A DNA stretch of 64,000 nt from Archangium violaceum (GTDB lineage: Bacteria > Myxococcota > Myxococcia > Myxococcales > Myxococcaceae), in NCBI RefSeq assembly GCF_016887565.1, contig NZ_CP069396.1, positions 11,638,001-11,702,000 on the forward strand, written 5' to 3'. The notes beneath the pieces are model-generated. The model saw nothing but the letters and a program-made list of their open reading frames with translations, had not been told where the DNA came from and made no database searches. Both the position numbers and the translations under genes were made by a program. Below, one piece after another: positions 1 to 64,000 of the stretch. Position 1 is the first letter of the stretch. Each line of letters begins with the position of its first letter.

Positions 1-42
1 TGGCGCACGCGTCCTCGCTCCCGGACCGGACGCGGGCCCAGG

Positions 43-1227
43 CTAACGAGTAGGCACCCGCTCGCGCGGCGCGTCGCGGTGGACCTCCTCCACCGCCTCG
101 GCCACCGCGTCCATCTCCAGGCCGAGCTGCTCCACGCTCCGGCGCAGCCCCGCGCCCGCCACGTCCGCGCTCGCCGCGTCCGCCGAGCGCACCCGCAGCA
201 CCTGCGTGTAGAGGTTCTCCAGCGTGTAGTACAGGCGCATGTGCTCGGCCTCCAGCCGCGAGGCCGCCGTGGCCAGCTCCGCCCGCTGCCGCCGCTGCTC
301 GTCCAGCAGGCGCAGCGCCCCCTCCAGCCGCTCCTTCACCACCGCGTCGCGCTCGGACTCCACCCGCGCCGACAGCTGCGAGCGCTCGTCCTCCAGCCGG
401 CGCTCGTCCTCGGGCGAGGAGAGCGAGCGCAGCTCCCGCTCGCGGCGCACCAGCTCGTGGCAGCTCTTGCGCAGCCCCTCCACCGTCTGCTCCGGCTGGT
501 GCACCACCTCCCGCAGCACCCCCGGCCCCGAGCGCAGCTCCGCCAGCAGCTTGTCGCACAGCGCGTCCACCCGCGCCTTCCTCGGGTCCGCCTCCTCATG
601 GGGTGCCACGGGCTTCTCCGGCTTCCCGGACACCTCCTCGCGCGCGGACTCGAGCGGGGACGTGCCCTCCCCCGTGCCTTCCCGCGCGCCCTCCTGGAGC
701 CGGTGCTGCCGGGCGCGGCCCAGGATGCTCGCCGAGGAGATGCCCATGCCGAGCGCCACGAAGATGAGCCACCACACCTGCGGACGGAGGAACGCCATGC
801 CCGTGAGCACGAGCGCCGCCACGGCGAACACCCACCCCACCAGCGGGTTGGCCTCCTCGTTGCGCCGCTGCCGCTTCAGGGCGCGCCGCTGCTCGCGCGC
901 CATCTGCCGCTGCAGGTTCCGCTCCCACTTGCGGCGCTCCCGGTTGCTCAGGTTCTCGCCCCACTCCTCCCACTTGCGCGCCTGCCGCTCGCCCCACTTC
1001 TCCCACTTGCGGACCTGGTGCTCCACCCGCGCCTCCCAGTCCTTCCCGTGGTGGCGCGCCCACTTCTCCCGCTCCTGGGCCTCGTAGCGAGCCCACATCT
1101 CCATCCATCGGGCATGGTGTTTCTGGCCCTCGGCGAGGGCCTCCATCATGCGGCGCAGGTGCTTCTGGAGCGGGGATTCCGGAGGGGAACCGGGGGGTTG
1201 AGGTGGAAAGGGCGGTTGCGGAGCCAT
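43..1227 (-). CDS. Two-TM coiled-coil membrane protein with Trp-rich repeats
   Basis: Not assigned to a named family. The 394-residue protein opens with a Pro-rich tail (1-20). A strongly charged helical region with regularly spaced Trp follows (about 35-105, units of the type RKWEKWGE). Two adjacent hydrophobic helices sit at about 129-147 and 151-170. After a Glu/Pro-rich linker, the C-terminal half (about 200-394) is a long Arg/Glu-rich coiled coil. I read it as an inner-membrane protein with large cytoplasmic helical parts; the helical-hairpin layout recalls 2TM-domain and XpaC-like proteins, but that is only a loose likeness. The ATG at 1227 was chosen because upstream in-frame sequence has low-complexity shadow composition and overlaps the divergent regulator. 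It shares a 188-bp promoter region with that regulator gene. Confidence 0.75.
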   Translation of the reverse strand: MAPQPPFPPQPPGSPPESPLQKHLRRMMEALAEGQKHHARWMEMWARYEAQEREKWARHHGKDWEARVEHQVRKWEKWGERQARKWEEWGENLSNRERRKWERNLQRQMAREQRRALKRQRRNEEANPLVGWVFAVAALVLTGMAFLRPQVWWLIFVALGMGISSASILGRARQHRLQEGAREGTGEGTSPLESAREEVSGKPEKPVAPHEEADPRKARVDALCDKLLAELRSGPGVLREVVHQPEQTVEGLRKSCHELVRRERELRSLSSPEDERRLEDERSQLSARVESERDAVVKERLEGALRLLDEQRRQRAELATAASRLEAEHMRLYYTLENLYTQVLRVRSADAASADVAGAGLRRSVEQLGLEMDAVAEAVEEVHRDAPRERVPTR

Positions 1228-1415
1228 GGCGCGTGCCTCCTCTGCGACCACGATTACACCGATTCCACCCTCCGGCCAGGGAAGCCGCAGACCTCCGACT
1301 CTTCCCCCGGGGGATGGAAGCGCCGCGCCCGCCTGTTCGCGGCCCGCGGAGTTTGCCCTTCCACGCCAAATGACCGAAGAAGAGAGGGCGCTTGGGGGGC
1401 CGCAAGGGGACACAG

Positions 1416-4343
<2,928 letters not shown>

Positions 4344-4405
4344 GCCCTCTCGTCAGGCAGGTGGGGCATAATGGAGGAGAGTGCCCACGCCCCAGGAGGC
4401 TCCGC

Positions 4406-5797
4406 ATGACCGACTCCATCCGCCCCGGTGGTTCCCCTCTCCTCCAGACGCTCACCCAGGTGGCACGCACCGCCACCGAGGTCGCGAAGACGGTGGGCGA
4501 ACAGGTGACGTCCGCGGTCAACAACGCCGCGAGCACGGCCCAGAGCGCCTTCGAGGCGGCCAGCAACACCGCCGCGCTGGTGGACATCAACGGGGGCACG
4601 CCCGCTGGCCAGGTCCAGGGCCCGGTGGTGAGAGATGGCGGCCCGGCCACGGCCCTCGCCTGGGCCAACGAGCAGATGGGCAACGCCGGCTATGACGACG
4701 AGTGCCTCAACTTCGTGATCCGCGCGTACGGCATCCACCAGACCGCCGCGCGCGCTCCGGAGATCAACTACGCCAGTGGCACCAACAACGCCATCGGCGC
4801 CTTCAACGGCCTCGAGAGGAACGGAAAGATACGGCCACCGGACTCGGACATCCCGTTGCAAGCGGGCGACATCGTCTTCTTCGGGGCCACCGAGAAGAAC
4901 GAGAACGATGGCCACATCTGCATCGCCACGGGCCGCATGGCGGCGGATGGCACTCCCGAGGTCATCACCTCCGGCTACGAGGAAGCCTCGGGCGTGCACC
5001 TCTCGTCCATCGGCCAGCTCACCCAGGACTCGGGCCCGTACATCGGCTCCACCACGCCCGAGCTGGCCTTCGCGGAGGGGATGTGGCCGGGCACCTCGGA
5101 AGCCAGCGCCAGCGGGGGGGCCGCGCCCACCACCGCCCCCCGGCCCACCGACACCTCGGAGGCCACCAACCCCTCGGGCAACGCGCCCCAGGCGTGGAAC
5201 AACACCTGCGGCGCCAACGCCCTCATGTCCATGGAGGCCGCGTTGGATCCGGAACGCGCCGCCCAGCTCGCGGCCCTGCCCCCCGAGGAGCGCGCGGCGT
5301 ACGAGGGCGCGGTGCTCCGCTCGCATCCGGACAACGACGGCTTCGCGCTGGGCTCGCGGCCGGGCGGCACCACGAGGGGCTGGGGCCCGGACATGATGAA
5401 GTGGCAGGTGAGCGAGCGCTTCGGCGGCGAGGCCACCGTGATCTTCCCCGACAACCGCAAACAGGCCGTGGACGCGCTCACCACGCAGCTCGCCGAGGGC
5501 AAGCCCGTGGCCATCGCCCTCGCCGACCACTGGCTGAGCGCCACGGCGATGCGTCAGGGAGAGTCCGGGCAGGAGATCCTCATCCACGACTCGTGGACGG
5601 GCACGAGCGCCTGGGTGCCGGAGGCCGACCTGCGCGAGCCGGGCAGCGGCTGGATGCGCACGTACTTCCCGAATGCCCCCTTCGAGGGAGCCATCCACTC
5701 ACTCGTGGCCCCGGGAGAGCCGGCACTGAATTCGGGCTCCACCTACCGCGAGGCCGAGGCCGGCCTGCTCGAGGGCGTCCGCGCCGAGATGCGCTGA
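4406..5797 (+). CDS. Two-domain cysteine-peptidase-like protein (CHAP/NlpC-like plus C39-like)
   Basis: This 463-residue protein carries two papain-fold-like modules. The first (about 75-215) has Cys100 in DDECLNFV and His170 in NDGHICIATG, the order found in CHAP/NlpC-P60 peptidoglycan amidases and endopeptidases. After a Pro/Thr/Ala linker (about 230-260), the second has Cys268 in NNTCGANAL, His375 in ADHWLSAT and Asp395 in LIHDSWTG, a C39-type peptidase triad. No Sec signal is visible: the N-terminus is polar, then a Thr/Val/Ala amphipathic stretch. If exported it would need another route. The ATG at 4406 has an AGGAGG-like site 7-14 bases upstream. Cell-wall degradation or a secreted effector role is inferred; substrate specificity cannot be read from the sequence. 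Confidence 0.72.
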   Translation: MTDSIRPGGSPLLQTLTQVARTATEVAKTVGEQVTSAVNNAASTAQSAFEAASNTAALVDINGGTPAGQVQGPVVRDGGPATALAWANEQMGNAGYDDECLNFVIRAYGIHQTAARAPEINYASGTNNAIGAFNGLERNGKIRPPDSDIPLQAGDIVFFGATEKNENDGHICIATGRMAADGTPEVITSGYEEASGVHLSSIGQLTQDSGPYIGSTTPELAFAEGMWPGTSEASASGGAAPTTAPRPTDTSEATNPSGNAPQAWNNTCGANALMSMEAALDPERAAQLAALPPEERAAYEGAVLRSHPDNDGFALGSRPGGTTRGWGPDMMKWQVSERFGGEATVIFPDNRKQAVDALTTQLAEGKPVAIALADHWLSATAMRQGESGQEILIHDSWTGTSAWVPEADLREPGSGWMRTYFPNAPFEGAIHSLVAPGEPALNSGSTYREAEAGLLEGVRAEMR

Positions 5798-5822
5798 GCC
5801 CCAACGGGGGGAGGAAAAAGAA

Positions 5823-5862
5823 CACCGCGGGCCAGGACAGGGGGCGAACCCGACCCGCGGTG
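5823..5862. terminator. GC-rich hairpin after the cysteine-peptidase gene
   Basis: CACCGCGGG (5823-5831) pairs perfectly with CCCGCGGTG (5854-5862) across a 22-base loop, 26 bases past the stop codon of the upstream gene. An A-rich run lies just before it, so any U-tract would belong to the minus strand. It may slow or end transcription, but it is not a textbook plus-strand intrinsic terminator. Confidence 0.35.
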
Positions 5863-6226
5863 CATGGCTACGACTACACCCGCGAAAAGATGCGCCCGGG
5901 GGCCGAAGTGGGGGGGCCTCCGACCCACGGACGCTTCGGGCACCGAGGCGCCCGAACTCAAAATCGTTGTCGAGGAGACACCTAGCACCCGGCGTGCCAA
6001 GAGCCGGAGGCCGCTGGAGGCCAAATGGAAATCATCCAGCGGCCTTCCGCGAGCAGGCGGGCATATCCAATGCGGTATCCAGTGGAAATGGGGGTGGGTA
6101 TTGGATGCCCCGGTGGATATGGGCGAAGGAGGCCCTGGAAAGCGACCAGGCGGAAGGTGCGGGAGGGGGAACGGAGCACACGGAGGCGGCGGTCGGGGGC
6201 AAAGTGAGTTAGGGAGGAGCCATCCG
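5863..6226. other. Structured non-coding leader region upstream of the heme A synthase gene
   Basis: This gap contains no convincing gene. It contains several nested complementary segments. GGAGGCCGCTGGA (6006-6018) pairs with TCCAGCGGCCTTCC (6035-6048) with one bulge. CATATCCA (about 6061-6068) pairs with TGGATATG (about 6114-6121). An inner GGTATCCA can pair with TGGATGCC. ATCCAAT and ATTGGAT offer an alternative pairing. A ribosome binding site GGGAGGAG (about 6212-6219) precedes the ATG at 6227. Together these suggest a structured 5' leader or a small RNA; no known riboswitch class was recognised. Confidence 0.35.
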
Positions 6227-7198
6227 ATGAGCACTTCCGTGTCCTCCCGTGCCTTCCGCGTTTTCAGCTGGTTCACCCTCGCCTACACGCTGGCCGTGGT
6301 GCTGTGGGGCGCCTTCGTCCGAGCCACGAAATCGGGCGCGGGGTGTGGAGACCACTGGCCGGTGTGCAACGGCGAGGTGGTGCCGCTGGCGCCGACCGTG
6401 CAGACGCTCATCGAGTACACGCACCGGGTGACGAGCGGGCTGGCGCTGGTGCTGGCGGTGGTGCTGTGCGTGTGGGGCCTGAGGGCGCACGCGAAGGGGC
6501 ACCCGGTGCGCAAGGCGGCGGCGGCCTCGCTCTTCTTCATGCTGACGGAGGCGGCGGTGGGGGCGGGGCTGGTGCTCTTCAAGATGGTGGCGGACAACGA
6601 GTCCATCGGGCGGGCGGTGTGGATGGCGGTGCACCTCATCAACACGTTCCTGCTGGTGGGAGCGATGGCGCTCACATCGTGGTGGGCGGAAGGCCGGGAG
6701 CGGCTGACGCTGAAGCGGCAGGGGCTGACGGGGTGGCTGCTGTTGGGGAGCCTGGTGGGGCTGCTGGTGCTGGGGGTGAGCGGGGCCATCGCGGCGTTGG
6801 GGGACACGCTCTTCCCGGCGACGAGCCTGATGGAGGGGCTGCGCCAGGACATGTCGCCCACGGCGCACGTGTTGCTGCGGCTGCGGGTGCTGCACCCGGT
6901 ATTGGCGGTGGGCGTGGGGGCGCTGGTGGTGTTCTCGGCGGGGATGGTGACGCGGCTGCGGCCGTCGCCAGCGGTACGCCGGGCGGCGTGGCAGCTTGGC
7001 GTACTCTATGTACTGCAACTGCTGGCGGGGCTGGTGAACGTGGTGCTGCTGGCACCGGAGTGGATGCAGCTGTTGCACCTGCTCTTGGCGGATCTGGTGT
7101 GGGTGGTGCTGGTGCGGCTGAGCGCGGCGGGGCTCGCGCTGGGCGCACCGCGGGCGGACGTGAAGCCCCGGCCTGACATGGATGCCTCGGTGGCGTGA
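6227..7198 (+). CDS. ctaA: COX15/CtaA-family heme A synthase
   Basis: CtaA/COX15 is an integral-membrane monooxygenase that oxidises the C8 methyl group of heme O to the formyl of heme A for aa3-type cytochrome oxidase. The 323-residue protein has about eight hydrophobic helices in two halves. Each half carries expected conserved heme-ligand regions: IEYTHRV (about 65) and HLINTFL (about 136) in the first, VLHPVLAVG (about 228) and HLLLADLVW (about 284) in the second. The loop CGDHWPVCNGE after helix 1 holds the cysteine pair typical of many bacterial members. ATG 6227 was chosen because GGGAGGAG lies 8 bases upstream and the hydrophobic helix 1 starts soon after; an upstream in-frame extension is non-coding in character. 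No oxidase subunit genes are in the window. Confidence 0.85.
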   Translation: MSTSVSSRAFRVFSWFTLAYTLAVVLWGAFVRATKSGAGCGDHWPVCNGEVVPLAPTVQTLIEYTHRVTSGLALVLAVVLCVWGLRAHAKGHPVRKAAAASLFFMLTEAAVGAGLVLFKMVADNESIGRAVWMAVHLINTFLLVGAMALTSWWAEGRERLTLKRQGLTGWLLLGSLVGLLVLGVSGAIAALGDTLFPATSLMEGLRQDMSPTAHVLLRLRVLHPVLAVGVGALVVFSAGMVTRLRPSPAVRRAAWQLGVLYVLQLLAGLVNVVLLAPEWMQLLHLLLADLVWVVLVRLSAAGLALGAPRADVKPRPDMDASVA

Positions 7199-7264
7199 GC
7201 CTCCGGCCCGAAATCAGCCCCACGCAGGTTTCCCCACAATCAAAACTGACACACCGTCCCTCAC

Positions 7265-7305
7265 GGACAGGTGTCCGGACAGGTGTCCGGGGCGGACAGA
7301 TGTCC
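7265..7305. repeat. Three tandem GGACA-N2-TGTCC inverted repeats
   Basis: GGACAGGTGTCC occurs at 7265-7276 and immediately again at 7277-7288; GGACAGATGTCC follows at 7294-7305. Each is a dyad with a 2-bp centre. The array lies between the 3' ends of two convergent genes, so it is more likely an extragenic palindrome or terminator-like element than an operator, though protein binding is possible. Confidence 0.7.
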
Positions 7306-7325
7306 GGGCCCTCGTGACAGGTGGG

Positions 7326-7820
7326 TCAGCCGCCATCGCGAGGCGTACCGCGCGCCACGGCATCCGGAATGCCCTGGGTGGCCGCGGTGCCGATCCTCTG
7401 GAACATCGCTTGGAGCAGCGGCTCTCCGATGTCCAGGATGCCCTTCAGCTCGATTTCGGCCGTGTACACCAGCCGGGTATTCTCCCCTTCGGGCGAGAGC
7501 TGGATGTGATCCCGGTACCGCAAGAAGCCCGTCTCTCCGAACAGGACGAGCTCCCGGGGCGGCGCGTACACGTCGATCTCATAGGGCAGTTGCATCTGCC
7601 CGAGGAGGATGGGCGGCAGCTCGAATCCGTCGAGCGCTGTCTTCGGGAACATGCCTCCGACCAGCATGAACCGCGTCCCCCGACCGATGGGACCCTCGGT
7701 CAGCTTCTGCGCCTCGAACGTGCGCGGATCCCACGTCGGCGCATGACGGAAATCACTCACGAACGCGAAGGTGTCTTCGATTCGCCGGGGAACGATGAGC
7801 GAGGTTTGAAAGTGGGCCAT
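7326..7820 (-). CDS. SRPBCC-family (START/polyketide-cyclase-like) protein
   Basis: The 164-residue protein fits the SRPBCC ligand-binding fold. It begins with a beta strand (FQTSLIVPR), then the helix motif of the family (IEDTFAFVSDFRHAPTWDP), long alternating strands (ELVLFGETGFLRYRDHIQLSP) and a long C-terminal helix (LLQAMFQRIGTAATQG). Such small cytoplasmic proteins bind hydrophobic ligands in a deep cavity; several act as cyclases or dehydratases, but no catalytic role can be read here. It follows the large cyclase/ATPase regulator gene on the same strand with about 24 bases between them and is probably cotranscribed with it. It converges on the heme A synthase gene across the triple-palindrome gap. 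Confidence 0.78.
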   Translation of the reverse strand: MAHFQTSLIVPRRIEDTFAFVSDFRHAPTWDPRTFEAQKLTEGPIGRGTRFMLVGGMFPKTALDGFELPPILLGQMQLPYEIDVYAPPRELVLFGETGFLRYRDHIQLSPEGENTRLVYTAEIELKGILDIGEPLLQAMFQRIGTAATQGIPDAVARGTPRDGG

Positions 7821-7844
7821 GGTCGGTTCCTTCGAACGTGGGTC

Positions 7845-10800
7845 TCAAGCCTCGCCGGGAGTCCGCTCCAGACTCAACCGGGCACGCTGCGCGAGTGTTG
7901 GCTGACTTCGCGAGAGCGCCAGCTCGAGAGCATCGCGGAAACGCTCCGCCGCCCGTCGTGACTCTCCCCTCCGGAGAAGCAGCTCGCCCTGGAGGCGCAC
8001 CAGCTCCGCCTCGTAGCACCGCTCGTCGCTCTCCTGGATGAACGCCATGAGCGCATCCAGCGCGACCTGGGCCTTCTCCAGGTTTCCACCGCGCAGCTCG
8101 GCCTCCACGAGCGCGCTGTGCCAGAACGACGAGGCCGTGCGCGTGCCCACGGCGTTGAGCGAATCGATTCCCGCGCGAATGATGGACGCCCCTTCGCCCG
8201 TGCGGTTGCACCAGCCGAGGGTGATGCGCCCACAGGCCTCCCAGTGGGGCATGCGCTGCTCCCGGCTGAGCGCGATGAGGCGGCGGGAGTGCTCCATGGC
8301 CAGCTCGTGCTCGCCCATGAGGCAGTGGAACACGGCGACGATCAGCTCGACGAAACCCTGGCTGCCCGGCTGCCCGAGCCGGGCACAATGCGCCAGCGCT
8401 TCCTGGCGGTACCGCCGCGCACCTTCGAGATCTCCCTCCAACCAGGCGATCCACACCAGGAATGCCAGACCGTACGCACGAGCATCCTGACCGAAGAGGA
8501 ATGCCAGACGCGCATGCTTCTTCTCGTCGTAGAGGGCCAGGGCGGTCTCGAAGTGCACCCGGGCCTGGCTCACGCGCCCCCGCCAGAAGCGGGTGGAGCC
8601 GAGTGCCTGGTGCGCACCGAGTGCAATCCCCGAGTCTCCCGAGCGCTCGGCCAGCTGGAGCAAACGCTCGCCCATGTCCTCCGCCTTCGGAAGCACGGCC
8701 TTCACGTGATAGAAGATCCACAGTCCCCAGAGCACGGGGAACAACCGGTCGGCCGCGGCATCTCCCACCTCCAGACACAGCTCGTAGGCGCGCCGATACG
8801 TCGTCTCCACCTCTGGCGCCGCATAACCGCGGGTGAGCATGAGGGGGACGCCGATCGCCACTCGCAGGCTCAGCTCCTCGAGCGCACGCGTGGCGCGATC
8901 CGGCAGCTTGTCGACCAGGGACAGGGCGCATTCCAGATGCCGTGTCGATTCTCCGAGGGCCCATGCGCCCAGGGAGGCCTGACCCGCGGCGGAGTAGCAG
9001 CGGAGCGCCTCCACGACCTGGCCCGCCTCCCGATGGTGGTGCGCCAGGATTTCGGGGGGCGTGTCCGGCACGTGCTTCGGGAGCAGCTCCGCGATGCGGC
9101 GATGGTATTGCTGGCGGGTGCGCTTGAGCAGCGAGCCGTACGCCGCATCCTGGATGAGCGCGCTCCTGAAGTTGTACGCCGCATGAGGAGGGTCACCCCG
9201 CCGGTAGAGGAGTCCGGCCTCGGACAGCCGCGCCAGCTCCTGCTGGAGCGTCGCATCGTCGATGACGAGCAACTCCTTGAGGAGCGCATAGTCGAACTGC
9301 CGCGCGATGGTCGCGCCCACCTGGAGCACGATCTTCGCCCGGTCCAACCGGTCCAACCTCGCCATGAGTGAATCATGGAGCGAGGCGGGAACCTGCAGGG
9401 ACGGGAGGAGCACGGAGAGGTGGTAGCCCCCCTCCTGCTCGATGAGCTGACCGGACTCGATGAGCATGCGGGTCAGCTCCTCCACGTACAGGGGATTTCC
9501 ATCCGCCTTGTGGACGAGCAGCTCGACGAGCTCGACGGGCAACTGCTTTCCTCCGGCCACCCGCTCGATCATGCACACCACCTCGTCCCTGGCCAGGCCG
9601 CTCAACGACACCCGGGTATCCACCAGCCACGGGACCTCGAAGGACGAGCGGGTGGTCAGGATGACCAGGAGGTGTGTCTTGGAGACATGCTTCGCCAGCA
9701 GCCCGATGAACTCCAGGGACGTGGGATCCATCCAATGGAGATCCTCGATGACGAGCACGAGGGGCTTCGACTCCGAGAGCCGTGAGAAGAGGTCGAGCAG
9801 GAACTTCTGGAGCTTCTGCTTCTTCGCCTGGGGGGTGAGCGCGGACGCCAGCTGTGCTTCTTCCGCGACGGGAATGGACAGGAGCGAGGCCAGGAGCGGC
9901 AGCGCGTCCGTGTTTCCCGGGAAGAGGCGGGACACGAAGGTCGCGACCTTGTCACGCTTCTTCTCCGGCGAGTCCTGTTCGCCGAGCTCACACAGCTCGG
10001 AGATCATCTCGATGAGCGGGCGCATGGCCGTGTTCGTATAGAACGGCGAACAGTGGCACTCGAACCACCGCTGCGCCTCTTCCAGCACGCTGGCGCGGAA
10101 GGCACGGACGAGGCGCGACTTGCCAATCCCTGGCTCGCCGCTGATGACGACCATCCGGCCACGCCCCGCGCGGCTCTCCTTCCAGCACTCACGCAACATC
10201 GACAGGTCGCCCGTCCTGCCCACGAACGGGAAGGGTTCCTCCTGCCCCGGCACCGCCGTCTGGCGCCTCGTGTTCACGGCACGCCGCAACCGGTACACCT
10301 CGACCGGCTGGGGCACACCCGCGAGTTGGTGCAGGCCCAGGTCTTCCCAGGAGAAGGCGCCGCGCACGAGCCGTGCCGTCGCCCCACTGATGACCGCGGT
10401 TCCAGGCTGGGCCAGGCTCTGCAGCCTCGCGGCCACGTTGGGCGCCTCGCCAATGGCGAGTTGCTCGCGGTGCACGCTGTCTCCCATGAGCCCGACCACG
10501 GTGATTCCCGTGTGGGCGCCAATGCGGACGGCGATGGTGACGGCCCGCTCGGCGGCCAGGCGCACGTTCAGCTCGTCGATGGCTTGCAACACATCCAGCG
10601 CGGCGTGACAGGCCCGATGGGCGGCGTTCTCGTGCGCCACGGGGTAACCGAAGTACGCCAGGATTCCGTCACCCAGAAGCTGGGCCACATGGCCGTCGTA
10701 CTTCCGGATGACCCCCAGGGCGGCCTCCTGGTAGGCACGCGTCAGCTCGCGCAGGTCCTCCGGGTCCAACTTCCCGGCCAGCCGCGTCGAGCCCACGAGA

Positions 10801-11087
10801 TCACAGAACATCACGGTGAGCTGCCGGCGCTCGGCCTCTGGCTTGGCCAACGAGGCACCAGACGGAACGACCGGAGCCTCGGATGTTCTGGCGCTCAGTG
10901 ATTTGCCGCATTCTGCGCAGAACTTCGCCCGGGGCGGGTTCTTCTGGCCGCACGAATCACAGACGCGCGACAGTGGCGTGCCGCACTCGATACAGAACTT
11001 GCTCTGGTCGGGAAGGCTCGTCTTACAGGAGGGGCAGTGCACCCAAGCAATGTAATCCGGTTGCCCGTGTCTGTTCACTCCAACCAC
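7845..11087 (-). CDS. Zinc-ribbon / class III cyclase / AAA ATPase / TPR regulator
   Basis: The 1080-residue multidomain protein starts with a double zinc ribbon (about 18-65; CPSC...CIEC and CDSC...CAEC pairs). A class III nucleotide-cyclase domain follows (about 90-260), with metal-binding Asp in FCDLVGST and in LLGDGILAYFG. An STAND-like ATPase (about 290-600) has Walker A GEPGIGKS and Walker B LVLVIEDLHW. TPR repeats extend to the C-terminus. The family links ligand or protein sensing through TPRs to NTP hydrolysis and perhaps cyclic nucleotide synthesis; cyclase activity is not certain. The GTG at 11087 has GGAG about 10 bases upstream; GTG 11078 or 11042 are alternatives. It is divergent from the unrecognised 11117 gene, the two starts being only 29 bases apart, which suggests shared regulation. 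Confidence 0.85.
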   Translation of the reverse strand: MVGVNRHGQPDYIAWVHCPSCKTSLPDQSKFCIECGTPLSRVCDSCGQKNPPRAKFCAECGKSLSARTSEAPVVPSGASLAKPEAERRQLTVMFCDLVGSTRLAGKLDPEDLRELTRAYQEAALGVIRKYDGHVAQLLGDGILAYFGYPVAHENAAHRACHAALDVLQAIDELNVRLAAERAVTIAVRIGAHTGITVVGLMGDSVHREQLAIGEAPNVAARLQSLAQPGTAVISGATARLVRGAFSWEDLGLHQLAGVPQPVEVYRLRRAVNTRRQTAVPGQEEPFPFVGRTGDLSMLRECWKESRAGRGRMVVISGEPGIGKSRLVRAFRASVLEEAQRWFECHCSPFYTNTAMRPLIEMISELCELGEQDSPEKKRDKVATFVSRLFPGNTDALPLLASLLSIPVAEEAQLASALTPQAKKQKLQKFLLDLFSRLSESKPLVLVIEDLHWMDPTSLEFIGLLAKHVSKTHLLVILTTRSSFEVPWLVDTRVSLSGLARDEVVCMIERVAGGKQLPVELVELLVHKADGNPLYVEELTRMLIESGQLIEQEGGYHLSVLLPSLQVPASLHDSLMARLDRLDRAKIVLQVGATIARQFDYALLKELLVIDDATLQQELARLSEAGLLYRRGDPPHAAYNFRSALIQDAAYGSLLKRTRQQYHRRIAELLPKHVPDTPPEILAHHHREAGQVVEALRCYSAAGQASLGAWALGESTRHLECALSLVDKLPDRATRALEELSLRVAIGVPLMLTRGYAAPEVETTYRRAYELCLEVGDAAADRLFPVLWGLWIFYHVKAVLPKAEDMGERLLQLAERSGDSGIALGAHQALGSTRFWRGRVSQARVHFETALALYDEKKHARLAFLFGQDARAYGLAFLVWIAWLEGDLEGARRYRQEALAHCARLGQPGSQGFVELIVAVFHCLMGEHELAMEHSRRLIALSREQRMPHWEACGRITLGWCNRTGEGASIIRAGIDSLNAVGTRTASSFWHSALVEAELRGGNLEKAQVALDALMAFIQESDERCYEAELVRLQGELLLRRGESRRAAERFRDALELALSRSQPTLAQRARLSLERTPGEA

Positions 11088-11116
11088 AAGCCGGGCTCCA
11101 AAGTGGGGGTTTCACG

Positions 11117-12394
11117 TTGCTTCAAGAAAAAGTCCTGCTGATCGACGTCGACCGGATCGTCGCACTCGACAGCAAGCCCATCCTTCGCAACCTGCTCATC
11201 ACCCAGGCGTACGCGGAACTGTCGGATGCCATGGCTCGCCTGCTCGGTCGCGAGAACATCACGTGGCCCACCATGGCCGCCTGGTCGTCGAAGTCGGTGG
11301 GAGGCTTCATCCGCGGTGAGGAGCTCCCGGCGATGTTCCGGCAGATGCTGCTGAGCTCGGATTGGCTCCACGAGTCCTCGCGGCGCCTGAACGCGTCACT
11401 CCGTGAGACACATCCGGGTGTGTCCCTCGATATTCTCGGCGGCCTGCAAAGCCTCGCATCGTGCATCCTCGAGGATGTCAGCCGTTACCTCATCCAGGGC
11501 AACAGGATCGTCTTCGAGGAGGTGGCGAGGCTCCTCACGGCGTTCGTCCAGGAGTTCTCGGGAGACACGAAGCCGGACGAGCGCAAGCTCCGGGACTTCC
11601 TCGCGCGCTATCCCGATGGCCCCGTGCGTCCCGACCAGGTCACGGTCGATGCCAGCAGTGGGGACCTGAACATCACCCAGCGGGGCGGCCAGGGCCTGCT
11701 CAAGAGCGCCATGGCCAACTACTACCGGGCCATGCACACGACCGACTCCAGCGAGAAGGCGCAGCTCATCCTGCTCGCCAATGGAGAAATCGGTCTGCAT
11801 GAGCAGACACGGCTCCAGCCCTACCTCGAGGGCTCGATGAATGCCCCCTGGAGCGATCTCATCTACAACGCGAACCACAACGCGTTGCTCGAGCGCGTCG
11901 CCGACCAGGACCTCCGGGGCAAGGCGCACGTCCTGATGGATCGCCTGCTGCCTCCATTCGCCGATGGAGTCGAACGGCTGTTCCGGGACTTCTCCACGGC
12001 CGCGCTGATGACGCTCAAGCTGCCCGACAGCGTGCTTCGCCTGGGGTTCGACCTGATGGCCGCTCCTGGCCATTCCCTGTTCCCTGAAGTCCTGAAGAAC
12101 CCCACCCAACCCGAGCTGTGCTCCGTGCTGGCGCAATACGGCGTTCTCGAGGAGAACGCTTTCGGGCTGGGGCTCGTGGAGCGCATCCAGAAGGCGGTCC
12201 ACGGCGTGGGGGAAAAGTTCGGGTTCGCGCCGCACACGGCGGCCCATGACTGGACCGACCTGACGCAGCGCATGCGCTTCATCCTGACGCTGTTCCGCTC
12301 ACGCCAGCAGGACGGCCATCTGTTCCAGCAGCCGTTCTCCGCCCAGCAGCGAGTCGCGCTCCTCGAGGGACAGGTACCGGAAGGACCGCTCTAG
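11117..12394 (+). CDS. Unrecognised 425-residue protein divergent from the cyclase regulator
   Basis: I do not recognise this protein. It is soluble-looking, with no signal peptide or membrane segment. It opens with EKVLLIDVDRIVALDSKP and is largely helical throughout. Notable segments are WPTMAAWSSKSVGGFIRGEELP (about 50-75, quoted only in part as WSSKSVGGFIRG), a repeated ILLANGEIGLHEQTRLQPYL-like patch centred near residue 225 (LANGEIGLHEQ), and a Leu-rich C-terminus. The start is uncertain: TTG 11117 is preceded by GTGGGGG and begins the conserved-looking sequence, but the frame stays open upstream into the divergent gene. A 12-bp stem hairpin lies just after its stop. Confidence 0.6.
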   Translation: MLQEKVLLIDVDRIVALDSKPILRNLLITQAYAELSDAMARLLGRENITWPTMAAWSSKSVGGFIRGEELPAMFRQMLLSSDWLHESSRRLNASLRETHPGVSLDILGGLQSLASCILEDVSRYLIQGNRIVFEEVARLLTAFVQEFSGDTKPDERKLRDFLARYPDGPVRPDQVTVDASSGDLNITQRGGQGLLKSAMANYYRAMHTTDSSEKAQLILLANGEIGLHEQTRLQPYLEGSMNAPWSDLIYNANHNALLERVADQDLRGKAHVLMDRLLPPFADGVERLFRDFSTAALMTLKLPDSVLRLGFDLMAAPGHSLFPEVLKNPTQPELCSVLAQYGVLEENAFGLGLVERIQKAVHGVGEKFGFAPHTAAHDWTDLTQRMRFILTLFRSRQQDGHLFQQPFSAQQRVALLEGQVPEGPL

Positions 12395-12401
12395 TGAGTG
12401 A

Positions 12402-12430
12402 GCGGCCGGGATGCAGCCCATCCCGGCCGC
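12402..12430. terminator. 12-bp stem hairpin between convergent genes
   Basis: GCGGCCGGGATG (12402-12413) pairs perfectly with CATCCCGGCCGC (12419-12430) around a 5-base loop. It starts 8 bases after the stop of the plus-strand gene and 14 bases before the stop of the minus-strand SDR gene, the position of a bidirectional terminator. No clear T-run follows on either strand. Confidence 0.6.
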
Positions 12431-12443
12431 CCGCGCCCGGGTC

Positions 12444-13253
12444 CTACTTCCCCTCGGCGCGCATCACGTCCAGGTAGCTGTGCAGGCCGCGGATGTGATT
12501 GCCACCATCCACGGAGATCGTCTCACCGGTGATCCACGAGGCGTCCTCGCTGCACAGGAAGCACACCGCGCCCGCGACGTCCGAGGGCTGGCCACACGGC
12601 TTGCCCAGCGGCGTCCGGGCGAGGAACTCCCGCTCCATGTTCCCGGAGATCATCCCGGCCCCATCGGCGAGCGGCGTACGGATGGCGCCCGGCGCCACCA
12701 CGTTCACCCGGATGCCATGACGCCCGAGCTCCGCAGCGGCGACCTTCGAGAGGTTCGCCAGCCCCGCCTTGGAGGCACAGTAGTGGCCGAGCCCATCCGT
12801 CACCGCCATCTGGTTCAGGGAGGAGATGTTGACCACGGCTCCGGGCTTCTTCGCCTCGACGAGCGCGCGCGCGAAGGCCTTCATGAACAGGAAGGGACCC
12901 TTCAGGTTCACGGCCAGCACCCGGTCGAAGTCCTCCTCGGCCAGGTCGACCAGGGGCGAGAGCGTGGCGGTCCCCGCGTTGTTCACCAGGATGCCCGGCA
13001 GGCCCAGCTCGCGCGTGGCGACCTCGATGGCTCGGGTCACGTCCTCCGCGCGGCGCACGTCCCCGGTGAACGGCACCGCTCGCGCGCGCCCCTCCATGGC
13101 CCGGTTGAGCGCCTCGGACGTGGCCTCCACCTTCGCCTGGGTCTGACCGAAGATGAGGACATGGGTCCCTTCCTGCATCAGCCGCGAGGCAATCCCCATT
13201 CCGATACCCTGCGCTGCTCCCGTCACGATGGCACTATTCGATATGAGCTTCAT
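12444..13253 (-). CDS. Short-chain dehydrogenase/reductase (SDR)
   Basis: A classical 269-residue NAD(P)-dependent SDR. The Rossmann nucleotide-binding motif TGAAQGIG lies near residue 12, the NNAG structural motif near 95 and the catalytic YCASK near 160, with the family Ser about 14 residues before (NISSLN). The C-terminal PGAIRTPLAD segment is the usual active-site lid. It most resembles 3-oxoacyl-ACP reductase or glucose dehydrogenase-like SDRs, but the substrate cannot be told from sequence. ATG 13253 was chosen because it starts directly before the first strand (MKLISNSAIVTG); upstream in-frame sequence reads as non-coding. It is convergent with the 11117 gene and lies 62 bases downstream of the GHKL/HEXXH gene on the same strand. 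Confidence 0.87.
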   Translation of the reverse strand: MKLISNSAIVTGAAQGIGMGIASRLMQEGTHVLIFGQTQAKVEATSEALNRAMEGRARAVPFTGDVRRAEDVTRAIEVATRELGLPGILVNNAGTATLSPLVDLAEEDFDRVLAVNLKGPFLFMKAFARALVEAKKPGAVVNISSLNQMAVTDGLGHYCASKAGLANLSKVAAAELGRHGIRVNVVAPGAIRTPLADGAGMISGNMEREFLARTPLGKPCGQPSDVAGAVCFLCSEDASWITGETISVDGGNHIRGLHSYLDVMRAEGK

Positions 13254-13315
13254 CCCGACTCCTCTGGTCCCTCGACTATAGGCCGGATGGAACCCACGCC
13301 GGGAGAAGGCCCCCC

Positions 13316-14761
13316 TCACCCCGCCCGCTTCTTCGGGCTCGCGTAGGGAGCCAGGAGGTCGGGCTGGTCCACCAGACAGCGCAGGGCCTTGCCGGCGAAG
13401 CCCTCCAGCCTGTCGATGAAGGCGAAGTCGTGCTCTTCACCCGCCTCGTGTGCCAGCTCATGCAGGACGATGCCAAGCGTCCGTGACTCCAGCGGATCAT
13501 CCAGCCGCACCTGTCCCCGCATGTTCACCCGCAGTACACGGCGCTCCCGGTCGTACTCCGCGTCCACGTGGGCGCTCGGGTCTCGCACCTTGCGTTCGAA
13601 GAACTCCACGCGCACCTCCCGCCCGATGAGCTCTCGCGACAGGCAGCGCACCAGCCCCACGAAGCGCTCGGCGCGCGCACCGGGATGCACCAGGACGTCG
13701 CGCGGCGGGCCCTCCATCCGCTCCACGTACGCGTCCGCGGACTCCACCACCGTCTCGAGCTGCTCCAGCGCCGTGAGCGGCATCCCCCGCAGGTCCACCA
13801 CCTTCGCCCCGAGCTGGCGTGCCCGGTCATCCGCCCGCGGCCCCACCGACAGCACCGCCCGCGCCGGCAGCACCTTCTCCACGTAGGCCTCGAGCGCCTC
13901 CGGGCCGAGGGTGAAGTGCGAGAGCACCTCCGTCACCCAGGCGCCCGACAGCTCCTGGCGGCTCAGCTCGGGCGCCAGCGATTCGAGGAGGATGGCCGCC
14001 AGGATGCGCTTGTAGGGGTCCCTCGCGGCATCGCGCTCGGCCGCCAGGGGAATGCGCTGCTGCACGTCGACGTGCCACGGGAGGTGGTGCGGCTCCACCG
14101 GCAATCCCAGCTCGAAGAGGTGTGGCGTCTCACCGGGGCGCGGGTGGTAGAGGTCCACCCGCGTGGCCCGCTCGACGTACCGCTCCACCCCGCGGTGCAG
14201 CTCCACCGTCTCCAGCAGGCAGTCCTCCAGCGACTCCTTGACCCGCGGCATCCGCACCGTGCGGCCATTGATGATCAGCTCGACCCCCGGCGGCGGGAGG
14301 GTGAGACGCAGCAGCTGGACGGCGGCCTCGCGCTCGCTGGCGCTCGTGCGGCGGAAGAGCCGCAGGCACGTGCCCACCAGGCGCGTGTTGGGCTTCACGT
14401 GGCGCCCGGTGTCGTCGAAGACGAGCGTGCGCCCCACCGTCTCCACCTCGGCGCGATCGCTCGAGGCGATCATCTCCTTCAAGCCCCGGCCCTTGCGCCC
14501 GCGCCACGTGGGCGGCGTGTCCTTCTCCCCGAGGAAGACGGTGAAGGCGAACTCGTCACGCGCGAGCCCGGCGGGTGCATCGTCCTCGATGCGGACCTCG
14601 TCCTCCTCCAGGCGCACCTTCACCCGGCGCGCCCGCTGGTCGAACGCGTTCTGCAACGCCTCGCGAACGAGCTGACCGAGGGGCCGGGCGCGGTTGGAGC
14701 GCCTCCACCCCTCTTCCGACAACTCGAACCACTCCGAACGACCGTTCCGGGCCTGGCCCAT
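13316..14761 (-). CDS. GHKL-type ATPase fused to a HEXXH metallopeptidase-like domain
   Basis: The N-terminal part of this 481-residue protein matches the GHKL (Hsp90/gyrase/histidine-kinase/MutL) ATP-binding fold: N-box LVREALQNAFD near 34, an Asp-containing G1-like EDDAPAGL near 55 and a Gly-rich lid GRKGRGLKEM near 87. No HisKA phosphoacceptor or gyrase/MutL transducer is apparent. Near the C-terminus, GIVLHELAHEAGEEHDF contains a zinc-protease HEXXH motif (His434, Glu435, His438), with more acidic and His residues after it. The middle (about 200-400) is unrecognised. ATG 14761 is preferred over ATG 14797 because GGAGAG lies about 7 bases upstream. ATP-dependent control of a C-terminal protease is inference; the family could also be a DNA-handling or phage-related ATPase. 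Confidence 0.7.
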   Translation of the reverse strand: MGQARNGRSEWFELSEEGWRRSNRARPLGQLVREALQNAFDQRARRVKVRLEEDEVRIEDDAPAGLARDEFAFTVFLGEKDTPPTWRGRKGRGLKEMIASSDRAEVETVGRTLVFDDTGRHVKPNTRLVGTCLRLFRRTSASEREAAVQLLRLTLPPPGVELIINGRTVRMPRVKESLEDCLLETVELHRGVERYVERATRVDLYHPRPGETPHLFELGLPVEPHHLPWHVDVQQRIPLAAERDAARDPYKRILAAILLESLAPELSRQELSGAWVTEVLSHFTLGPEALEAYVEKVLPARAVLSVGPRADDRARQLGAKVVDLRGMPLTALEQLETVVESADAYVERMEGPPRDVLVHPGARAERFVGLVRCLSRELIGREVRVEFFERKVRDPSAHVDAEYDRERRVLRVNMRGQVRLDDPLESRTLGIVLHELAHEAGEEHDFAFIDRLEGFAGKALRCLVDQPDLLAPYASPKKRAG

Positions 14762-14871
14762 CGAGACTCTCCGAGCTCCGGGCTCCCACCAGCGCATGAG
14801 CCGCCGTGGGGCAACCGGACCGGATGAAACACCTGGGGCCGCGAGTCTCTTCCCGCCCCATCCGCCGGGCT

Positions 14872-15594
14872 TCAGCGCGGCCAGCGGTAGCCGCAGACCT
14901 CGTAGGAGCCGAGCGAGAACTTCGACCTCTTCACGGAGTCGCCCTGATTGCCCCCCAGCAGCTCGATGTGGGTCGAAGTCGAGTCGACATAGAACGCGAC
15001 GTGGTACCCCGTCGAGGAGCCCGTGGCGGCGTCGCGCTGGGCGCCCTTGCGCTTGATGACGGTGATGGCCCCGTAGCGCGGCGAGTCCAGGGTCTCGCCC
15101 CAATCCAGCCAGCTCTTGGCCAGCGCGTTGTTCGTCCCGGTGTATCCCGCCTCCTTCATGACCCAGTTGACGAACGAGGAGCACCAGGGCGTCTCGTCGT
15201 CCTTGGCGCGGAGGCTCGTCGCACCGTGGTACTCGACGATGCGGCTGTTGTTCCGCGCCGCCCCATCCTCCTCGCGCTGGCCCTCCTCCCCGAAGGCGAT
15301 GTCCATCCACGGCGCGTCCGCCCCGCCCGCGGACCGCGCTGCCGGGGCCGCGAGCGCCGCCTGCTTCGGAGCCGAAGCCAAGGACGGTTGGCCCAGCGCC
15401 GCCCAGGTCTTGGCGCCCACCACCCCGTCCGCGGTGAGGTGCCGGGTCTTCTGGAACCGGACCACGGCCTCATGGGTCTTCTGTCCGAAGTCTCCGTCCA
15501 CGGGCAGCTGCGGGCTCGGCTTCAAGACGCCGTTCAGGAGCGATTGCAATTGGCTGACTTCCGCTCCCCTGCTGCCTTTCTTGAGTGTCTCCAC
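14872..15594 (-). CDS. Peptidoglycan-binding TIGR02594-type cysteine hydrolase
   Basis: The 240-residue protein begins with a peptidoglycan-binding domain 1 (about 1-65; GSRGAEVSQLQSLL, DGDFGQKTHEAVVRFQK, DGVVGAKTWAAL). An Ala/Pro linker follows, then a TIGR02594-like NlpC/P60-related domain with Cys138 in PWCSSFVNW, His198 in TGYHVAFYV and an Asn/Gln-rich GGNQGD loop. It would cleave peptide bonds in murein. No signal peptide is evident. GTG 15594 was chosen because GAAGGG lies about 8 bases upstream and the protein begins right at the binding domain. It lies on the same strand as, and 111 bases before, the GHKL/HEXXH gene, and divergent to the coiled-coil gene at 15873. Confidence 0.8.
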   Translation of the reverse strand: METLKKGSRGAEVSQLQSLLNGVLKPSPQLPVDGDFGQKTHEAVVRFQKTRHLTADGVVGAKTWAALGQPSLASAPKQAALAAPAARSAGGADAPWMDIAFGEEGQREEDGAARNNSRIVEYHGATSLRAKDDETPWCSSFVNWVMKEAGYTGTNNALAKSWLDWGETLDSPRYGAITVIKRKGAQRDAATGSSTGYHVAFYVDSTSTHIELLGGNQGDSVKRSKFSLGSYEVCGYRWPR

Positions 15595-15872
15595 GATTCG
15601 ACCCTTCGCCCTGGGCGTGTATGGGTTTGAGCAGGAAGACGCGGGAGCGCTCCTCGTTGTGACTCCGCCTCCGGGAGAGGGGGGTCTGACATCCCAGGTC
15701 ACCCTCGGAGGCCGCCCCTGAAACGACCTCCGGGAGCCTGTTCCGGGCCCCGGCCATGTCAGACCCATTGGGTATTCCTTGCTCATGGCCGCCCGAGAGG
15801 GGGCCAGGACTTCACACGCCACCACCGGGCCCGATCCATCGCGGCCCCCCATCCAACCTGGAGCATCCCGTC

Positions 15873-16883
15873 ATGGCCAACCGCAATACCGCCCGCAGCC
15901 GTTCCACCGAGCAGACCAAGACCGCCTTCGAGGAGCTGGCCCGGAAGACCCGCAACAAGCCCGTGGTCCCCGCCAAGGAGCAGGAGGCACGTCAGGCCCA
16001 CGCCCGCAACGTGCTCACGGATGTCTCCGGCCTCACCGCCGAGTCCGCCGTCAAGAAGGTCACCGAGGCCGGCCTCACCATCAACAAGACCCTCGCCGGC
16101 ATCAACGAGCAGGTGATCGCCCTCGTCGAGGAGCTCAAGCAGCTCGACGAGGCCATCCACCTCAAGAACGAGGAGCTCTCGGTGCTGCACGGCAAGGACG
16201 TCGCCGCCAGCGCGCTCGACGTGCTCGTCACCGAGTACGACAGGAAGAAGGCGGAGCTCCAGGCGGAGATGGAGCGGCTGCAGAAGGAGATCGCCGACAC
16301 CCGCGCGAAGTTCGCCACGGACCTGGCCGCGGAGCGGGAGGCTTCCGAGCTGGCGCGCAAGCGGGCCGAGGAGGAGTACCAGTACGACATCCAACTGCAG
16401 CGCAAGAAGGAGCAGGACACCTTCGCCGAGCACATGCGCCAGCAGGCCGCCGTCGAGCGTGAGCGAGAGGAGAAGCTGCGCAAGGAGTGGGCGACCCGCG
16501 AGGAGGCCCTGAAGCTGCGCGAGAAGGAGCTGGAGGATCTGCGCCGGCAGGTGTCGGACTTCCCGCTCGTGCTGAAGAAGGAGACGGACACGGCGGCGGC
16601 CATCGCCGGCAACCGGGTGAAGGGCGAGTGGGAGGTGAAGTTCACCCTCGCGCAGAAGGACGCGGAGACGGCGCAGCGGGTGGCGAGCATGGAGATCGCC
16701 TCGCTCAAGGAGACCAATGGCAAGCAGGCGCAGGCCCTGCAGACGCTCCAGACCGAGCTGGCCGAGGCCAAGCGTCAGGTCCAGGCCATCGCCGAGAAGG
16801 CGCTGGAGTCCGCCTCGGGGGCTCGCGCGCTCGCCGAGGTGCAGGGCGTCATCGCCAACCGCGACTACGCCAAGGGCAAGTAG
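15873..16883 (+). CDS. Cytoplasmic coiled-coil protein
   Basis: The 336-residue protein is almost wholly charged heptad sequence. Residues about 1-45 are a basic, Thr/Gln-rich tail. About 50-90 is a short helical domain (LTAESAVKKVTEAGLTINKTL). From about 95 to 320 it is a long Glu/Lys/Arg/Gln coiled coil, ending ALAEVQGVIANRDYAKGK. There is no signal peptide or membrane segment, so a scaffold or filament-like cytoplasmic role is plausible; nothing more specific can be supported. ATG 15873 has CTGGAGC about 10 bases upstream. Its stop codon overlaps the 3' end of the convergent chemoreceptor gene by 19 bases. Confidence 0.78.
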   Translation: MANRNTARSRSTEQTKTAFEELARKTRNKPVVPAKEQEARQAHARNVLTDVSGLTAESAVKKVTEAGLTINKTLAGINEQVIALVEELKQLDEAIHLKNEELSVLHGKDVAASALDVLVTEYDRKKAELQAEMERLQKEIADTRAKFATDLAAEREASELARKRAEEEYQYDIQLQRKKEQDTFAEHMRQQAAVEREREEKLRKEWATREEALKLREKELEDLRRQVSDFPLVLKKETDTAAAIAGNRVKGEWEVKFTLAQKDAETAQRVASMEIASLKETNGKQAQALQTLQTELAEAKRQVQAIAEKALESASGARALAEVQGVIANRDYAKGK

Positions 16884-19800
16884 CCGGCGGGTGCGGAAGG
16901 CACGAGCCTCCGCCCCACGCTGTCGCGCAGGTGGGGCGAGGCCGCCAGCCCTCGAGTCAGCGCCTCCCTCGCCCGGTCCACCTCGGTCATCTCCCGCAGC
17001 ACCTCGTCGATGGCGGCATTCTGCTGGTGGATGGCCGCGGCGATCTGCCGGGCGGCGCCGCGGTACTCCTCCACCAGCGCGGACAGCTGGCGCAGCTCCT
17101 CGGAGAGCCGGTGCGCCTGCGCCAGCCCTTCCCCCAGCCGCCCTCCCCGCTCGCGCACCGCCTCGGCCAGGGCCCGTGTCTCGCGGGTGATGCCCTTGAG
17201 CAGGGGCTCCGCCTCGCGCGTGGTCTGGCTGGAGCTCTCCGCCAGCCCCCGCAGCTCCCGGGCGATGACCGAGAAGACGCGGCCCGCGTCCCCGGCCTGC
17301 ATGGCCTGGATGGAGGCGTTGAGCGCCAGCACGTCGCACTCCGACGCGAGCTGCCGCAGCAGGGCCGTGGCGGCACTGACGCGGCCCGCGTGCTTCGCCA
17401 GCGCGTCCAGCCGCCCCTCCATCTCCCGCTGGTGCTGCTGCAGGGCCACCAGTCCCCGCTGCCCCTCGGCGATGGCCGCCTCTCCCACGCGGCGGAAGGT
17501 CTCGCTGCGCTCGGCCCGCTCCAGCACCGCGGCCGCCTGGAACGCCGCCATCGAGGACGTCCTCTTCACCTCCCTCATGGTGGCGTCCGCCTCCGCCACC
17601 GCCTCCGCCTGCCGCGCGAAACCCTCGGCCTGTCTCGAACGCGAGGAGCCCAGCTTCTCGGAGGCCTGCTCGAGCCGCGCGTTGTCCTCCACCACCTCCC
17701 GCGTCAGCCGCCCCAGCTCCTTGAAGATGGGGGCCGTGGCCAGTGACAGGATGCCAATCTCATCGGTGGAGACCCACCGGGGCAGGGGCGGCTCCCTGCC
17801 CGCGAGGCTCGCCGTGTCGGCGCTGCCCGCCATGTCCGCGATGCTCACCAGCGAGGTCTCCAGCTCGAGGGTGCCCCGGGCGAGCTGCAACGCCATCCGC
17901 CGGGCGATCCGTCCCGCCTGCAGCACCAGCAACGTGCCCATCACCGCGAGCTCCCACTTGGACTCCACGGCCAGGGCCGTCAACCGCAGGGCGGCCTCGC
18001 TCCGGGAACACCCCAGCACGACGGCCATCGTCGACAGGGCACAGATGGCCGACAGCCCCATCAGGTACGGCAGGTACCAGTCCAGCGAGCGCCAGAAGGG
18101 CCAGCTCCCGGGGAGCTCCACCTCCGGGTTGCCGAGGAACCTCCTCGCGGCCAGGGGCCGCACGGCGTCCTCCATGCGCAGCATCTCCGGCACGCTGGCG
18201 AAGGCGGCCACCAGCAGGGACATGAGCGCACACGGAAGGGCACGCCACGTTTCGCCTCCGTACAGCACACAGCACACCCACGCGCCCACCAGGCTGGCCG
18301 CGGCGAGCACGAGAATCTGCGAGACGCCCTGACGCCGGGGCAGCTCCAACATGCGCCGCAGCCGCGACTCGGGGCTCGAGCCAGGGGGAGACTCCAGGGC
18401 CCAGTTCGTCAACCGCCGGGCCATGCGCACGGGCAGCAGCGCGCCACACACCAGCAGGAGCGGGATGAGCCCCGTCACCGCCGCTTCCGTGGCGTACTTC
18501 GGCTCCAGCCCCAGCAGCAGCCACATCAGCCAGGTGCTCGGCCCCACCCAGAGCAGCAAGGTGAAGAGCTGGACGCGCACGAGGCCCCGCACGAGCAGGG
18601 AGCGCTCCGCCTCGCCCCCGGGCACGGGGCCGGCATCGACGGCGGCTCCCTGCTCGCGCACCGACGCGATGACCTTCCCGGCCAGCTCCCGCACCTCCAG
18701 GGTGACCTCGGAGGAGTCGCGGGCCTGGTGGGAGACCCTGCCCGCCACCTCCAGGAGGCCGGAGACGGCCTGGGAGAGCCGGGCGATGCCCTCGTTCTGC
18801 TCGCCGAGCACACCGGCGATGGTGCGGGCCGCCTCGGCGCTCTCCTCGGCGGACGTGGCGATCATCCCCAGGGCCTCTCCCGCCTCCCGCACCTGCCGCA
18901 TGTCCCTGGCGACGCTGGCGGCGCCCTGCTGCGTCGTGCGCACCGCCTCGCGCAGGGCGCCGCGCATGTCCTGGAGGTCCACGTGCACCTGCCGGGTCGC
19001 CGCGAGGGAGCGCTCCGCGAGGAGCCGGGACTGCAGGGCCACGTTGGAGAAGTCCCGGGCCAGGATCCCGGAGCCCGCGGACTCGATGGAGGCGTTGAGC
19101 GCGAGCTGGCGGGACTGGATGAGCAGCCCCTGCACCCGCCCCGTGAGGTCCTCGAGCTGTCCGGTCGACTCCTCGAGCGAGCGCAGGCGGGCCAGCAGCT
19201 GCCCGGACTCGTCCTGGAGCACGGCGAGGCTGGCGATGCCCTGATGGACGGCGGCCAGTCCGGACTGACGGGAGGCGCTGGCCTTCTCGGCCAGGCCGAT
19301 CACCGCCTCCGCCTTGTGCACCGACAGCTCGGAGGTCTTCAGCAGCCCCTGGGCATGGGCGCGGGTGTTCTCGAGCGCGGTGACCTGGCCCTCCAGCTTC
19401 TCGCGCTGCTCCTCCTGACTGCGCCCCAGCTCCTCCGCGGACAGCTGGAGCTGCTGGCCGGACTCACGCAGCCGCCGCGCCAGCTCGTTGAGCCCCAGCA
19501 GGGCGCGGGTGGTGACGATGGCCAGGCGTCCCAGCTCGTCGGTGGAGATCCACGCCGGGGGCTGGTAGTCGCCGGTCGCCGCCTGTTCGAGGGAGAGCTG
19601 GAGCCGCCGCGCGCCCCGGTCGATCTGCCGGGCGATCCTCCAGGTGGACAGGATGCCGACTCCCCCGAAGAAGAGGCCCATCACCGCCAGCGTCAGCTCG
19701 AGCTCGAGCTGCCCGAGCGCGCCTCGGCCCTTGCTCCAGAGGATGCCGCCGGGCACCGCCAGGGCACAGGCGAGCGTGAGGCCCGAGATGTAGGGCAGGA

Positions 19801-20350
19801 ACCAGCGCAGCCTGCGCCACAGCAGGGGACGGGGCGCGGGCCGCACCGAGGGAGCGCGGTGGAACTCCTCCACCGCCTGGGGGAGCAGGGTGTCCTCCAC
19901 CCCTTGCAGATGGTGGACGAGCACGAAGGCCATCAGCACCACCTGCACGGCGGCGCACGGAAGGGCCAGCAGCATCGGGCGCTCGAAATACCAGCAGTAC
20001 ACGAAGCAGGCCGCCACCTGCATGACGGTGATGAGTCCCAGGTGGAGCAGGTGCAGCTGCTGGGGCAGTTCCAGGATGCGCGCGAGCCGGGGCCCCGGGG
20101 GTTCTCCCGGCCGCGGCTCCAACGCCAGCCGCATGAGCCGGACCTGGAGGGGCATGGCGAGCACCAGCCGGTAGAGCCCGAGCGCCACCAAGACATGCAT
20201 TCCCAGCAGCTTCCACATCTGCTCGCCGGTGAGCCCGAGCATCAGGCCGAGCAGGAATACCGTGGGGCCCAATCCCAGCAGGGTGGAGATCAGATTGACG
20301 GCCCGGCGCCGCCGGACGAGCGACTCGACGTTGACCTCTCCCTCTCCCAT
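16865..20350 (-). CDS. Tandem-duplicated chemoreceptor-like membrane protein
   Basis: The 1161-residue protein holds two complete sensor/signalling modules in a row. Module 1 (about 1-590) has roughly six hydrophobic helices in the first 250 residues, a HAMP-like stretch (WISTDELGRLA) and a coiled-coil methyl-accepting-like domain; its tip region reads LALNASIESAGSG. Module 2 (about 590-1161) repeats the plan: six hydrophobic helices, WVSTDEIGILS, then a coiled coil whose hairpin tip reads LALNASIQAMQAGDAGRVFSVIARELRGLAESS in outline, close to the CheA/CheW-contacting MCP hairpin. The halves match in order and motif, so an internal duplication is likely. ATG 20350 was chosen as it opens the conserved N-terminus. 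No che genes are adjacent. It is divergent from the dikinase gene. Confidence 0.82.
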   Translation of the reverse strand: MGEGEVNVESLVRRRRAVNLISTLLGLGPTVFLLGLMLGLTGEQMWKLLGMHVLVALGLYRLVLAMPLQVRLMRLALEPRPGEPPGPRLARILELPQQLHLLHLGLITVMQVAACFVYCWYFERPMLLALPCAAVQVVLMAFVLVHHLQGVEDTLLPQAVEEFHRAPSVRPAPRPLLWRRLRWFLPYISGLTLACALAVPGGILWSKGRGALGQLELELTLAVMGLFFGGVGILSTWRIARQIDRGARRLQLSLEQAATGDYQPPAWISTDELGRLAIVTTRALLGLNELARRLRESGQQLQLSAEELGRSQEEQREKLEGQVTALENTRAHAQGLLKTSELSVHKAEAVIGLAEKASASRQSGLAAVHQGIASLAVLQDESGQLLARLRSLEESTGQLEDLTGRVQGLLIQSRQLALNASIESAGSGILARDFSNVALQSRLLAERSLAATRQVHVDLQDMRGALREAVRTTQQGAASVARDMRQVREAGEALGMIATSAEESAEAARTIAGVLGEQNEGIARLSQAVSGLLEVAGRVSHQARDSSEVTLEVRELAGKVIASVREQGAAVDAGPVPGGEAERSLLVRGLVRVQLFTLLLWVGPSTWLMWLLLGLEPKYATEAAVTGLIPLLLVCGALLPVRMARRLTNWALESPPGSSPESRLRRMLELPRRQGVSQILVLAAASLVGAWVCCVLYGGETWRALPCALMSLLVAAFASVPEMLRMEDAVRPLAARRFLGNPEVELPGSWPFWRSLDWYLPYLMGLSAICALSTMAVVLGCSRSEAALRLTALAVESKWELAVMGTLLVLQAGRIARRMALQLARGTLELETSLVSIADMAGSADTASLAGREPPLPRWVSTDEIGILSLATAPIFKELGRLTREVVEDNARLEQASEKLGSSRSRQAEGFARQAEAVAEADATMREVKRTSSMAAFQAAAVLERAERSETFRRVGEAAIAEGQRGLVALQQHQREMEGRLDALAKHAGRVSAATALLRQLASECDVLALNASIQAMQAGDAGRVFSVIARELRGLAESSSQTTREAEPLLKGITRETRALAEAVRERGGRLGEGLAQAHRLSEELRQLSALVEEYRGAARQIAAAIHQQNAAIDEVLREMTEVDRAREALTRGLAASPHLRDSVGRRLVPSAPAGYLPLA

Positions 20351-20467
20351 GGCGTGCCTTGACCTGGAGCCCCGGAAGAGGGCCCCGCACACGGCACCCA
20401 GGCCGCTCGATGCTCAAGACGTCGGGGAGCGGGGGTTGTGACAGGTGGGAGAGCGGTCACCTGCGCC

Positions 20468-20491
20468 GAGGCGCATCCGAGCGGGCGCCTC
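20468..20491. promoter_or_regulatory. Small dyad in the chemoreceptor/dikinase divergent promoter region
   Basis: GAGGCGC (20468-20474) pairs with GCGCCTC (20485-20491) across 10 bases, in the 176-bp gap between two divergent starts. A GTGAC/GTCAC dyad lies just upstream (about 20439-20457). Either could be an operator, but short GC dyads are common at this composition. Confidence 0.25.
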
Positions 20492-20526
20492 TTGCGCGTC
20501 CGATCGCCTGGAACCCAGCTTTCACC

Positions 20527-23319
20527 ATGCCCACTCGCGCCCGGAAGACTCCGCTCCGCAAGACCCGCCCTCGCGCGCCCTCTCGGCCCCGGCTCGCCCG
20601 CCCCCCTGCCCGTTCCCGCACAGCCTCTCGGGAGAAGTGGGTGTACCTCTTCGACGAGGGCCGAGGGGACATGAAGGACCTGCTCGGCGGCAAGGGGGCC
20701 AACCTGGCGGAGATGACCCGCATCGGGCTGCCCGTGCCCCCCGGCTTCATCGTGACCACCCGGGCGTGCAACGCCTTCCAGGCCGAGGGCAACCAATTCC
20801 CCGAGGGCCTGTGGGAGCAGGAGCTGGCGGCCCTGCGGACGTTGGAGAAAAGGATGGGCCGCACGCTCGGAGACCCGGGGAACGCGCTGCTCGTCTCCTG
20901 CCGCTCGGGCGCGAAGTTCTCCATGCCCGGGATGATGGACACGCTGCTCAACATCGGGCTGAACGACGAGGTCGCCGAGGGGCTCGTCGCCGAGACGGGG
21001 GATGCACGCTTCGTCTACGACGCCTACCGCCGGCTGGTGCAGATGTTCGGCACCGTCGTGCTCGGGTTGCCCCACGAGCCCTTCGAGCACGTGCTGGAGG
21101 AGTACCGGCGCCAGCGCGGCATCCAGAACGACGCGGCCCTGCCCGCCGAGGACCTGAAGGCCATCACCCAGGCCTTCCAGCGCATCGTGCGCGAGAAGTC
21201 CGGCCGCGACTTCCCGAAGGAGCCCCTCGAGCAGCTCCGGCTGGCCACCGAGGCGGTCTTCCGCAGTTGGAATGGCAAGCGCGCGGTGGACTACCGCAAC
21301 GCGGCCGGCATCGCGCATGACCTGGGCACGGCCGTCAACATCGTCACCATGGTGTTCGGCAACCGGGGCGAGGACTCGGGCACGGGCGTGGTGACGACGC
21401 GCAACGTGTCCACGGGCGAGCGGGAGATGGAGGGCGACTACCTGGCCAACGCCCAGGGAGAGGACGTGGTGTCGGGGACGCGCCCCACCCTGCGCATCGC
21501 CGCCCTGAAGGAGCAGCACCCGAAGCTCCACGCCCAGCTCGAGCGCATCTGCCAGAAGCTGGAGCGGCACTTCCGGGACGTGCAGGACGTCGAGTTCACC
21601 ATCGAGCGGGGCAAGCTGTGGATGCTGCAGACGCGGGACGCCAAGAGGACGGCGCAGGCCGCGGTGCGCATCGCGGTGGAGCTGGTCCGGGAGCGGCGCA
21701 TCACCCGGAAGGAGGCGGTCCTGCGGGTGAAGCCGGAGCAGGTGGACTTCTTCCTGCACCCGCGCTTCTCGTCCGCCGAGGTGAAGGCGGCCCGGGAGCG
21801 GGGGGATCTGCTCGCCACGGGGCTGAACGTCTCGCCCGGCGCCGCCAGCGGCGTGGTGGCCCTCGACGCCGACACCGCCGAGCGCTGGAGCAAGGAGGAG
21901 AAGAAGGCCGTCATCATGGTGCGGCCGGAGACGAAGCCGGACGACGTGCACGGCATGCTGGCGGCCCGGGGCATCCTCACCAGCCGGGGCGGGCGGACCA
22001 GCCACGCGGCGCTGGTGGCGCGGCAGTTCGGCAAGCCCGCGGTGGTGGGCGTCTCGGAGATGGAGGTGGACTGCGAGAAACGGCAGCTCACGGTGGCCGG
22101 GCGCGTGCTGCGCGAGGGGGACACCGTCTCCATCGACGGCACCACGGGCGAGGTCTTCGCGGGCCGGCTGGAGACGGTCATCCCGGACCTGTCGGACCCG
22201 CACCTGCTCGAGCTGCTGAAGTGGGCCGACGAGTTCCGCGAGCTGGGCGTGTACGCGAACGCGGACTACCCGCGCGACGCGAAGCTGGCGCGGGAGCTGG
22301 GCGCGGAGGGCATCGGGCTGTGCCGCACCGAGCACATGTTCTTCGAGACGGAGCGCCTGCCACGCGTGCAGCAGATGATCCTCGCCCGCACGGACGAGGA
22401 GCGCGCCGAGACCCTGGCGTGGCTGCTGCCCTTCCAGCGGGAGGACTTCCTCGGCCTGTTCCGGGCGATGGACGGCCTGCCCGTCACCATCCGGCTCATC
22501 GACCCGCCCCTGCACGAGTTCCTCCCCAACCATGACGAGCTGCTGCACGACGTCACGGAGCTGGAGACACGGCTGGAGTTGTTGAAGGACAAGCCCGAGG
22601 CGGCGGGACTGGAGGCCAGGCTCGTCCAGAAGCGCCGCCTGCTGGAGGCGGTGGAGTCGATGCGCGAGACCAACCCCATGCTGGGGCTGCGCGGGGTGCG
22701 GCTGGGCATCCACCTGCCGGCGCTCGTGCGCATGCAGGTGCGGGCCATCTTCGAGGCGGCCTGCCAGTGCACCCGGGAGGGCGTGCGCGTCTTCCCGAAG
22801 GTGATGATTCCGCTCATCGCGCACAGCAACGAGCTGCGGGTGGAGAAGGAGCTGCTCGAGGCCGAGGCCCGCGACGTGATGAAGGAGCAGGGCCTGGAGG
22901 TGGCGTACCAGTTCGGGACGATGATCGAGATCCCCCGGGCGGCGCTCACCGCGGACCAGATCGCCCAGGAAGCGGAGTTCTTCTCCTTCGGGACGAACGA
23001 CCTCACGCAGACGACGTACGGCATCTCGCGCGACGACGCGGAGACGGGCTTCCTGAGCGAGTACCTCCAGAAGCGCATCCTCCCGGAGAACCCCTTCGCC
23101 ACCTTGGACCAGCGGGGCGTGGGCGCGCTCATGGAGATGGGGGTGAAGCTCGGCCGGAAGACGCGGCCGAAGCTGGACGTGGGCATCTGCGGCGAGCACG
23201 GAGGGGACCCGAAGACGATCGCCTTCTGCCACCGCATCGGGCTCGACTACGTGTCCTGCTCGCCGTACCGCGTGCCCATCGCGCGGCTGGCCGCGGCCCA
23301 CGCGGCGCTCACGTCCTGA
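20527..23319 (+). CDS. ppdK: Pyruvate, phosphate dikinase
   Basis: PPDK interconverts ATP + pyruvate + phosphate with AMP + PEP + diphosphate. The 930-residue protein shows the N-terminal ATP-grasp domain (KDLLGGKGANLAEM near 55), the swivelling phosphohistidine domain with catalytic His493 in GGRTSHAAL, and the C-terminal TIM barrel with general-acid Cys888 in ICGEHGGDP. These assign PPDK rather than PEP synthase, as does the TGxGVxxTRNxxTG-type ATP-grasp motif (GTGVVTTRNVSTGE near 290). The first ~37 residues are an Arg/Pro-rich extension not usual in the family; an internal start is possible, but ATG 20527 is the first good candidate. It is divergent from the tandem chemoreceptor gene and probably monocistronic. 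Confidence 0.93.
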   Translation: MPTRARKTPLRKTRPRAPSRPRLARPPARSRTASREKWVYLFDEGRGDMKDLLGGKGANLAEMTRIGLPVPPGFIVTTRACNAFQAEGNQFPEGLWEQELAALRTLEKRMGRTLGDPGNALLVSCRSGAKFSMPGMMDTLLNIGLNDEVAEGLVAETGDARFVYDAYRRLVQMFGTVVLGLPHEPFEHVLEEYRRQRGIQNDAALPAEDLKAITQAFQRIVREKSGRDFPKEPLEQLRLATEAVFRSWNGKRAVDYRNAAGIAHDLGTAVNIVTMVFGNRGEDSGTGVVTTRNVSTGEREMEGDYLANAQGEDVVSGTRPTLRIAALKEQHPKLHAQLERICQKLERHFRDVQDVEFTIERGKLWMLQTRDAKRTAQAAVRIAVELVRERRITRKEAVLRVKPEQVDFFLHPRFSSAEVKAARERGDLLATGLNVSPGAASGVVALDADTAERWSKEEKKAVIMVRPETKPDDVHGMLAARGILTSRGGRTSHAALVARQFGKPAVVGVSEMEVDCEKRQLTVAGRVLREGDTVSIDGTTGEVFAGRLETVIPDLSDPHLLELLKWADEFRELGVYANADYPRDAKLARELGAEGIGLCRTEHMFFETERLPRVQQMILARTDEERAETLAWLLPFQREDFLGLFRAMDGLPVTIRLIDPPLHEFLPNHDELLHDVTELETRLELLKDKPEAAGLEARLVQKRRLLEAVESMRETNPMLGLRGVRLGIHLPALVRMQVRAIFEAACQCTREGVRVFPKVMIPLIAHSNELRVEKELLEAEARDVMKEQGLEVAYQFGTMIEIPRAALTADQIAQEAEFFSFGTNDLTQTTYGISRDDAETGFLSEYLQKRILPENPFATLDQRGVGALMEMGVKLGRKTRPKLDVGICGEHGGDPKTIAFCHRIGLDYVSCSPYRVPIARLAAAHAALTS

Positions 23320-23346
23320 GCCCTCCCCTCCCGGGCGCGCTCCGCG

Positions 23347-23375
23347 CGAACTGGTCCGACTGTCAGACCAGTTCG
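23347..23375. repeat. 10-bp perfect inverted repeat after ppdK
   Basis: CGAACTGGTC (23347-23356) and GACCAGTTCG (23366-23375) flank the 9-base spacer CGACTGTCA. The dyad starts 27 bases past the ppdK stop and lies 128 bases before the next start. No T-run follows. It may be a terminator hairpin, an operator for the downstream gene or a member of a dispersed palindromic family. Confidence 0.6.
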
Positions 23376-23502
23376 TGCAAACCGCGCCCGGCGGGTCCCC
23401 CTCTTCGCGAGGACGGCTGGCAACACCGGGCCTGAAATACGCGATAATGGGAGGACGCCTGTGAAATCCGGGCGGCGGCTCGACAGGGGAGGACGTGACG
23501 CC

Positions 23503-25206
23503 ATGGCGATCAATGGAACGAACCGGAAGTCCGAGGGCATCCAGCATCGGCAGCCCGCGGAGGCGAAGCCCGAGGCGAAGTCCGAGGTGAAGACCCAGGA
23601 CAGCACCCGGAACCAGGTCACCCCGGCACGAACGGAGACGCGGACCCCCCCACTCCACCAGGCGGACGCCTACGAGCCCACGACACGGGCCCAGCCCCAG
23701 GCCCTGTCCGCCCCGCGCACGGGTGCCCCCCAGCAGGTGGATCCGAACGGCCGGGCGGAGGAGGCACGCAACGGCACGGAGGCCGCCGCGCGCCTGCTCG
23801 AGCAGAACAACTACCCCACCGCGGAGTGGGAGAGCATCCGGGGGAGCGACTTCCTCCGGACGGTGGAGCAGCACAAGAACGACCCCGCCTTCCTCGCGGA
23901 CATGTACAAGGCACTCGGTCCGGCCAACACGGCCCGGATGCTGGAGAACGCGGGACGGGCCGCGGAGACGCGGGCGGACCTCGACGTGGCGGCTCGCAGC
24001 CTGGGGACCGCCTTCTCCTCGGGCCAGTTCTCCGTGGCCGAGCAGCGGATGTTCGGCGAGCAGGCGGCGCGAGACGTGAACACCGCGCTCACCGTCTCGC
24101 AGGTGCTGGGCTCCTCCGCCTCCGCGCCCGGCGCGGACGAGATGCGGCGCGGCTTCCTGGACGCCACCATGACGCCAGGCAAGGCCCTGGGCACCGGCCG
24201 TGACGCGGGCCTGTGGGCGCGCGCGGCCGGAGAGGCGATCGCCGGAGACAAGAGCGGGCGCTACCTGCATGAGTACGTGGGCCGCATGACGGAGGGCGAG
24301 CGCACGCGCTTCTTCGAGAATGGCATCAACCAGGGTCCGGCCTGGGGGCCGCGCTCCAGCGACATGCCCTTCAACGGCCTGGAGGACGTGATGCGCCAGG
24401 CCAGCGCCAAGGGCCTGCTGCCGGCGCGCATCGAGTCGCTTCGCGTGCCCAACGACGCCGAGCTGATCGACCGGCTCAACACCCTCCGGAGCGAGAAACT
24501 CACCCCGGAACAGGAAGCCCACATCCGAAACCTGTCGTCCCCGGAGGAGCGGCGGATGTTCCTCGCCACCGTGAAGCAGCTCGAGGCCGTGAAGGCGGGC
24601 TCACTCAGCCCCTCGCAGTACATGACGAACGTCATGCAGTCCGCGGCGGACATCGCCGGCAACGACGGGAAGAAGTTCGCCCACCTGGTGCACTTCGCCT
24701 TCAACGAGCCGGAGAACGCGGGCTACCACGAGACCGCCCGCAAGGCGCTCGGCGGAGGCAACATCCCGGCGGGTTCGCTCCTGGAGACGACCTTCAAGGA
24801 GCTGGACGGCGACCTCAACAACGCGGCTGGTGGGTTCAACCCGAACATCACCGACACCGCCTCGAGCAGCACCGTCACCCACCACTTCGCGGAGTTCCTG
24901 GCCGTCGGCAGCTCGACCCAGGGCATTCCCGCGGTGGGCAACGCGGCCGTCGAGCACATCGACGACAAGACCACCAACCCGGGTGACGTGCGCAGCGGCT
25001 ACTTCGGAGTGATGCTCGGCAACGCGCTGAAGGACGGGAAGGTCACCCCCCAGCAGGCGGTGGATCTGTACCGCTGGGCGTACACGAGCCAGCCGTCCAC
25101 GATGAAGCCGCCGCCCTGGGGCACCCAGGAGACGGGCGCGTATCTGGATCCGAGCAAGGACTACGACATCAACGCCTGGATGCGGATGTACGAGGCGGCG
25201 AAGTAA
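23503..25206 (+). CDS. Unrecognised 567-residue effector-like protein
   Basis: I do not recognise this protein. It begins with a disordered, Lys/Glu/Pro/Gln/Thr-rich tail of about 85 residues and no Sec signal. The rest is helical and Asn/Asp-rich, with several short repeats of acidic-loop character (NDPAFLADMYKALG, GNDGKKFAHLVHFAFN). The ATG at 23503 has GGGGAGGA about 9 bases upstream; the in-frame GTG at 23461 is less likely. The lipoprotein gene begins 12 bases after its stop and is probably in the same operon. Composition and the long disordered N-terminus resemble secreted or surface proteins without a classical signal, as does the 4406 protein, but no shared domain is visible. Confidence 0.65.
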   Translation: MAINGTNRKSEGIQHRQPAEAKPEAKSEVKTQDSTRNQVTPARTETRTPPLHQADAYEPTTRAQPQALSAPRTGAPQQVDPNGRAEEARNGTEAAARLLEQNNYPTAEWESIRGSDFLRTVEQHKNDPAFLADMYKALGPANTARMLENAGRAAETRADLDVAARSLGTAFSSGQFSVAEQRMFGEQAARDVNTALTVSQVLGSSASAPGADEMRRGFLDATMTPGKALGTGRDAGLWARAAGEAIAGDKSGRYLHEYVGRMTEGERTRFFENGINQGPAWGPRSSDMPFNGLEDVMRQASAKGLLPARIESLRVPNDAELIDRLNTLRSEKLTPEQEAHIRNLSSPEERRMFLATVKQLEAVKAGSLSPSQYMTNVMQSAADIAGNDGKKFAHLVHFAFNEPENAGYHETARKALGGGNIPAGSLLETTFKELDGDLNNAAGGFNPNITDTASSSTVTHHFAEFLAVGSSTQGIPAVGNAAVEHIDDKTTNPGDVRSGYFGVMLGNALKDGKVTPQQAVDLYRWAYTSQPSTMKPPPWGTQETGAYLDPSKDYDINAWMRMYEAAK

Positions 25207-25218
25207 TAATGCCACCTC

Positions 25219-26043
25219 ATGGCCTCGAACTCCGCCCGCTCCGCCCCGCGCCTGAAGTGGCTGCTCGCGCCGCTGGTGCTGCTCACGCTCACCGGCTGCT
25301 TCGACCTGCTCCAGGAGATCTGGATCCTCCCCGACGGCTCGGCGCGCGCGGTGTTCGACGTGTCCCTGCCGAAGTCGCTCCTCGACCTCGCGCGGGCCAA
25401 GGGGACGGATCCGCTCGAGCAGCTGCGCGCGGAGGTGCAGGCCACCGAGGCCGAGCTGAAGAAGGACCCGGATGTGACGAAGTTCGAGTTCCGGGAGTAC
25501 GAGCAGGCCGGGCAGCAGCACTTCGTGTATGACCTGACGGTGAAGGACGCCACCCGGCTGGGCGAGCTGCAGAAGCGGGCGATGGAGCACAGCGCCTCGG
25601 CGAAGCAGGGGAATGCGAACATCGCCTTCCGCATCGAGCGCCGTGGCTTCGGGGAGTACGTCTTCGTCCAGCGGCTCGGCGAGGACCAGGGCCAGTCCGG
25701 TACACCGGACAGCGCGAGGAAGCCCTCGAGGGACCCGGGCGAGGAGCTGGGAAAGTCACTGGCCCAGGCGCTGCTGGGCAACCACTTCCTCACCGTGCGT
25801 GTGCACGGGCCCCTCATCACCGAGACGAACGGCACGCTCGGCGAGAAGAAGGACACCGTGGAGTGGAAGTACGCCCTGGTGGACCTGGCGGACGAGCAGG
25901 CGAAGGGAACGGAGCTGCGCGCGGTGGTGCAGGCCGGACCTCCGCTGTGGCTGTGGCCGGTGGTGCTCGGGGTGCCGCTGCTGGTGCTGGGATTGGCCAT
26001 GATGGCCGCGGCCCGGCGGAAGCGGGCCCGGCACGGGGTGTAG
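25219..26043 (+). CDS. Membrane-anchored lipoprotein
   Basis: The 274-residue protein has a basic N-terminus, a hydrophobic stretch and the lipobox LTGC near residue 28, so lipid attachment at Cys is expected. The body (about 30-235) is charged with beta-rich segments (DVTKFEFREYE, HFVYDLTVKD, NIAFRIERRGFGEYVFVQRLG). A second hydrophobic helix (PPLWLWPVVLGVPLLVLGLAMM) with a basic tail ends the protein, so it is held at both ends. The layout recalls large LPXTG-free DUF-type lipoproteins with a C-terminal anchor; function is unknown. It follows the 567-residue gene by 12 bases. Confidence 0.75.
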   Translation: MASNSARSAPRLKWLLAPLVLLTLTGCFDLLQEIWILPDGSARAVFDVSLPKSLLDLARAKGTDPLEQLRAEVQATEAELKKDPDVTKFEFREYEQAGQQHFVYDLTVKDATRLGELQKRAMEHSASAKQGNANIAFRIERRGFGEYVFVQRLGEDQGQSGTPDSARKPSRDPGEELGKSLAQALLGNHFLTVRVHGPLITETNGTLGEKKDTVEWKYALVDLADEQAKGTELRAVVQAGPPLWLWPVVLGVPLLVLGLAMMAAARRKRARHGV

Positions 26044-26051
26044 ACGAGGGC

Positions 26052-27098
26052 TCAGCGGGAGAAGCCCACCGCGTCGATGGTGAAACGGGAGGGGCACTTG
26101 CTGCGGAAGTCCGGCGGGGCCCTCCTGACCATCTCGCCCAGGCTGGCGCCCGGCTCGATCTGGGCCGGCAGGGAGATGAGGACATCGGTCAATTTCCCTC
26201 CGGAGCAGCTCAATTGCAGCCGATCGCGAGCCTCGGGGCCCAGGCCGTTGTCCACCTGCTGCAGGAAGTCTTCCATCGAGACCTGCTTGCCCATGTTCGC
26301 GGCCATGTACTTGCTGATGCCCGCGCCGTTGAACTGGCGGACGAGATCCATGGCCACCTCGTAATACTGGTCCATGTCCCAGTCCACCTGGCAGGTGCCA
26401 TGCTTGAACCACTCGTGGCGCTCCAGGCAGGAAGCGGTGCCGGGCATCACCTGGCTCAACTGTTTGGCGACCTCTGGATTCAGCCCGAGGTCGGGGTAGT
26501 CGCAGAACTCGCGCGGCTTCCGCCTGTGCTCACAGTTGCCATAGTTGATGCCGCACGACTCCCGGTTGGGCCAGAGGCCGTGCAGGGTGAAGTTGCCCGC
26601 GGACTGGAAGGTGGCGGGGAAGTTGACGGCGCACTCCTTCTTGCTGCGGTGGCTCTCGCAGAAGGCCGGCTGCCAGCTGAGAGCCAGCTTGAAGCTGTCC
26701 TGCAGTCCGGCGGTGCTGCAGAGGGAAGGGTCGTCCGGATCAATGGGGGTCTCGGGCTCCGGCTGACCGTCGTCCACGGGCGTCGCCGCGCTCACCGACT
26801 GCCTTCCGCAGTTGGCCTCCACCCACCGCTCCGGGGGATTGGCATCCTCCACACGCACCCGGATCCAATCGGGCTGATTGGGACGGTTCACCTCCAGGAT
26901 GACATAGGCATCGCCGGGCTCGAGGTGCGCCTTGTCCGGGTTGCTCTTCTTCTTCTTCGAGACGAAGGCCTCGCAATCCCTCTCCGCATGCAGGGTGCCG
27001 CTGGTGGGAACACTCGCCCAGGCGGCAGGCCCGAGACAGAAGAGCACGCTGGCCATCACGAGTGCGGAGGTAGACCGATTGTGCGGTTCCATGGTCAT
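26052..27098 (-). CDS. Secreted ribonuclease T2 with N-terminal extension
   Basis: RNase T2 enzymes cleave single-stranded RNA through 2',3'-cyclic phosphates. Both conserved active-site segments are present: CAS I FTLHGLWPN (His173) and CAS II ERHEWFKHGTC (His228, Glu229, His233). A signal peptide spans about 1-27 (VMASVLFCLGPAAWA) and many Cys in the catalytic domain suit an extracytoplasmic enzyme. Between signal and catalytic domain lies a ~75-residue SH3-like or beta-rich region (GDAYVILEVNRPNQPDWIRVRVEDANPPERWVEA in outline) and a Pro/Asp linker. ATG 27098 was chosen over ATG 27092 because GGAG lies 6-9 bases upstream. It is 93 bases downstream of the ABC importer genes on the same strand. 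Predatory or nutritional RNA degradation is inferred. Confidence 0.9.
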   Translation of the reverse strand: MTMEPHNRSTSALVMASVLFCLGPAAWASVPTSGTLHAERDCEAFVSKKKKSNPDKAHLEPGDAYVILEVNRPNQPDWIRVRVEDANPPERWVEANCGRQSVSAATPVDDGQPEPETPIDPDDPSLCSTAGLQDSFKLALSWQPAFCESHRSKKECAVNFPATFQSAGNFTLHGLWPNRESCGINYGNCEHRRKPREFCDYPDLGLNPEVAKQLSQVMPGTASCLERHEWFKHGTCQVDWDMDQYYEVAMDLVRQFNGAGISKYMAANMGKQVSMEDFLQQVDNGLGPEARDRLQLSCSGGKLTDVLISLPAQIEPGASLGEMVRRAPPDFRSKCPSRFTIDAVGFSR

Positions 27099-27191
27099 CG
27101 CTTCTCCGTTGCTGTGGGAGGCGAGCAAGGTATGCCTTTCCCACCTTCACTTCGCGGAGCGACGATGCCGCGAGTCTCACGCCGCACAATC

Positions 27192-28676
27192 CTAGAGTCG
27201 AAGTCCGCGCGGAACCACGAGCCGTGAAACAAACTCGAACAAGCCATTGACCAGCAGGGCGAGCCCCGCCGCCGGCACCGCGCCCTGGAGGATGAGATGA
27301 ATGTCATCCAATCGAATGCCGGTGAGGATGGGCTGCCCGTACCCCCCGGCGCCGATGAGGGCCCCCAGTGTCGCGGTGCCCACGTTGATGACGGCGGACG
27401 TCTGGATGCCCGCGAGGATGGAGGGCGCGGCCATGGGCAGCTCCACCAGGCGCAGCCGCGCGCCGGATGGCAGGCCGAGCGCCTCGGCGGACTCGCGCAC
27501 CTCGGGTGGAATGCCGGAGAGCCCCGCCGCGGTGTTCCGGATGATGGGCAGCAGGCTGTAGAGGAACAGCGCCACGATGGCTGGCCGCGAGCCGATGCCC
27601 AGCAGCGGAATCATGAACACGAGCAGCGCCAACGACGGCACCGTCTGGATGATGCCGGCCAGCGCGAGCACGCCCTGCCCCAGCCTCGGCCGCCTCGCCA
27701 CCAGCACGCCCAGGGGCACCGCCACCACGATCGCCGCGAGCAGGGACAGGCCCACGAGGAACAGGTGCTCGCGCGTATGCCGCCACAGGCTCGCGCTCCA
27801 CCCCTCCCCTCGCACCGTCACCACCAGCCCCAGCTCGCGCTCCAGGAACGTGGCGGCCACCTGCCGCTCGGGGACGCGCTGGAGCTTCGCCCGCGCGTTC
27901 AGCTCCACCATCTCCCGCTCGGAGATGCGGCCCTCCAACCGCCCGAACGCGGCCACCACCTCGGGGGCGCGCCCCGCCAGGTCGGCGCGGAAGACGAGCA
28001 CGGCGTCGTACGCGGGGAAGTGCTTCAGGTCATCCTCCAGGACGCGCAGGCCGTAGTACTGGATCTCCGCGTCGGTGGAGTACAGGTCCGTCACCTGGAT
28101 GGCGCCGCTCTCCAGACCCCGGTAGGCCAGGTCATGGTCGAGCCCGCGCACGTCCCGCTGGGGCAGCGCGTAGCGCGAGCGCAGGGAGGGCCAGCCATCG
28201 CCCCGGTCCATGAACTCGTTGCTGAAACCGAAGCGCAGCTCCGGGTGCTCGCGCAGGTCGGAGAGGGTCCGGATGCCCAGACGCTCGGCCTCGGCCTCCT
28301 TCATGCCGAGCGCATAGGTGTCATTGAAGCCCAGGGGCGCGCTCATGCGCAGGCCCTCGGCGGCGAGCGCCTGGCGCAGGGCCTCGTCATCGGGCAGCGG
28401 GCGGCCGGCGAAGATCTCCTGGCGCAGGGTGCCGGTGTACTCGGGATAGACGTCGATCTCCCCCCGGCGCAGGGCCTGCCAGAGCACCTGGGTGCCACCG
28501 AGCTCTCGCCGGTGCTCGGCCCTCGCGCCGGTGCTCCGGGCGAGCTGCGTCACCATGTCCCCGAGGATGACGGACTCGGTGAACTTCTTGGAGCCCACGC
28601 GCACGGGAGGCTCCTCCGACGACGCGCCGGAGCACGCGACGAGCACCAGGAACAGGCTGGCGGCGAGGGCCCTCAT
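27192..28676 (-). CDS. Quaternary-amine ABC importer, substrate-binding/permease fusion
   Basis: The 494-residue protein joins a substrate-binding domain and an OpuCB/ProW-type permease. Residues 1-15 form a lipoprotein signal (LVLVAC). The binding domain (about 25-275) has the OpuC/EgtU hallmark GSKKFTES and DVYPEYTGT. The permease (about 290-490) has six or so helices and the EAA-loop pattern PPEVRESAEALGLPSGARLRLVELP in outline. Glycine betaine, choline or ergothioneine are possible ligands; the aromatic cage cannot be assigned. The binding domain lies before the permease, the reverse of the EgtU-type order. Its start overlaps the stop of the ATPase gene by 4 bases, so the two form one operon. 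Confidence 0.87.
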   Translation of the reverse strand: MRALAASLFLVLVACSGASSEEPPVRVGSKKFTESVILGDMVTQLARSTGARAEHRRELGGTQVLWQALRRGEIDVYPEYTGTLRQEIFAGRPLPDDEALRQALAAEGLRMSAPLGFNDTYALGMKEAEAERLGIRTLSDLREHPELRFGFSNEFMDRGDGWPSLRSRYALPQRDVRGLDHDLAYRGLESGAIQVTDLYSTDAEIQYYGLRVLEDDLKHFPAYDAVLVFRADLAGRAPEVVAAFGRLEGRISEREMVELNARAKLQRVPERQVAATFLERELGLVVTVRGEGWSASLWRHTREHLFLVGLSLLAAIVVAVPLGVLVARRPRLGQGVLALAGIIQTVPSLALLVFMIPLLGIGSRPAIVALFLYSLLPIIRNTAAGLSGIPPEVRESAEALGLPSGARLRLVELPMAAPSILAGIQTSAVINVGTATLGALIGAGGYGQPILTGIRLDDIHLILQGAVPAAGLALLVNGLFEFVSRLVVPRGLRL

Positions 28677-29416
28677 TCGTGGTGGCCCCCGAAGGGCAGG
28701 CGCTGGGCCTGGAAGAAACGGGTGACGAAGGGGTCGGCGGGAGCGCGCTCCAAGTCCGCGAGCGGGCCCTGCTGGACGATACGGCCCTCGCGCATCAGCA
28801 CCACGTGGTCGCCGAGGAAGGCCCCCTCCCCCAGGTCATGGGTGACGAGCACCACCGTCTTGCCGAGCCGGGCGAAGATGTCTCGCAGGTCGCCCTGGAG
28901 ATCGTAACGGATCATCGGGTCGAGCGCGCCGAGCGGCTCGTCGAGCAGGAGCACGTCCGGGTCGAGCAGCAGGGCGCGCATGAGGCTGACGCGCTGGCGC
29001 TGACCACCGGAGAGCTGGCCGGGGTAGCGGTCGAGGGCGTCCGGTGGAAAACGGGTGAGCTCGACGAGCTCGTGCAGCCGTGCGCGGATGCGCTCCCCGG
29101 GCCACTTCAGGTAGCGCGCCATGAGGGTGGTGTTGCCCTCGGCGGTGAGGTGCGGGAAGAGGCCGCCTCCCTGGAGCGCGTAGCCGATGCGCTGGCGCAC
29201 GGCGAGCAGGTCCTCGTCACGCAGGGGCTGGCCCCGGAAGAGGACGCGGCCCGTGTCGGGCCGGAGCAGACCATTCATCAAGCGCAGCACGGTGGACTTG
29301 CCACAACCGCTCGGCCCGAGGAGCACGGTCGTGCGCCCCGCGGGTACACGTAGGTCGAGCGGGTACAGCGCCTGCGTGTCGCCGAAGCGTCTGGACACCT
29401 GTTCGAGCTCGAACAC
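28673..29416 (-). CDS. Quaternary-amine ABC importer, ATP-binding subunit
   Basis: The 247-residue ATPase drives the fused binding-protein/permease encoded just downstream. Walker A is GPSGCGKS near 35, the signature LSGGQRQR near 132, Walker B LLLDEP near 155 and the H-loop Val-Thr-His near 188. It is of the ProV/OpuCA type without a C-terminal CBS pair. The start was set at GTG 29416 because GGAGGAGGG lies directly upstream at a good distance. The in-frame ATG at 29458 would add 14 residues that do not fit the family. ATP-ase and permease genes overlap by 4 bases (ATGA). A 198-bp gap with possible divergent promoters separates it from the lectin-like gene. Confidence 0.9.
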   Translation of the reverse strand: MFELEQVSRRFGDTQALYPLDLRVPAGRTTVLLGPSGCGKSTVLRLMNGLLRPDTGRVLFRGQPLRDEDLLAVRQRIGYALQGGGLFPHLTAEGNTTLMARYLKWPGERIRARLHELVELTRFPPDALDRYPGQLSGGQRQRVSLMRALLLDPDVLLLDEPLGALDPMIRYDLQGDLRDIFARLGKTVVLVTHDLGEGAFLGDHVVLMREGRIVQQGPLADLERAPADPFVTRFFQAQRLPFGGHHE

Positions 29417-29614
29417 GCAGCACCCTCCTCCATCCGTGCGGACCGGACTCCGCGTCATACCGCGCCCCCCGCCATCTCGGGACAGCCAACGGTCGTGTTC
29501 TGTTAATCGCGCTCGACGTGTCTCCAATGCCTCCCTTGTCTGGCCTGGACGCGCTCTCCACCTTCGCGTCGGTCCGTCCTCGCGGACTGGTGGTCCCCCG
29601 GAGGTAGAGACGTC

Positions 29615-31057
29615 ATGCCCTCGAAGCTCCCCCTTCTCACCACATGTGCGTTGTTGGCCCTGCCCGCGGTGGCTCGCTCGGAGTCCAATCCACGCGCCAT
29701 CAGCCTTCGCATCCAGTGCCCACTGAAGGACGACATCCAACAGCAGAGAGCAGCCAGGCAGGCGACGCAGGATTGCAGGCTCCTCTCGGGCTGGTTCGAG
29801 GGCCGTCTCGACTGGCGCAGCGGCGGCACGGCCGGTGAAGAGGACTCGGGCACGCTCCTGTTCTCGGAGTTCGGCCGCTTCTACGCCACCCACGGCCTCG
29901 ACGGCGAAATCATCGTCTACGCCGATGGCAACAACCACTCGGAGGACTTCGAGCAGCGCTACCTCACGCCGGGAGAGCACAACGTCCTGACGGCGCCGGA
30001 CCTGCGCGTGGTGCTCTACCTGCGCAAGCGCGACGACTACGTGAAGCTCACGGACCAGCGATTCATGCCCGTGGCCAGCGCGGCCTGGGCGCGGTACGCG
30101 GAGAAGGCGCTCGGGTTCACGGGTGAGCTGACCGGTGACGTGGTCGGTCCCCAGGGCTCCACCAAGGTGGTGGCCATCCAGAGCGTCCGGGTCTCCAGCA
30201 CCCTGCCCACGACCGGGCAGGAGCTCCGCTTCGACGGGAGCCAGTGGGAGCCCACCACGACCTCGCCCCTGACGGCGGGAGCCGGACTCCAGGGCGGCCC
30301 TTATGACGGCCAGAGCCCGGCCACCTTCTCGGTGGTGTTCGGAACGGGCCCGGGCACGGTGACGGAGGGCTCGGACACACGGCTCCCTCCCGCACCGGGC
30401 GCGGCGGGACAGCTCCTCTACTCCAATGGCTCGAAGTGGAACGCGCTCGCCCCGGGCGCTCCGGCGCAAGTGCTGCACGGTGGCACCACGCCTTCCTGGG
30501 GCCCGGTGTCCCTGGACAAAGACGTGAGCGGAGTGCTGCCGCCCGCGCGCGGCGGCACCGGCCTGGCCTCTCCGGGCGCGGCGGGCAACGTGCTGCGCAG
30601 CACCGGGAGCGGGTGGGCGAGCAGCCCGCTCACCGGCGGGGACGTCCCGGGCGGCAGCGGCAACTACATCCAGAACCAGGCCTCCACGCAGCAGAACGCC
30701 CGGATGTGGATCAGCGGGCTGGCCAGCGTGGGCTCCCTCCGGGTGGGCGGTGGCACCCTGCTCCAGCGCGTGCAGATGGGCTCCCTCGTGCTCAACCCGC
30801 CCGGCCGGTGCGACGGCTTCCCCATCATCCAGTGCAACTACACCTGGTCGCTCGCGTTCCCGAGCGCGTTCTCCTCGCCGCCGACGGTCATCGTCACGCC
30901 GCGCAGCGGCTGCTGGAACTGCACCGACACGTTCAACGTCACGACCCGCAACGTGACGGAGACGGGCTTCGACCTCGTAGTGACGCGGACCGACCCGCAC
31001 CACCTGGGCGCGGACTGGGGGCAGTACCTGCAGATCGACTTCCTGGCCGGTAACTGA
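29615..31057 (+). CDS. Secreted tail-fibre-like protein with H-type-lectin-like end
   Basis: The 480-residue protein has a signal peptide (about 1-23; ALLALPAVARS). Residues 25-170 form an unrecognised N-terminal domain. Residues about 190-370 are Gly/Ser/Pro-rich tail-fibre-type repeats (VVFGTGPGTVTEGSDTRLP, PPARGGTGLASPG). The C-terminal ~90 residues match the H-type lectin pattern (FSSPPTVIVTP, TRNVTETGFDLVVTR, a final aromatic strand WGQYLQIDFLAG). Such proteins form trimeric fibres or bind glycans; surface or extracellular location is expected. GGAGGTAGAG lies 5-14 bases before ATG 29615. The small 31073 gene follows 15 bases after its stop and is likely in the same operon. Confidence 0.72.
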   Translation: MPSKLPLLTTCALLALPAVARSESNPRAISLRIQCPLKDDIQQQRAARQATQDCRLLSGWFEGRLDWRSGGTAGEEDSGTLLFSEFGRFYATHGLDGEIIVYADGNNHSEDFEQRYLTPGEHNVLTAPDLRVVLYLRKRDDYVKLTDQRFMPVASAAWARYAEKALGFTGELTGDVVGPQGSTKVVAIQSVRVSSTLPTTGQELRFDGSQWEPTTTSPLTAGAGLQGGPYDGQSPATFSVVFGTGPGTVTEGSDTRLPPAPGAAGQLLYSNGSKWNALAPGAPAQVLHGGTTPSWGPVSLDKDVSGVLPPARGGTGLASPGAAGNVLRSTGSGWASSPLTGGDVPGGSGNYIQNQASTQQNARMWISGLASVGSLRVGGGTLLQRVQMGSLVLNPPGRCDGFPIIQCNYTWSLAFPSAFSSPPTVIVTPRSGCWNCTDTFNVTTRNVTETGFDLVVTRTDPHHLGADWGQYLQIDFLAGN

Positions 31058-31072
31058 GTCGGAGGAACCCGG

Positions 31073-31606
31073 ATGAATCCACGTCACGTCTGGACACTGG
31101 CTTCCGTCGCGCTCCTCGCCGTGGGAGGCCTGCTCGGACTGCACATCTACCGACTGGAGGCGCGCCTGGCCTCGCTGGAGGCGGGCGCCGGACGACGTGG
31201 ACCCGTTGCACCCGGAGAGACGCGCGACCCGGAGGGCACCGCCTCTCCGGGTGTCGCGCCGCCGCGGGCGGGGAGCTCCGAGGCCACGGCCATCCCCCCT
31301 GCCCGGCGGGCCCTGAGGCTCGATGACGGAGCGGCGCGGCAGGTCGCGCAGCGGCTCGGGGGCGAGCTCGGCCTCGAGCAGGAGCGGGTGGAGAAGCTCG
31401 CCCGCTTCCTGATGGCCTTCCATCTCCGCGCGGCACTGGCGAGCGCACGCGCCCGCGGAGAGGACGTGTCCGAGTCGGCGGCGAGCTACCCCGAGTTGCT
31501 GCGGGGAGACCTGAAGCAGGAGCTGCTCGGCCTCCGGCTCTCCCAGGCCCAGCTCGCCGCGCTGTCCCGTCAGACACCCGGGCTCGACGCCCTGCTGTCG
31601 CATTGA
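31073..31606 (+). CDS. Small membrane-anchored protein of unknown function
   Basis: The 177-residue protein has one N-terminal hydrophobic helix (about 7-25) followed by a short coiled segment, a Pro/Gly/Ala-rich linker and a helical C-terminal domain (about 85-177; AARQVAQRLGGELGLEQERVEKLARFLMAFH in outline). It would sit at the inner membrane with its C-terminus in the periplasm. I do not recognise the family. GGAGGAACCC lies 4-13 bases before ATG 31073. It follows the lectin-like protein gene by 15 bases, so it may help export or anchor that protein (inference). Confidence 0.7.
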   Translation: MNPRHVWTLASVALLAVGGLLGLHIYRLEARLASLEAGAGRRGPVAPGETRDPEGTASPGVAPPRAGSSEATAIPPARRALRLDDGAARQVAQRLGGELGLEQERVEKLARFLMAFHLRAALASARARGEDVSESAASYPELLRGDLKQELLGLRLSQAQLAALSRQTPGLDALLSH

Positions 31607-31651
31607 TTGCCGTCCATCCGCGTGCCCTTGGGCGAGCGGAGCTCTCGAGCC

Positions 31652-32152
31652 CTACTTCTCACACGGCACGGCGGAGCACTCACCCCACATTCCGCGCCCG
31701 GCCCGCCGGGCCGAGGACTCCAGGGATTGGAACTCCGAGCGCCGCGACTCGCCCGCCGGAGCGATGTAGAGGACACAGGCATAGCCCTGTTCGGCGAGCA
31801 GTGCGTTCACCTCGTGCCCATCCACGCTCACGTACGCGAGCAGCCGCCCGTAGCGGTCCGTACACGCCTCTCCGTACCGCAACCGCACGACGCGCCCCTC
31901 GACGAGCGAGCGGTTGAAGTCACGGGACTCGGCGCCGAAACACTCGTGCTTGCCGCCCGTGCTCTCCGGAGTGTCCACGAGCAGGTAGCGCACGCGCTCG
32001 CCGCTCTGGAGCACCACGGTGTCACCGTCCACGACCCTCGACACCACGCCAGCGCTCGGGCCACAGGCGGACTCCGAGCCGCACGCGCACAGGACGATGA
32101 GCACGCACCCGAGCACCACCACGAGCACCCGCCAGCCGTTCACGGCGCGCAT
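31652..32152 (-). CDS. Thermonuclease-family (SNase) lipoprotein
   Basis: The 166-residue protein has a lipoprotein signal (LIVLCACG, lipobox Cys about 24) and a staphylococcal-nuclease-type OB-fold domain. Characteristic features are the Ca-binding VDGDTVVL near 42, LLVDTPES near 58, a catalytic-Arg-bearing RDFNRSLVEGR near 80, and the C-terminal WGEC. SNase proteins hydrolyse DNA and RNA at Ca-dependent sites; a surface or periplasmic enzyme is expected here. Its start overlaps the 3' end of the lamin-tail gene by 13 bases, so it is the third gene of the 33384-35528 operon. Confidence 0.88.
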   Translation of the reverse strand: MRAVNGWRVLVVVLGCVLIVLCACGSESACGPSAGVVSRVVDGDTVVLQSGERVRYLLVDTPESTGGKHECFGAESRDFNRSLVEGRVVRLRYGEACTDRYGRLLAYVSVDGHEVNALLAEQGYACVLYIAPAGESRRSEFQSLESSARRAGRGMWGECSAVPCEK

Positions 32153-33369
32153 GGACGATTCTCCGCACCGGGAGTGCCCCGATCCACCGCGTTGTAGAGA
32201 ACGCCCTCCGGTGTCGAGCAGAAGCTCCCCGCCACATCGTTGCGCAGGGCGTCCTTCCGCGCGGGGTCGAGCTGCCTGGACACACCAGGGAGCGCGGCGC
32301 CCGTCCAGGTCACTTCATCGAGCAGCCCTCCATTCAGGGACAAGCGCAGCGCATGTGTTCCCGCGCTGTTGCTCAAGCCGAAGGAGAAGGTCGCCAACAC
32401 GGGCCGCACCCCACCGTTGGTCGAGGGCTCCCTGCTCCGCGCGAGCACCACGGGAGTCCCTCCCCTCACCTCCAGGCACTGCTTGTCATTGAGCGGGGTC
32501 CCCCCACCGCTCTCGTCCGAGAGCAGCACGCCATTGAGGTCCACATCGCGCAGGGCATGCACCTCCACCCACTCGCCCTGAGCATCCGCCACGGCCTTCG
32601 GATCGGCCATGACCTCGGTGATGACCAGGTCACCGGGGCCGGGGCGCGACACGCTCCGGAGTAGGCTCGTCCCTGGTGACTGACACGTGTCCCCGGGCAC
32701 ACCGGCATCCGCGATCACCCCCGCATCGGCAGACACACCCCCATCCGCGCCTCCGAGCGGATTCGCACAGGGAGGGTTCGCGGTCCCAGGGCTCGCCCGT
32801 GGGCCACTGCCCGTGCCGGGCGCGGGCGCATCACACCAGTGGCTCGTGTCGTCGTTGTCGAGCGCATCCGGCACGAGCCTCCCGTCGTAGATGCGTGCCA
32901 CGCCCGAGCGGATCGGCCCGGCGTATCGCACCTCGTCCACGACGACGTCCCCACAGCGCAGGCCGATGAGTCCACCCGTGTTGCCCAGGGAGCCGAGCGT
33001 GTCGCCATACGAGTGGTTCACATGAACCGGCAACTGCTCGACACGCACGTCCCCGAGCACCCCATAGCCCCTCGCCTCCACCAGCATGGACTCCTCGAAG
33101 AGGTACGCCCGCTCCTGCGAGCCATCCACGCGCGCCGCGTAGAGCAGCAGCCCCTTCAGGTCCACCGCCGAGCTTCCCGGGTTGTGGAGCTCCATCCACT
33201 CCTGCCCGGTGTCCGCACCCGCGGGGTCCGGCAGCAACTCGGTGATGACGACATCTCCGGGCCTCCATCCCTCGCAGTCGGGCTCCACTTCATCGAAAGA
33301 CAAACCACAGGCGCTGCCCACGAGCGCCAGGGCCAGGACGACACCAGACAAGACAACGTGTTTCTCCAT
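32140..33369 (-). CDS. Lipoprotein with two lamin-tail domains
   Basis: The 409-residue protein has a lipoprotein signal (ALALVGSAC, Cys about 21) and two lamin-tail (LTD) domains. The first (about 35-180) begins GDVVITELLPDPAG and has EWMELHNPGS; the second (about 235-395) begins GDLVITEVMADPKA and has EWVEVHALRD. Cys pairs near the domain ends suit an extracytoplasmic protein. Bacterial LTDs occur in secreted nucleases and phosphatases and in surface proteins, and probably bind ligands or proteins. It lies 14 bases after the beta-barrel gene and overlaps the SNase gene by 13 bases. The protein has no catalytic motif of its own; an adaptor role for the nuclease is inference. Confidence 0.85.
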   Translation of the reverse strand: MEKHVVLSGVVLALALVGSACGLSFDEVEPDCEGWRPGDVVITELLPDPAGADTGQEWMELHNPGSSAVDLKGLLLYAARVDGSQERAYLFEESMLVEARGYGVLGDVRVEQLPVHVNHSYGDTLGSLGNTGGLIGLRCGDVVVDEVRYAGPIRSGVARIYDGRLVPDALDNDDTSHWCDAPAPGTGSGPRASPGTANPPCANPLGGADGGVSADAGVIADAGVPGDTCQSPGTSLLRSVSRPGPGDLVITEVMADPKAVADAQGEWVEVHALRDVDLNGVLLSDESGGGTPLNDKQCLEVRGGTPVVLARSREPSTNGGVRPVLATFSFGLSNSAGTHALRLSLNGGLLDEVTWTGAALPGVSRQLDPARKDALRNDVAGSFCSTPEGVLYNAVDRGTPGAENRPCAP

Positions 33370-33383
33370 GGTCGACTCCAGAC

Positions 33384-35528
33384 TCAGAAACGGCTCTCCA
33401 ACTCCAGACGGAAGAGGTGCTGTGGCGGCTCGGGGGGCGTGAGCGAGCCCACCGGGGACTTCAGGTCCAGACCGAGCTCGTAGCGCCCACGCGCGCTCCA
33501 CCCGGGCAGGACCGCCCAGGCCACCTCCAGCGAGGTGCGCAGCGCCTGCGTCAGCCGGGTGTTCTCGGACAGGTCCTCGTCCTGCCAGCTCGCGCGCCCG
33601 TGCAGGCGCAGGGCCGGCAGCGGCCGGAAGAGGGCCTCCAGCACGGCACGCCCATCCTTCCGGAAGCCCCTGGGCTGACGGCGACTGCCCACCAGCGTGT
33701 GCTGGTACTGCACGGCGAGCGTCAGCGCCTCGGAGGCCTCGAGCCGCACCCGGCCCGCGACGCGGTATTGCTCGCCCGCGCACGCAATCGGCTCTCCGGT
33801 GGACAGCGTTCCGTCATTGCCCTCGAAGCACAGCTCCGGCCCGTTGCGCCCGAGGTCCTTGTTGCGATGCTCCACCCACACCGAGGGCTGGAGCTCCGAC
33901 ACGCCCACGAAGTCCACCCGGGCGGAGGTGCGCAGGTGGAAGACGCCGGGCGCCTCGCCACCGGGAGGCTGCGTCCACACGTCCACCCGTCCCGAGAGCC
34001 GCCACGCGCCCTCCACCGTGCGGTGCAGGTAGCGCAGCCGGGCGCCCAACTCGTTGCTCGCGCGCAGGCCCTCGGACTCGTCGGGGCTGGAGACGGCGCG
34101 GCTGTAGGGGTTGTCGAAGTCCCGTCCGTAGTAGCGCAGCGTCAGCTCCCACTCCTGGCTCGGGTCTCCGAGCACGGTGCGCTGGACGGCGCCGAAGCCT
34201 CCGCGCGGCTGTCCGGAAAGGCCCGCGAAGCTCCGCGCGCCCTCGAAGAAGAGGTCCACCGGCCCCAGGCCCCACGCGGCATCCGCGCCCACCGCGCCAT
34301 AACCTCCGCCCATGGGGTAGCGAGCGCTCTCCCGGAACTCGAGCGCCACGCCCTCCACCACCCACACCGGCCAGGCCCCCCAGGCCGTCACGCCCACCCG
34401 CGTGCGTGGAGAGGCGCCCAGGGAGACATGGCCGCCCCCGGCCACCTCGTGGAACACGTCCGGCAGGGTGCGCGAGACGAAGTGCGCGGGCCCCGGCACC
34501 TGCTTGCCGGGGAGCACGGCGAGCACCTCCGGCGCCCGGCACCCGTCCGTCCGCGAGCCCTGGCAGTCCTTCCGGTCGAACAGCTCGTACTGGGAGAGGT
34601 CGCGCGACTGGTGCGAGCCGAAGCCGGTGAGGGACAGCTCCAGTCCTTCCACCTGCCCGTGGACCGTGCCCACCACCCCGCGAAAGCCCTCCGTCCACCC
34701 GAAGTCCGGGGTGACGCGGCCCTGGGCATCCTCACCCACGCAGGCCCCCGTGCCCGACAGCACACAGCGCTTCTCGGGAGTGCCGGGCATGAGGAAGCCC
34801 TCATCGGCAACGAAGCCCTCCGGCGCCGGGCGGCCCGTGGTGTCGAGGGTGAGCCGCTGTCCGAAGCCCAGCCGGTACGTGCCCACCAGCACCGAGGCAT
34901 GCGCGCCCTCCCATCGCACGTGAAACTTCGGCGCTCGGGGCGTCACGCTGGGGAGCTCGGCCACCAGCACGCGGCGCCGGGAGTCCTGGCGCACGGGGCC
35001 CAGGCGGCGCCTGGAGAGGGAGACGCCGCCTCCGCCTCGCAGGCCCAGGGGCCCGTCGACCTGGGCCTGGAGGAGCATCGGGGGCACCAGCGCATCCGCC
35101 GCGGCGTACGCCGTCAGCAGTCGCAGCCGCCCGGAGACGTCCCACTCCCCGCGCTCCTCTTCCACCAGGAAGGGCCGCAGCCGGCGGAGCTCCGCCGCGG
35201 AGAGCACCCCGGCCTCCACCAGCGCCCCCGGCGCGAAGGTGCCCTCCACCCGCGCCCGGTACGCGAGGAGCGCATCCACCTGCGCCCAGGTGAGGCCCGG
35301 CAGCGCGTACAGCGCCTCGCGCGTGGCCGTGCGGAGGTCCACCCCCGTGCGCAGCAGCTCCAGCAGCGTGTCGAAGCCCTCCCGCGAGAGCACCCCGTCC
35401 TCGAACAGCGCGCGCAGGTCCGTCTCGTCGTCGATGGAGAGCTCGACCTCGTACGGCTCGGCGCGCGCGCCCGGCGCGGCGAGGAGGGTCCACACAATCA
35501 GCAGGGCAGGCAGGCAGGCGTGTCGCAC
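33384..35528 (-). CDS. Outer-membrane beta-barrel protein with N-terminal HhH region
   Basis: The 714-residue protein has a signal peptide (about 1-23; LLIVWTLLAAPGARA). It then carries a ComEA-like helix-hairpin-helix region (about 25-110; YALPGLTWAQVDALLAYRARV). From about 130 to 714 it is alternating polar/hydrophobic beta sequence ending in LELESRF, whose terminal Phe suits BamA recognition. It is the first gene of a compact operon with the LTD lipoprotein and SNase lipoprotein. DNA contact at the outer membrane is inferred from the HhH region and the neighbours. The start is uncertain: GTG 35528 opens the signal peptide; GTG 35567 would add 13 residues. It is divergent from the esterase gene. 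Confidence 0.72.
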   Translation of the reverse strand: MRHACLPALLIVWTLLAAPGARAEPYEVELSIDDETDLRALFEDGVLSREGFDTLLELLRTGVDLRTATREALYALPGLTWAQVDALLAYRARVEGTFAPGALVEAGVLSAAELRRLRPFLVEEERGEWDVSGRLRLLTAYAAADALVPPMLLQAQVDGPLGLRGGGGVSLSRRRLGPVRQDSRRRVLVAELPSVTPRAPKFHVRWEGAHASVLVGTYRLGFGQRLTLDTTGRPAPEGFVADEGFLMPGTPEKRCVLSGTGACVGEDAQGRVTPDFGWTEGFRGVVGTVHGQVEGLELSLTGFGSHQSRDLSQYELFDRKDCQGSRTDGCRAPEVLAVLPGKQVPGPAHFVSRTLPDVFHEVAGGGHVSLGASPRTRVGVTAWGAWPVWVVEGVALEFRESARYPMGGGYGAVGADAAWGLGPVDLFFEGARSFAGLSGQPRGGFGAVQRTVLGDPSQEWELTLRYYGRDFDNPYSRAVSSPDESEGLRASNELGARLRYLHRTVEGAWRLSGRVDVWTQPPGGEAPGVFHLRTSARVDFVGVSELQPSVWVEHRNKDLGRNGPELCFEGNDGTLSTGEPIACAGEQYRVAGRVRLEASEALTLAVQYQHTLVGSRRQPRGFRKDGRAVLEALFRPLPALRLHGRASWQDEDLSENTRLTQALRTSLEVAWAVLPGWSARGRYELGLDLKSPVGSLTPPEPPQHLFRLELESRF

Positions 35529-35734
35529 GGAGCCGGCGCTCTGCACGAAGGAGACCAACGAGGACACCTCGGAGACCCCACCTGCGAGGTGTCCCGGAGC
35601 GGGACAGCCATCCAGACGGCGGACCCGGACCGACCCCTGCCCACACCCCGGGCACAGTGGGGACATCTCCGAGAGGGTTGGCCGGGAGCGCCGGGCCATC
35701 TATCTTCGAACCCAGCCGCTCGTCGGCGTCGCCC

Positions 35735-36505
35735 ATGGGTCACGTGCACATCATCCGAGACTTCGCCTCCCCCCAGGAGGGCTTCACCCGCACCGTGCGC
35801 ATCTACACGCCGGAAGGGTACGACCAGGCCCCCCACCACCAGTTCCCCGTCCTCTACATGCACGACGGGCAGAACGTCTTCGCGCACCCCGAGTCCGCCA
35901 TCTTCGACACCTGGTGCGCCAACCTCGTCCTGGAGCACATGGTGGGCGAGGGGCAGGAGCCGTGGATCATCGTGGGCATCGACTCGGGCCCGGGGCGCAT
36001 GCGGGAGTACTCGCCCTGGGACGACCCGAGCGTCCACGTGAACGGCGGCGGCGAGGCCTACTCGCGCTTCCTCGTCGAGACGCTCAAGCCCTACGTCGAT
36101 GGTGTCTACCGCACGCGCCAGGGCCCCGAGTGGACGGGCATCATGGGCTCGTCGCTGGGCGGGCTGATGTCGCTCTACCTCGGCTGGAGGAACCCCGAGG
36201 TGTTCGGCCGCATCGGGGCACTGTCGCCCTCGGTGATGTGGAGCCGGTACAAGCTCTTCCACGACTGGACGGAGCACTCGCGGCGCTGGACGCGCATCTA
36301 CCTGGACGCCGGGACGCACGAGTGGATCGACCCGGGTGGCGTCCCGCTGCCCTACGGCGAGGCCACGCGCGACTTCTACTTCCACCTCAAGGGACTGGGT
36401 TACGCCGACCACGAGGTGGCGCTGGTGCTCGAGCCGGAGGGCCAGCACCACGAGCGGGACTGGCAGCGGCGGCTCCCGTTCGCCATGCGCTGGCTGCTGG
36501 CTTGA
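35735..36505 (+). CDS. Alpha/beta-hydrolase esterase (esterase D / Fes-like)
   Basis: The 256-residue protein matches the esterase D-like alpha/beta-hydrolase family. The segment FPVLYMHDGQNVF gives the oxyanion strand, GSSLGGLMSLY holds the nucleophile Ser near 142, and the C-terminal QHHERDW has the catalytic His near 236. There is no signal peptide, so it is probably cytoplasmic, with a carboxylesterase or siderophore-esterase role possible; the substrate cannot be read. It starts 206 bases from the divergent beta-barrel gene and is followed 10 bases later by the DUF2378 gene. Confidence 0.82.
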   Translation: MGHVHIIRDFASPQEGFTRTVRIYTPEGYDQAPHHQFPVLYMHDGQNVFAHPESAIFDTWCANLVLEHMVGEGQEPWIIVGIDSGPGRMREYSPWDDPSVHVNGGGEAYSRFLVETLKPYVDGVYRTRQGPEWTGIMGSSLGGLMSLYLGWRNPEVFGRIGALSPSVMWSRYKLFHDWTEHSRRWTRIYLDAGTHEWIDPGGVPLPYGEATRDFYFHLKGLGYADHEVALVLEPEGQHHERDWQRRLPFAMRWLLA

Positions 36506-36515
36506 CGAGGCCCGG

Positions 36516-37085
36516 ATGCGGCCCCGCGAGGTGAAGCGGGAAGACCGGGTGGTCTTCGTCCAGGTGGTGGAAGGACTGCTCCGGCACGGCGTGGGAGAGC
36601 GGGTGACGCCGCGCCTGCGCGAGCGGCTGCGCCAGGCGGGACTGGACCTGGACCGGCCGCTGCTGCCCGCCTACCGGGTGGAGATGTGGAAGCACTGCCT
36701 GCACATCATCATCTCGGAGGTGTACCCGGGCATGCCGCGCGAGGAGGCCTTCCGCCAGCTGGCGGCCCAGCACGTGGAGGGCTACGGCCAGACGCTGGTG
36801 GGGCGCGCGCTGCTGCGGCTGCTGCGGTTGCTCGGGCCCAAGCGCACGGTGCACCGGATGGTGCAGGCGCTGCGCTCCTCGGACAACTACACCGAGGTGC
36901 GGCTGACGGAGCTGGGGCCGAGCACCTATGAGATGTGGATGAACTCGGTGCTGGACGCGCCGGGATACGCCGAGGCGCTCTTCACCAGCTTCCTGCGGGT
37001 GAGCGGGGCGGAGGAGCCCCAGGCGGTCGTCGTGCGCAAGGAGGAGGAGGGCACCACGTACCTCCTCAGCTGGAAGGAGCGCTGA
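36516..37085 (+). CDS. DUF2378 (TIGR02265) family protein
   Basis: The 189-residue protein matches the Myxococcales-specific DUF2378 family: it opens with a basic segment (REDRVVFVQVVEGLL), a conserved LPAYRVEMWKHCL, then PREEAFRQLAAQHVEGYGQTLVGRALL in outline, and a C-terminal beta pair (TTYLLSWKER). Function is unknown; copies are numerous in myxobacterial genomes. The ATG at 36516 has weak GAGG about 5 bases upstream. It lies 10 bases after the esterase gene and converges on the ATP-grasp gene across 6 bases. Confidence 0.82.
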   Translation: MRPREVKREDRVVFVQVVEGLLRHGVGERVTPRLRERLRQAGLDLDRPLLPAYRVEMWKHCLHIIISEVYPGMPREEAFRQLAAQHVEGYGQTLVGRALLRLLRLLGPKRTVHRMVQALRSSDNYTEVRLTELGPSTYEMWMNSVLDAPGYAEALFTSFLRVSGAEEPQAVVVRKEEEGTTYLLSWKER

Positions 37086-37091
37086 GGAGCG

Positions 37092-38252
37092 TCACACCGT
37101 GGCCTGGATGAGGCGCACGGCGTCCTGGGTGGCGGCGAGGCTGTCGTGGCGGGTGAGGTACATCTCGTTGCCCATGGCGCTGTGGAAGACGGCGGGCATC
37201 TCGCGATGCATCAGGAGCGCGTCGCCGAGCCTGGCCACCAGCTCGGAGTGGGAGTAGCGGTAGCGTCTGGTGGCGCGCCGGGCGGCGTGACACACGTGGT
37301 AGCGAGGCGTGTAGCGGAAGTCGCGCACGTCATCGCCCGTGAGGATGCGGGTCCAGAGACGGTACACGTCGATGTCGCACGAGTAGTTCATCATGTCCGT
37401 CATGTAGCCGCCGGGCGGACGCAGGTTGGCCTCGAGGGCGACGTAACTGCCATCGGCGAGGCGGAAGAATTCGAGGTGGAACCAGCGCTCGCGCAAGCCG
37501 AGCGCGGCCACGGCGCGGCGGCCGAGCGTCTCGAGCGCGGGAGGAATCTCCTTGAGGCTCCAGAAGGAGATGTCGCGCTGCTCGAGCACGACCTCCATGA
37601 CGCCGTCGCTGTACTCGTGGCTGAGGCGGAAGACGATGTGGCCATCGCGGTCCACGAGCCCGTCATAGGTGACGATGGTGCCGCGCACGAAAGCCTGGGC
37701 GACGTAGCCGGGGAGGGGCTCGGCGAGGGCGGCATCGACATCGGCGTCGGAGGAGACCTTGAAGGTGCGGGCGGCGCCGACGCCCACGTCGGGCTTGAGG
37801 ACGAGCGGGTAGCCGACGCTCCTGGCGAAGGCCTTCACGCCGGCGGCGTCCTTGACGGGGATGCCATCGGGGTGGGGGACACCGGCCTGCTTGAAGACAT
37901 CGTGCATGCCGAGCTTGGTGCGCAGGCGGGCGATGTCGGCGGGGAGGAGGCCGGGGACGTGGAAGTCCTGACGGAGGCGGGCCTCGACCTCGAGCCAGGT
38001 CTCGTTGAGCGAGTCGATGCGGTCGATGCGGCCATGGCGCCAGGTGAGGTAGCCGGTGGCGCGCAGGAGGGCGTCGTAGTCGTTGAGGTTGGGGGCGAAG
38101 AAGTACTCGGAGAGGGACTCGCGCAGCTCGTGGCGGAGGGAGTCGTAGGGGGTATCGCCGATGCCCAGGACGTTGACACCGCGCTCGCGCAGGGCGGTGA
38201 CGAAGTGGAAGAACTGAGGGGGGAAGTGAGGAGAGATGAAGACGACGTTCAT
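37092..38252 (-). CDS. ATP-grasp carboxylate-amine ligase-like enzyme
   Basis: The 386-residue protein is of the ATP-grasp fold: N-terminal pre-grasp MNVVFISPHFPPQ, ATP-binding strands GYPLVLKPDVGVGA near 155, a QAFVRGTIV loop, and the metal-binding LEANLRPPGG near 280, with HFEFFR-like WFHLEFFRL just before. The family makes peptide-like or ester bonds by acyl-phosphate activation. It resembles stand-alone myxobacterial ligases; substrate and pathway are unknown. It has no partner genes. A dispersed repeat copy (38352-38391) lies upstream of its start. Confidence 0.8.
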   Translation of the reverse strand: MNVVFISPHFPPQFFHFVTALRERGVNVLGIGDTPYDSLRHELRESLSEYFFAPNLNDYDALLRATGYLTWRHGRIDRIDSLNETWLEVEARLRQDFHVPGLLPADIARLRTKLGMHDVFKQAGVPHPDGIPVKDAAGVKAFARSVGYPLVLKPDVGVGAARTFKVSSDADVDAALAEPLPGYVAQAFVRGTIVTYDGLVDRDGHIVFRLSHEYSDGVMEVVLEQRDISFWSLKEIPPALETLGRRAVAALGLRERWFHLEFFRLADGSYVALEANLRPPGGYMTDMMNYSCDIDVYRLWTRILTGDDVRDFRYTPRYHVCHAARRATRRYRYSHSELVARLGDALLMHREMPAVFHSAMGNEMYLTRHDSLAATQDAVRLIQATV

Positions 38253-38351
38253 GGGCGGGCTCGGGAGGGCCTCCTGCGCGACGGGAGCACCATAGCGCGA
38301 CCCAGGAGCCGGCCCACATTCCGGTCCGCGAGGAGGTGAAAACCCGGACAC

Positions 38352-38391
38352 CCCAATCCCATCTCCCTCCGGGAGAGGGTCAGGGTGAGGG
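38352..38391 (-). repeat. Dispersed CTCACCC..CTCTCCC repeat, copy A (minus orientation)
   Basis: On the minus strand this reads TACCCTCACCCTGACC followed by CTCTCCC-GG-AGGGAGA, a short hairpin. It matches copies B (41585-41640) and C (49344-49413) closely. It lies between the ATP-grasp gene start and the lower-GC patch. Confidence 0.85.
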
Positions 38392-38948
38392 TACCCGTCC
38401 CCTTGGCTCCCCCCTGTCTGCCACGCTCTTACTCTTGAATGGGGAAGGAGCCGCATCAGACTCCAGCGCCTACATCAGCGTAACCCCCTACAATCCCTGT
38501 GGATTTTCCCGCTGTCTACCAGCGCTGCCCTGGGCTCGAGCCAAGCCGTGCGTGGACAGAAGGACCCAGGGCAATCCTCTCCCGTGCAGAAGCGCGATCT
38601 GGTTCCTCATGTACCGACGCGCGTCCCGACCACTGCCGTAAATGACGTAACCGCCAAACCTGAATGTTCTGTGCGGACCTGTCCCATTTCGAGGACGCAG
38701 GTCCGCATCCCGAGATGCCCCCTAGCACCACTGTGCCGCGTAAACGCGCGAAACGACACAGGAGTATTCCTGGCCCTCGGATTGCTCTGAATCCAGAGCA
38801 ACCACACGCCAATGCCTCACCTTTCAATCAAATGTGATGGGTCCAGCCTCATGGCCCGGCCCCCAGCCGCACGGGTGACTCGATTGGCAGAAGCATGTGG
38901 CGTGATTCTGGGATCCGACCGCAGAAAACCAATCGCATCGAGGTATGA
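38392..38948. other. Intergenic gap with lower-GC sequence
   Basis: No credible gene is visible in this stretch between the repeat and the EEP-nuclease gene. Base composition drops visibly from about 38440 onwards and continues into that gene. The few open frames of 60-100 codons lack ribosome binding sites and domain-like sequence. A small promoter for the nuclease gene may lie near 38900-38940. Confidence 0.55.
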
Positions 38949-40403
38949 ATGTTCCAGACTTTCAGCCAATTTCCAGCTGTGTCACATACACTCAGAGGGT
39001 GGAGCCCGTTGAGAGCCCTCGTGTCACTGAGCACTTTGCTCGTATCGTTCATGGCGACGGCGTATTGGGAGCCGCCTTGCATGGAGAACGATGTCGAGAG
39101 CTGCTCCACGTGGGAAGATTGCCCGGGGGAGAGAACATGCATCAACTCGTCCTGGAGCGCCTGTGTATCCGTTGACGAGACCTGTCAGAATTGGGCTCCC
39201 ACGGAAGTATGGCTCAAGACGAGTGGAATCGGCCCGGGACGCGAAAAAACATTCATTGGCTTCGGAAACGAGATTTACGTCAATACGCCGGACGGACTCC
39301 CAGATTATCTATTCACACAAGGGCAAACCCACATCACCTTCACCGCGACCGGGGTAGATTCAAATCGAGGAATCACATCCATCAATCTCGCGGGGGCAAT
39401 GAACCGCATCTGCATGAAGAGGCGGAGCAACGCGGCGGATCCCGAGGAACGTATCACCCAGTCGTACCCAATAACCGGCAAGAAAGTCACTAGCGCTGGG
39501 TCGTCGTCTCTCTCAACATCGGTCACGGTGGATTACACGACCTACGCCAATGAGTGGCAATGCCCGACTGGCTACCTGCCCTGGCGAATGGACCTGGACA
39601 TCTCCGCGGTGACAGTCAACGGAGAGGGGAAAACGGTCAGGACCAAACGGCAACGGTTCGTATTCGTGCAGTCTTTCAAGGTGGCCACCTACAATATCTA
39701 CCATGGCGTTGACACGAATGGGGTGCAGAACATTGATCGGGTTGCGAAGCTGCTGCTCGACAACGATGTAGACATGGTGGCCCTACAGGAGGCGGACTCG
39801 GCCGACGTGAGATGGCTTCGTCAGAGCATTTACATTGGAGATCTCAAAAACCACGTTTACGAGATGGGGAATGACCTTGCCATCTTCAGCAAGTTTCCCG
39901 TCGTGAGCCACATGGTGATTCCGTATTCGGTTCCAGTCACCGGTTACGAGCCGGCATGGCAATACGTTCAGCTCGACCTAGGCGGTTTCCAGGCTCGATT
40001 GGTCAATCAACATCTCACTGCTGATTCCGTTGGCCGTAATCGAGGAATCGACCCGGTCGCATACCGGCGTGTACAAGTGGAGGAAATGCTGCAGTACATA
40101 CGCTTCGGCCTTCCGGCCATCATCGCCGGTGACATGAACTCACACGTCTACGCTGAAGGCTCTTCGTACACGGTCTACGGTTACGAGATCACGCCTCTCG
40201 CCGAAGCGTGGCCGTACATGCACATGTGCGTCGCCACAGGATGCCCTACGGAGCCAGACATCGGCGCTCGGTTCGACATCGACCACATCTGGGTGCGGCA
40301 TGCATCGCCCGGCTTCAGCTTCGTGGATGCATATGCGCCGCCCCGGTGGCAGTCTCCCTCCGACCACCCGCTCAAGGTGGCTCGCATGAACATCGCTGAG
40401 TAG
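38949..40403 (+). CDS. Secreted endonuclease/exonuclease/phosphatase (EEP) family protein
   Basis: The 484-residue protein has an N-terminal hydrophobic segment (about 20-40; LRALVSLSTLLVSFMATA) that suits a signal peptide, a Cys-rich region (about 45-80) and an unrecognised middle domain. From about 240 on it carries EEP (DNase I-like) motifs in order: KVATYNIYHG (metal-binding Asn), MVALQEAD (Glu), IIAGDMNSH (Asp/Asn), FDIDHIWV and the final SDHPLKV (catalytic His). Members hydrolyse nucleic-acid, inositol-phosphate or sphingomyelin phosphodiesters. Its codons are clearly less GC-rich at third positions than its neighbours' (many AT-ending codons), suggesting acquisition. ATG 38949 has GAGG about 7 bases upstream; a start nearer the hydrophobic segment is possible. 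Confidence 0.82.
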   Translation: MFQTFSQFPAVSHTLRGWSPLRALVSLSTLLVSFMATAYWEPPCMENDVESCSTWEDCPGERTCINSSWSACVSVDETCQNWAPTEVWLKTSGIGPGREKTFIGFGNEIYVNTPDGLPDYLFTQGQTHITFTATGVDSNRGITSINLAGAMNRICMKRRSNAADPEERITQSYPITGKKVTSAGSSSLSTSVTVDYTTYANEWQCPTGYLPWRMDLDISAVTVNGEGKTVRTKRQRFVFVQSFKVATYNIYHGVDTNGVQNIDRVAKLLLDNDVDMVALQEADSADVRWLRQSIYIGDLKNHVYEMGNDLAIFSKFPVVSHMVIPYSVPVTGYEPAWQYVQLDLGGFQARLVNQHLTADSVGRNRGIDPVAYRRVQVEEMLQYIRFGLPAIIAGDMNSHVYAEGSSYTVYGYEITPLAEAWPYMHMCVATGCPTEPDIGARFDIDHIWVRHASPGFSFVDAYAPPRWQSPSDHPLKVARMNIAE

Positions 40404-40475
40404 GTATCAATCGAACTCCAGGGTTCGTACGAAGTTCCTCGAACGAAGGCAATGCTCTAGGGTTTTCCTTCATCC

Positions 40476-41570
40476 ATGAGACTCGTCTTCGTTGGAACCA
40501 GCAGAGGTGCACGCGGGACGGAAACGCACCTGCTTTGCCTCGTCCGGGCACTGGCCCGGGCGGGGCACGAGGTCCTCACCGTCGCGCGTCCGGGAGCCTT
40601 CATCGCCCGTGAGCTGACCGCGAGCGGTCTGTCGGTGGAACCCGGTGTCTTCCGCAATGCGCTGGACGTGCGAGGAGGGAGGGCCGTGCTCCGCGCCATC
40701 CGGAGACTGCAACCGGACTGGCTCGTGGGCAGTTTCGGACACGAATACTGGCCGCTGCTCGTGCTGGGCCGCGCCACGGGAACTCGCGTGGCGCTGTTCC
40801 GGCACCTCAACAGCCCGCTCCAGCCGTTCTCACGCACGCTCCTGCCGCGCATGGCCCACCGCTTCATCGCCGTCTCCGAATCCATGCGGGAGCATCTGGT
40901 GGGCCAGGGCGTTGCCCGCCAACGCGTGCAGCTCCTCTACAACCCGCTGGACGTGGAGCACTTCCGCCCGAACGCGCGCTTGCGCGCCGAGAGCCGCCAT
41001 GCGCTGGGTGTCCGAGAGCACGAGGTGCTCGTGGGGTTCGTGGGTGCGCTCGCGCCGGAAAAGGGGGCCTTCCGGCTCGCCGAGGCTTTCAATGAGGCGA
41101 TGCCACAGCGTCCCTCCCTGCGAGCCCTCTGGGTGGGACAGGAGGAGGCCCATTCGCGCCTGCGGAGTGTGATCGTGCCCGCGCTCCAGGAGCGTCACCT
41201 GCTGCGCGGGTGGACCGCGGACGTGAGACCCCTCTACGCGGCCATGGACGTGCTGGCCATGCCCTCCGAGTGGTTGGAGCCTTTCGGACGCGTGTCCATC
41301 GAAGCCCAGGCGTGTGGCGTTCCCGTGCTCGGCAGCCGCATGGGTGGCATTCCGGAGACATTGCGCGAGGGAGAGACGGGATGGCTGCTCCCGCCAGGGG
41401 ATGTGGCCGCATGGCGGGATGCGCTCGTTGCCGCCGTCGACATGCCCGCGGAACGGCGGCGCGCCATGGGCGAGGCTGGGAACCAGTTCGTCACCGGTAG
41501 GTTCTCCACCTCACGCATCGTGGAGGACTTCGTCGCGCTTCTCGGCTCACCGGCTGCATTGCCTGGGTGA
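40476..41570 (+). CDS. Glycosyltransferase family 4 (GT-B)
   Basis: The 364-residue protein matches GT4-type retaining GT-B transferases. MRLVFVGTSRGARGTETH opens the N-terminal Rossmann domain. The C-terminal donor-binding domain shows VGFVGALAPEKG near 190, DVLAMPSEWLEPFGRVSIEAQACGVP in outline near 270 (EPFGxxxxEA motif, acid Glu), and GWLLPPGD. Lipopolysaccharide or exopolysaccharide assembly is likely; the sugar cannot be read. It stands alone after the EEP-nuclease gene (72-base gap) and its 3' end lies next to dispersed repeat copy B. Confidence 0.87.
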   Translation: MRLVFVGTSRGARGTETHLLCLVRALARAGHEVLTVARPGAFIARELTASGLSVEPGVFRNALDVRGGRAVLRAIRRLQPDWLVGSFGHEYWPLLVLGRATGTRVALFRHLNSPLQPFSRTLLPRMAHRFIAVSESMREHLVGQGVARQRVQLLYNPLDVEHFRPNARLRAESRHALGVREHEVLVGFVGALAPEKGAFRLAEAFNEAMPQRPSLRALWVGQEEAHSRLRSVIVPALQERHLLRGWTADVRPLYAAMDVLAMPSEWLEPFGRVSIEAQACGVPVLGSRMGGIPETLREGETGWLLPPGDVAAWRDALVAAVDMPAERRRAMGEAGNQFVTGRFSTSRIVEDFVALLGSPAALPG

Positions 41571-41584
41571 ACCCGGGACTTCCG

Positions 41585-41640
41585 ATACCCTCACCCCGAC
41601 CCTCTCCCGGAGGGAGAGGGAGGGATGGGGATGGGAGAGG
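41585..41640 (+). repeat. Dispersed CTCACCC..CTCTCCC repeat, copy B
   Basis: TACCCTCACCCCGACC is followed by CTCTCCC-GG-AGGGAGAGGG and a G/A-rich tail (AGGGATGGGGATGGGAGAGG). The hairpin stem is CTCTCCC/GGGAGAG. It lies between the convergent ends of the glycosyltransferase and ettA genes, and is the mirror of copy A. Confidence 0.87.
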
Positions 41641-41670
41641 GTTTCTACAGCGGCACGGCTCCGCGGTACC

Positions 41671-43350
<1,680 letters not shown>

Positions 43351-43551
43351 CGTGCTCTTTCTGCCTCCAACTCGGTGACGGGGACGGTGGCGGATAGCAG
43401 GGTGCCGCGGCGGGCTCAAGGCGCTCGGCCGCGCTCCCGCTCTTCCCGGACACGTCTTTCCCGGGCTTCCGCCTCTTCCGCGTGAGAACAGCCCGCACCG
43501 CGTGGCACGTCCTCGGAGTCCTCCCCCCGCCCCTCCGGACTCCCCGCTCCC

Positions 43552-44133
43552 CTACTCCCCAGGCGGGACGCCACGCCGGCCGGGGCTCGCCCCGGGGGAA
43601 TCCGGCGAGGAACCACTGCGCAGCAGCTTCTGGTGGAGCGACTTCGCCACGAAGAAGGCAAAGTCCGCGTCCCCGAAGCGCAGCAGCGCCCCATCCCTCA
43701 GGAGGTACTCCCGCTCGGGCGCGAGGGGCTTGCCATTGAGGAAGGTGCCATTGGTGGACCGCAAATCCCTCACCCGGCAGCTGGCGGCCGGCCCGTACCA
43801 GCGCAGCTCCGCGTGGTGCTTGGACACCGACGGGTCGTTGATGACCAGGTCACAGCTCGGCAGCCGCCCCACCGCCAGCGAGTCCTGGGAGCGCAGCGGC
43901 GGCAGCGTCGCCACCTGCAGCAGGTCGAAATTCAACAGCATCGACACCTGCATCGCCTCCAGGCTGCCCATGCCGTTGCCCAGCACCGTGCGCTGGGCCC
44001 CCAGCCGCAGCGCCATCTGCTCCACCACCGGCCTGGGCGGCTTCTGCACCAGCGCGAACGGCCCCACCTGCTGACAGAAAACCGGCTCCGTCAGCCGCAC
44101 CGCCAGTGTCCTCAGCTCCTTCACGGTCAGCAT
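43552..44133 (-). CDS. FHA-domain protein
   Basis: The 193-residue cytoplasmic protein carries a forkhead-associated domain (about 80-165) that binds phosphothreonine: GRLPSCDLVINDPSVSKHHAELR in outline gives the GR, SxxH and following strand; RSTNGTFLNG the NG motif. The N-terminal 80 residues (LTVKELRTLAVRLTEP) are helical and unrecognised. ATG 44133 was chosen because it starts the recognisable helical domain; an upstream in-frame extension reads as non-coding and overlaps the divergent gene. It is divergent from the ABC exporter genes (67-base gap). A Ser/Thr kinase (46033) lies 2 kb away, but a link is speculation. Confidence 0.85.
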   Translation of the reverse strand: MLTVKELRTLAVRLTEPVFCQQVGPFALVQKPPRPVVEQMALRLGAQRTVLGNGMGSLEAMQVSMLLNFDLLQVATLPPLRSQDSLAVGRLPSCDLVINDPSVSKHHAELRWYGPAASCRVRDLRSTNGTFLNGKPLAPEREYLLRDGALLRFGDADFAFFVAKSLHQKLLRSGSSPDSPGASPGRRGVPPGE

Positions 44134-44200
44134 TGCAGCCCCATTGTAATGCAGTCGGACCTTTTCGGGGGCCCGGGTGGTGGTAAAGGCCCCTCCCATC

Positions 44201-45145
44201 ATGTCCTCCACCCCCGCGCTCGAGCTCCAAGGTCTCACGAAGACCTATGGAGGCAAGCTCACGGCCCTCTCCGACGTCAACCTCAGCATCCGCCCCGGGG
44301 AGATCTTCGCCCTGCTCGGCCCCAACGGCGCCGGCAAGACAACCCTCATCGGCTCGGTGTGCGGGCTGGTGAAGAAGACGAGCGGGAAGATCATCCTCTT
44401 TGGCAAGGACCTGGACGAGGATCCGGTGCGCCCGCGCTACGAGGTGGGGCTGGTGCCGCAGGAGATCAACTTCGACCCCTTCTTCTCGGTGGCCGAGTCG
44501 CTCTACATCCAGCAGGGCTACTACGGGCAGCACCGGGACGAGGCGCGGGTGAAGGAGGTCCTCACCGCGCTCAACCTGCAGAACAAGGCGGACTCGCTCA
44601 CGCGCGCGCTGTCGGGCGGAATGAAGCGCCGGCTGCTCATCGCCAAGGCGCTGGTGCACAAGCCGAAGCTCGTCTTCCTGGACGAGCCCACCGCGGGCGT
44701 GGACGTGGAGCTGCGCCGGGACTTGTGGACGTACGTGCGCAAGCTGGCCTCCGAGGGCACCACCATCGTCCTCACCACGCACTACCTGGAGGAGGCCGAG
44801 GAGCTGGCCGACCGCGTGGGCGTCATCAACGAGGGCAGGCTGCTCTTGGTGGAGGACAAGAAGGCACTGCTGCGCCGGCTGGGCGAGAAGCGGCTCGTCG
44901 TCACCTTCACCGACGCCGTCACCACGCTCCCCGAGTCCACGCGCCAGATGGGCGCCGCGCTCTCCGCCGATGGCCGCACCCTCACCTACGCCGAGCGCGA
45001 GGGCTGCGCTCCCGCGGGCGAAGTCCTGCGCGCCCTCTACACGCAGGGCCTGCCCGTGAACAACGTGGAGACGCGCCACTCGCGCCTCGAGGACATCCTC
45101 ATCGACATCCTGCGCGGCAAGCCCGCCGCCGCGCTCGCCTCCTGA
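44201..45145 (+). CDS. ABC-2 exporter ATPase
   Basis: The 314-residue ATP-binding subunit has Walker A GPNGAGKT near 44, signature ALSGGMKRR near 144, Walker B LVFLDEPTAGVD near 162 and the switch His THHY-like TTHYLEE near 198, with a C-terminal DUF4162-like extension (about 230-314). It is of the CcmA/NodI-type family of ABC-2 exporters and acts with the permease encoded 30 bases downstream. The ATG at 44201 is the family start; ATG 44177 would add 8 residues. Substrate is unknown; drug or polysaccharide/lipid export is typical. Confidence 0.9.
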   Translation: MSSTPALELQGLTKTYGGKLTALSDVNLSIRPGEIFALLGPNGAGKTTLIGSVCGLVKKTSGKIILFGKDLDEDPVRPRYEVGLVPQEINFDPFFSVAESLYIQQGYYGQHRDEARVKEVLTALNLQNKADSLTRALSGGMKRRLLIAKALVHKPKLVFLDEPTAGVDVELRRDLWTYVRKLASEGTTIVLTTHYLEEAEELADRVGVINEGRLLLVEDKKALLRRLGEKRLVVTFTDAVTTLPESTRQMGAALSADGRTLTYAEREGCAPAGEVLRALYTQGLPVNNVETRHSRLEDILIDILRGKPAAALAS

Positions 45146-45175
45146 GCGGCCCCCACCCCCTGCCCCGACGACACC

Positions 45176-45940
45176 ATGAACACCCTTGGGATGAAAACCC
45201 TGCTGGCGAAGGAGGTCCGGCGCTTCATGCGCGTGCCGGGCCAGACCGTCCTCTCGCCCCTCATCAGCACCTCGCTCTACTTCCTCGTCTTCGGCTACTC
45301 GCTCTCCGGGCGCGTGCACGAGGTGGAGGGCGTGCCCTACCTGTCCTTCATCGTCCCCGGCCTCGTCTTCCTGGGCCTAGCCAACAACGCCTTCCTCAAC
45401 AGCAGCTCCTCGCTGTTCATCACCAAGATTCAAGGCACGGTGGTGGACCTGCTGGTGGCGCCGCTGGGGCCCCTGGAGCTGCTGGCCGGCTTCATCGGCG
45501 GGGCCATGGTGCGCGGGCTGATGGTGGGCGGGCTCACCTGGGCCGTGGCCACCTTCTTCACCGGCTTCCGCCTGGCGCACGCCCCCGCCACGCTCTTCTT
45601 CCTGCTGCTCTCCTCGTACACCTTCAGCGTGCTGGGCGTGCTCGCGGCGGTGTGGGCCGAGAAGTTCGAGCAGGTCAACTTCTTCCCCACCTTCGTCATG
45701 CTGCCGCTCACCTTCCTGGGCGGCATCTTCTACTCGGTGCGCGAGCTGCCCTCGCCCTGGAATCACATCAGCCTCTTCAACCCCATGGTCTATATGGTGG
45801 AGGGGCTGCGCTACGGAATGCTGGGCACCGGCGGCGGTTTCTCCCCCTTGCTCGGCGGTGGAATCCTCCTGGCCCTGGCGGTGTTGGCCACCGGCGTGGC
45901 CTGGGCCGCGTTGCAATCTGGTTACAAATTGAAAGCCTGA
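45176..45940 (+). CDS. ABC-2 type exporter permease
   Basis: The 254-residue membrane protein has six hydrophobic helices and the ABC-2 signature region FPTFVMLPLTFLGGIFYSVRELP in outline near 175. NodJ/YadH-like permeases of this length form homodimers with the CcmA-type ATPase encoded just before it. The start ATG 45176 adds a short polar tail; ATG 45191 is an alternative. The two genes form an operon without a third component. Confidence 0.88.
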   Translation: MNTLGMKTLLAKEVRRFMRVPGQTVLSPLISTSLYFLVFGYSLSGRVHEVEGVPYLSFIVPGLVFLGLANNAFLNSSSSLFITKIQGTVVDLLVAPLGPLELLAGFIGGAMVRGLMVGGLTWAVATFFTGFRLAHAPATLFFLLLSSYTFSVLGVLAAVWAEKFEQVNFFPTFVMLPLTFLGGIFYSVRELPSPWNHISLFNPMVYMVEGLRYGMLGTGGGFSPLLGGGILLALAVLATGVAWAALQSGYKLKA

Positions 45941-45969
45941 GCGCTCATTCGATGACTGCCTGCCTGCTT

Positions 45970-45981
45970 ACTCGATCGAGT
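45970..45981. promoter_or_regulatory. 12-bp perfect palindrome upstream of the Ser/Thr kinase gene
   Basis: ACTCGATCGAGT is a perfect 12-bp palindrome 52-63 bases before the kinase start, in a locally AT-richer gap of 92 bases. It could be an operator. Confidence 0.3.
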
Positions 45982-46032
45982 CACGAATTGGACATTCGCG
46001 GATTCTTGGAACCCGGGTTATCGTGACGCGCC

Positions 46033-47634
46033 ATGGCAGTCCCCTTCGGCAAGTACCAGTTGTTGCGCAAGATCGCCTCCGGCGGGATGGGACAGGTGTT
46101 CCTCGCGCTGGAGAAGGGATCTGGGCTGGAGAGGCTCGTCGTCCTCAAGCTCATCCTGCCGCATCTGGCCGAGGATGAGGACTTCCTCGAGATGTTCCTG
46201 GAGGAAGCGAGGTTGGTGGCGCGGCTGGCGCATCCCAACCTCATCACCATCCTGGAGCTGACGGAGATCGATAGCCGGCAGTGCCTGGCCATGGAGTACG
46301 TGCAGGGCGACGACGTGCGCCGGATGGAGAAGTTCGCGCGCGCGCAGGGCAAGCCGCTGCCGGTGGGACTGGTGCTGCGCATCATCGCGGAGGCGGCCGC
46401 GGGGCTGCACTACGCGCACCAGGCGAGGGATCCGCAGGGCCGGCCGCTGCAGCTGGTGCACCGGGACGTGTCGCCGCAGAACATCCTGGTGGGCTTCGAC
46501 GGAGGCGTGAAGGTCATCGACTTCGGAGTGGCCAAGGCGGCGGGCAGCGCGTCGCACACGGCCACCGGAGTGCTCAAGGGCAAGTACCCGTACATGTCGC
46601 CGGAGCAGGCCAATGGCCAGCCGGTGGACGCGCGGAGCGACTTGTTCGCACTGGGCGTGGTGCTGTGGGAGTTGCTGACGGGCCGGCGCCTCTTCAAGGG
46701 CGAGTCGGACATGATGACGCTGCGGCTGGTGCGAGACTGCCAGGTGGCGAAGCCCTCGCAGCTCAACCCCCAGCTGCCGCCGGGCCTCGACGAGCTGGTG
46801 CACAAGGCGCTGGCCCCCTCGGTGGAGGGCCGCTACCCGGACTGCGGCGCCTTCCGGCTGGCCATCGAGGACTACATCCTCCAGCACCGGTTGCCGGCCA
46901 GCAACGCGCACCTGTCCGCCTTCCTGCGGGAGGTGTACGCGGAGCGCCTCGCGCGCGAGGCGGACCCGGCCAATTTGGACCAGCTCAGCGAGGACACGGA
47001 CCTGGACGCGAAGACCAACCCGTCTCGCAGCAGCGTCCGTTCGCAGTCGCAGCGGCCTCCGCTCCCGCCCCCGCCAGGGCCTCCGCCCTCGCAGACGGGG
47101 ACGCCCGTCGTCTCGCCGCCCAGGCCGCTCACGCTCGTCACCTCCCGGCCCACGCTGTCCATCAGTCCCGTCCCCGTCACGCGGCGGCGGCGCTTGCCGG
47201 TGGTGCCCATGGTGGCCGGAGTGGGCGCGCTGCTCATCAGCGCGGGGGCCGCGCTCGTCTTCCTGCGCTCCACCCCCGCGGAGTCCCTCTCGCCCGTGTC
47301 GCAGCCCCCGCTGGTGGCGCGACCCACCCAGCCCACGCAGCCCGAACAGACGCCGGAGCCGCGGGCGGTGACGTTGAAGGTGCTCTCGGAGCCCGCGGGC
47401 GCGGTGGTGGTGGTGGATGGGAAGCAGCACGGAGAGACGCCGTTGGAGCTGCCACTGCCCACGAACGCGCCGCCGGTGATGCTGGCGGTGAAGCTGGATG
47501 GCTACGAGACGGTGTCACGCCCGGTGTCCGCCGGGGACGCCCCCGAGGTCTCGGTGAAGCTCACGCCGAAGCCGGCGGCACAGAAGCCGCGCCGTCCCTC
47601 GCCCTCGCCGCTGGACATCAAGACGGACCGGTGA
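46033..47634 (+). CDS. Ser/Thr protein kinase with C-terminal PEGA domain
   Basis: The 533-residue protein has a Hanks-type kinase domain (about 7-280): [17 protein letters not shown], catalytic HRDVSPQN with Asp145, and DFGVAKA. The HRDVSPQN loop is typical of myxobacterial kinases. A Pro/Ser-rich juxtamembrane segment and one membrane helix (about 390-412; [22 protein letters not shown] in outline) follow. The periplasmic part ends in a PEGA domain (about 450-515; [21 protein letters not shown] in outline). Inner-membrane signalling with a periplasmic sensor is expected. It is the only gene of its kind in the window; FHA partner proteins may lie elsewhere or at 43552. Confidence 0.92.
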
Positions 47635-47686
47635 GGAGCGCTCCGGGAGTCCCCGTGCTCGCGCGCGGGTGGTACGACTCCCGGCC

Positions 47687-48841
47687 ATGCCGACCCTCAC
47701 CGCCCCTTCCCTGGCGACCCCCGCCCTCCTCGCCGCCTTCACGCTGATCCTCGGGTGCGCCGGAGCCACGTCGAGCACCCGGGCGCTCCCGGCCGCGGAC
47801 GCGCACGCCGTGGATCCGCTCTTCGCCGCCTACGACACTCCGGATGGCCCCGGGGCCAGTGTCGTGGTGATCCACGAGGGGCGGGTCGTGCTCGGCCGCG
47901 CCTACGGACTGGCGGACCTCCAGGCGCGCACGCGGGCCACGCCGGAGACCCAGTACCGCCTGGCCTCGCTCTCCAAGCAGTTCACGGCCACGGCCATCAT
48001 GCTCCTGGCCGAGGAAGGCAAGCTCCGCTACGACGACCGCGTGGTCGACGTGCTCCCCGGCTTCCCGGCCTACCTGCGCGAGGTCCGCATCCGGCACCTG
48101 CTCCACCACACCTCGGGCATCTGGGACTACGAGGCCTTCGTCCCGGACACCCAGACCGTACAGGTGAAGGACAAGGACGTCCTCGCGCTGCTCTCCCGCG
48201 CCGACCGCACGCACTTCCCGCCCGGGAGCGCGGTGCGCTACAGCAACTCCGGCTACGCGGTGCTCGCCCTCATCGTGGAGCAGGTCGGCGCAATGCCCTT
48301 CGCCCGCTTCCTGCACGAGCGCGTCTTCGCCCCGCTCGGCATGCGCTCGACGGTCGCCCATGAGGAGGGCGTCTCGACGGTGGCACGCCGCGCCTACGGC
48401 TACGTGGCCGACGCGAAGGGCTTCCGCCCCAGGGACCAGAGCCCCACCAGCGCGGTGTTGGGAGATGGCGGCATCTACTCGTCCGTGGCGGAGCTGGTGG
48501 CCTGGGACGCGGCGCTGGACGCGCACACGCTCGTCAGCGCGGACACCCAGCGGCTCGCGTGGACGCCGCCGACGCTGCCGGATGGCGCGTCCACGCGTTA
48601 CGGGTTCGGCTGGTTCGTCGACGAGGACGGGGGACGGATGCGCCTGTCGCATCATGGAGAGACGAGTGGCTTCACCCATGCCATCGTGAAGTACCCGGAG
48701 CAGCGGCTCACGGTCATCGTCCTGACGAATCGCGCCGGCGGGGAGCCGTGGAGGCTCGCGCAGCGGCTCGCGGACCACTGGCTCGGCCGCGAGACGCAGC
48801 GGCGCGAGTGGCCCTTCGAGACCACGCCCAACGCGCGTTAG
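47687..48841 (+). CDS. Serine beta-lactamase-like hydrolase lipoprotein
   Basis: The 384-residue protein belongs to the beta-lactamase/D-Ala-D-Ala carboxypeptidase-like (class C / EstB-type) fold. SLSK (Ser94, Lys97) is the SxxK nucleophile pair, YSNSGY the YxN motif (Tyr about 185) and HHGETSG the third motif (HxG). A lipoprotein signal with LILGCAG (Cys about 24) starts the protein, so it is expected on the outer side of a membrane. It may be a carboxypeptidase, esterase or beta-lactamase; these cannot be told apart here. Its stop overlaps the convergent OB-like gene by 4 bases. Confidence 0.87.
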   Translation: MPTLTAPSLATPALLAAFTLILGCAGATSSTRALPAADAHAVDPLFAAYDTPDGPGASVVVIHEGRVVLGRAYGLADLQARTRATPETQYRLASLSKQFTATAIMLLAEEGKLRYDDRVVDVLPGFPAYLREVRIRHLLHHTSGIWDYEAFVPDTQTVQVKDKDVLALLSRADRTHFPPGSAVRYSNSGYAVLALIVEQVGAMPFARFLHERVFAPLGMRSTVAHEEGVSTVARRAYGYVADAKGFRPRDQSPTSAVLGDGGIYSSVAELVAWDAALDAHTLVSADTQRLAWTPPTLPDGASTRYGFGWFVDEDGGRMRLSHHGETSGFTHAIVKYPEQRLTVIVLTNRAGGEPWRLAQRLADHWLGRETQRREWPFETTPNAR

Positions 48842-49221
48842 GGAGCCGGCAGGACCTCGATGGAAGTGGCGACGCGGATGCCACCTTCGTTGCGGAAGGA
48901 CGTGCGAACGGTCATGCCCTCCTGGAGCTGCTCGAGGGCGAGCGTGCCCTGTCTTCCGCTCTGGCGGATCGGCAGCCGGTCCTCGTCCTTCACGACGACC
49001 TGGACCAGCGGCTCCCGCGGGCCCAGGTCGAGGGTGATGACGTTGCCGGTGGCTCCCTTCACCGTGCCCCGGATGGAGCCGCGTTCCTGTTGGGTGAATT
49101 GATCCCCGGGCGTGGCCTTCTCCTCGATCGCCTTCAGCTCCGACGGCGTGGGGTCCTCGGCCAGCGCGCCGAAGGCGAACGTAGCCATGGTCAGTCCGGC
49201 GAATACGGTCCGTGAGCGCAT
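48838..49221 (-). CDS. Small secreted OB-like protein (paralogue of 62145)
   Basis: The 127-residue protein has a signal peptide (about 1-21; TMATFAFGALA) and a small beta-rich domain: GSIRGTVKGATGNVITLDLG, LVQVVVKDEDRLP, EGMTVRTSFRNEGGIRVATSIEVL in outline. The same pattern of G-x-V-x-G, hydrophobic strands and EGMxVRxSx occurs in the lipoprotein at 62145, so the two are paralogues. Function is unknown; an OB- or SH3-like ligand-binding fold is plausible. Its stop overlaps that of the serine hydrolase gene by 4 bases. Confidence 0.75.
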   Translation of the reverse strand: MRSRTVFAGLTMATFAFGALAEDPTPSELKAIEEKATPGDQFTQQERGSIRGTVKGATGNVITLDLGPREPLVQVVVKDEDRLPIRQSGRQGTLALEQLQEGMTVRTSFRNEGGIRVATSIEVLPAP

Positions 49222-49343
49222 GGCCCACCTCCTCCCGGGAAGCTGCGTCCGGCAACCGGCTCCGCCAACCCGTGCCTGCCTCCCCGGGCCCCTGGCGGCC
49301 CCGGCGGATGCTCGTGCTCGAGTGCACGACCCGGGTACACCTC

Positions 49344-49413
49344 ATACCCTCACCCCGACCCTCTCCCAGAGGGAAAGGGAGAGGAGAGGAGAGGAGAGGG
49401 GTTGGAGATGGGA
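49344..49413 (+). repeat. Dispersed CTCACCC..CTCTCCC repeat, copy C
   Basis: TACCCTCACCCCGACC is followed by CTCTCCC-AG-AGGGAAAGGG and a longer GAGGA-type tandem tail (about 49378-49403). It matches copies A and B with small differences (the hairpin has one mismatch). It lies in the gap between the OB-like gene start and the 3' end of the purine permease gene. Confidence 0.83.
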
Positions 49414-49415
49414 AC

Positions 49416-50723
49416 CTAGGCGCCCCCTCCCGTGGCGTAGTGCAGCACCAGCAGCACCGCCAGCACGTACACCACCGGGTGCGCCTCGCGCGGACGTCCC
49501 GACAGCAGCTTCAGCGCCGCGTACGACACGATGCCCGCGCTGATCCCGTTCGCGATGGAGTATGTGAAAGGCATCAGCGCGATCGTCAGGAATCCCGGCA
49601 ACGCCTCATCCATCCGGCTCCACTCCAGCTCGCGCGCTCCGCTCATCATCAGCGCCCCCACCACCACCAGCACCGGTGCCGTCGCCACCGGCGGAATCGC
49701 CGCCAGCGTCGGCACGAAGAAGAGTGACAGCAGGAAGAGCACCGCCACCACCACCGCCGTCAGTCCCGTGCGCCCGCCCTCCTCCACCCCCGCCGCCGAC
49801 TCGATGTAGCAGGTCACCGTGCTCGTGCCGAACACCGCTCCAGCCACCGTGCCCACCGCGTCCGCCATGAAGCCCCGGCCCGCTCCCGGCAGCTCCCCGT
49901 TCGGCTTCAGGAAACCTCCAATGCGGCCCACCCCCAGCAACGTGCCCGCCGTGTCGAACACGTCCACGAACAGGAACGCCAGCATCACCGTCAGGAACTT
50001 CCCCGTCAGCACCTGCGAGAAGTCGAAGGCCCAGAACGTCTCGCGCGGCAGGCTCGGCACGCTCACGAACGACTCCGGCGCCTTCGCCAGCCCCAGCCCC
50101 CACGCCGCCACCGCCACCGTCGCGATGCCAATCAGCAGCGCTCCCTGCACCTTGCGCGATGCCAGCGCCCCGATGAGCACCAGCCCCGCCAACGCCAGCA
50201 GCGGCACCGGCGCGTGCAACACCCCCAGCTGCACCAGCGTCGCCGGGCTGTCCACCACCAGCCCCGCGTTCTTCAGCCCGATGAGCGCCAGGAACAGTCC
50301 GATACCCGTCGTGGTGGCCAGCTTGATGGGCGCCGGAATCGCCCGGAGGATGATCGTCCGGATGCCCCCGTACGACAGCACGATGAACAGCAGTCCCTCG
50401 ACGAACACCGCCGTCAGCGCGAAGCGCCAGTCCACCCCCAGCCCCTTCACCACCCCATAGGTGAAGTACGCGTTCAGCCCCATGCCCGGCGCCAACGCGA
50501 AGGGGAACTTCGCGTACACCCCCATCAGCAGCGTGCCGAAGGCCGCGCCCAGCGCCGTGGCCACCGTCACATCCGCCACCGGCATCCCCGCCTCGGACAG
50601 AATCTGCGGGTTGACCAGCAGGATGTAGGCCATGGTCAGGAACGTCACCAGGCCCGCGCGCAGCTCCGTCCCCACGGACGAGCCCCGCTCACGGATGAGG
50701 AAGAAACGCTCGAGAGCTTCCAT
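49416..50723 (-). CDS. AzgA-type purine (hypoxanthine/guanine/adenine) permease
   Basis: The 435-residue inner-membrane protein has about 12-14 hydrophobic helices and the AzgA-type NCS2 signature pattern: LRAGLVTFLTMAYILLVNPQIL in outline near 25, APGMGLNAYFTYG near 85, and the transport-domain segments VDVFDTAGTLLGV and STVTCYIESAAGVEEGGRTGL in outline. AzgA-type NCS2 permeases move hypoxanthine, guanine or adenine with protons. The ATG at 50723 is the family start. Dispersed repeat copy C lies just after the gene's 3' end. It stands alone and probably serves purine salvage. Confidence 0.9.
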   Translation of the reverse strand: MEALERFFLIRERGSSVGTELRAGLVTFLTMAYILLVNPQILSEAGMPVADVTVATALGAAFGTLLMGVYAKFPFALAPGMGLNAYFTYGVVKGLGVDWRFALTAVFVEGLLFIVLSYGGIRTIILRAIPAPIKLATTTGIGLFLALIGLKNAGLVVDSPATLVQLGVLHAPVPLLALAGLVLIGALASRKVQGALLIGIATVAVAAWGLGLAKAPESFVSVPSLPRETFWAFDFSQVLTGKFLTVMLAFLFVDVFDTAGTLLGVGRIGGFLKPNGELPGAGRGFMADAVGTVAGAVFGTSTVTCYIESAAGVEEGGRTGLTAVVVAVLFLLSLFFVPTLAAIPPVATAPVLVVVGALMMSGARELEWSRMDEALPGFLTIALMPFTYSIANGISAGIVSYAALKLLSGRPREAHPVVYVLAVLLVLHYATGGGA

Positions 50724-50765
50724 ACGGCGCCCATATAGACGTCCGCGAGCCCCCGCCCCAACCTT

Positions 50766-52448
50766 TTATGTCGCGCGCCTCGGCGGAGCCTGCGCCACCA
50801 ACGCCCGGATGACCTCCGCCTCGAAGGGCTTGTCGATGCGCGGCGCCGACACCTGCTTGAGGAAGTCTCGTGCCCGATCCGTGAAGCCGCCTCCCGTCAT
50901 GTAGACGAAACGCGACAGACACTCGGACCGCGTCTCCACCAGCCTCGCGTACAGGTCCATGCCCGTCAGGTCCGCCATCATCAGGTCGCAGAACACGCGG
51001 TCGAAGCCGTCGTCCTTCTCCAGCACCGCCAGCGCCTCGCGGCCGCTCTGCACCACCACCACCTCGTGCACCCGCCCGAGGATGCGCCGCATCACCGACC
51101 CGATGCCCGGCTCGTCGTCGATGACCAGCACCCGCTTGCGCGCCTGCACGTCCGCCATCGTCCGCGCCGGCGTCGGCACGGCCAGGGACTCCAGGCTCTC
51201 GCTCACCGGCAGCACCACCCGGAACGTACTGCCCCGTCCCGGCTCGCTCTCCACCGCCAGCTCGCCCTCCATCGAGTGGATGATGCCCAGACAGATGGAC
51301 AGCCCCAGCCCCGTCCCCTCTCCCTGCGCCTTCGTGGTGAAGAAGGGCTCGAAGATGCGCGCCAGCACTTCCGGGGTCATCCCCACGCCGGTGTCACGCA
51401 CCTCCACCACCACCCGCTCGCCCTCCCGCCGCGTCACCAGCGTGACGCGGTGGTGCGTCACGTCTCCCTCGGGGATGGCCTGCGCCGCGTTGACGAGCAG
51501 GTTGAGGAACACCTGCCCCAGCTTCGCCTCGTTGGCCCGCACCGGCGGCACCACCCCGTAGCGGCGATCCACCCGGGCCCGGTGGCGCAGGTGCGGCATC
51601 GCCAGCGACACGCTGAACTCCAGCGCCGCGTGCACGTCCACCGGCCCCAGCCGCGTCTCGTCCGCACGCGCCAGCGTCCGCAAGTCCTTCACGATGGTGC
51701 GGATGCGCTCGGCCCCCCGGCGCGCGTCCTCCAGCGCATGCACCGTGTCCTTCAGCCGCTCGGCCACCGCCGGTCCCAGCTCTCGCGCCGCCACCGACAA
51801 CTGCTCGAGCGCCACGTGCAGGTTGCCCGTCACGAAGGCCAGCGGGTTGTTGATTTCATGCCCCACCCCCGCCGCGAGCTGCCCGGCCACCGACAACCGC
51901 TCCGACTGCACCAGCTTCTCGCGCGCCGCGTTCAGCTCTCCCGCTCGCTCCCGCGCCAGCGCCTCCGCCTCCAGCCGCCCGGTGAGCTCCTGGACGAGCA
52001 GCGTGTCCCGCTCCAGCTCCGAGCGCTTGCTCGGGGAGATGTCCTGGAAGCGCGCCAGCACGCCATCCTGGAACCGCGTCAGCGTGATGCGCAGCCACAT
52101 CCCCCCGTCCTCGGGCAGCATCACCTCCAGCACGCAGGGCTGCCCCGTCTCCACCACCTGGCGGTACATGGCGAAGTGCGGCCGGGCCCGCTCGGTCTTG
52201 AAGACGTCGAGCATCCGTCGCCCGAGCAGCGGACCGGTGAACCGCCGCGTCACCTGCTCCCCGACGGCGTTGATGAACACGCACTCGAAATCGGCGATGG
52301 CCCCGGCGGCGTCTCTCACGACCCTCAGCACCAGGCTGCCGTCCGGACTCGCCCGCTCCACCTCGGCCAGGGCGCTCAGCAGAGCATCCCCATTTCTCTC
52401 GGAGGTGGCGGCGGTGGGCGTGTGGCTGACTTGGGTCACGGCGGACAT
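50766..52448 (-). CDS. Hybrid sensor histidine kinase with C-terminal receiver
   Basis: The 560-residue protein has a PAS-like domain (about 35-135; ADFECVFINAVGEQVTRR), a coiled linker, a HisKA domain with His197 in GHEINNPLAFV, a HATPase domain (N-box NLLVNAAQAI, G1 DTGVGM, G2 GTGLGLS) and a C-terminal REC domain with Asp488 in FCDLMMADL and Lys in RIDKPF. There is no transmembrane helix, so it senses a cytoplasmic signal. The lack of an adjacent response regulator gene is typical of orphan myxobacterial kinases. The ATG at 52448 is the only good start. Confidence 0.92.
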   Translation of the reverse strand: MSAVTQVSHTPTAATSERNGDALLSALAEVERASPDGSLVLRVVRDAAGAIADFECVFINAVGEQVTRRFTGPLLGRRMLDVFKTERARPHFAMYRQVVETGQPCVLEVMLPEDGGMWLRITLTRFQDGVLARFQDISPSKRSELERDTLLVQELTGRLEAEALARERAGELNAAREKLVQSERLSVAGQLAAGVGHEINNPLAFVTGNLHVALEQLSVAARELGPAVAERLKDTVHALEDARRGAERIRTIVKDLRTLARADETRLGPVDVHAALEFSVSLAMPHLRHRARVDRRYGVVPPVRANEAKLGQVFLNLLVNAAQAIPEGDVTHHRVTLVTRREGERVVVEVRDTGVGMTPEVLARIFEPFFTTKAQGEGTGLGLSICLGIIHSMEGELAVESEPGRGSTFRVVLPVSESLESLAVPTPARTMADVQARKRVLVIDDEPGIGSVMRRILGRVHEVVVVQSGREALAVLEKDDGFDRVFCDLMMADLTGMDLYARLVETRSECLSRFVYMTGGGFTDRARDFLKQVSAPRIDKPFEAEVIRALVAQAPPRRAT

Positions 52449-52538
52449 CGATGATCCTCTACGACGGGCCCCCCACCGTGTCGGAGCGCCAGTCTACCCC
52501 CACCCCCGCCGAGCCGCGAGTGCCCGGCCGGCTCCGCA

Positions 52539-52576
52539 CAAAAAAGCGGGCGCGGGGAGTCACACTCCCCGCGCCC
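52539..52576 (-). terminator. Intrinsic terminator for the discoidin-type gene
   Basis: GGGCGCGGGGAGT (52548-52560) pairs perfectly with ACTCCCCGCGCCC (52564-52576) around a 3-base loop. On the minus strand it is followed by the T-run complementary to the A-run at 52539-52545. It starts 32 bases after the stop of the minus-strand gene at 52608, the correct order for an intrinsic terminator. Confidence 0.85.
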
Positions 52577-52607
52577 GGTGCTTCACCCGCCGTGGGTGAG
52601 CGCTTCG

Positions 52608-53891
52608 CTACTCGGCGATCTCACGCACGCTCAACCACTTGAAGTCCACGTCCGAGGCGCTGTCCCAGCGGAACGTGGCCAGCGGGCCGCCCCAGGTGAG
52701 GGGCGCGGCGGCCACGGAGCCACCGCAGTGATCGAGGTCACCGCCGATCTGCCCGTAGTCCGTGGTGTCGTAGATCTTCTTCCAGGTCACCTTGTCCGCG
52801 TTGTCGTTGAGCCACAGCTCCAGCTTCACCGCGGCCTTCCCGTTGTAGGTGGTGTTCTTCATGATGGACTTGAAGCCCACCCAGCGGCCCTTCAGCGAGC
52901 TGGTGGCCGTCTGGTACGAGGTCTGGTCGTAGCTGACGTGCCAGGACTCCTTCTGCCAGCGGGCGCGGCCGTCGTAGTGGAGGCTGCCCTTGTACGAGGT
53001 GCCCTCGCAGGCCAGCGAGTCCGTGTGGCGGCCACCGCGCGCGTACCAGGCGAAGTTGTCGCTCATGTCGCTGGCGGCGTTCACCTTGATGAAGCCGGTC
53101 ATCTCCACGTTCTTCCAGTCGTTGGCGGCCTGCATGTAGCCGCGGCTCGCCAGCACGTCCGGGTCATACGTGGGGATGAGCTTCGAGTCGTAGCCGGTGG
53201 TGGTCTTGGCGTGCATGCGCACCTGGCTGCTCTTGTTCTTCCAGGAGCCGTCCGCGTTGCGCGTGATGGTGTCCTGCGGGTCGAAGCGCGTGTCCTGCAG
53301 CGCGTTGTCCTTGAGGAACCACGTCTCGCCGCCCGCCTTCGTCGGGTAGATCATCGTGACGCCGAAGACGTCCTTGCCCGTCTCCGGGGTCGGGGTGGGC
53401 GTGGGAGTGGGCACTGGCTCGGTGGAGGAGGCCGCCGCGAGCTCGGAGATGCTCGCCCAGGTGTTCACGGTGTTGCCGTTGACCGTCACGCGCACGTAGC
53501 GGGCGCTCTTCGCGGGGAAGGTGTAGCGCTCGGCGGAGGCCGTCTTCCCGGAGGAAGTGCCCGAGAACACCGTCGTGAAGGTGGAACCGTCCGACGAGAC
53601 GCCGATGGTGAAGTTGCTGGCTCGAACGTTGCCATTGTACCAGGCGATGTCCAGGGCGCTCAGGGACTTCACGGCGCCCAGGTCCCCCTGAATCCACTGA
53701 CCGCGGCCATCCGAGGACCAGCGGGTGGACAGGCTACCGTCGATGGCATTGGCCGGCACGTTGCCGTCATTCCCACTCGCGGTGGCGGAGGAGAAGCCGC
53801 CAGCCGCCAGCGCCTGGGACGCAGAGAAGGTGACGAGGGAGACGAGCCCGAAGGCGGCCAGCTGCCGGCGGCGGGAGGAGAGTCGATTCAT
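52608..53891 (-). CDS. Secreted discoidin (F5/8 type C) protein with unrecognised C-terminal domain
   Basis: The 427-residue protein has a signal peptide (about 1-30; LAAFGLVSLVTFSASQALA), an F5/8 type C (discoidin-like) galactose-binding domain (about 32-155; NAIDGSLSTRWSSDGRGQWIQGDLG in outline), a PTPTPTPT linker and a ~250-residue Trp/Asp/Tyr-rich domain (FGVTMIYPTKAGGETWFL; HCGGSVAAAPLTWGG). The second domain may be a polysaccharide lyase or another carbohydrate-active beta-sandwich; I could not assign it. ATG 53891 starts the signal peptide and GTG 53894 is adjacent. A dyad upstream (53959-53982) and the terminator after the gene delimit a single-gene unit. Confidence 0.75.
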   Translation of the reverse strand: MNRLSSRRRQLAAFGLVSLVTFSASQALAAGGFSSATASGNDGNVPANAIDGSLSTRWSSDGRGQWIQGDLGAVKSLSALDIAWYNGNVRASNFTIGVSSDGSTFTTVFSGTSSGKTASAERYTFPAKSARYVRVTVNGNTVNTWASISELAAASSTEPVPTPTPTPTPETGKDVFGVTMIYPTKAGGETWFLKDNALQDTRFDPQDTITRNADGSWKNKSSQVRMHAKTTTGYDSKLIPTYDPDVLASRGYMQAANDWKNVEMTGFIKVNAASDMSDNFAWYARGGRHTDSLACEGTSYKGSLHYDGRARWQKESWHVSYDQTSYQTATSSLKGRWVGFKSIMKNTTYNGKAAVKLELWLNDNADKVTWKKIYDTTDYGQIGGDLDHCGGSVAAAPLTWGGPLATFRWDSASDVDFKWLSVREIAE

Positions 53892-53958
53892 CACTATGTC
53901 GCTTCCTTTGCGGTGAAGGGACCGGCGCGGCGATTGGAATTTCCCAGCGCACCCATCC

Positions 53959-53982
53959 CGAGTGTTGGCCTTGCAACACTCG
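53959..53982. promoter_or_regulatory. Operator-like dyad upstream of the discoidin-type gene
   Basis: CGAGTGTTG (53959-53967) and CAACACTCG (53974-53982) are perfect inverse complements across a 6-bp spacer, 68-91 bases before the discoidin gene start. Arm length and centre spacing suit a dimeric repressor or activator such as a TetR-like or LacI-like regulator. Confidence 0.4.
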
Positions 53983-54130
53983 CTTCCCCAATCAATTCCT
54001 GGCATTTTCCCAGTAATTTCAATGGTTTGCGAGCACACCCCTCCCTATGGAGTCACATCGGTCCGATGGACACCGGGAGTCGGGCAGCCAGCGTCCTGTC
54101 CGTGTAGGCCCTGCGCTGGCTGCTCGCCTA

Positions 54131-54147
54131 CCGACCTCGTAGGTCGG
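54131..54147. repeat. CCGACCT/AGGTCGG hairpin
   Basis: CCGACCT (54131-54137) and AGGTCGG (54141-54147) flank the 3-base loop CGT, 193 bases upstream of the outer-membrane barrel gene. No T-run follows. It may be a regulatory site or weak terminator. Confidence 0.35.
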
Positions 54148-54339
54148 AGGGGAGGGGGCGGTATAGCAAGTCACTTCCGACGTGCCCAGCCTCGGCCGGA
54201 CCGGGAACCGGCGCGCTGGCCGCCTGGGGGGTGCTGGGACGAGTGGGACGGGGAAGTGTGCGCTTCCTGTCATCGAGCCCCACGCCCAACTTTCGTAGGA
54301 CCCCCGAACGAACACGAGGGTCCACAGGGAGGCAACATC

Positions 54340-54960
54340 ATGAGCTTCAAGAAGAGCTGGGGTTTTGGCGCGGTCGCCGCGGCCACGCTGATGGCCTTGC
54401 CCGCGCTCGCCCAGGACGAAGCGCGCATCCCGGACGAAGGGCGTGTCTACGACTACGACGCGAAGCAGGACCGGGGAATGGACTTCGGTGTCAGCTTGTC
54501 GGGCGGCCTGAACGTGTTCACCGGAGACCTGGGTGACAGCACGGGCACGGGCGCCTTCGCGGGCATCCAGGCCAACGCCCGTCCCCTGCCGCTCATCGGC
54601 GTGGAGCTCGGCTACGAGGGCTCGCGCAACCCGTTCACGGACATCGACGGCTCGCTGTGGCGGCACAACGTGGGCGCGCTCGCCAAGGTGGGTCCGCAGC
54701 TCGGCGCCAACGGCGCCCTGCGGCCCTTCGTCGGCGCAGGCTTCGGCGTGAGCATCCTCAATCCCTCGGACGACGCGGGGCTGCGCGCCGACAACGACCT
54801 CGTGACCGAGGTGCCGCTGGCGGCGGGCATCGATTACAAGTTCGGCTCCGTGTCGGCCGGCGCGCGTGCCACCTACCGCTTCCTCGGCGACGAGGAGCTG
54901 GGCGTGGGCAGTAACGGCAACAACGTCAACGTCGGTATCAACCTGGGCGGTGCCTTCTAA
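54340..54960 (+). CDS. Small outer-membrane beta-barrel protein
   Basis: The 206-residue protein has a signal peptide (about 1-24; AAATLMALPALA) and a beta-rich, OmpW/OmpA-like barrel sequence (about 45-206; FGVSLSGGLNVF, GVELGYEG, FVGAGFGVS, VPLAAGIDYKF, AGARATYRFL) ending NVGINLGGAF with a terminal Phe that suits BamA-mediated insertion. Function (pore or structural) is unknown. ATG 54340 was chosen because AGGGAGG lies about 8 bases upstream. It converges on the TreZ gene. Confidence 0.85.
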   Translation: MSFKKSWGFGAVAAATLMALPALAQDEARIPDEGRVYDYDAKQDRGMDFGVSLSGGLNVFTGDLGDSTGTGAFAGIQANARPLPLIGVELGYEGSRNPFTDIDGSLWRHNVGALAKVGPQLGANGALRPFVGAGFGVSILNPSDDAGLRADNDLVTEVPLAAGIDYKFGSVSAGARATYRFLGDEELGVGSNGNNVNVGINLGGAF

Positions 54961-54989
54961 CCACACCGCCCCTCAGGCTTCGACGTGGC

Positions 54990-56834
54990 TCAGCCCGTGA
55001 TGCGCACCACCACGGCGGAGGGCCCCTCGAGCCGGACGACCCCGCTTCGCAGCGGCTCCTCCCGCGAGGAGCCGCCGAAGCGGGGGGCTTCGCTCCACAC
55101 CACCAGCCGGGCATGGGCGGGCAGCCGGTGCTCCAGCGTTCCCCGCACGTTGACGAGCACCTGCAGCGAGCCCTCGGGGCCCCGGCGCTCCAGCACCAGC
55201 GCGTGCGCGCCCAGGGGCCGTGCGTCGTACTGGCCCCGGCGGTTGTGTTTCAGGGCTGGATCCGTGGCGCGCAGGTGCAGCAGCTCGCGGTAGAGGGCGA
55301 GCACCCCGGCATGCTCCGGCCGCTCGGCCTCGCTCCAGTCGAGCCGCGAGCGCGTGAAGGTCTCCACGGCCTGCGGGTCCGGCACCTCCTCGCCAGCGAA
55401 GCGCGCGAAGCCGGCGAACTCCTTGCGCCGCCCCTCCGTCACCAGCTTGCCCAGCTCGGCGTTGTGGTCCGTGAAGTAGAGGAAGGGCGTGCTCGCGTTC
55501 CACTCCTGCCCCATGAAGAGCAGCGGCGTGTAGGGCGACATCAGCAGCAGCGTGCTCATGGCGCGGAAGGCCGCCGGGGACACGTCGGCCCCCAGCCGCT
55601 CGCCGTGGGCCCGATTGCCCACCTGGTCATGGTTCTGGATGCAGTGCACCAGCCGCCAGGGCTCGGTGCCCTCCACCGGCGTGCCCCGGACGCGGCCATG
55701 CACCTGGGACACCTGGCCCTCGTAGAACCAGCCCTGCCGCAGCGTGCGCGCGAGGTCCTCCGCGCCGCCGGTGTAGTCCCGGTAGTAGCCCTCGCTGTCG
55801 CCCGCGAAGGCGCGGCGCATCTGGTGGTGGAAGTCGTCCGCCCAGACGCCGTCCAGCCCGTAGCCGTCCTGTGCGGGCGGGCGCACCAGGCGCGTGTCGT
55901 TGCGCTCGTCCTCGGCGATGATCACCACGCGCCGTCCGGGGGCCGAGGCCCGGGCGCGCTCGGCGATCTCCGTGAGGAGGTGGGACTTGCCGTCATCGAT
56001 GATGGCGTGGGCCGCGTCCAGCCGCAGCCCGTCCGCGTGGTAGTCGCGGATCCACATCTCCACGTTGGAGAGCACCAGCGAGCGCACCACCTCGGAGCCC
56101 TCGCCGTCGTAGTTGACGGCCTCGCCCCACGGGGTGTGGTGGCGGCCGGTGAAGTAGAAGGGCGAGTAGCAGCGCAGGTAGTTCCCGTCCGGCCCGTAGT
56201 GGTTGTAGACGGCGTCGATGAGCACCGCGAGCCCCTCGGCGTGGGCCGCGTCGACGAGGCGCCGCAGGCCCTGGGGGCCGCCGTACTCCGCCTGGGGCGC
56301 GAAGAGGTCCACCCCGTCGTAGCCCCAGTTGCGCGAGCCCGGGAAGCTGGCCAGCGGCATCAACTCGAGCGTGGTGATGCCCAGCGCCTTGAGCGAGCGC
56401 AGGCGGGGGATGAGGGCCTCGAAGGTGCCCTCGGGCGTGGCGGTGCCCACGTGCACCTCATAGATGACCTGGGCCTCCGGGTCCGGACCCTTCCACCCGG
56501 CGTCCGTCCAGGCGAAGTCCGGCACCACCACCTCGGAGGGGCCGTGCACGCCGTCCGGTTGTGAACGGCTCCACGGGTCCGGGAAGGGGCCCTCGCCATC
56601 CACCCGCAGCTTGTAGCGCACGCCCGCGCCCTCTCCCTTGAGTGTCGCGGAGAAGAAACCCCGCCCCTCATCGGCCATGGGCAGGGAGGAGCCTGGCTGC
56701 CCGTCCCGTCCGAACAGCACCACCTCGACCTTGCGATGGCTGGGGGCCCAGACGCGCCACCGTACACCCGTACCCGGTTCCACCCAGGCGCCCAGGCGCT
56801 GAACGTGCCCCCGCGTGTCCTCTGCTCGTTCCAT
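54990..56834 (-). CDS. treZ: Malto-oligosyltrehalose trehalohydrolase
   Basis: TreZ releases trehalose from maltooligosyltrehalose made by TreY. The 614-residue protein is of GH13 subfamily TreZ: a CBM48-like N-terminus (WRVWAPSHRKVEV), barrel motifs DAVYNHYGPDGNYL in outline, nucleophile Asp273 in LRLDAAHAI, acid/base Glu308 in IIAEDERN and transition-state stabiliser Asp in IQNHDQVGNRAHG. Length suits the family. ATG 56834 was chosen over GTG 56840 because AGGTGG lies directly upstream. No treY or treX is nearby; the partner must be elsewhere. It is divergent from the ClpX-like gene. Confidence 0.92.
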   Translation of the reverse strand: MERAEDTRGHVQRLGAWVEPGTGVRWRVWAPSHRKVEVVLFGRDGQPGSSLPMADEGRGFFSATLKGEGAGVRYKLRVDGEGPFPDPWSRSQPDGVHGPSEVVVPDFAWTDAGWKGPDPEAQVIYEVHVGTATPEGTFEALIPRLRSLKALGITTLELMPLASFPGSRNWGYDGVDLFAPQAEYGGPQGLRRLVDAAHAEGLAVLIDAVYNHYGPDGNYLRCYSPFYFTGRHHTPWGEAVNYDGEGSEVVRSLVLSNVEMWIRDYHADGLRLDAAHAIIDDGKSHLLTEIAERARASAPGRRVVIIAEDERNDTRLVRPPAQDGYGLDGVWADDFHHQMRRAFAGDSEGYYRDYTGGAEDLARTLRQGWFYEGQVSQVHGRVRGTPVEGTEPWRLVHCIQNHDQVGNRAHGERLGADVSPAAFRAMSTLLLMSPYTPLLFMGQEWNASTPFLYFTDHNAELGKLVTEGRRKEFAGFARFAGEEVPDPQAVETFTRSRLDWSEAERPEHAGVLALYRELLHLRATDPALKHNRRGQYDARPLGAHALVLERRGPEGSLQVLVNVRGTLEHRLPAHARLVVWSEAPRFGGSSREEPLRSGVVRLEGPSAVVVRITG

Positions 56835-57019
56835 GCCCACCTACTTATCCACCCTGACGTCCTGAGGAACGTGTCCTCCGCGCCAATGAGGCAGGCAGAT
56901 GTTCACTGGTGACCCTGTTCGCCCGGTGTCCGCCCCCTCCGAGAGCGGCCGGGCAACAGGGGTACGTCCAGGCAACGCTTGTCCCGTGCCGTGGCTGTCG
57001 GAAAGATGCCGCCCACTTC

Positions 57020-58159
57020 ATGAGCCCACGTCCCGACCATCTGCAGGCCCTCCCCTTCGAGCATGGCCAGTCCGTCCGCGAGCGCGTCGCCGCGCTGGAG
57101 GTGCTCTCTCCGCGGGAGATCGACGAGCGGCTCTCCTCGCTCGGCTACCGTGGACAGAAGGAGGCCCGGCGCGCGGCCTCGGTGCTCGCCTACCGGCACC
57201 TGCAGCGGTTGCGGCGCATCCACCTGGAGGGCATCGCCCCGGAGCCCGGCACGCGCGAGAACTGTCTCTTCCTGGGGCCCACCGGCAGTGGGAAGACGTT
57301 CCTGGTGGAGCTGCTCTTCCGGGAGATTCTCGGGGTGCCCACGCTCATCGTGGACGCCACGCAGTTCTCCGAGACGGGTTACGTGGGAGACGACGTGACC
57401 ACCATGCTCTCGCGCCTCTACGAGGCGGCGGGTGGGGACGTGGCGTGGGCGGCCTGCGGGGCCATCTGCATGGACGAGTTCGACAAGCTCGCCACCAGCC
57501 GCTCCGATGCCCGCTTCGCCGGGCAGCAGACCACCAAGGACGTGAGCGGCTTCGGCGTGCAGCGTGGCCTGCTCAACCTGCTGAGCGCGCCACGGGCGGA
57601 CTTCCCGCCGGACTTCGGCTTCACCAGCCGCACGCCGCCCATGCCCATGGAGCTGTCGGCGCTGACGTTCATCGCTTGCGGGGCCTTCAGCGGGCTGAAG
57701 GGCACGGCCGAGGAGCTCGGGACGAAGGAGCGCATGGGCTTCGGGCGCGAGGTGCGCAAGCGCGAGCCGGTCATCGCCGAGAAGGTGACGGAGGATCAGA
57801 TCGAACAGACGACGGCCTTCGCGCGCTACGGCTTCATCCCGGAGCTCATCGGCCGCTTCAGCCGCATCGTCTCCTTCGCGCCGCTGGACGCGGCGACGCT
57901 GGGCAGCATCCTCGAGGACAACGTGCTGCGCGCCTACGAGCGCGAGTTCGCCCACGAGGGCCTGACGCTGGTGGTGGAGCCCGCGGTGCGCGAGTGGGTG
58001 GTGGCGCGGGCGCTCAAGCGCGAGACGGGAGCGCGAGGCCTGCGCGCCGCCCTGGTGCCGCAGCTGGAGCGCGCCGCATACGACCACTTCGGCGAGCCCC
58101 AGGTGTCCACCGTGCGTCTGGTGCTGGACGGCGACCAGGTGAGCACCGTCGCCGGTTGA
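57020..58159 (+). CDS. ClpX-like AAA+ ATPase lacking the N-terminal zinc domain
   Basis: The 379-residue protein matches the ClpX core: Walker A GPTGSGKT (86-93), the pore-loop-like GYVGDD, Walker B AICMDEFDKL near 150, sensor-like regions and ARYGFIPELIGRFSRIVSF in outline near 272, plus the C-terminal small domain (GARGLRAALVP). The N-terminal C4 zinc-binding domain of ClpX is absent, and no clear ClpP-docking IGF tripeptide is visible. This suggests a ClpX paralogue that may work as a stand-alone unfoldase. ATG 57020 was chosen for family alignment; the frame is open upstream. It is followed by a strong convergent terminator. Confidence 0.85.
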   Translation: MSPRPDHLQALPFEHGQSVRERVAALEVLSPREIDERLSSLGYRGQKEARRAASVLAYRHLQRLRRIHLEGIAPEPGTRENCLFLGPTGSGKTFLVELLFREILGVPTLIVDATQFSETGYVGDDVTTMLSRLYEAAGGDVAWAACGAICMDEFDKLATSRSDARFAGQQTTKDVSGFGVQRGLLNLLSAPRADFPPDFGFTSRTPPMPMELSALTFIACGAFSGLKGTAEELGTKERMGFGREVRKREPVIAEKVTEDQIEQTTAFARYGFIPELIGRFSRIVSFAPLDAATLGSILEDNVLRAYEREFAHEGLTLVVEPAVREWVVARALKRETGARGLRAALVPQLERAAYDHFGEPQVSTVRLVLDGDQVSTVAG

Positions 58160-58168
58160 GAAAAGAAA

Positions 58169-58201
58169 ACGCGGTGTCGGGAGCAGATCCCGACACCGCG
58201 T
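58169..58201 (-). terminator. Intrinsic terminator of the LysM/CHAP-like gene
   Basis: ACGCGGTGTCGGGA (58169-58182) and TCCCGACACCGCGT (58188-58201) form a perfect 14-bp stem with the loop GCAGA. The A-rich stretch at 58161-58169 gives a T-run on the minus strand, the right order for the gene at 58262-58945. It also lies 9 bases past the ClpX-like gene stop and may act both ways. Confidence 0.87.
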
Positions 58202-58261
58202 GTCCATCCAGGTCCCGGAGAGCCGTCTCTCGAGCGTCCCCCCGACCTCGTGCGGCTCCGC

Positions 58262-58945
58262 TCAGCCGCGGTACTGGTGGATGGACATGATGGGGTAGTT
58301 CATCGACGAGATGGTGATCTTCTGCGAGCCATCCGCGTTCACGTTGTTGGAGCCGATGAACTGGGGCTTGCCGTCCTTCATGCCGGCGAACATCACCACG
58401 TGGTGACCGCCGTTGGTCTTCAGGCTCACCACGTCACCCGGCTTCGCATCGGCCAGCGACACGCGCTTGAAGTTCGGGTCCTTGTCCAGGTTGGCCTGCA
58501 GGCCCACCACCGCGTTGTGGTGCTGGCCGTTCTTGATCTGCCCCGCCTGCTCCAGGCACGCGGACACGAAGTTGGCGCAGTTCACGTTGTTGGGGACCCA
58601 GTCCTCCATGTCCGAGCCCACGCCGCCCTTCTCCAGCTTGAGGCTGCCGGCGTTCTTGCCCAGGTGCGACTTCGCGATGTCGAAGGGGCTGCCGTTGGGA
58701 CCCTGCGAGGCCGGGCCCGCGGAGGTGGGACCCTGGGTGCCCGACGTCGACGGGCTGCCGCTGTTGCCCTTCGACGGACCGGGCTCGAAGCTGTCGCGCG
58801 AGCCGGGGATGTTCAGCGACTTGCCCGCGTAGATCAGGTTCGCGTCCTTGATCTGCGGGTTGGCCTTCATCAGCGCGCTGACCGTCGTGTTGTGGCTCCT
58901 GGCGATCGCCGACAGCGTGTCTCCGGACTTGATGCGGTAGCTCAT
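58262..58945 (-). CDS. LysM and CHAP/NlpC-like peptidoglycan hydrolase
   Basis: The 227-residue protein opens with a LysM domain (about 3-47; YRIKSGDTLSAIAR) that binds peptidoglycan or chitin-type glycans. A Ser/Gly/Pro linker follows. The C-terminal domain is a CHAP/NlpC-like amidase or endopeptidase with Cys123 in VNCANFVSAC and His181/182 in GGHHVVMF. There is no signal peptide before the LysM; it may be exported without one or act inside the cell. ATG 58945 was chosen because AGGAG lies about 8 bases upstream. It is divergent from the HEAT-like gene, with an AT-richer 192-bp gap. Confidence 0.82.
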   Translation of the reverse strand: MSYRIKSGDTLSAIARSHNTTVSALMKANPQIKDANLIYAGKSLNIPGSRDSFEPGPSKGNSGSPSTSGTQGPTSAGPASQGPNGSPFDIAKSHLGKNAGSLKLEKGGVGSDMEDWVPNNVNCANFVSACLEQAGQIKNGQHHNAVVGLQANLDKDPNFKRVSLADAKPGDVVSLKTNGGHHVVMFAGMKDGKPQFIGSNNVNADGSQKITISSMNYPIMSIHQYRG

Positions 58946-59137
58946 GGCCGCTCCTGGGCGGGAAATTTGAAGTAACAAACTCGAAGAAATTCTCGGACCC
59001 AGGGCTGGGGAAGTTGCGTCGCCCCTGTCACGAACCCGCCTCGGCCCCTGATCCTACTCTCAACCTCCAAGAAAAAACGACACGGAATCTTGAACAGCAA
59101 TATTTCCTCGTGATACCTGGAAAACCGGGTCACGACC

Positions 59138-60316
59138 ATGCAACCTCCATCGAAGAAGGCCGCCGTCACGATCGGCGCCCTGCTGCTCATCATCCTCGGG
59201 GCGGCGCTGCTGTCGCGCCGCTCGGGCCCCGCCGGGGGGGAGTCTCCGGAGACCTCGGCCGACACGGCCACCCCGTCCGGGAGTGCCCAGGCCGCCGCCG
59301 CACCATCCCAGCCCGGAGGCCCGGGCCAACCCCAGGAGCGCCGTCCCAAGGAGGACGTGCTGCCCATGCCGGGGTGCTGGGAGGGGGTGGGCGAGTTCGA
59401 CAAGAACGCCTCGCTGGACAACTTCCGCCAGGCCCTGGCCGCCGCGGCGGGCGCGGGTGATCGCGAGCTCGCGCAGTACCTCCAGGAGCGGCTCACGGAG
59501 CTGGTGGGGGAGGACGCGGGCAAGGCGCTCCAGGTGCTCGACTGGGCGGAGAAGTCCAGCCAGCCGGAGCTGGGCGTCTACATGGAGGCGCTCAAGGCCA
59601 CGGGCGCCGTGCAGGACCCGAAGGTGGCCGAGCGCCTGCTGAAGATGGGCGAGGACAAGGGCTCGCAGCTGATGAACCGGGCCGCGGCCATGGACGCGCT
59701 GGAGACGCAGAAGCGCCTGTCTCCAGCCAACATCCAGCGGTTGAAGACCGTGGCGATGGACCTGTCGGCGGACTCGGCGGGCTGGGTGGCCACGCGCACC
59801 ATCGGCCGGGTGATGAAGGAGGACTTCGAGCGAACCGGCAACTTCGCTCCCTATTGGAAGGAGCTGCTGGACATCGGCGAGAAGTCCGAGGACATGGCCG
59901 TGCGCCTGCTGGCGCTGGAGATGCCCTCGTATTCGAACCCCGTCATCGGCGGCGATTCGATGGAGCGGCTCGTTCAGATCATGCGCACCGACCGGGAGCG
60001 CGACGTGCGTGAGATGGCCGCCTTCCGGCTCGCCGTCACGCAGGAGCCGGACAAGGCGCTGGAGGCCTACCGCGCCGCCTTCCCCGCCGAGCAGGACGAG
60101 TGCGTGCGCTGGGCCTTCTTCCGCTTCGCCGTGCGCGCCGCCGGGCCCCGGGCGCTGCCAGTGCTCGCGCAGATGGCCGCGCAGGATCCGCGCTTCCTCC
60201 AGGACTACCAGGACTTCCAGCGGCTCTACGCCGAGGGCACGGTGGACTTCGCCCGTGTCTGGATGGGCAAGGAAGAGCGCCACCCATGCATCATGGAGGA
60301 AGGAGCGCCGCACTGA
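59138..60316 (+). CDS. Membrane-anchored helical-repeat (HEAT-like) protein
   Basis: The 392-residue protein has one N-terminal membrane helix (about 8-25; AAVTIGALLLIILGAALL), a Pro/Ser/Gly-rich linker to about 85 and then a helical-repeat domain of HEAT/PBS-like character (GSQLMNRAAAMDALE; RDVREMAAFRLAVTQEPDKAL in outline). It would sit at the inner membrane with its domain in the periplasm. Function is unknown. Its stop codon overlaps an in-frame ATG (60316) of the next gene. Confidence 0.75.
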   Translation: MQPPSKKAAVTIGALLLIILGAALLSRRSGPAGGESPETSADTATPSGSAQAAAAPSQPGGPGQPQERRPKEDVLPMPGCWEGVGEFDKNASLDNFRQALAAAAGAGDRELAQYLQERLTELVGEDAGKALQVLDWAEKSSQPELGVYMEALKATGAVQDPKVAERLLKMGEDKGSQLMNRAAAMDALETQKRLSPANIQRLKTVAMDLSADSAGWVATRTIGRVMKEDFERTGNFAPYWKELLDIGEKSEDMAVRLLALEMPSYSNPVIGGDSMERLVQIMRTDRERDVREMAAFRLAVTQEPDKALEAYRAAFPAEQDECVRWAFFRFAVRAAGPRALPVLAQMAAQDPRFLQDYQDFQRLYAEGTVDFARVWMGKEERHPCIMEEGAPH

Positions 60317-60357
60317 TGCGCCCGCACTCCTCCCCGTCCCCGACAGGAATGACTCGC

Positions 60358-61356
60358 ATGCCTCATGGACACCGCACCGCCGGCTGGCGTGTGGCGCTGC
60401 TGGCCGCCGTGGCCTGGCTGCTGCCCGCCAGCGCCTCCGCCGCCGATACCGACAAGACGCCCCTGCGCCAGGTGACGTGCTCCTTCACCGGCATGGTGGA
60501 CGAGCTGCGCGCGGCGCTGAAGTCCGGCTCGCCCGCCTACCGCAAGTACGTGAAGGAGCGGCTGAAGGTGGCCGCCCGGGCCATGCCCGCCGACGAGCTG
60601 CTCGCCATCATCCAGCAGGAGCGCGACCCGGACACGCTGGAGGCCCTGGGCGCGGCCCTGGCCAGCAAGGCCAGCTTCTCCGAGGACGCCACCCTCCTCC
60701 AGCCGCTGCTCGCGCGCGCGGCGGGGGACGCGGAGCCGGGCCTGCGCGCCGCGGCGGTGCGGGGGCTGCGAGGCACCGGCTCGGTGGACGTGATGGCGAA
60801 GAACGGCGGCGTGGTGACGTACGAGCAGCTCATCCGCGACAGCGCGCCCGAGGTGCGCCAGGCCGTGGTGGACAACCTCGTCCACGAGAGCGCCAAGGTG
60901 TACTTCGGCCACGACCGCACCGTGTCCGAGACGGCCGTCAACACGGCGCTGGCCGCGAAGGACCCCGAGGTGGCCGCGAAGCTGCTGTCCGAGGTCTCCA
61001 TGGAGCAGGTGGGCCATGGCACGGTGGAGCAGCTCCGCCAGCAGCTGCGCTCGGACAACGCGAGCCTGCGCGGGGCGGCGGCGACGGCGCTCGGCGGCGT
61101 ACCCGGAGCGGAGTCCACGAGCGTGCGCGACTCGCTCGTCGAGCTCTACCGCACGGACAAGGACCCGGCGGTGCGCAAGGCGGCGCTGCGGGGAATCGTC
61201 CGGCTGGGCATGGGCGGCGCGCTGCCCACGCTCGAGTCGCTGCGGGGCGTGGCACCCGCGCTGGATCCGGAGATCGACGCCTGGCGCACCGCGCTCGGGA
61301 TGAACCTCCAGGAGTGGGAGCTGCTGCTCCGGGAGAAGGAGCGTCTGCGCAAGTAA
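60358..61356 (+). CDS. Secreted helical-repeat (HEAT-like) protein
   Basis: The 332-residue protein has a signal peptide (about 6-25; VALLAAVAWLLPASASA) and a HEAT-like repeat domain (GLRAAAVRGLRGTG; SLRGAAATALGGVPG; PAVRKAALRGIVRLG). It shares this character with the gene just upstream, with which it likely forms an operon. ATG 60358 was chosen because AGGA lies 9 bases upstream and it begins close to the signal peptide; ATG 60316, overlapping the previous stop, would add 14 residues. Function is unknown; a periplasmic scaffold or protein-binding role is plausible. Confidence 0.75.
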   Translation: MPHGHRTAGWRVALLAAVAWLLPASASAADTDKTPLRQVTCSFTGMVDELRAALKSGSPAYRKYVKERLKVAARAMPADELLAIIQQERDPDTLEALGAALASKASFSEDATLLQPLLARAAGDAEPGLRAAAVRGLRGTGSVDVMAKNGGVVTYEQLIRDSAPEVRQAVVDNLVHESAKVYFGHDRTVSETAVNTALAAKDPEVAAKLLSEVSMEQVGHGTVEQLRQQLRSDNASLRGAAATALGGVPGAESTSVRDSLVELYRTDKDPAVRKAALRGIVRLGMGGALPTLESLRGVAPALDPEIDAWRTALGMNLQEWELLLREKERLRK

Positions 61357-61399
61357 CGGGGGGAACGCAGTTCCGCAGTGCAACCTCAGAGGAGGCAGT

Positions 61400-61942
61400 A
61401 TGAACGTGAAGAAGATGCTGTACGCCGCCGTGGCCCTCACGGCCGGCTGGGCCGGGGTCGCCGTGTCCGCCACCGCGAAGGGTCCCATCTGCGAGACCAG
61501 CGCGAACGTGAACTCGACGACGTACTACAACTGCTCGGGCAGCAGCCACACCGCGCTCGACATGGGCAACGCGTCGTGCGGTGAGTGGAACCACCGCGCC
61601 ATGCTCTCGGGCAGCTACGCCTACAAGTACTACGGCGGCTGTGCCGCGGCCTGCTACGGCTCGGACTGCAACGGCGGCGCGGGCAACTACTACGTCGTCA
61701 CCGGCGCCAGCGGCTGGGACTTCCGCCAGCTCCACATCTACGCCAACGTCAGCTCCGGCACGAAGACCTGCGATGGCTGCGCGCTGGGTCTCGTGGGCGG
61801 CACCGGTAGCGCCACCGGCCCGCACGTGCACGCGGACAACCGTCAGTACGGCACCCGCAAGTCGGCCTGGTACACCAGCAAGGGCACCACCTGCGGCTCC
61901 AGCGCGTACTGCGGCAACGTCGTCGGCGTCCCGACGCTCTAG
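61400..61942 (+). CDS. Secreted M23-like (lysostaphin-type) metallopeptidase
   Basis: The 180-residue protein has a signal peptide (about 1-24) and a Cys-rich domain (about 10 Cys) that carries M23-like zinc-binding elements: HTALDMG (H-x3-D, near 50) and GPHVHADNRQ (HxH, near 145). These are the two zinc-ligand motifs of lysostaphin/LytM-type peptidoglycan endopeptidases. The Cys content, high Gly/Ser/Tyr and small size suit a secreted, disulfide-stabilised hydrolase. An ATG at 61400 starts the signal peptide. It follows the HEAT-like gene by 43 bases. Confidence 0.7.
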   Translation: MNVKKMLYAAVALTAGWAGVAVSATAKGPICETSANVNSTTYYNCSGSSHTALDMGNASCGEWNHRAMLSGSYAYKYYGGCAAACYGSDCNGGAGNYYVVTGASGWDFRQLHIYANVSSGTKTCDGCALGLVGGTGSATGPHVHADNRQYGTRKSAWYTSKGTTCGSSAYCGNVVGVPTL

Positions 61943-62144
61943 TTCCCCCCCGCCCCGTTCCAGCGCTCCGGAGCGGGGCGGCTCCTCCAGGCACGTGGCC
62001 CGCCCTCCCCGAGGGCCCGAGGCCCGGCCGCCCGCCTCCCCGACGGGCAGGAGGCCCGACGCTCCACGCCCGTTCGCTTGTGACCGCTCGCTCCAGCTCC
62101 CCACCTTGTCCCAAAGGAACCGTTGAACGCGGCGGAAGGATGGG

Positions 62145-62606
62145 ATGGGCATGCACAAGTGGACATGGAGCCTGACGGCGCTGGCCCTGCTCGGCCTCGC
62201 TTCCGGCTGCAACAAGGGACAGAACGAGAACGCGAACGACCGGGGCGTGGTCGCCACGGAGCGCGGCCGCATGGGCGAGGAAGCCCCGGTGGAGAACGAG
62301 AGCGTCACCGAGCAGAACCCCGAGGCCATCGGCGGCGAGGACCTGGCGGACCAGGAAATCTACGGCACGGTGACGGGGATGGGCGCGGGGAACATCACGG
62401 TGCGCAACAACAGCGGGAGCACCACGATGACGCTCGCGCTGCAGGACGACACCCGCTTCCTGAGCCAGGGCCGGCCGGCGCAACGCGCCCAGCTGCGCGA
62501 GGGCATGCAGGTGCGTGCCTCCTATGACGAGCTGGGCGGCAAGTACGAGGCCACCACCGTGGAGCTCTTCCCCAAGGCGACGAAGCCACAGACCCCGGAG
62601 AAGTGA
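62145..62606 (+). CDS. Small lipoprotein with OB-like domain (paralogue of 48838)
   Basis: The 153-residue protein has a lipoprotein signal (LGLASGC, Cys about 20), a Glu/Asn-rich linker and a small beta-rich domain (GTVTGMGAGNITVRN, LALQDDTRFL, REGMQVRASYDELGGKYEATTVEL in outline). This order of G-x-V-x-G-x-G-x-G strands and EGMxVRxS matches the secreted protein at 48838. Function is unknown. ATG 62145 and ATG 62151 are both possible; GGAAGG lies upstream of both. The DUF5335 gene follows closely (12 bases). Confidence 0.75.
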   Translation: MGMHKWTWSLTALALLGLASGCNKGQNENANDRGVVATERGRMGEEAPVENESVTEQNPEAIGGEDLADQEIYGTVTGMGAGNITVRNNSGSTTMTLALQDDTRFLSQGRPAQRAQLREGMQVRASYDELGGKYEATTVELFPKATKPQTPEK

Positions 62607-62617
62607 GAGGTGTTCCC

Positions 62618-62998
62618 ATGCAGCATCACACGCGAGAGATTCCCCGCGAGGTGTGGTCCGACTATCTCACCCTGCTGAGCAGCATCGAGCGTGACCACCG
62701 GGTCCGCGTCCAGGCCGGGGGGCCGGACTTCGGCGAGCAGACGCTGGCCGCGAGCCTGCCGCTGGTGGACATCTCCGTCGAGGAGAAGGGCAGCGATGAG
62801 GGGGCCATCGAGGTGACGGTGGGCCGGCCCGGCGAGGAGATCACCCACCGCATCCTGCACCCGGAGCACGTCTGGGCCGAGGAGAGCGACAGCGGGGACA
62901 TCGAGTGCCTGGACATCGAGGACTCGGACCACGTGAAGACGCTCATCTACTTCGAGCCGCAGCTGGCGCTCGAGGAGGCCATGCCCCAGCAGATGTAG
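62618..62998 (+). CDS. DUF5335-like protein
   Basis: The 126-residue acidic protein resembles DUF5335: it opens REIPREVWSDYLTLLSSIERDH, and has alternating strands with SLPLVDISVEEKG, ITHRILHPEHVW and a C-terminal HVKTLIYFEP. The small, soluble domain is of unknown function. ATG 62618 has GAGAGG about 7 bases upstream. It follows the OB-like lipoprotein gene by 12 bases, so the two are probably one operon. Confidence 0.75.
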   Translation: MQHHTREIPREVWSDYLTLLSSIERDHRVRVQAGGPDFGEQTLAASLPLVDISVEEKGSDEGAIEVTVGRPGEEITHRILHPEHVWAEESDSGDIECLDIEDSDHVKTLIYFEPQLALEEAMPQQM

Positions 62999-63077
62999 AA
63001 GACGAGGCCGGAGACGCCCCACCTCCCGAGAGGTGTTGCATCCCCGGCCCCAGTGTCAGCTCAGACGAGCGGACGGA

Positions 63078-63878
63078 TTACGGGTACAGCGCGCGGGCGC
63101 CGGACTTGTCCAGGCTGGTCAGCACGAGGTCGCCGGTCTGGGTGCCGTTGCACTGGGGGTAGTGCATGACGGAGGCGCGGTCGTAGGTGCTGGTCAGCGC
63201 GCGCCACTGGTTGTCCTCGTAGCAGCCGGAGGAGGTGGAGCGGGTGTGCTCGTGACGGAAGCCGAGCGTGTGGCCCAGCTCGTGGCGCAGCACGCCCGTC
63301 AGGGACCAGGCGCCCGTGCTGCTGAAGGCGCTGGTGTCGATGAGGACGTTGCGGGCCGAGCGGCTGGAGTTCGGGAAGAACGCGCGCGCCACGTAGCCGG
63401 CGCCGCTCACCTGGCGCACGTCGAACACCACCGCCGACTGGGACGCGGTGCAGCTGGAGTCGTAGCTGCTGCTGTGCACGAAGTTGACGTTGGCGGTGGC
63501 CTCCCAGGCCGCCGTCGCGCTGTTCATCGCGCTCACCACGGTGCTGTAGCGCGAGCCGAACGAGGAGGAGCTCACGCAGTAGGTGATGTTGCGGGCCGCG
63601 GTGGCGCTCCACTTGATGTCGCCGCCGATGTAGTACACGGCCAGGCCGCCCTCGGAGGTGCCCACGTCACCGTTGGCCACGAAGTTGTCATAGTACGCGC
63701 GCAGGCCCTCGACACCCTCGACGGCCTCGTCGCCGTTGACGACGTAAACGTCGCCCTCGTCCTTGATGGCCTCGGCCTGGAACTCCTCGAACGTCGGGAT
63801 CTTCTGCTCGGCGGCCTCGGGGCCACCGCAACCAACAAGAGCCACACCGGCCAGCAACGCCATCGAAAGCTTGCGCAT
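63078..63878 (-). CDS. Secreted matrixin-like metalloprotease lipoprotein
   Basis: The 266-residue protein has a lipoprotein signal (ALLAGVALVGCGG, Cys about 17) and a metzincin-type zinc site HELGHTLGFRHEH (His199, Glu200, His203, His209), which suits the matrixin or M10/M57-like clan. The preceding propeptide-like part (about 20-85) and the catalytic Met-turn-like SVMHYPQ downstream (about 240) support this. It is expected at the cell surface or outside, as a predatory or nutritional protease. ATG 63878 has AAAGGAATT upstream. The gene is convergent with the DUF5335 gene. Confidence 0.88.
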   Translation of the reverse strand: MRKLSMALLAGVALVGCGGPEAAEQKIPTFEEFQAEAIKDEGDVYVVNGDEAVEGVEGLRAYYDNFVANGDVGTSEGGLAVYYIGGDIKWSATAARNITYCVSSSSFGSRYSTVVSAMNSATAAWEATANVNFVHSSSYDSSCTASQSAVVFDVRQVSGAGYVARAFFPNSSRSARNVLIDTSAFSSTGAWSLTGVLRHELGHTLGFRHEHTRSTSSGCYEDNQWRALTSTYDRASVMHYPQCNGTQTGDLVLTSLDKSGARALYP

Positions 63879-64000
63879 GGGAATTCCTTTGAAGGGAACA
63901 GCGGGGGGGTTTGACGCGGTCACCTGGGCTTCCCCAGCCGCGACCGCGCGCCGCATGCCCTGAGCAACCCCCGGGCCAACAAGCCTCTCTTCGGGAAATC

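Follow-up and report, generated by a model that had tools for sequence, protein, structure and literature searches.

What might an outer-membrane barrel, a lipoprotein with lamin-tail domains (LTDs) and a thermonuclease (SNase) lipoprotein do together when their genes lie side by side? The question is raised by a locus in the window, a 64,000-nucleotide stretch of the Archangium violaceum genome (13.2 Mb, one contig), for which the original prediction had proposed a surface machine that binds, cuts or takes up extracellular DNA. When the coordinates were re-checked, the minus-strand trio was as tight as first described, with a 14-base gap between the barrel and LTD genes and a 13-base overlap between the LTD and SNase genes. 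The three gene products were likewise confirmed, by Pfam matches to LTD and SNase and by an AlphaFold model of the barrel (Table 1). A profile search found a single SNase match in the genome; of its eight matches to LTD domains, two fall in the cassette's LTD gene. With counts this low, the three genes are unlikely to have become neighbours by chance, and the same arrangement is seen repeatedly in other members of the phylum.

Table 1. Features of the cassette, in window positions
Feature	Position	Strand	Basis and details
Outer-membrane barrel protein	33384..35528	-	714 aa from GTG at 35528; signal peptide judged by eye, HhH domain, 24-strand barrel
HHH_3 / ComEA-like stretch of barrel protein, residues 61-121	35166..35348	-	Pfam HHH_3 (trimmed domain) and family profile against PDB
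24-strand beta-barrel, residues 132-713	33390..35135	-	DSSP of AF2 model
LTD lipoprotein, 409 aa	32140..33369	-	Pfam LTD, two stretches; lipoprotein signal by eye
LTD domain 1	32923..33261	-	Profile search of genome, coordinates converted
LTD domain 2	32302..32640	-	Profile search of genome, coordinates converted; alone 28.6 bits against curated cut-off of 34.3
SNase (thermonuclease) lipoprotein SN1, 166 aa	31652..32152	-	Pfam SNase, 74.7 bits
SNase domain of SN1	31682..31996	-	Profile search of genome, coordinates converted

The barrel protein and its fold relatives

The AF2 model of the barrel protein (mean pLDDT 88.0, pTM 0.87) contains 24 strands of at least 8 residues by DSSP. Loops of 8-60 aa follow the odd strands and turns of 2-5 aa the even ones. 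From this pattern both termini of the barrel should lie on the periplasmic side, and the N-terminal HhH domain is predicted to be periplasmic. The lumen is mildly positive in the model (+10 over 144 residues by a crude count). When folds were compared with VIA-align, the top rows belonged to the ushers FimD and PapC (Z 13.4-13.1), followed by porins and AlgE (13.0-12.6); the best usher row reached Z 13.4 over 368 residues with an rmsd of 4.9, and the ushers share ~10% identity with the barrel. As ushers secrete proteins, these rows favour an alternative in which the barrel exports its own co-encoded lipoproteins, the nucleases being cargo. The gene content points the same way: each locus combines the barrel, whose N-terminal domain is predicted to be periplasmic, with between one and four genes for lipoproteins. 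An outer-membrane translocon for a lipoprotein, Slam1, is reported in PMC9090332. However, the usher likeness may mirror strand number only, since porins and AlgE score nearly alike, and at E ≤ 1 the Pfam families listed for the window barrel were HHH_3 and T2SSK alone, with no usher or Slam match; nor was a plug family matched at this threshold. Pfam silence and the model together lower a claim of membership in the SusC or usher families, not the likeness to them, and the absence of Slam from the fold lists excludes nothing.

Conservation and spread of the cassette

Barrel relatives were found in 104 of 195 Myxococcota genomes. Tallied over all 195, barrel and SNase occur together in 95 and are both missing in 82, with 9 genomes having only the one and 9 only the other (counts submitted to a Fisher test; presence and absence lists were compiled by hand from profile-search tables). 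Within the window's family, 77/82 barrel genomes have an SNase, against 0/14 of those without the barrel. Many other lineages encode a second SNase lipoprotein, SN2, which is absent from the window genome; by hand tally it was found at E<1e-60 in 37 of the 104 barrel genomes and in 0 of the 91 barrel-less ones, and in three genomes (G192-G194) it lies on a different contig from the barrel. The families thus co-occur and cluster across Myxococcota, where most genomes have either the whole set or none of it.

Gene neighbourhoods were compared in the best 80 of 131 barrel loci found with one conserved peptide pattern plus a distant query (L054), many of them from species also represented in the genome set. 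An LTD gene adjoins the barrel in 67, any SNase in 63 and both in 61; for the 37 loci with at least 7 kb on both sides the counts are 35, 33 and 33. No LTD gene was found on the barrel's strand in 13 of these best 80 of 131 loci, but in 11 of these less than 7 kb of sequence flanks the barrel on one or both sides (L086 and L156 being the exceptions). With B for barrel, L for LTD, 1 for SN1 and 2 for SN2, the gene orders among the best 80 of 131 include L2L1B (22 loci), B2L1 (12), 2LB (10) and L1B (9); the set stays together although its order differs. Tree distances of barrel and SNase correlate with r 0.74 for SN1 (51 loci) and 0.82 for SN2 (50 loci), values reached in 0 of 2000 permutations and calculated without species-tree control. 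Further neighbourhood families, beyond F0-F3, that several loci share appeared lineage-specific by eye; only part of these were annotated. For export by the barrel, these data cut both ways: the SNases vary between loci, as cargo would, but the near-constant LTD lipoprotein resembles a structural partner more than exchangeable cargo. Altogether, we consider it rather unlikely that the barrel serves as an exporter.

Outside Myxococcota, three contigs from Gammaproteobacteria MAGs (L082, L140 and L158) carry LTD and barrel genes with no SNase adjoining, which suggests that this pair is the core and the SNases are usual add-ons. In two of these three genomes no SNase was matched anywhere, though MAGs may be incomplete. 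A wide spread in Gammaproteobacteria was set aside: in the class to which G195 belongs, 211/274 genomes had a match at E ≤ 0.001, yet of the matches listed only that of G195 itself extends over the barrel, the others covering the HhH part.

Three origin readings were likewise set aside. As to phage, neither the barrel nor the LTD protein had a PHROGs match, and the viral fold library returned general porin- or receptor-like barrels. As to defence, PADLOC matched the SNase only. As to plasmid carriage, the window barrel had no match and the L054 barrel four short ones, each covering 8-9% of the barrel; the match on a Parabacteroides plasmid is a 729-base HhH gene with no barrel. HhH barrels beside LTD proteins may also exist in Bacteroidota, a possibility to which we gave no weight. 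A literature search found no publication on the cassette, and the passages of the secreted-proteome paper PMC11495043 contain neither "lamin" nor "thermonuclease".

The HhH domain and the two lipoprotein families

The window barrel itself scores below the Pfam HHH_3 cut-off of 27 bits, both at full length (16.4 bits) and as the trimmed domain (21.3 bits, E 3e-4). Its orthologue at L051 reaches 52 bits, and HHH_3 matched at E ≤ 0.01 all 57 rows of an alignment, A4, whose rows had been pre-chosen by hairpin pattern. This alignment contains the window barrel's sequence and 56 of 63 stretches, with seven near relatives left out, and is free of sequences lacking the pattern (4/120, L140 and L158 among them). 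Searched against the PDB, the family profile found EEPD1 (9yi2, E 3e-16) and ComEA (8dss, E 7.3e-12), and Foldseek placed ComEA in the first row for the domain model, though only at E 0.22 (prob 0.99). By profile the segment thus appears to be HhH, as had been proposed.

Its ability to bind DNA, which the original prediction ascribed to the HhH and LTD domains, fared less well. The GxG hairpin of HhH domains is the DNA-contacting element. First hairpins here are of the NLT/GLT type instead, the second glycine being kept in 1 and lost in 115 of 116 pattern-bearing sequences (out of 120 examined, duplicate genomes included; first hairpin only). The domain is also acidic across the family (median net charge -13 over 100 aa), but in the window barrel the HhH core has a net charge of 0. 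Net charge was discarded as proof against DNA binding, because of this neutral core and because the matched stretch of ComEA 8dss carries about -2 by eye; the loss of the glycine weighs more. The LTD domains have a median pI of 4.1, and in three Gammaproteobacteria contigs the LTD-barrel pair has no adjoining SNase. Judged from these sequence features, direct DNA binding by either domain is doubtful.

These results bear on a second alternative, a pilus-independent transformation machine in which DNA would be caught by the LTD protein, nicked by the SNases, let through by the barrel and drawn in by the HhH domain, as by ComEA. In its favour, ComEA ranks near the top of the domain's solved relatives. 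PMC8459023 also reports that transformation of Riemerella anatipestifer, with uptake of extracellular DNA, depends on three proteins (RA0C_RS04915/04920/02645) without relatives in the classical machinery: a predicted outer-membrane barrel, a protein predicted to lie at the surface and one with HhH. The lost glycine and the acidic HhH and LTD domains argue against it, as does the shortening of the HhH domain in some genomes of the window's own family (L062, L070), and nucleases that degrade DNA would be better suited to digesting it than to bringing in long molecules. We hold a transformation machine to be very improbable. An HhH domain that is no longer DNA-shaped, with 7/57 rows of A4 weakly matching the secretion component T2SSK, would also suit export.

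In the lipoproteins, Pfam LTD (PF00932) matched two stretches of the window protein with 60.8 bits, against a curated cut-off of 34.3, and SN1 exceeds the Pfam SNase (PF00565) cut-off of 21, as do SN2 examples with 46.4 and 37.1 bits. SN1 aligns to S. aureus nuclease with a best E of 2.3e-16; no NCBIfam model was matched above its cut-off, and the window SN1 scored highest against staphylococcal NucI, with 65.9 of 250 bits. The residues that we take to be catalytic, in number and role, are D21, R35, D40, E43 and R87. By alignment count, D21, R35, E43 and R87 are present in 72/72 SN1 rows and D40 in 64/72; the window SN1 has all five, as do 64/72 rows. In SN2, D21, R35, D40 and E43 occur in 57/57 rows covering them and R87 in 58/58, given by column because some proteins are split into two rows, which makes the whole-row figure of 14/101 unusable. 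Nearly all catalytic residues being kept, the SNases look like intact nucleic-acid-cutting enzymes, as predicted. Median pI is 4.7 for the acidic SN1 and 8.8 for SN2, the sole basic one among LTD, SN1 and SN2. A lipobox-like motif was seen in 33/51 SN1 and 27/50 SN2 proteins, compared with 12/80 control barrels.

LTDs are also found in CotH and fn3 proteins of the window genome, so an LTD need not mean nucleic acid. This suits a third alternative, in which the LTD-barrel pair is a surface unit of structural kind for adhesion or matrix remodelling, the SNases rid the matrix of extracellular DNA or RNA, and nucleic acid is not transported. Consistent with it are the pairs that have no adjoining SNase and the extracellular DNA reported for the biofilm matrix of Myxococcus xanthus (PMC9073016). 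Against it, 24 strands would exceed the needs of an anchor, and the barrel is present in all 37 genomes with a strong SN2. Such an adhesion or matrix role seems improbable to us.

Proposed function and comparison with known systems

The in silico results show a barrel of 24 predicted strands, bearing an HhH-fold domain on its predicted periplasmic side, whose gene is accompanied by that of a multi-LTD lipoprotein and, in most cases, by genes for SNase lipoproteins (SN1 alone or SN1 with SN2). We tentatively read the cassette as an outer-membrane nucleic-acid-processing complex, to which we give a little under an even chance; such processing would, we infer, probably be nutritional. The original idea of a machine for extracellular DNA survives in part: neither of the two outcomes named as refuting it was observed, since the families cluster and the segment matches HhH by profile, and the SNases look intact, while its DNA-binding part is weakened. 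In such a complex the LTD lipoprotein would be the barrel's steady companion, placed on it or next to it, and the two would form the core. SNase lipoproteins tethered nearby would cut DNA or RNA from lysed cells, and the resulting oligonucleotides might pass through the barrel into the periplasm as a source of phosphorus, nitrogen or nucleotides. The HhH domain, drifted from its DNA-binding form and without a grip on DNA, would act as a periplasmic adaptor or gate. Overall, the scheme would be that of a polysaccharide-type capture-cut-import locus, applied to nucleic acid and lacking a Pfam-detectable plug. The fuller claim is more doubtful, though we keep it as a possibility: pilus-independent import, in which a plugless-looking 24-strand barrel with a degenerate ComEA-like periplasmic domain, an LTD cap and usually one or two SNase lipoproteins would turn DNA or RNA released from prey or biofilm into periplasmic oligonucleotides, in Myxococcota and, in a form with no adjoining SNase, in the three Gammaproteobacteria MAGs.

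How nucleic acids or their fragments pass the outer membrane of Gram-negatives without competence pili is largely an open question. The cassette offers a concrete, usually single-copy and deletable candidate in a predatory phylum with laboratory models. It predicts surface nuclease activity, an adaptor in the periplasm and a pairing of LTD and barrel that stays constant. Should the barrel instead export its lipoproteins, it would differ from the other lipoprotein translocons mentioned in this text.

Several known systems resemble the cassette in part. Passages of PMC4486849 describe the Thioalkalivibrio DNase and its kin, secreted nucleases with an LTD or duplicate HhH that the authors suggest could bind DNA; the pairing of an extracellular nuclease with LTD or HhH is shared, but those enzymes carry the domains fused to a nuclease of DNase I type, whereas the cassette distributes them over separate proteins, has an SNase-type nuclease and places its HhH on a barrel. 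PADLOC C3a212, "SNc+LTD", also links SNase with LTD and is matched by the window SN1 at 5.8e-16, over profile positions 46-179 of 279 only; its description suggests a single two-domain protein rather than separate genes, and neither the window barrel nor the LTD lipoprotein matched it. ComEA, the periplasmic DNA receptor of transformation, is related in sequence through HHH_3, but 8dss has GIG in both hairpins, unlike the barrel-borne cassette domain. Compared by description, the Riemerella proteins form a similar set of barrel, surface protein and HhH, although their HhH is a separate protein and the word "lamin" is absent from PMC8459023. Slam resembles the cassette as an outer-membrane protein acting with surface lipoproteins (PMC9090332), but the cassette barrel has no Slam Pfam match and its N-terminal domain is HhH.

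FimD and PapC, chaperone-usher barrels of 24 strands, share strand number and the highest fold rows with the cassette barrel; identity and Pfam set them apart, and equal barrel size shows no common function. In SusCD systems, a constant lipoprotein partner caps an outer-membrane barrel and the degrading enzymes vary, SusC being a TonB-dependent transporter with 22 strands and a plug domain. The cassette differs in its 24 modelled strands, in having no plug family detected by Pfam and in its LTD protein replacing SusD, but it shares the plan of a barrel, a near-constant lipoprotein (LTD at 67 of the best 80 of 131 loci) and variable degrading enzymes.

Gene order and co-occurrence of the cassette

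The window covers positions 11,638,001-11,702,000 of a 13.2-Mb, single-contig genome, and its three cassette genes are as tightly packed as the original prediction held: barrel, LTD lipoprotein and SNase lipoprotein (SN1) follow one another on the minus strand with a 14-base gap and then a 13-base overlap. In Pfam searches of the window proteins LTD (two stretches) and SNase (one domain) each exceeded the family cut-off, while HHH_3 fell below it in the barrel and reached 52 bits in the orthologue at locus L051. The nearest flanking genes on both sides lie on the opposite strand, and those scanned match esterase, DUF2378, H-type lectin or nothing in Pfam.

Features in the window (window positions) and LTD proteins elsewhere in the same genome
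Feature	Positions	Strand	Remarks
Barrel	33384-35528	minus	
LTD lipoprotein	32140-33369	minus	
SNase lipoprotein SN1	31652-32152	minus	
Lectin-domain protein	29615-31057	plus	480 aa, near cassette; H-type lectin domain at C-terminus
LTD protein (L033)	G000:C1:12669519-12669848		outside window; Exo_endo_phos nuclease domain
LTD protein (L038)	G000:C1:1631197-1631460		outside window; CotH kinase domain

The expected co-occurrence of the three families was borne out. Of 195 Myxococcota genomes, 104 contain a barrel relative and 104 a SNase relative. The two occur together in 95 genomes and are both missing from 82, while 9 have the barrel without the SNase and another 9 the reverse (Fisher p 1.3e-33, which overstates independence because the genomes are related). 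Within the window's family, SNase accompanies the barrel in 77/82 genomes vs 0/14 genomes lacking the barrel, so the whole set seems to have been lost together; an exception is G068, where a strong LTD relative (E 3.4e-56) remains although both barrel and SNase are missing. LTD protein matches at E<=0.001 extend to 124/195 genomes, the weak ones possibly being other LTD proteins. A barrel with no SN1 match at E<=0.001 is seen in G007 (where a second SNase lipoprotein, SN2, is present), G133 (where the barrel is at a contig edge), G143-G145, G147, G164, G188 and G191.

SN2, a SNase lipoprotein of about 400 aa, emerged as a fourth gene family (F3) common to 18 loci when 40 stretches were compared with the window. 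Two members score above the cut-off for SNase, and in one of them the tail also gives a weak OB-type (tRNA_anti-like) match. SN2 matches occur in 39/195 genomes; by comparison of genome lists by hand, all 37 with a match at E<1e-60 carry the barrel, vs 0/91 barrel-less genomes. In G192-G194, SN2 and barrel are on different contigs. A search of the window genome found no SN2 and, judged by the spread of SN2, the barrel-LTD-SN1 version looks like a loss.

Among the best 80 of 131 barrel loci found, which form the named set, the barrel is adjoined by LTD in 67, SN1 in 50, SN2 in 51, any SNase in 63, and LTD plus SNase in 61; for the 37 loci with at least 7 kb on both sides, LTD adjoins in 35 and a SNase in 33. 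The same 80 include the orders LTD-SN2-LTD-SN1-barrel (22), barrel-SN2-LTD-SN1 (12), SN2-LTD-barrel (10) and LTD-SN1-barrel (9), and 10 barrels alone, mostly at contig ends. Nannocystis, Plesiocystis and Enhygromyxa are among the named carriers. At L141 the cassette is split or flipped: LTD-SN2-LTD-SN1 form a cluster on the strand opposite to the barrel, at a distance of about 3.6 kb. At three loci of distant genomes (L050, L051 and L052, in G192, G194 and G189), F13 and F14 proteins, TPR-rich by eye, precede the cassette on the same strand, as does an F28 protein at two of them.

Three MAGs labelled Gammaproteobacteria (L082, L140, L158) encode four LTDs and the barrel with no SNase beside them; searching these genomes for SNase gave none in two and a single match, on a different contig, in the third. 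Since LTD and barrel persist there without an adjoining SNase, they are the core of the cassette. In the class of one of these MAGs (274 genomes), only its own match, among the matches listed, spans the barrel.

Nuclease residues and the barrel fold

The SNase had been predicted to degrade nucleic acids, and the aligned residues agree. Against S. aureus nuclease, SN1 keeps D21, R35, E43 and R87 in 72/72 rows and D40 in 64/72, the remaining 8 having Asn; SN2 keeps D21, R35, D40 and E43 in 57/57 and R87 in 58/58 rows covering these sites. Both nucleases therefore look active from their sequences. Lipobox-like motifs are commoner in SN1 (33/51) and SN2 (27/50) than in the barrel as control (12/80), making lipid anchoring likely, with the motif present in part of each family.

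In an AlphaFold model of the barrel protein (mean pLDDT 88.0, pTM 0.87), the N-terminal domain is helical and there are 24 strands, each at least 8 residues long. Predicted loops are 8-60 aa after odd strands and 2-5 aa after even ones, which should place the helical domain in the periplasm. With VIA-align the best-ranked folds were FimD and PapC, both ushers (Z 13.4, rmsd 4.9 over 368 residues), with porins (13.0) and AlgE (12.6) close behind; Foldseek also listed ushers, together with the Mtr barrel and TonB-dependent receptors. These matches show a large barrel and do not establish its function.

The HhH domain and nucleic-acid binding

The N-terminal domain is HhH. HHH_3 matched 57/57 rows of the HhH alignment, whose rows were pre-chosen by hairpin pattern, and the family profile matched ComEA (8dss, E 7.3e-12) and EEPD1 (9yi2, E 3e-16) in the PDB. 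Modelled alone (mean pLDDT 89), the domain ranked ComEA first at E 0.22, with no structure match at E<=0.001.

The predicted fold thus stood, while the DNA binding proposed with it for HhH and LTD was weakened. Counting the first hairpin alone, located in 116 of 120 sequences (same-genome duplicates included), the second glycine survives in 1, and its place is otherwise taken by T (81), S (15), D (12), N (3), L (2) or A (2); at the first glycine position 67 sequences have N and 38 have G. Some members of the window's family (L062, L070) carry a domain cut short after this hairpin. Median HhH net charge is -13 for the 100-aa domain and -4 for the 56-aa core (9/101 distinct cores positive), and -9 and 0 in the window. 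Median pI, duplicates included, is 4.1 for LTD domains (383 matches), 4.7 for SN1 (92) and 8.8 for SN2 (71); in the window the mature LTD protein has pI 4.4 and SN1 5.5. Net charge alone is weak evidence, as the matched ComEA stretch is itself about -2 (counted by eye). Given the altered hairpin and acidic charge, the HhH may be a relative that binds protein or has a structural part, as in T2SSK; 7/57 alignment rows also match T2SSK weakly.

Proposed function and known systems

Tentatively, and at somewhat less than an even chance, we read the cassette as a complex in the outer membrane that processes nucleic acids and is built on an LTD-barrel core. Nuclease products might then be imported through the barrel, a step we regard as rather doubtful. 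The main rival reading, that the barrel exports the co-encoded lipoproteins, is in our judgement unlikely; a matrix role appears improbable and a competence role very improbable.

That LTDs accompany secreted nucleases, as originally proposed, agrees with PMC4486849, with the LTD-Exo_endo_phos protein of the window genome and with the PADLOC SNc+LTD model, which likewise ties LTD to a nuclease. Given the CotH kinase protein as well, LTD in this genome has nuclease and non-nuclease partners. The literature covered concerned LTD in connection with HhH and nucleases, LTD in connection with lipoproteins and the outer membrane, ComEA in relation to barrels, the outer membrane and Bacteroidetes, LTD-containing proteins, and thermonuclease lipoproteins in Myxococcus xanthus. 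Judged by title and start of abstract, with most subscription journals outside this scope, no treatment of the cassette as a unit was found; its domains are known, and we could not find their combination named in the literature covered. Other outer-membrane DNA routes have been proposed: transformation in Riemerella (PMC8459023) involves an HhH protein alongside a predicted barrel of the outer membrane and a predicted surface protein, none of which has relatives in the classical machinery.
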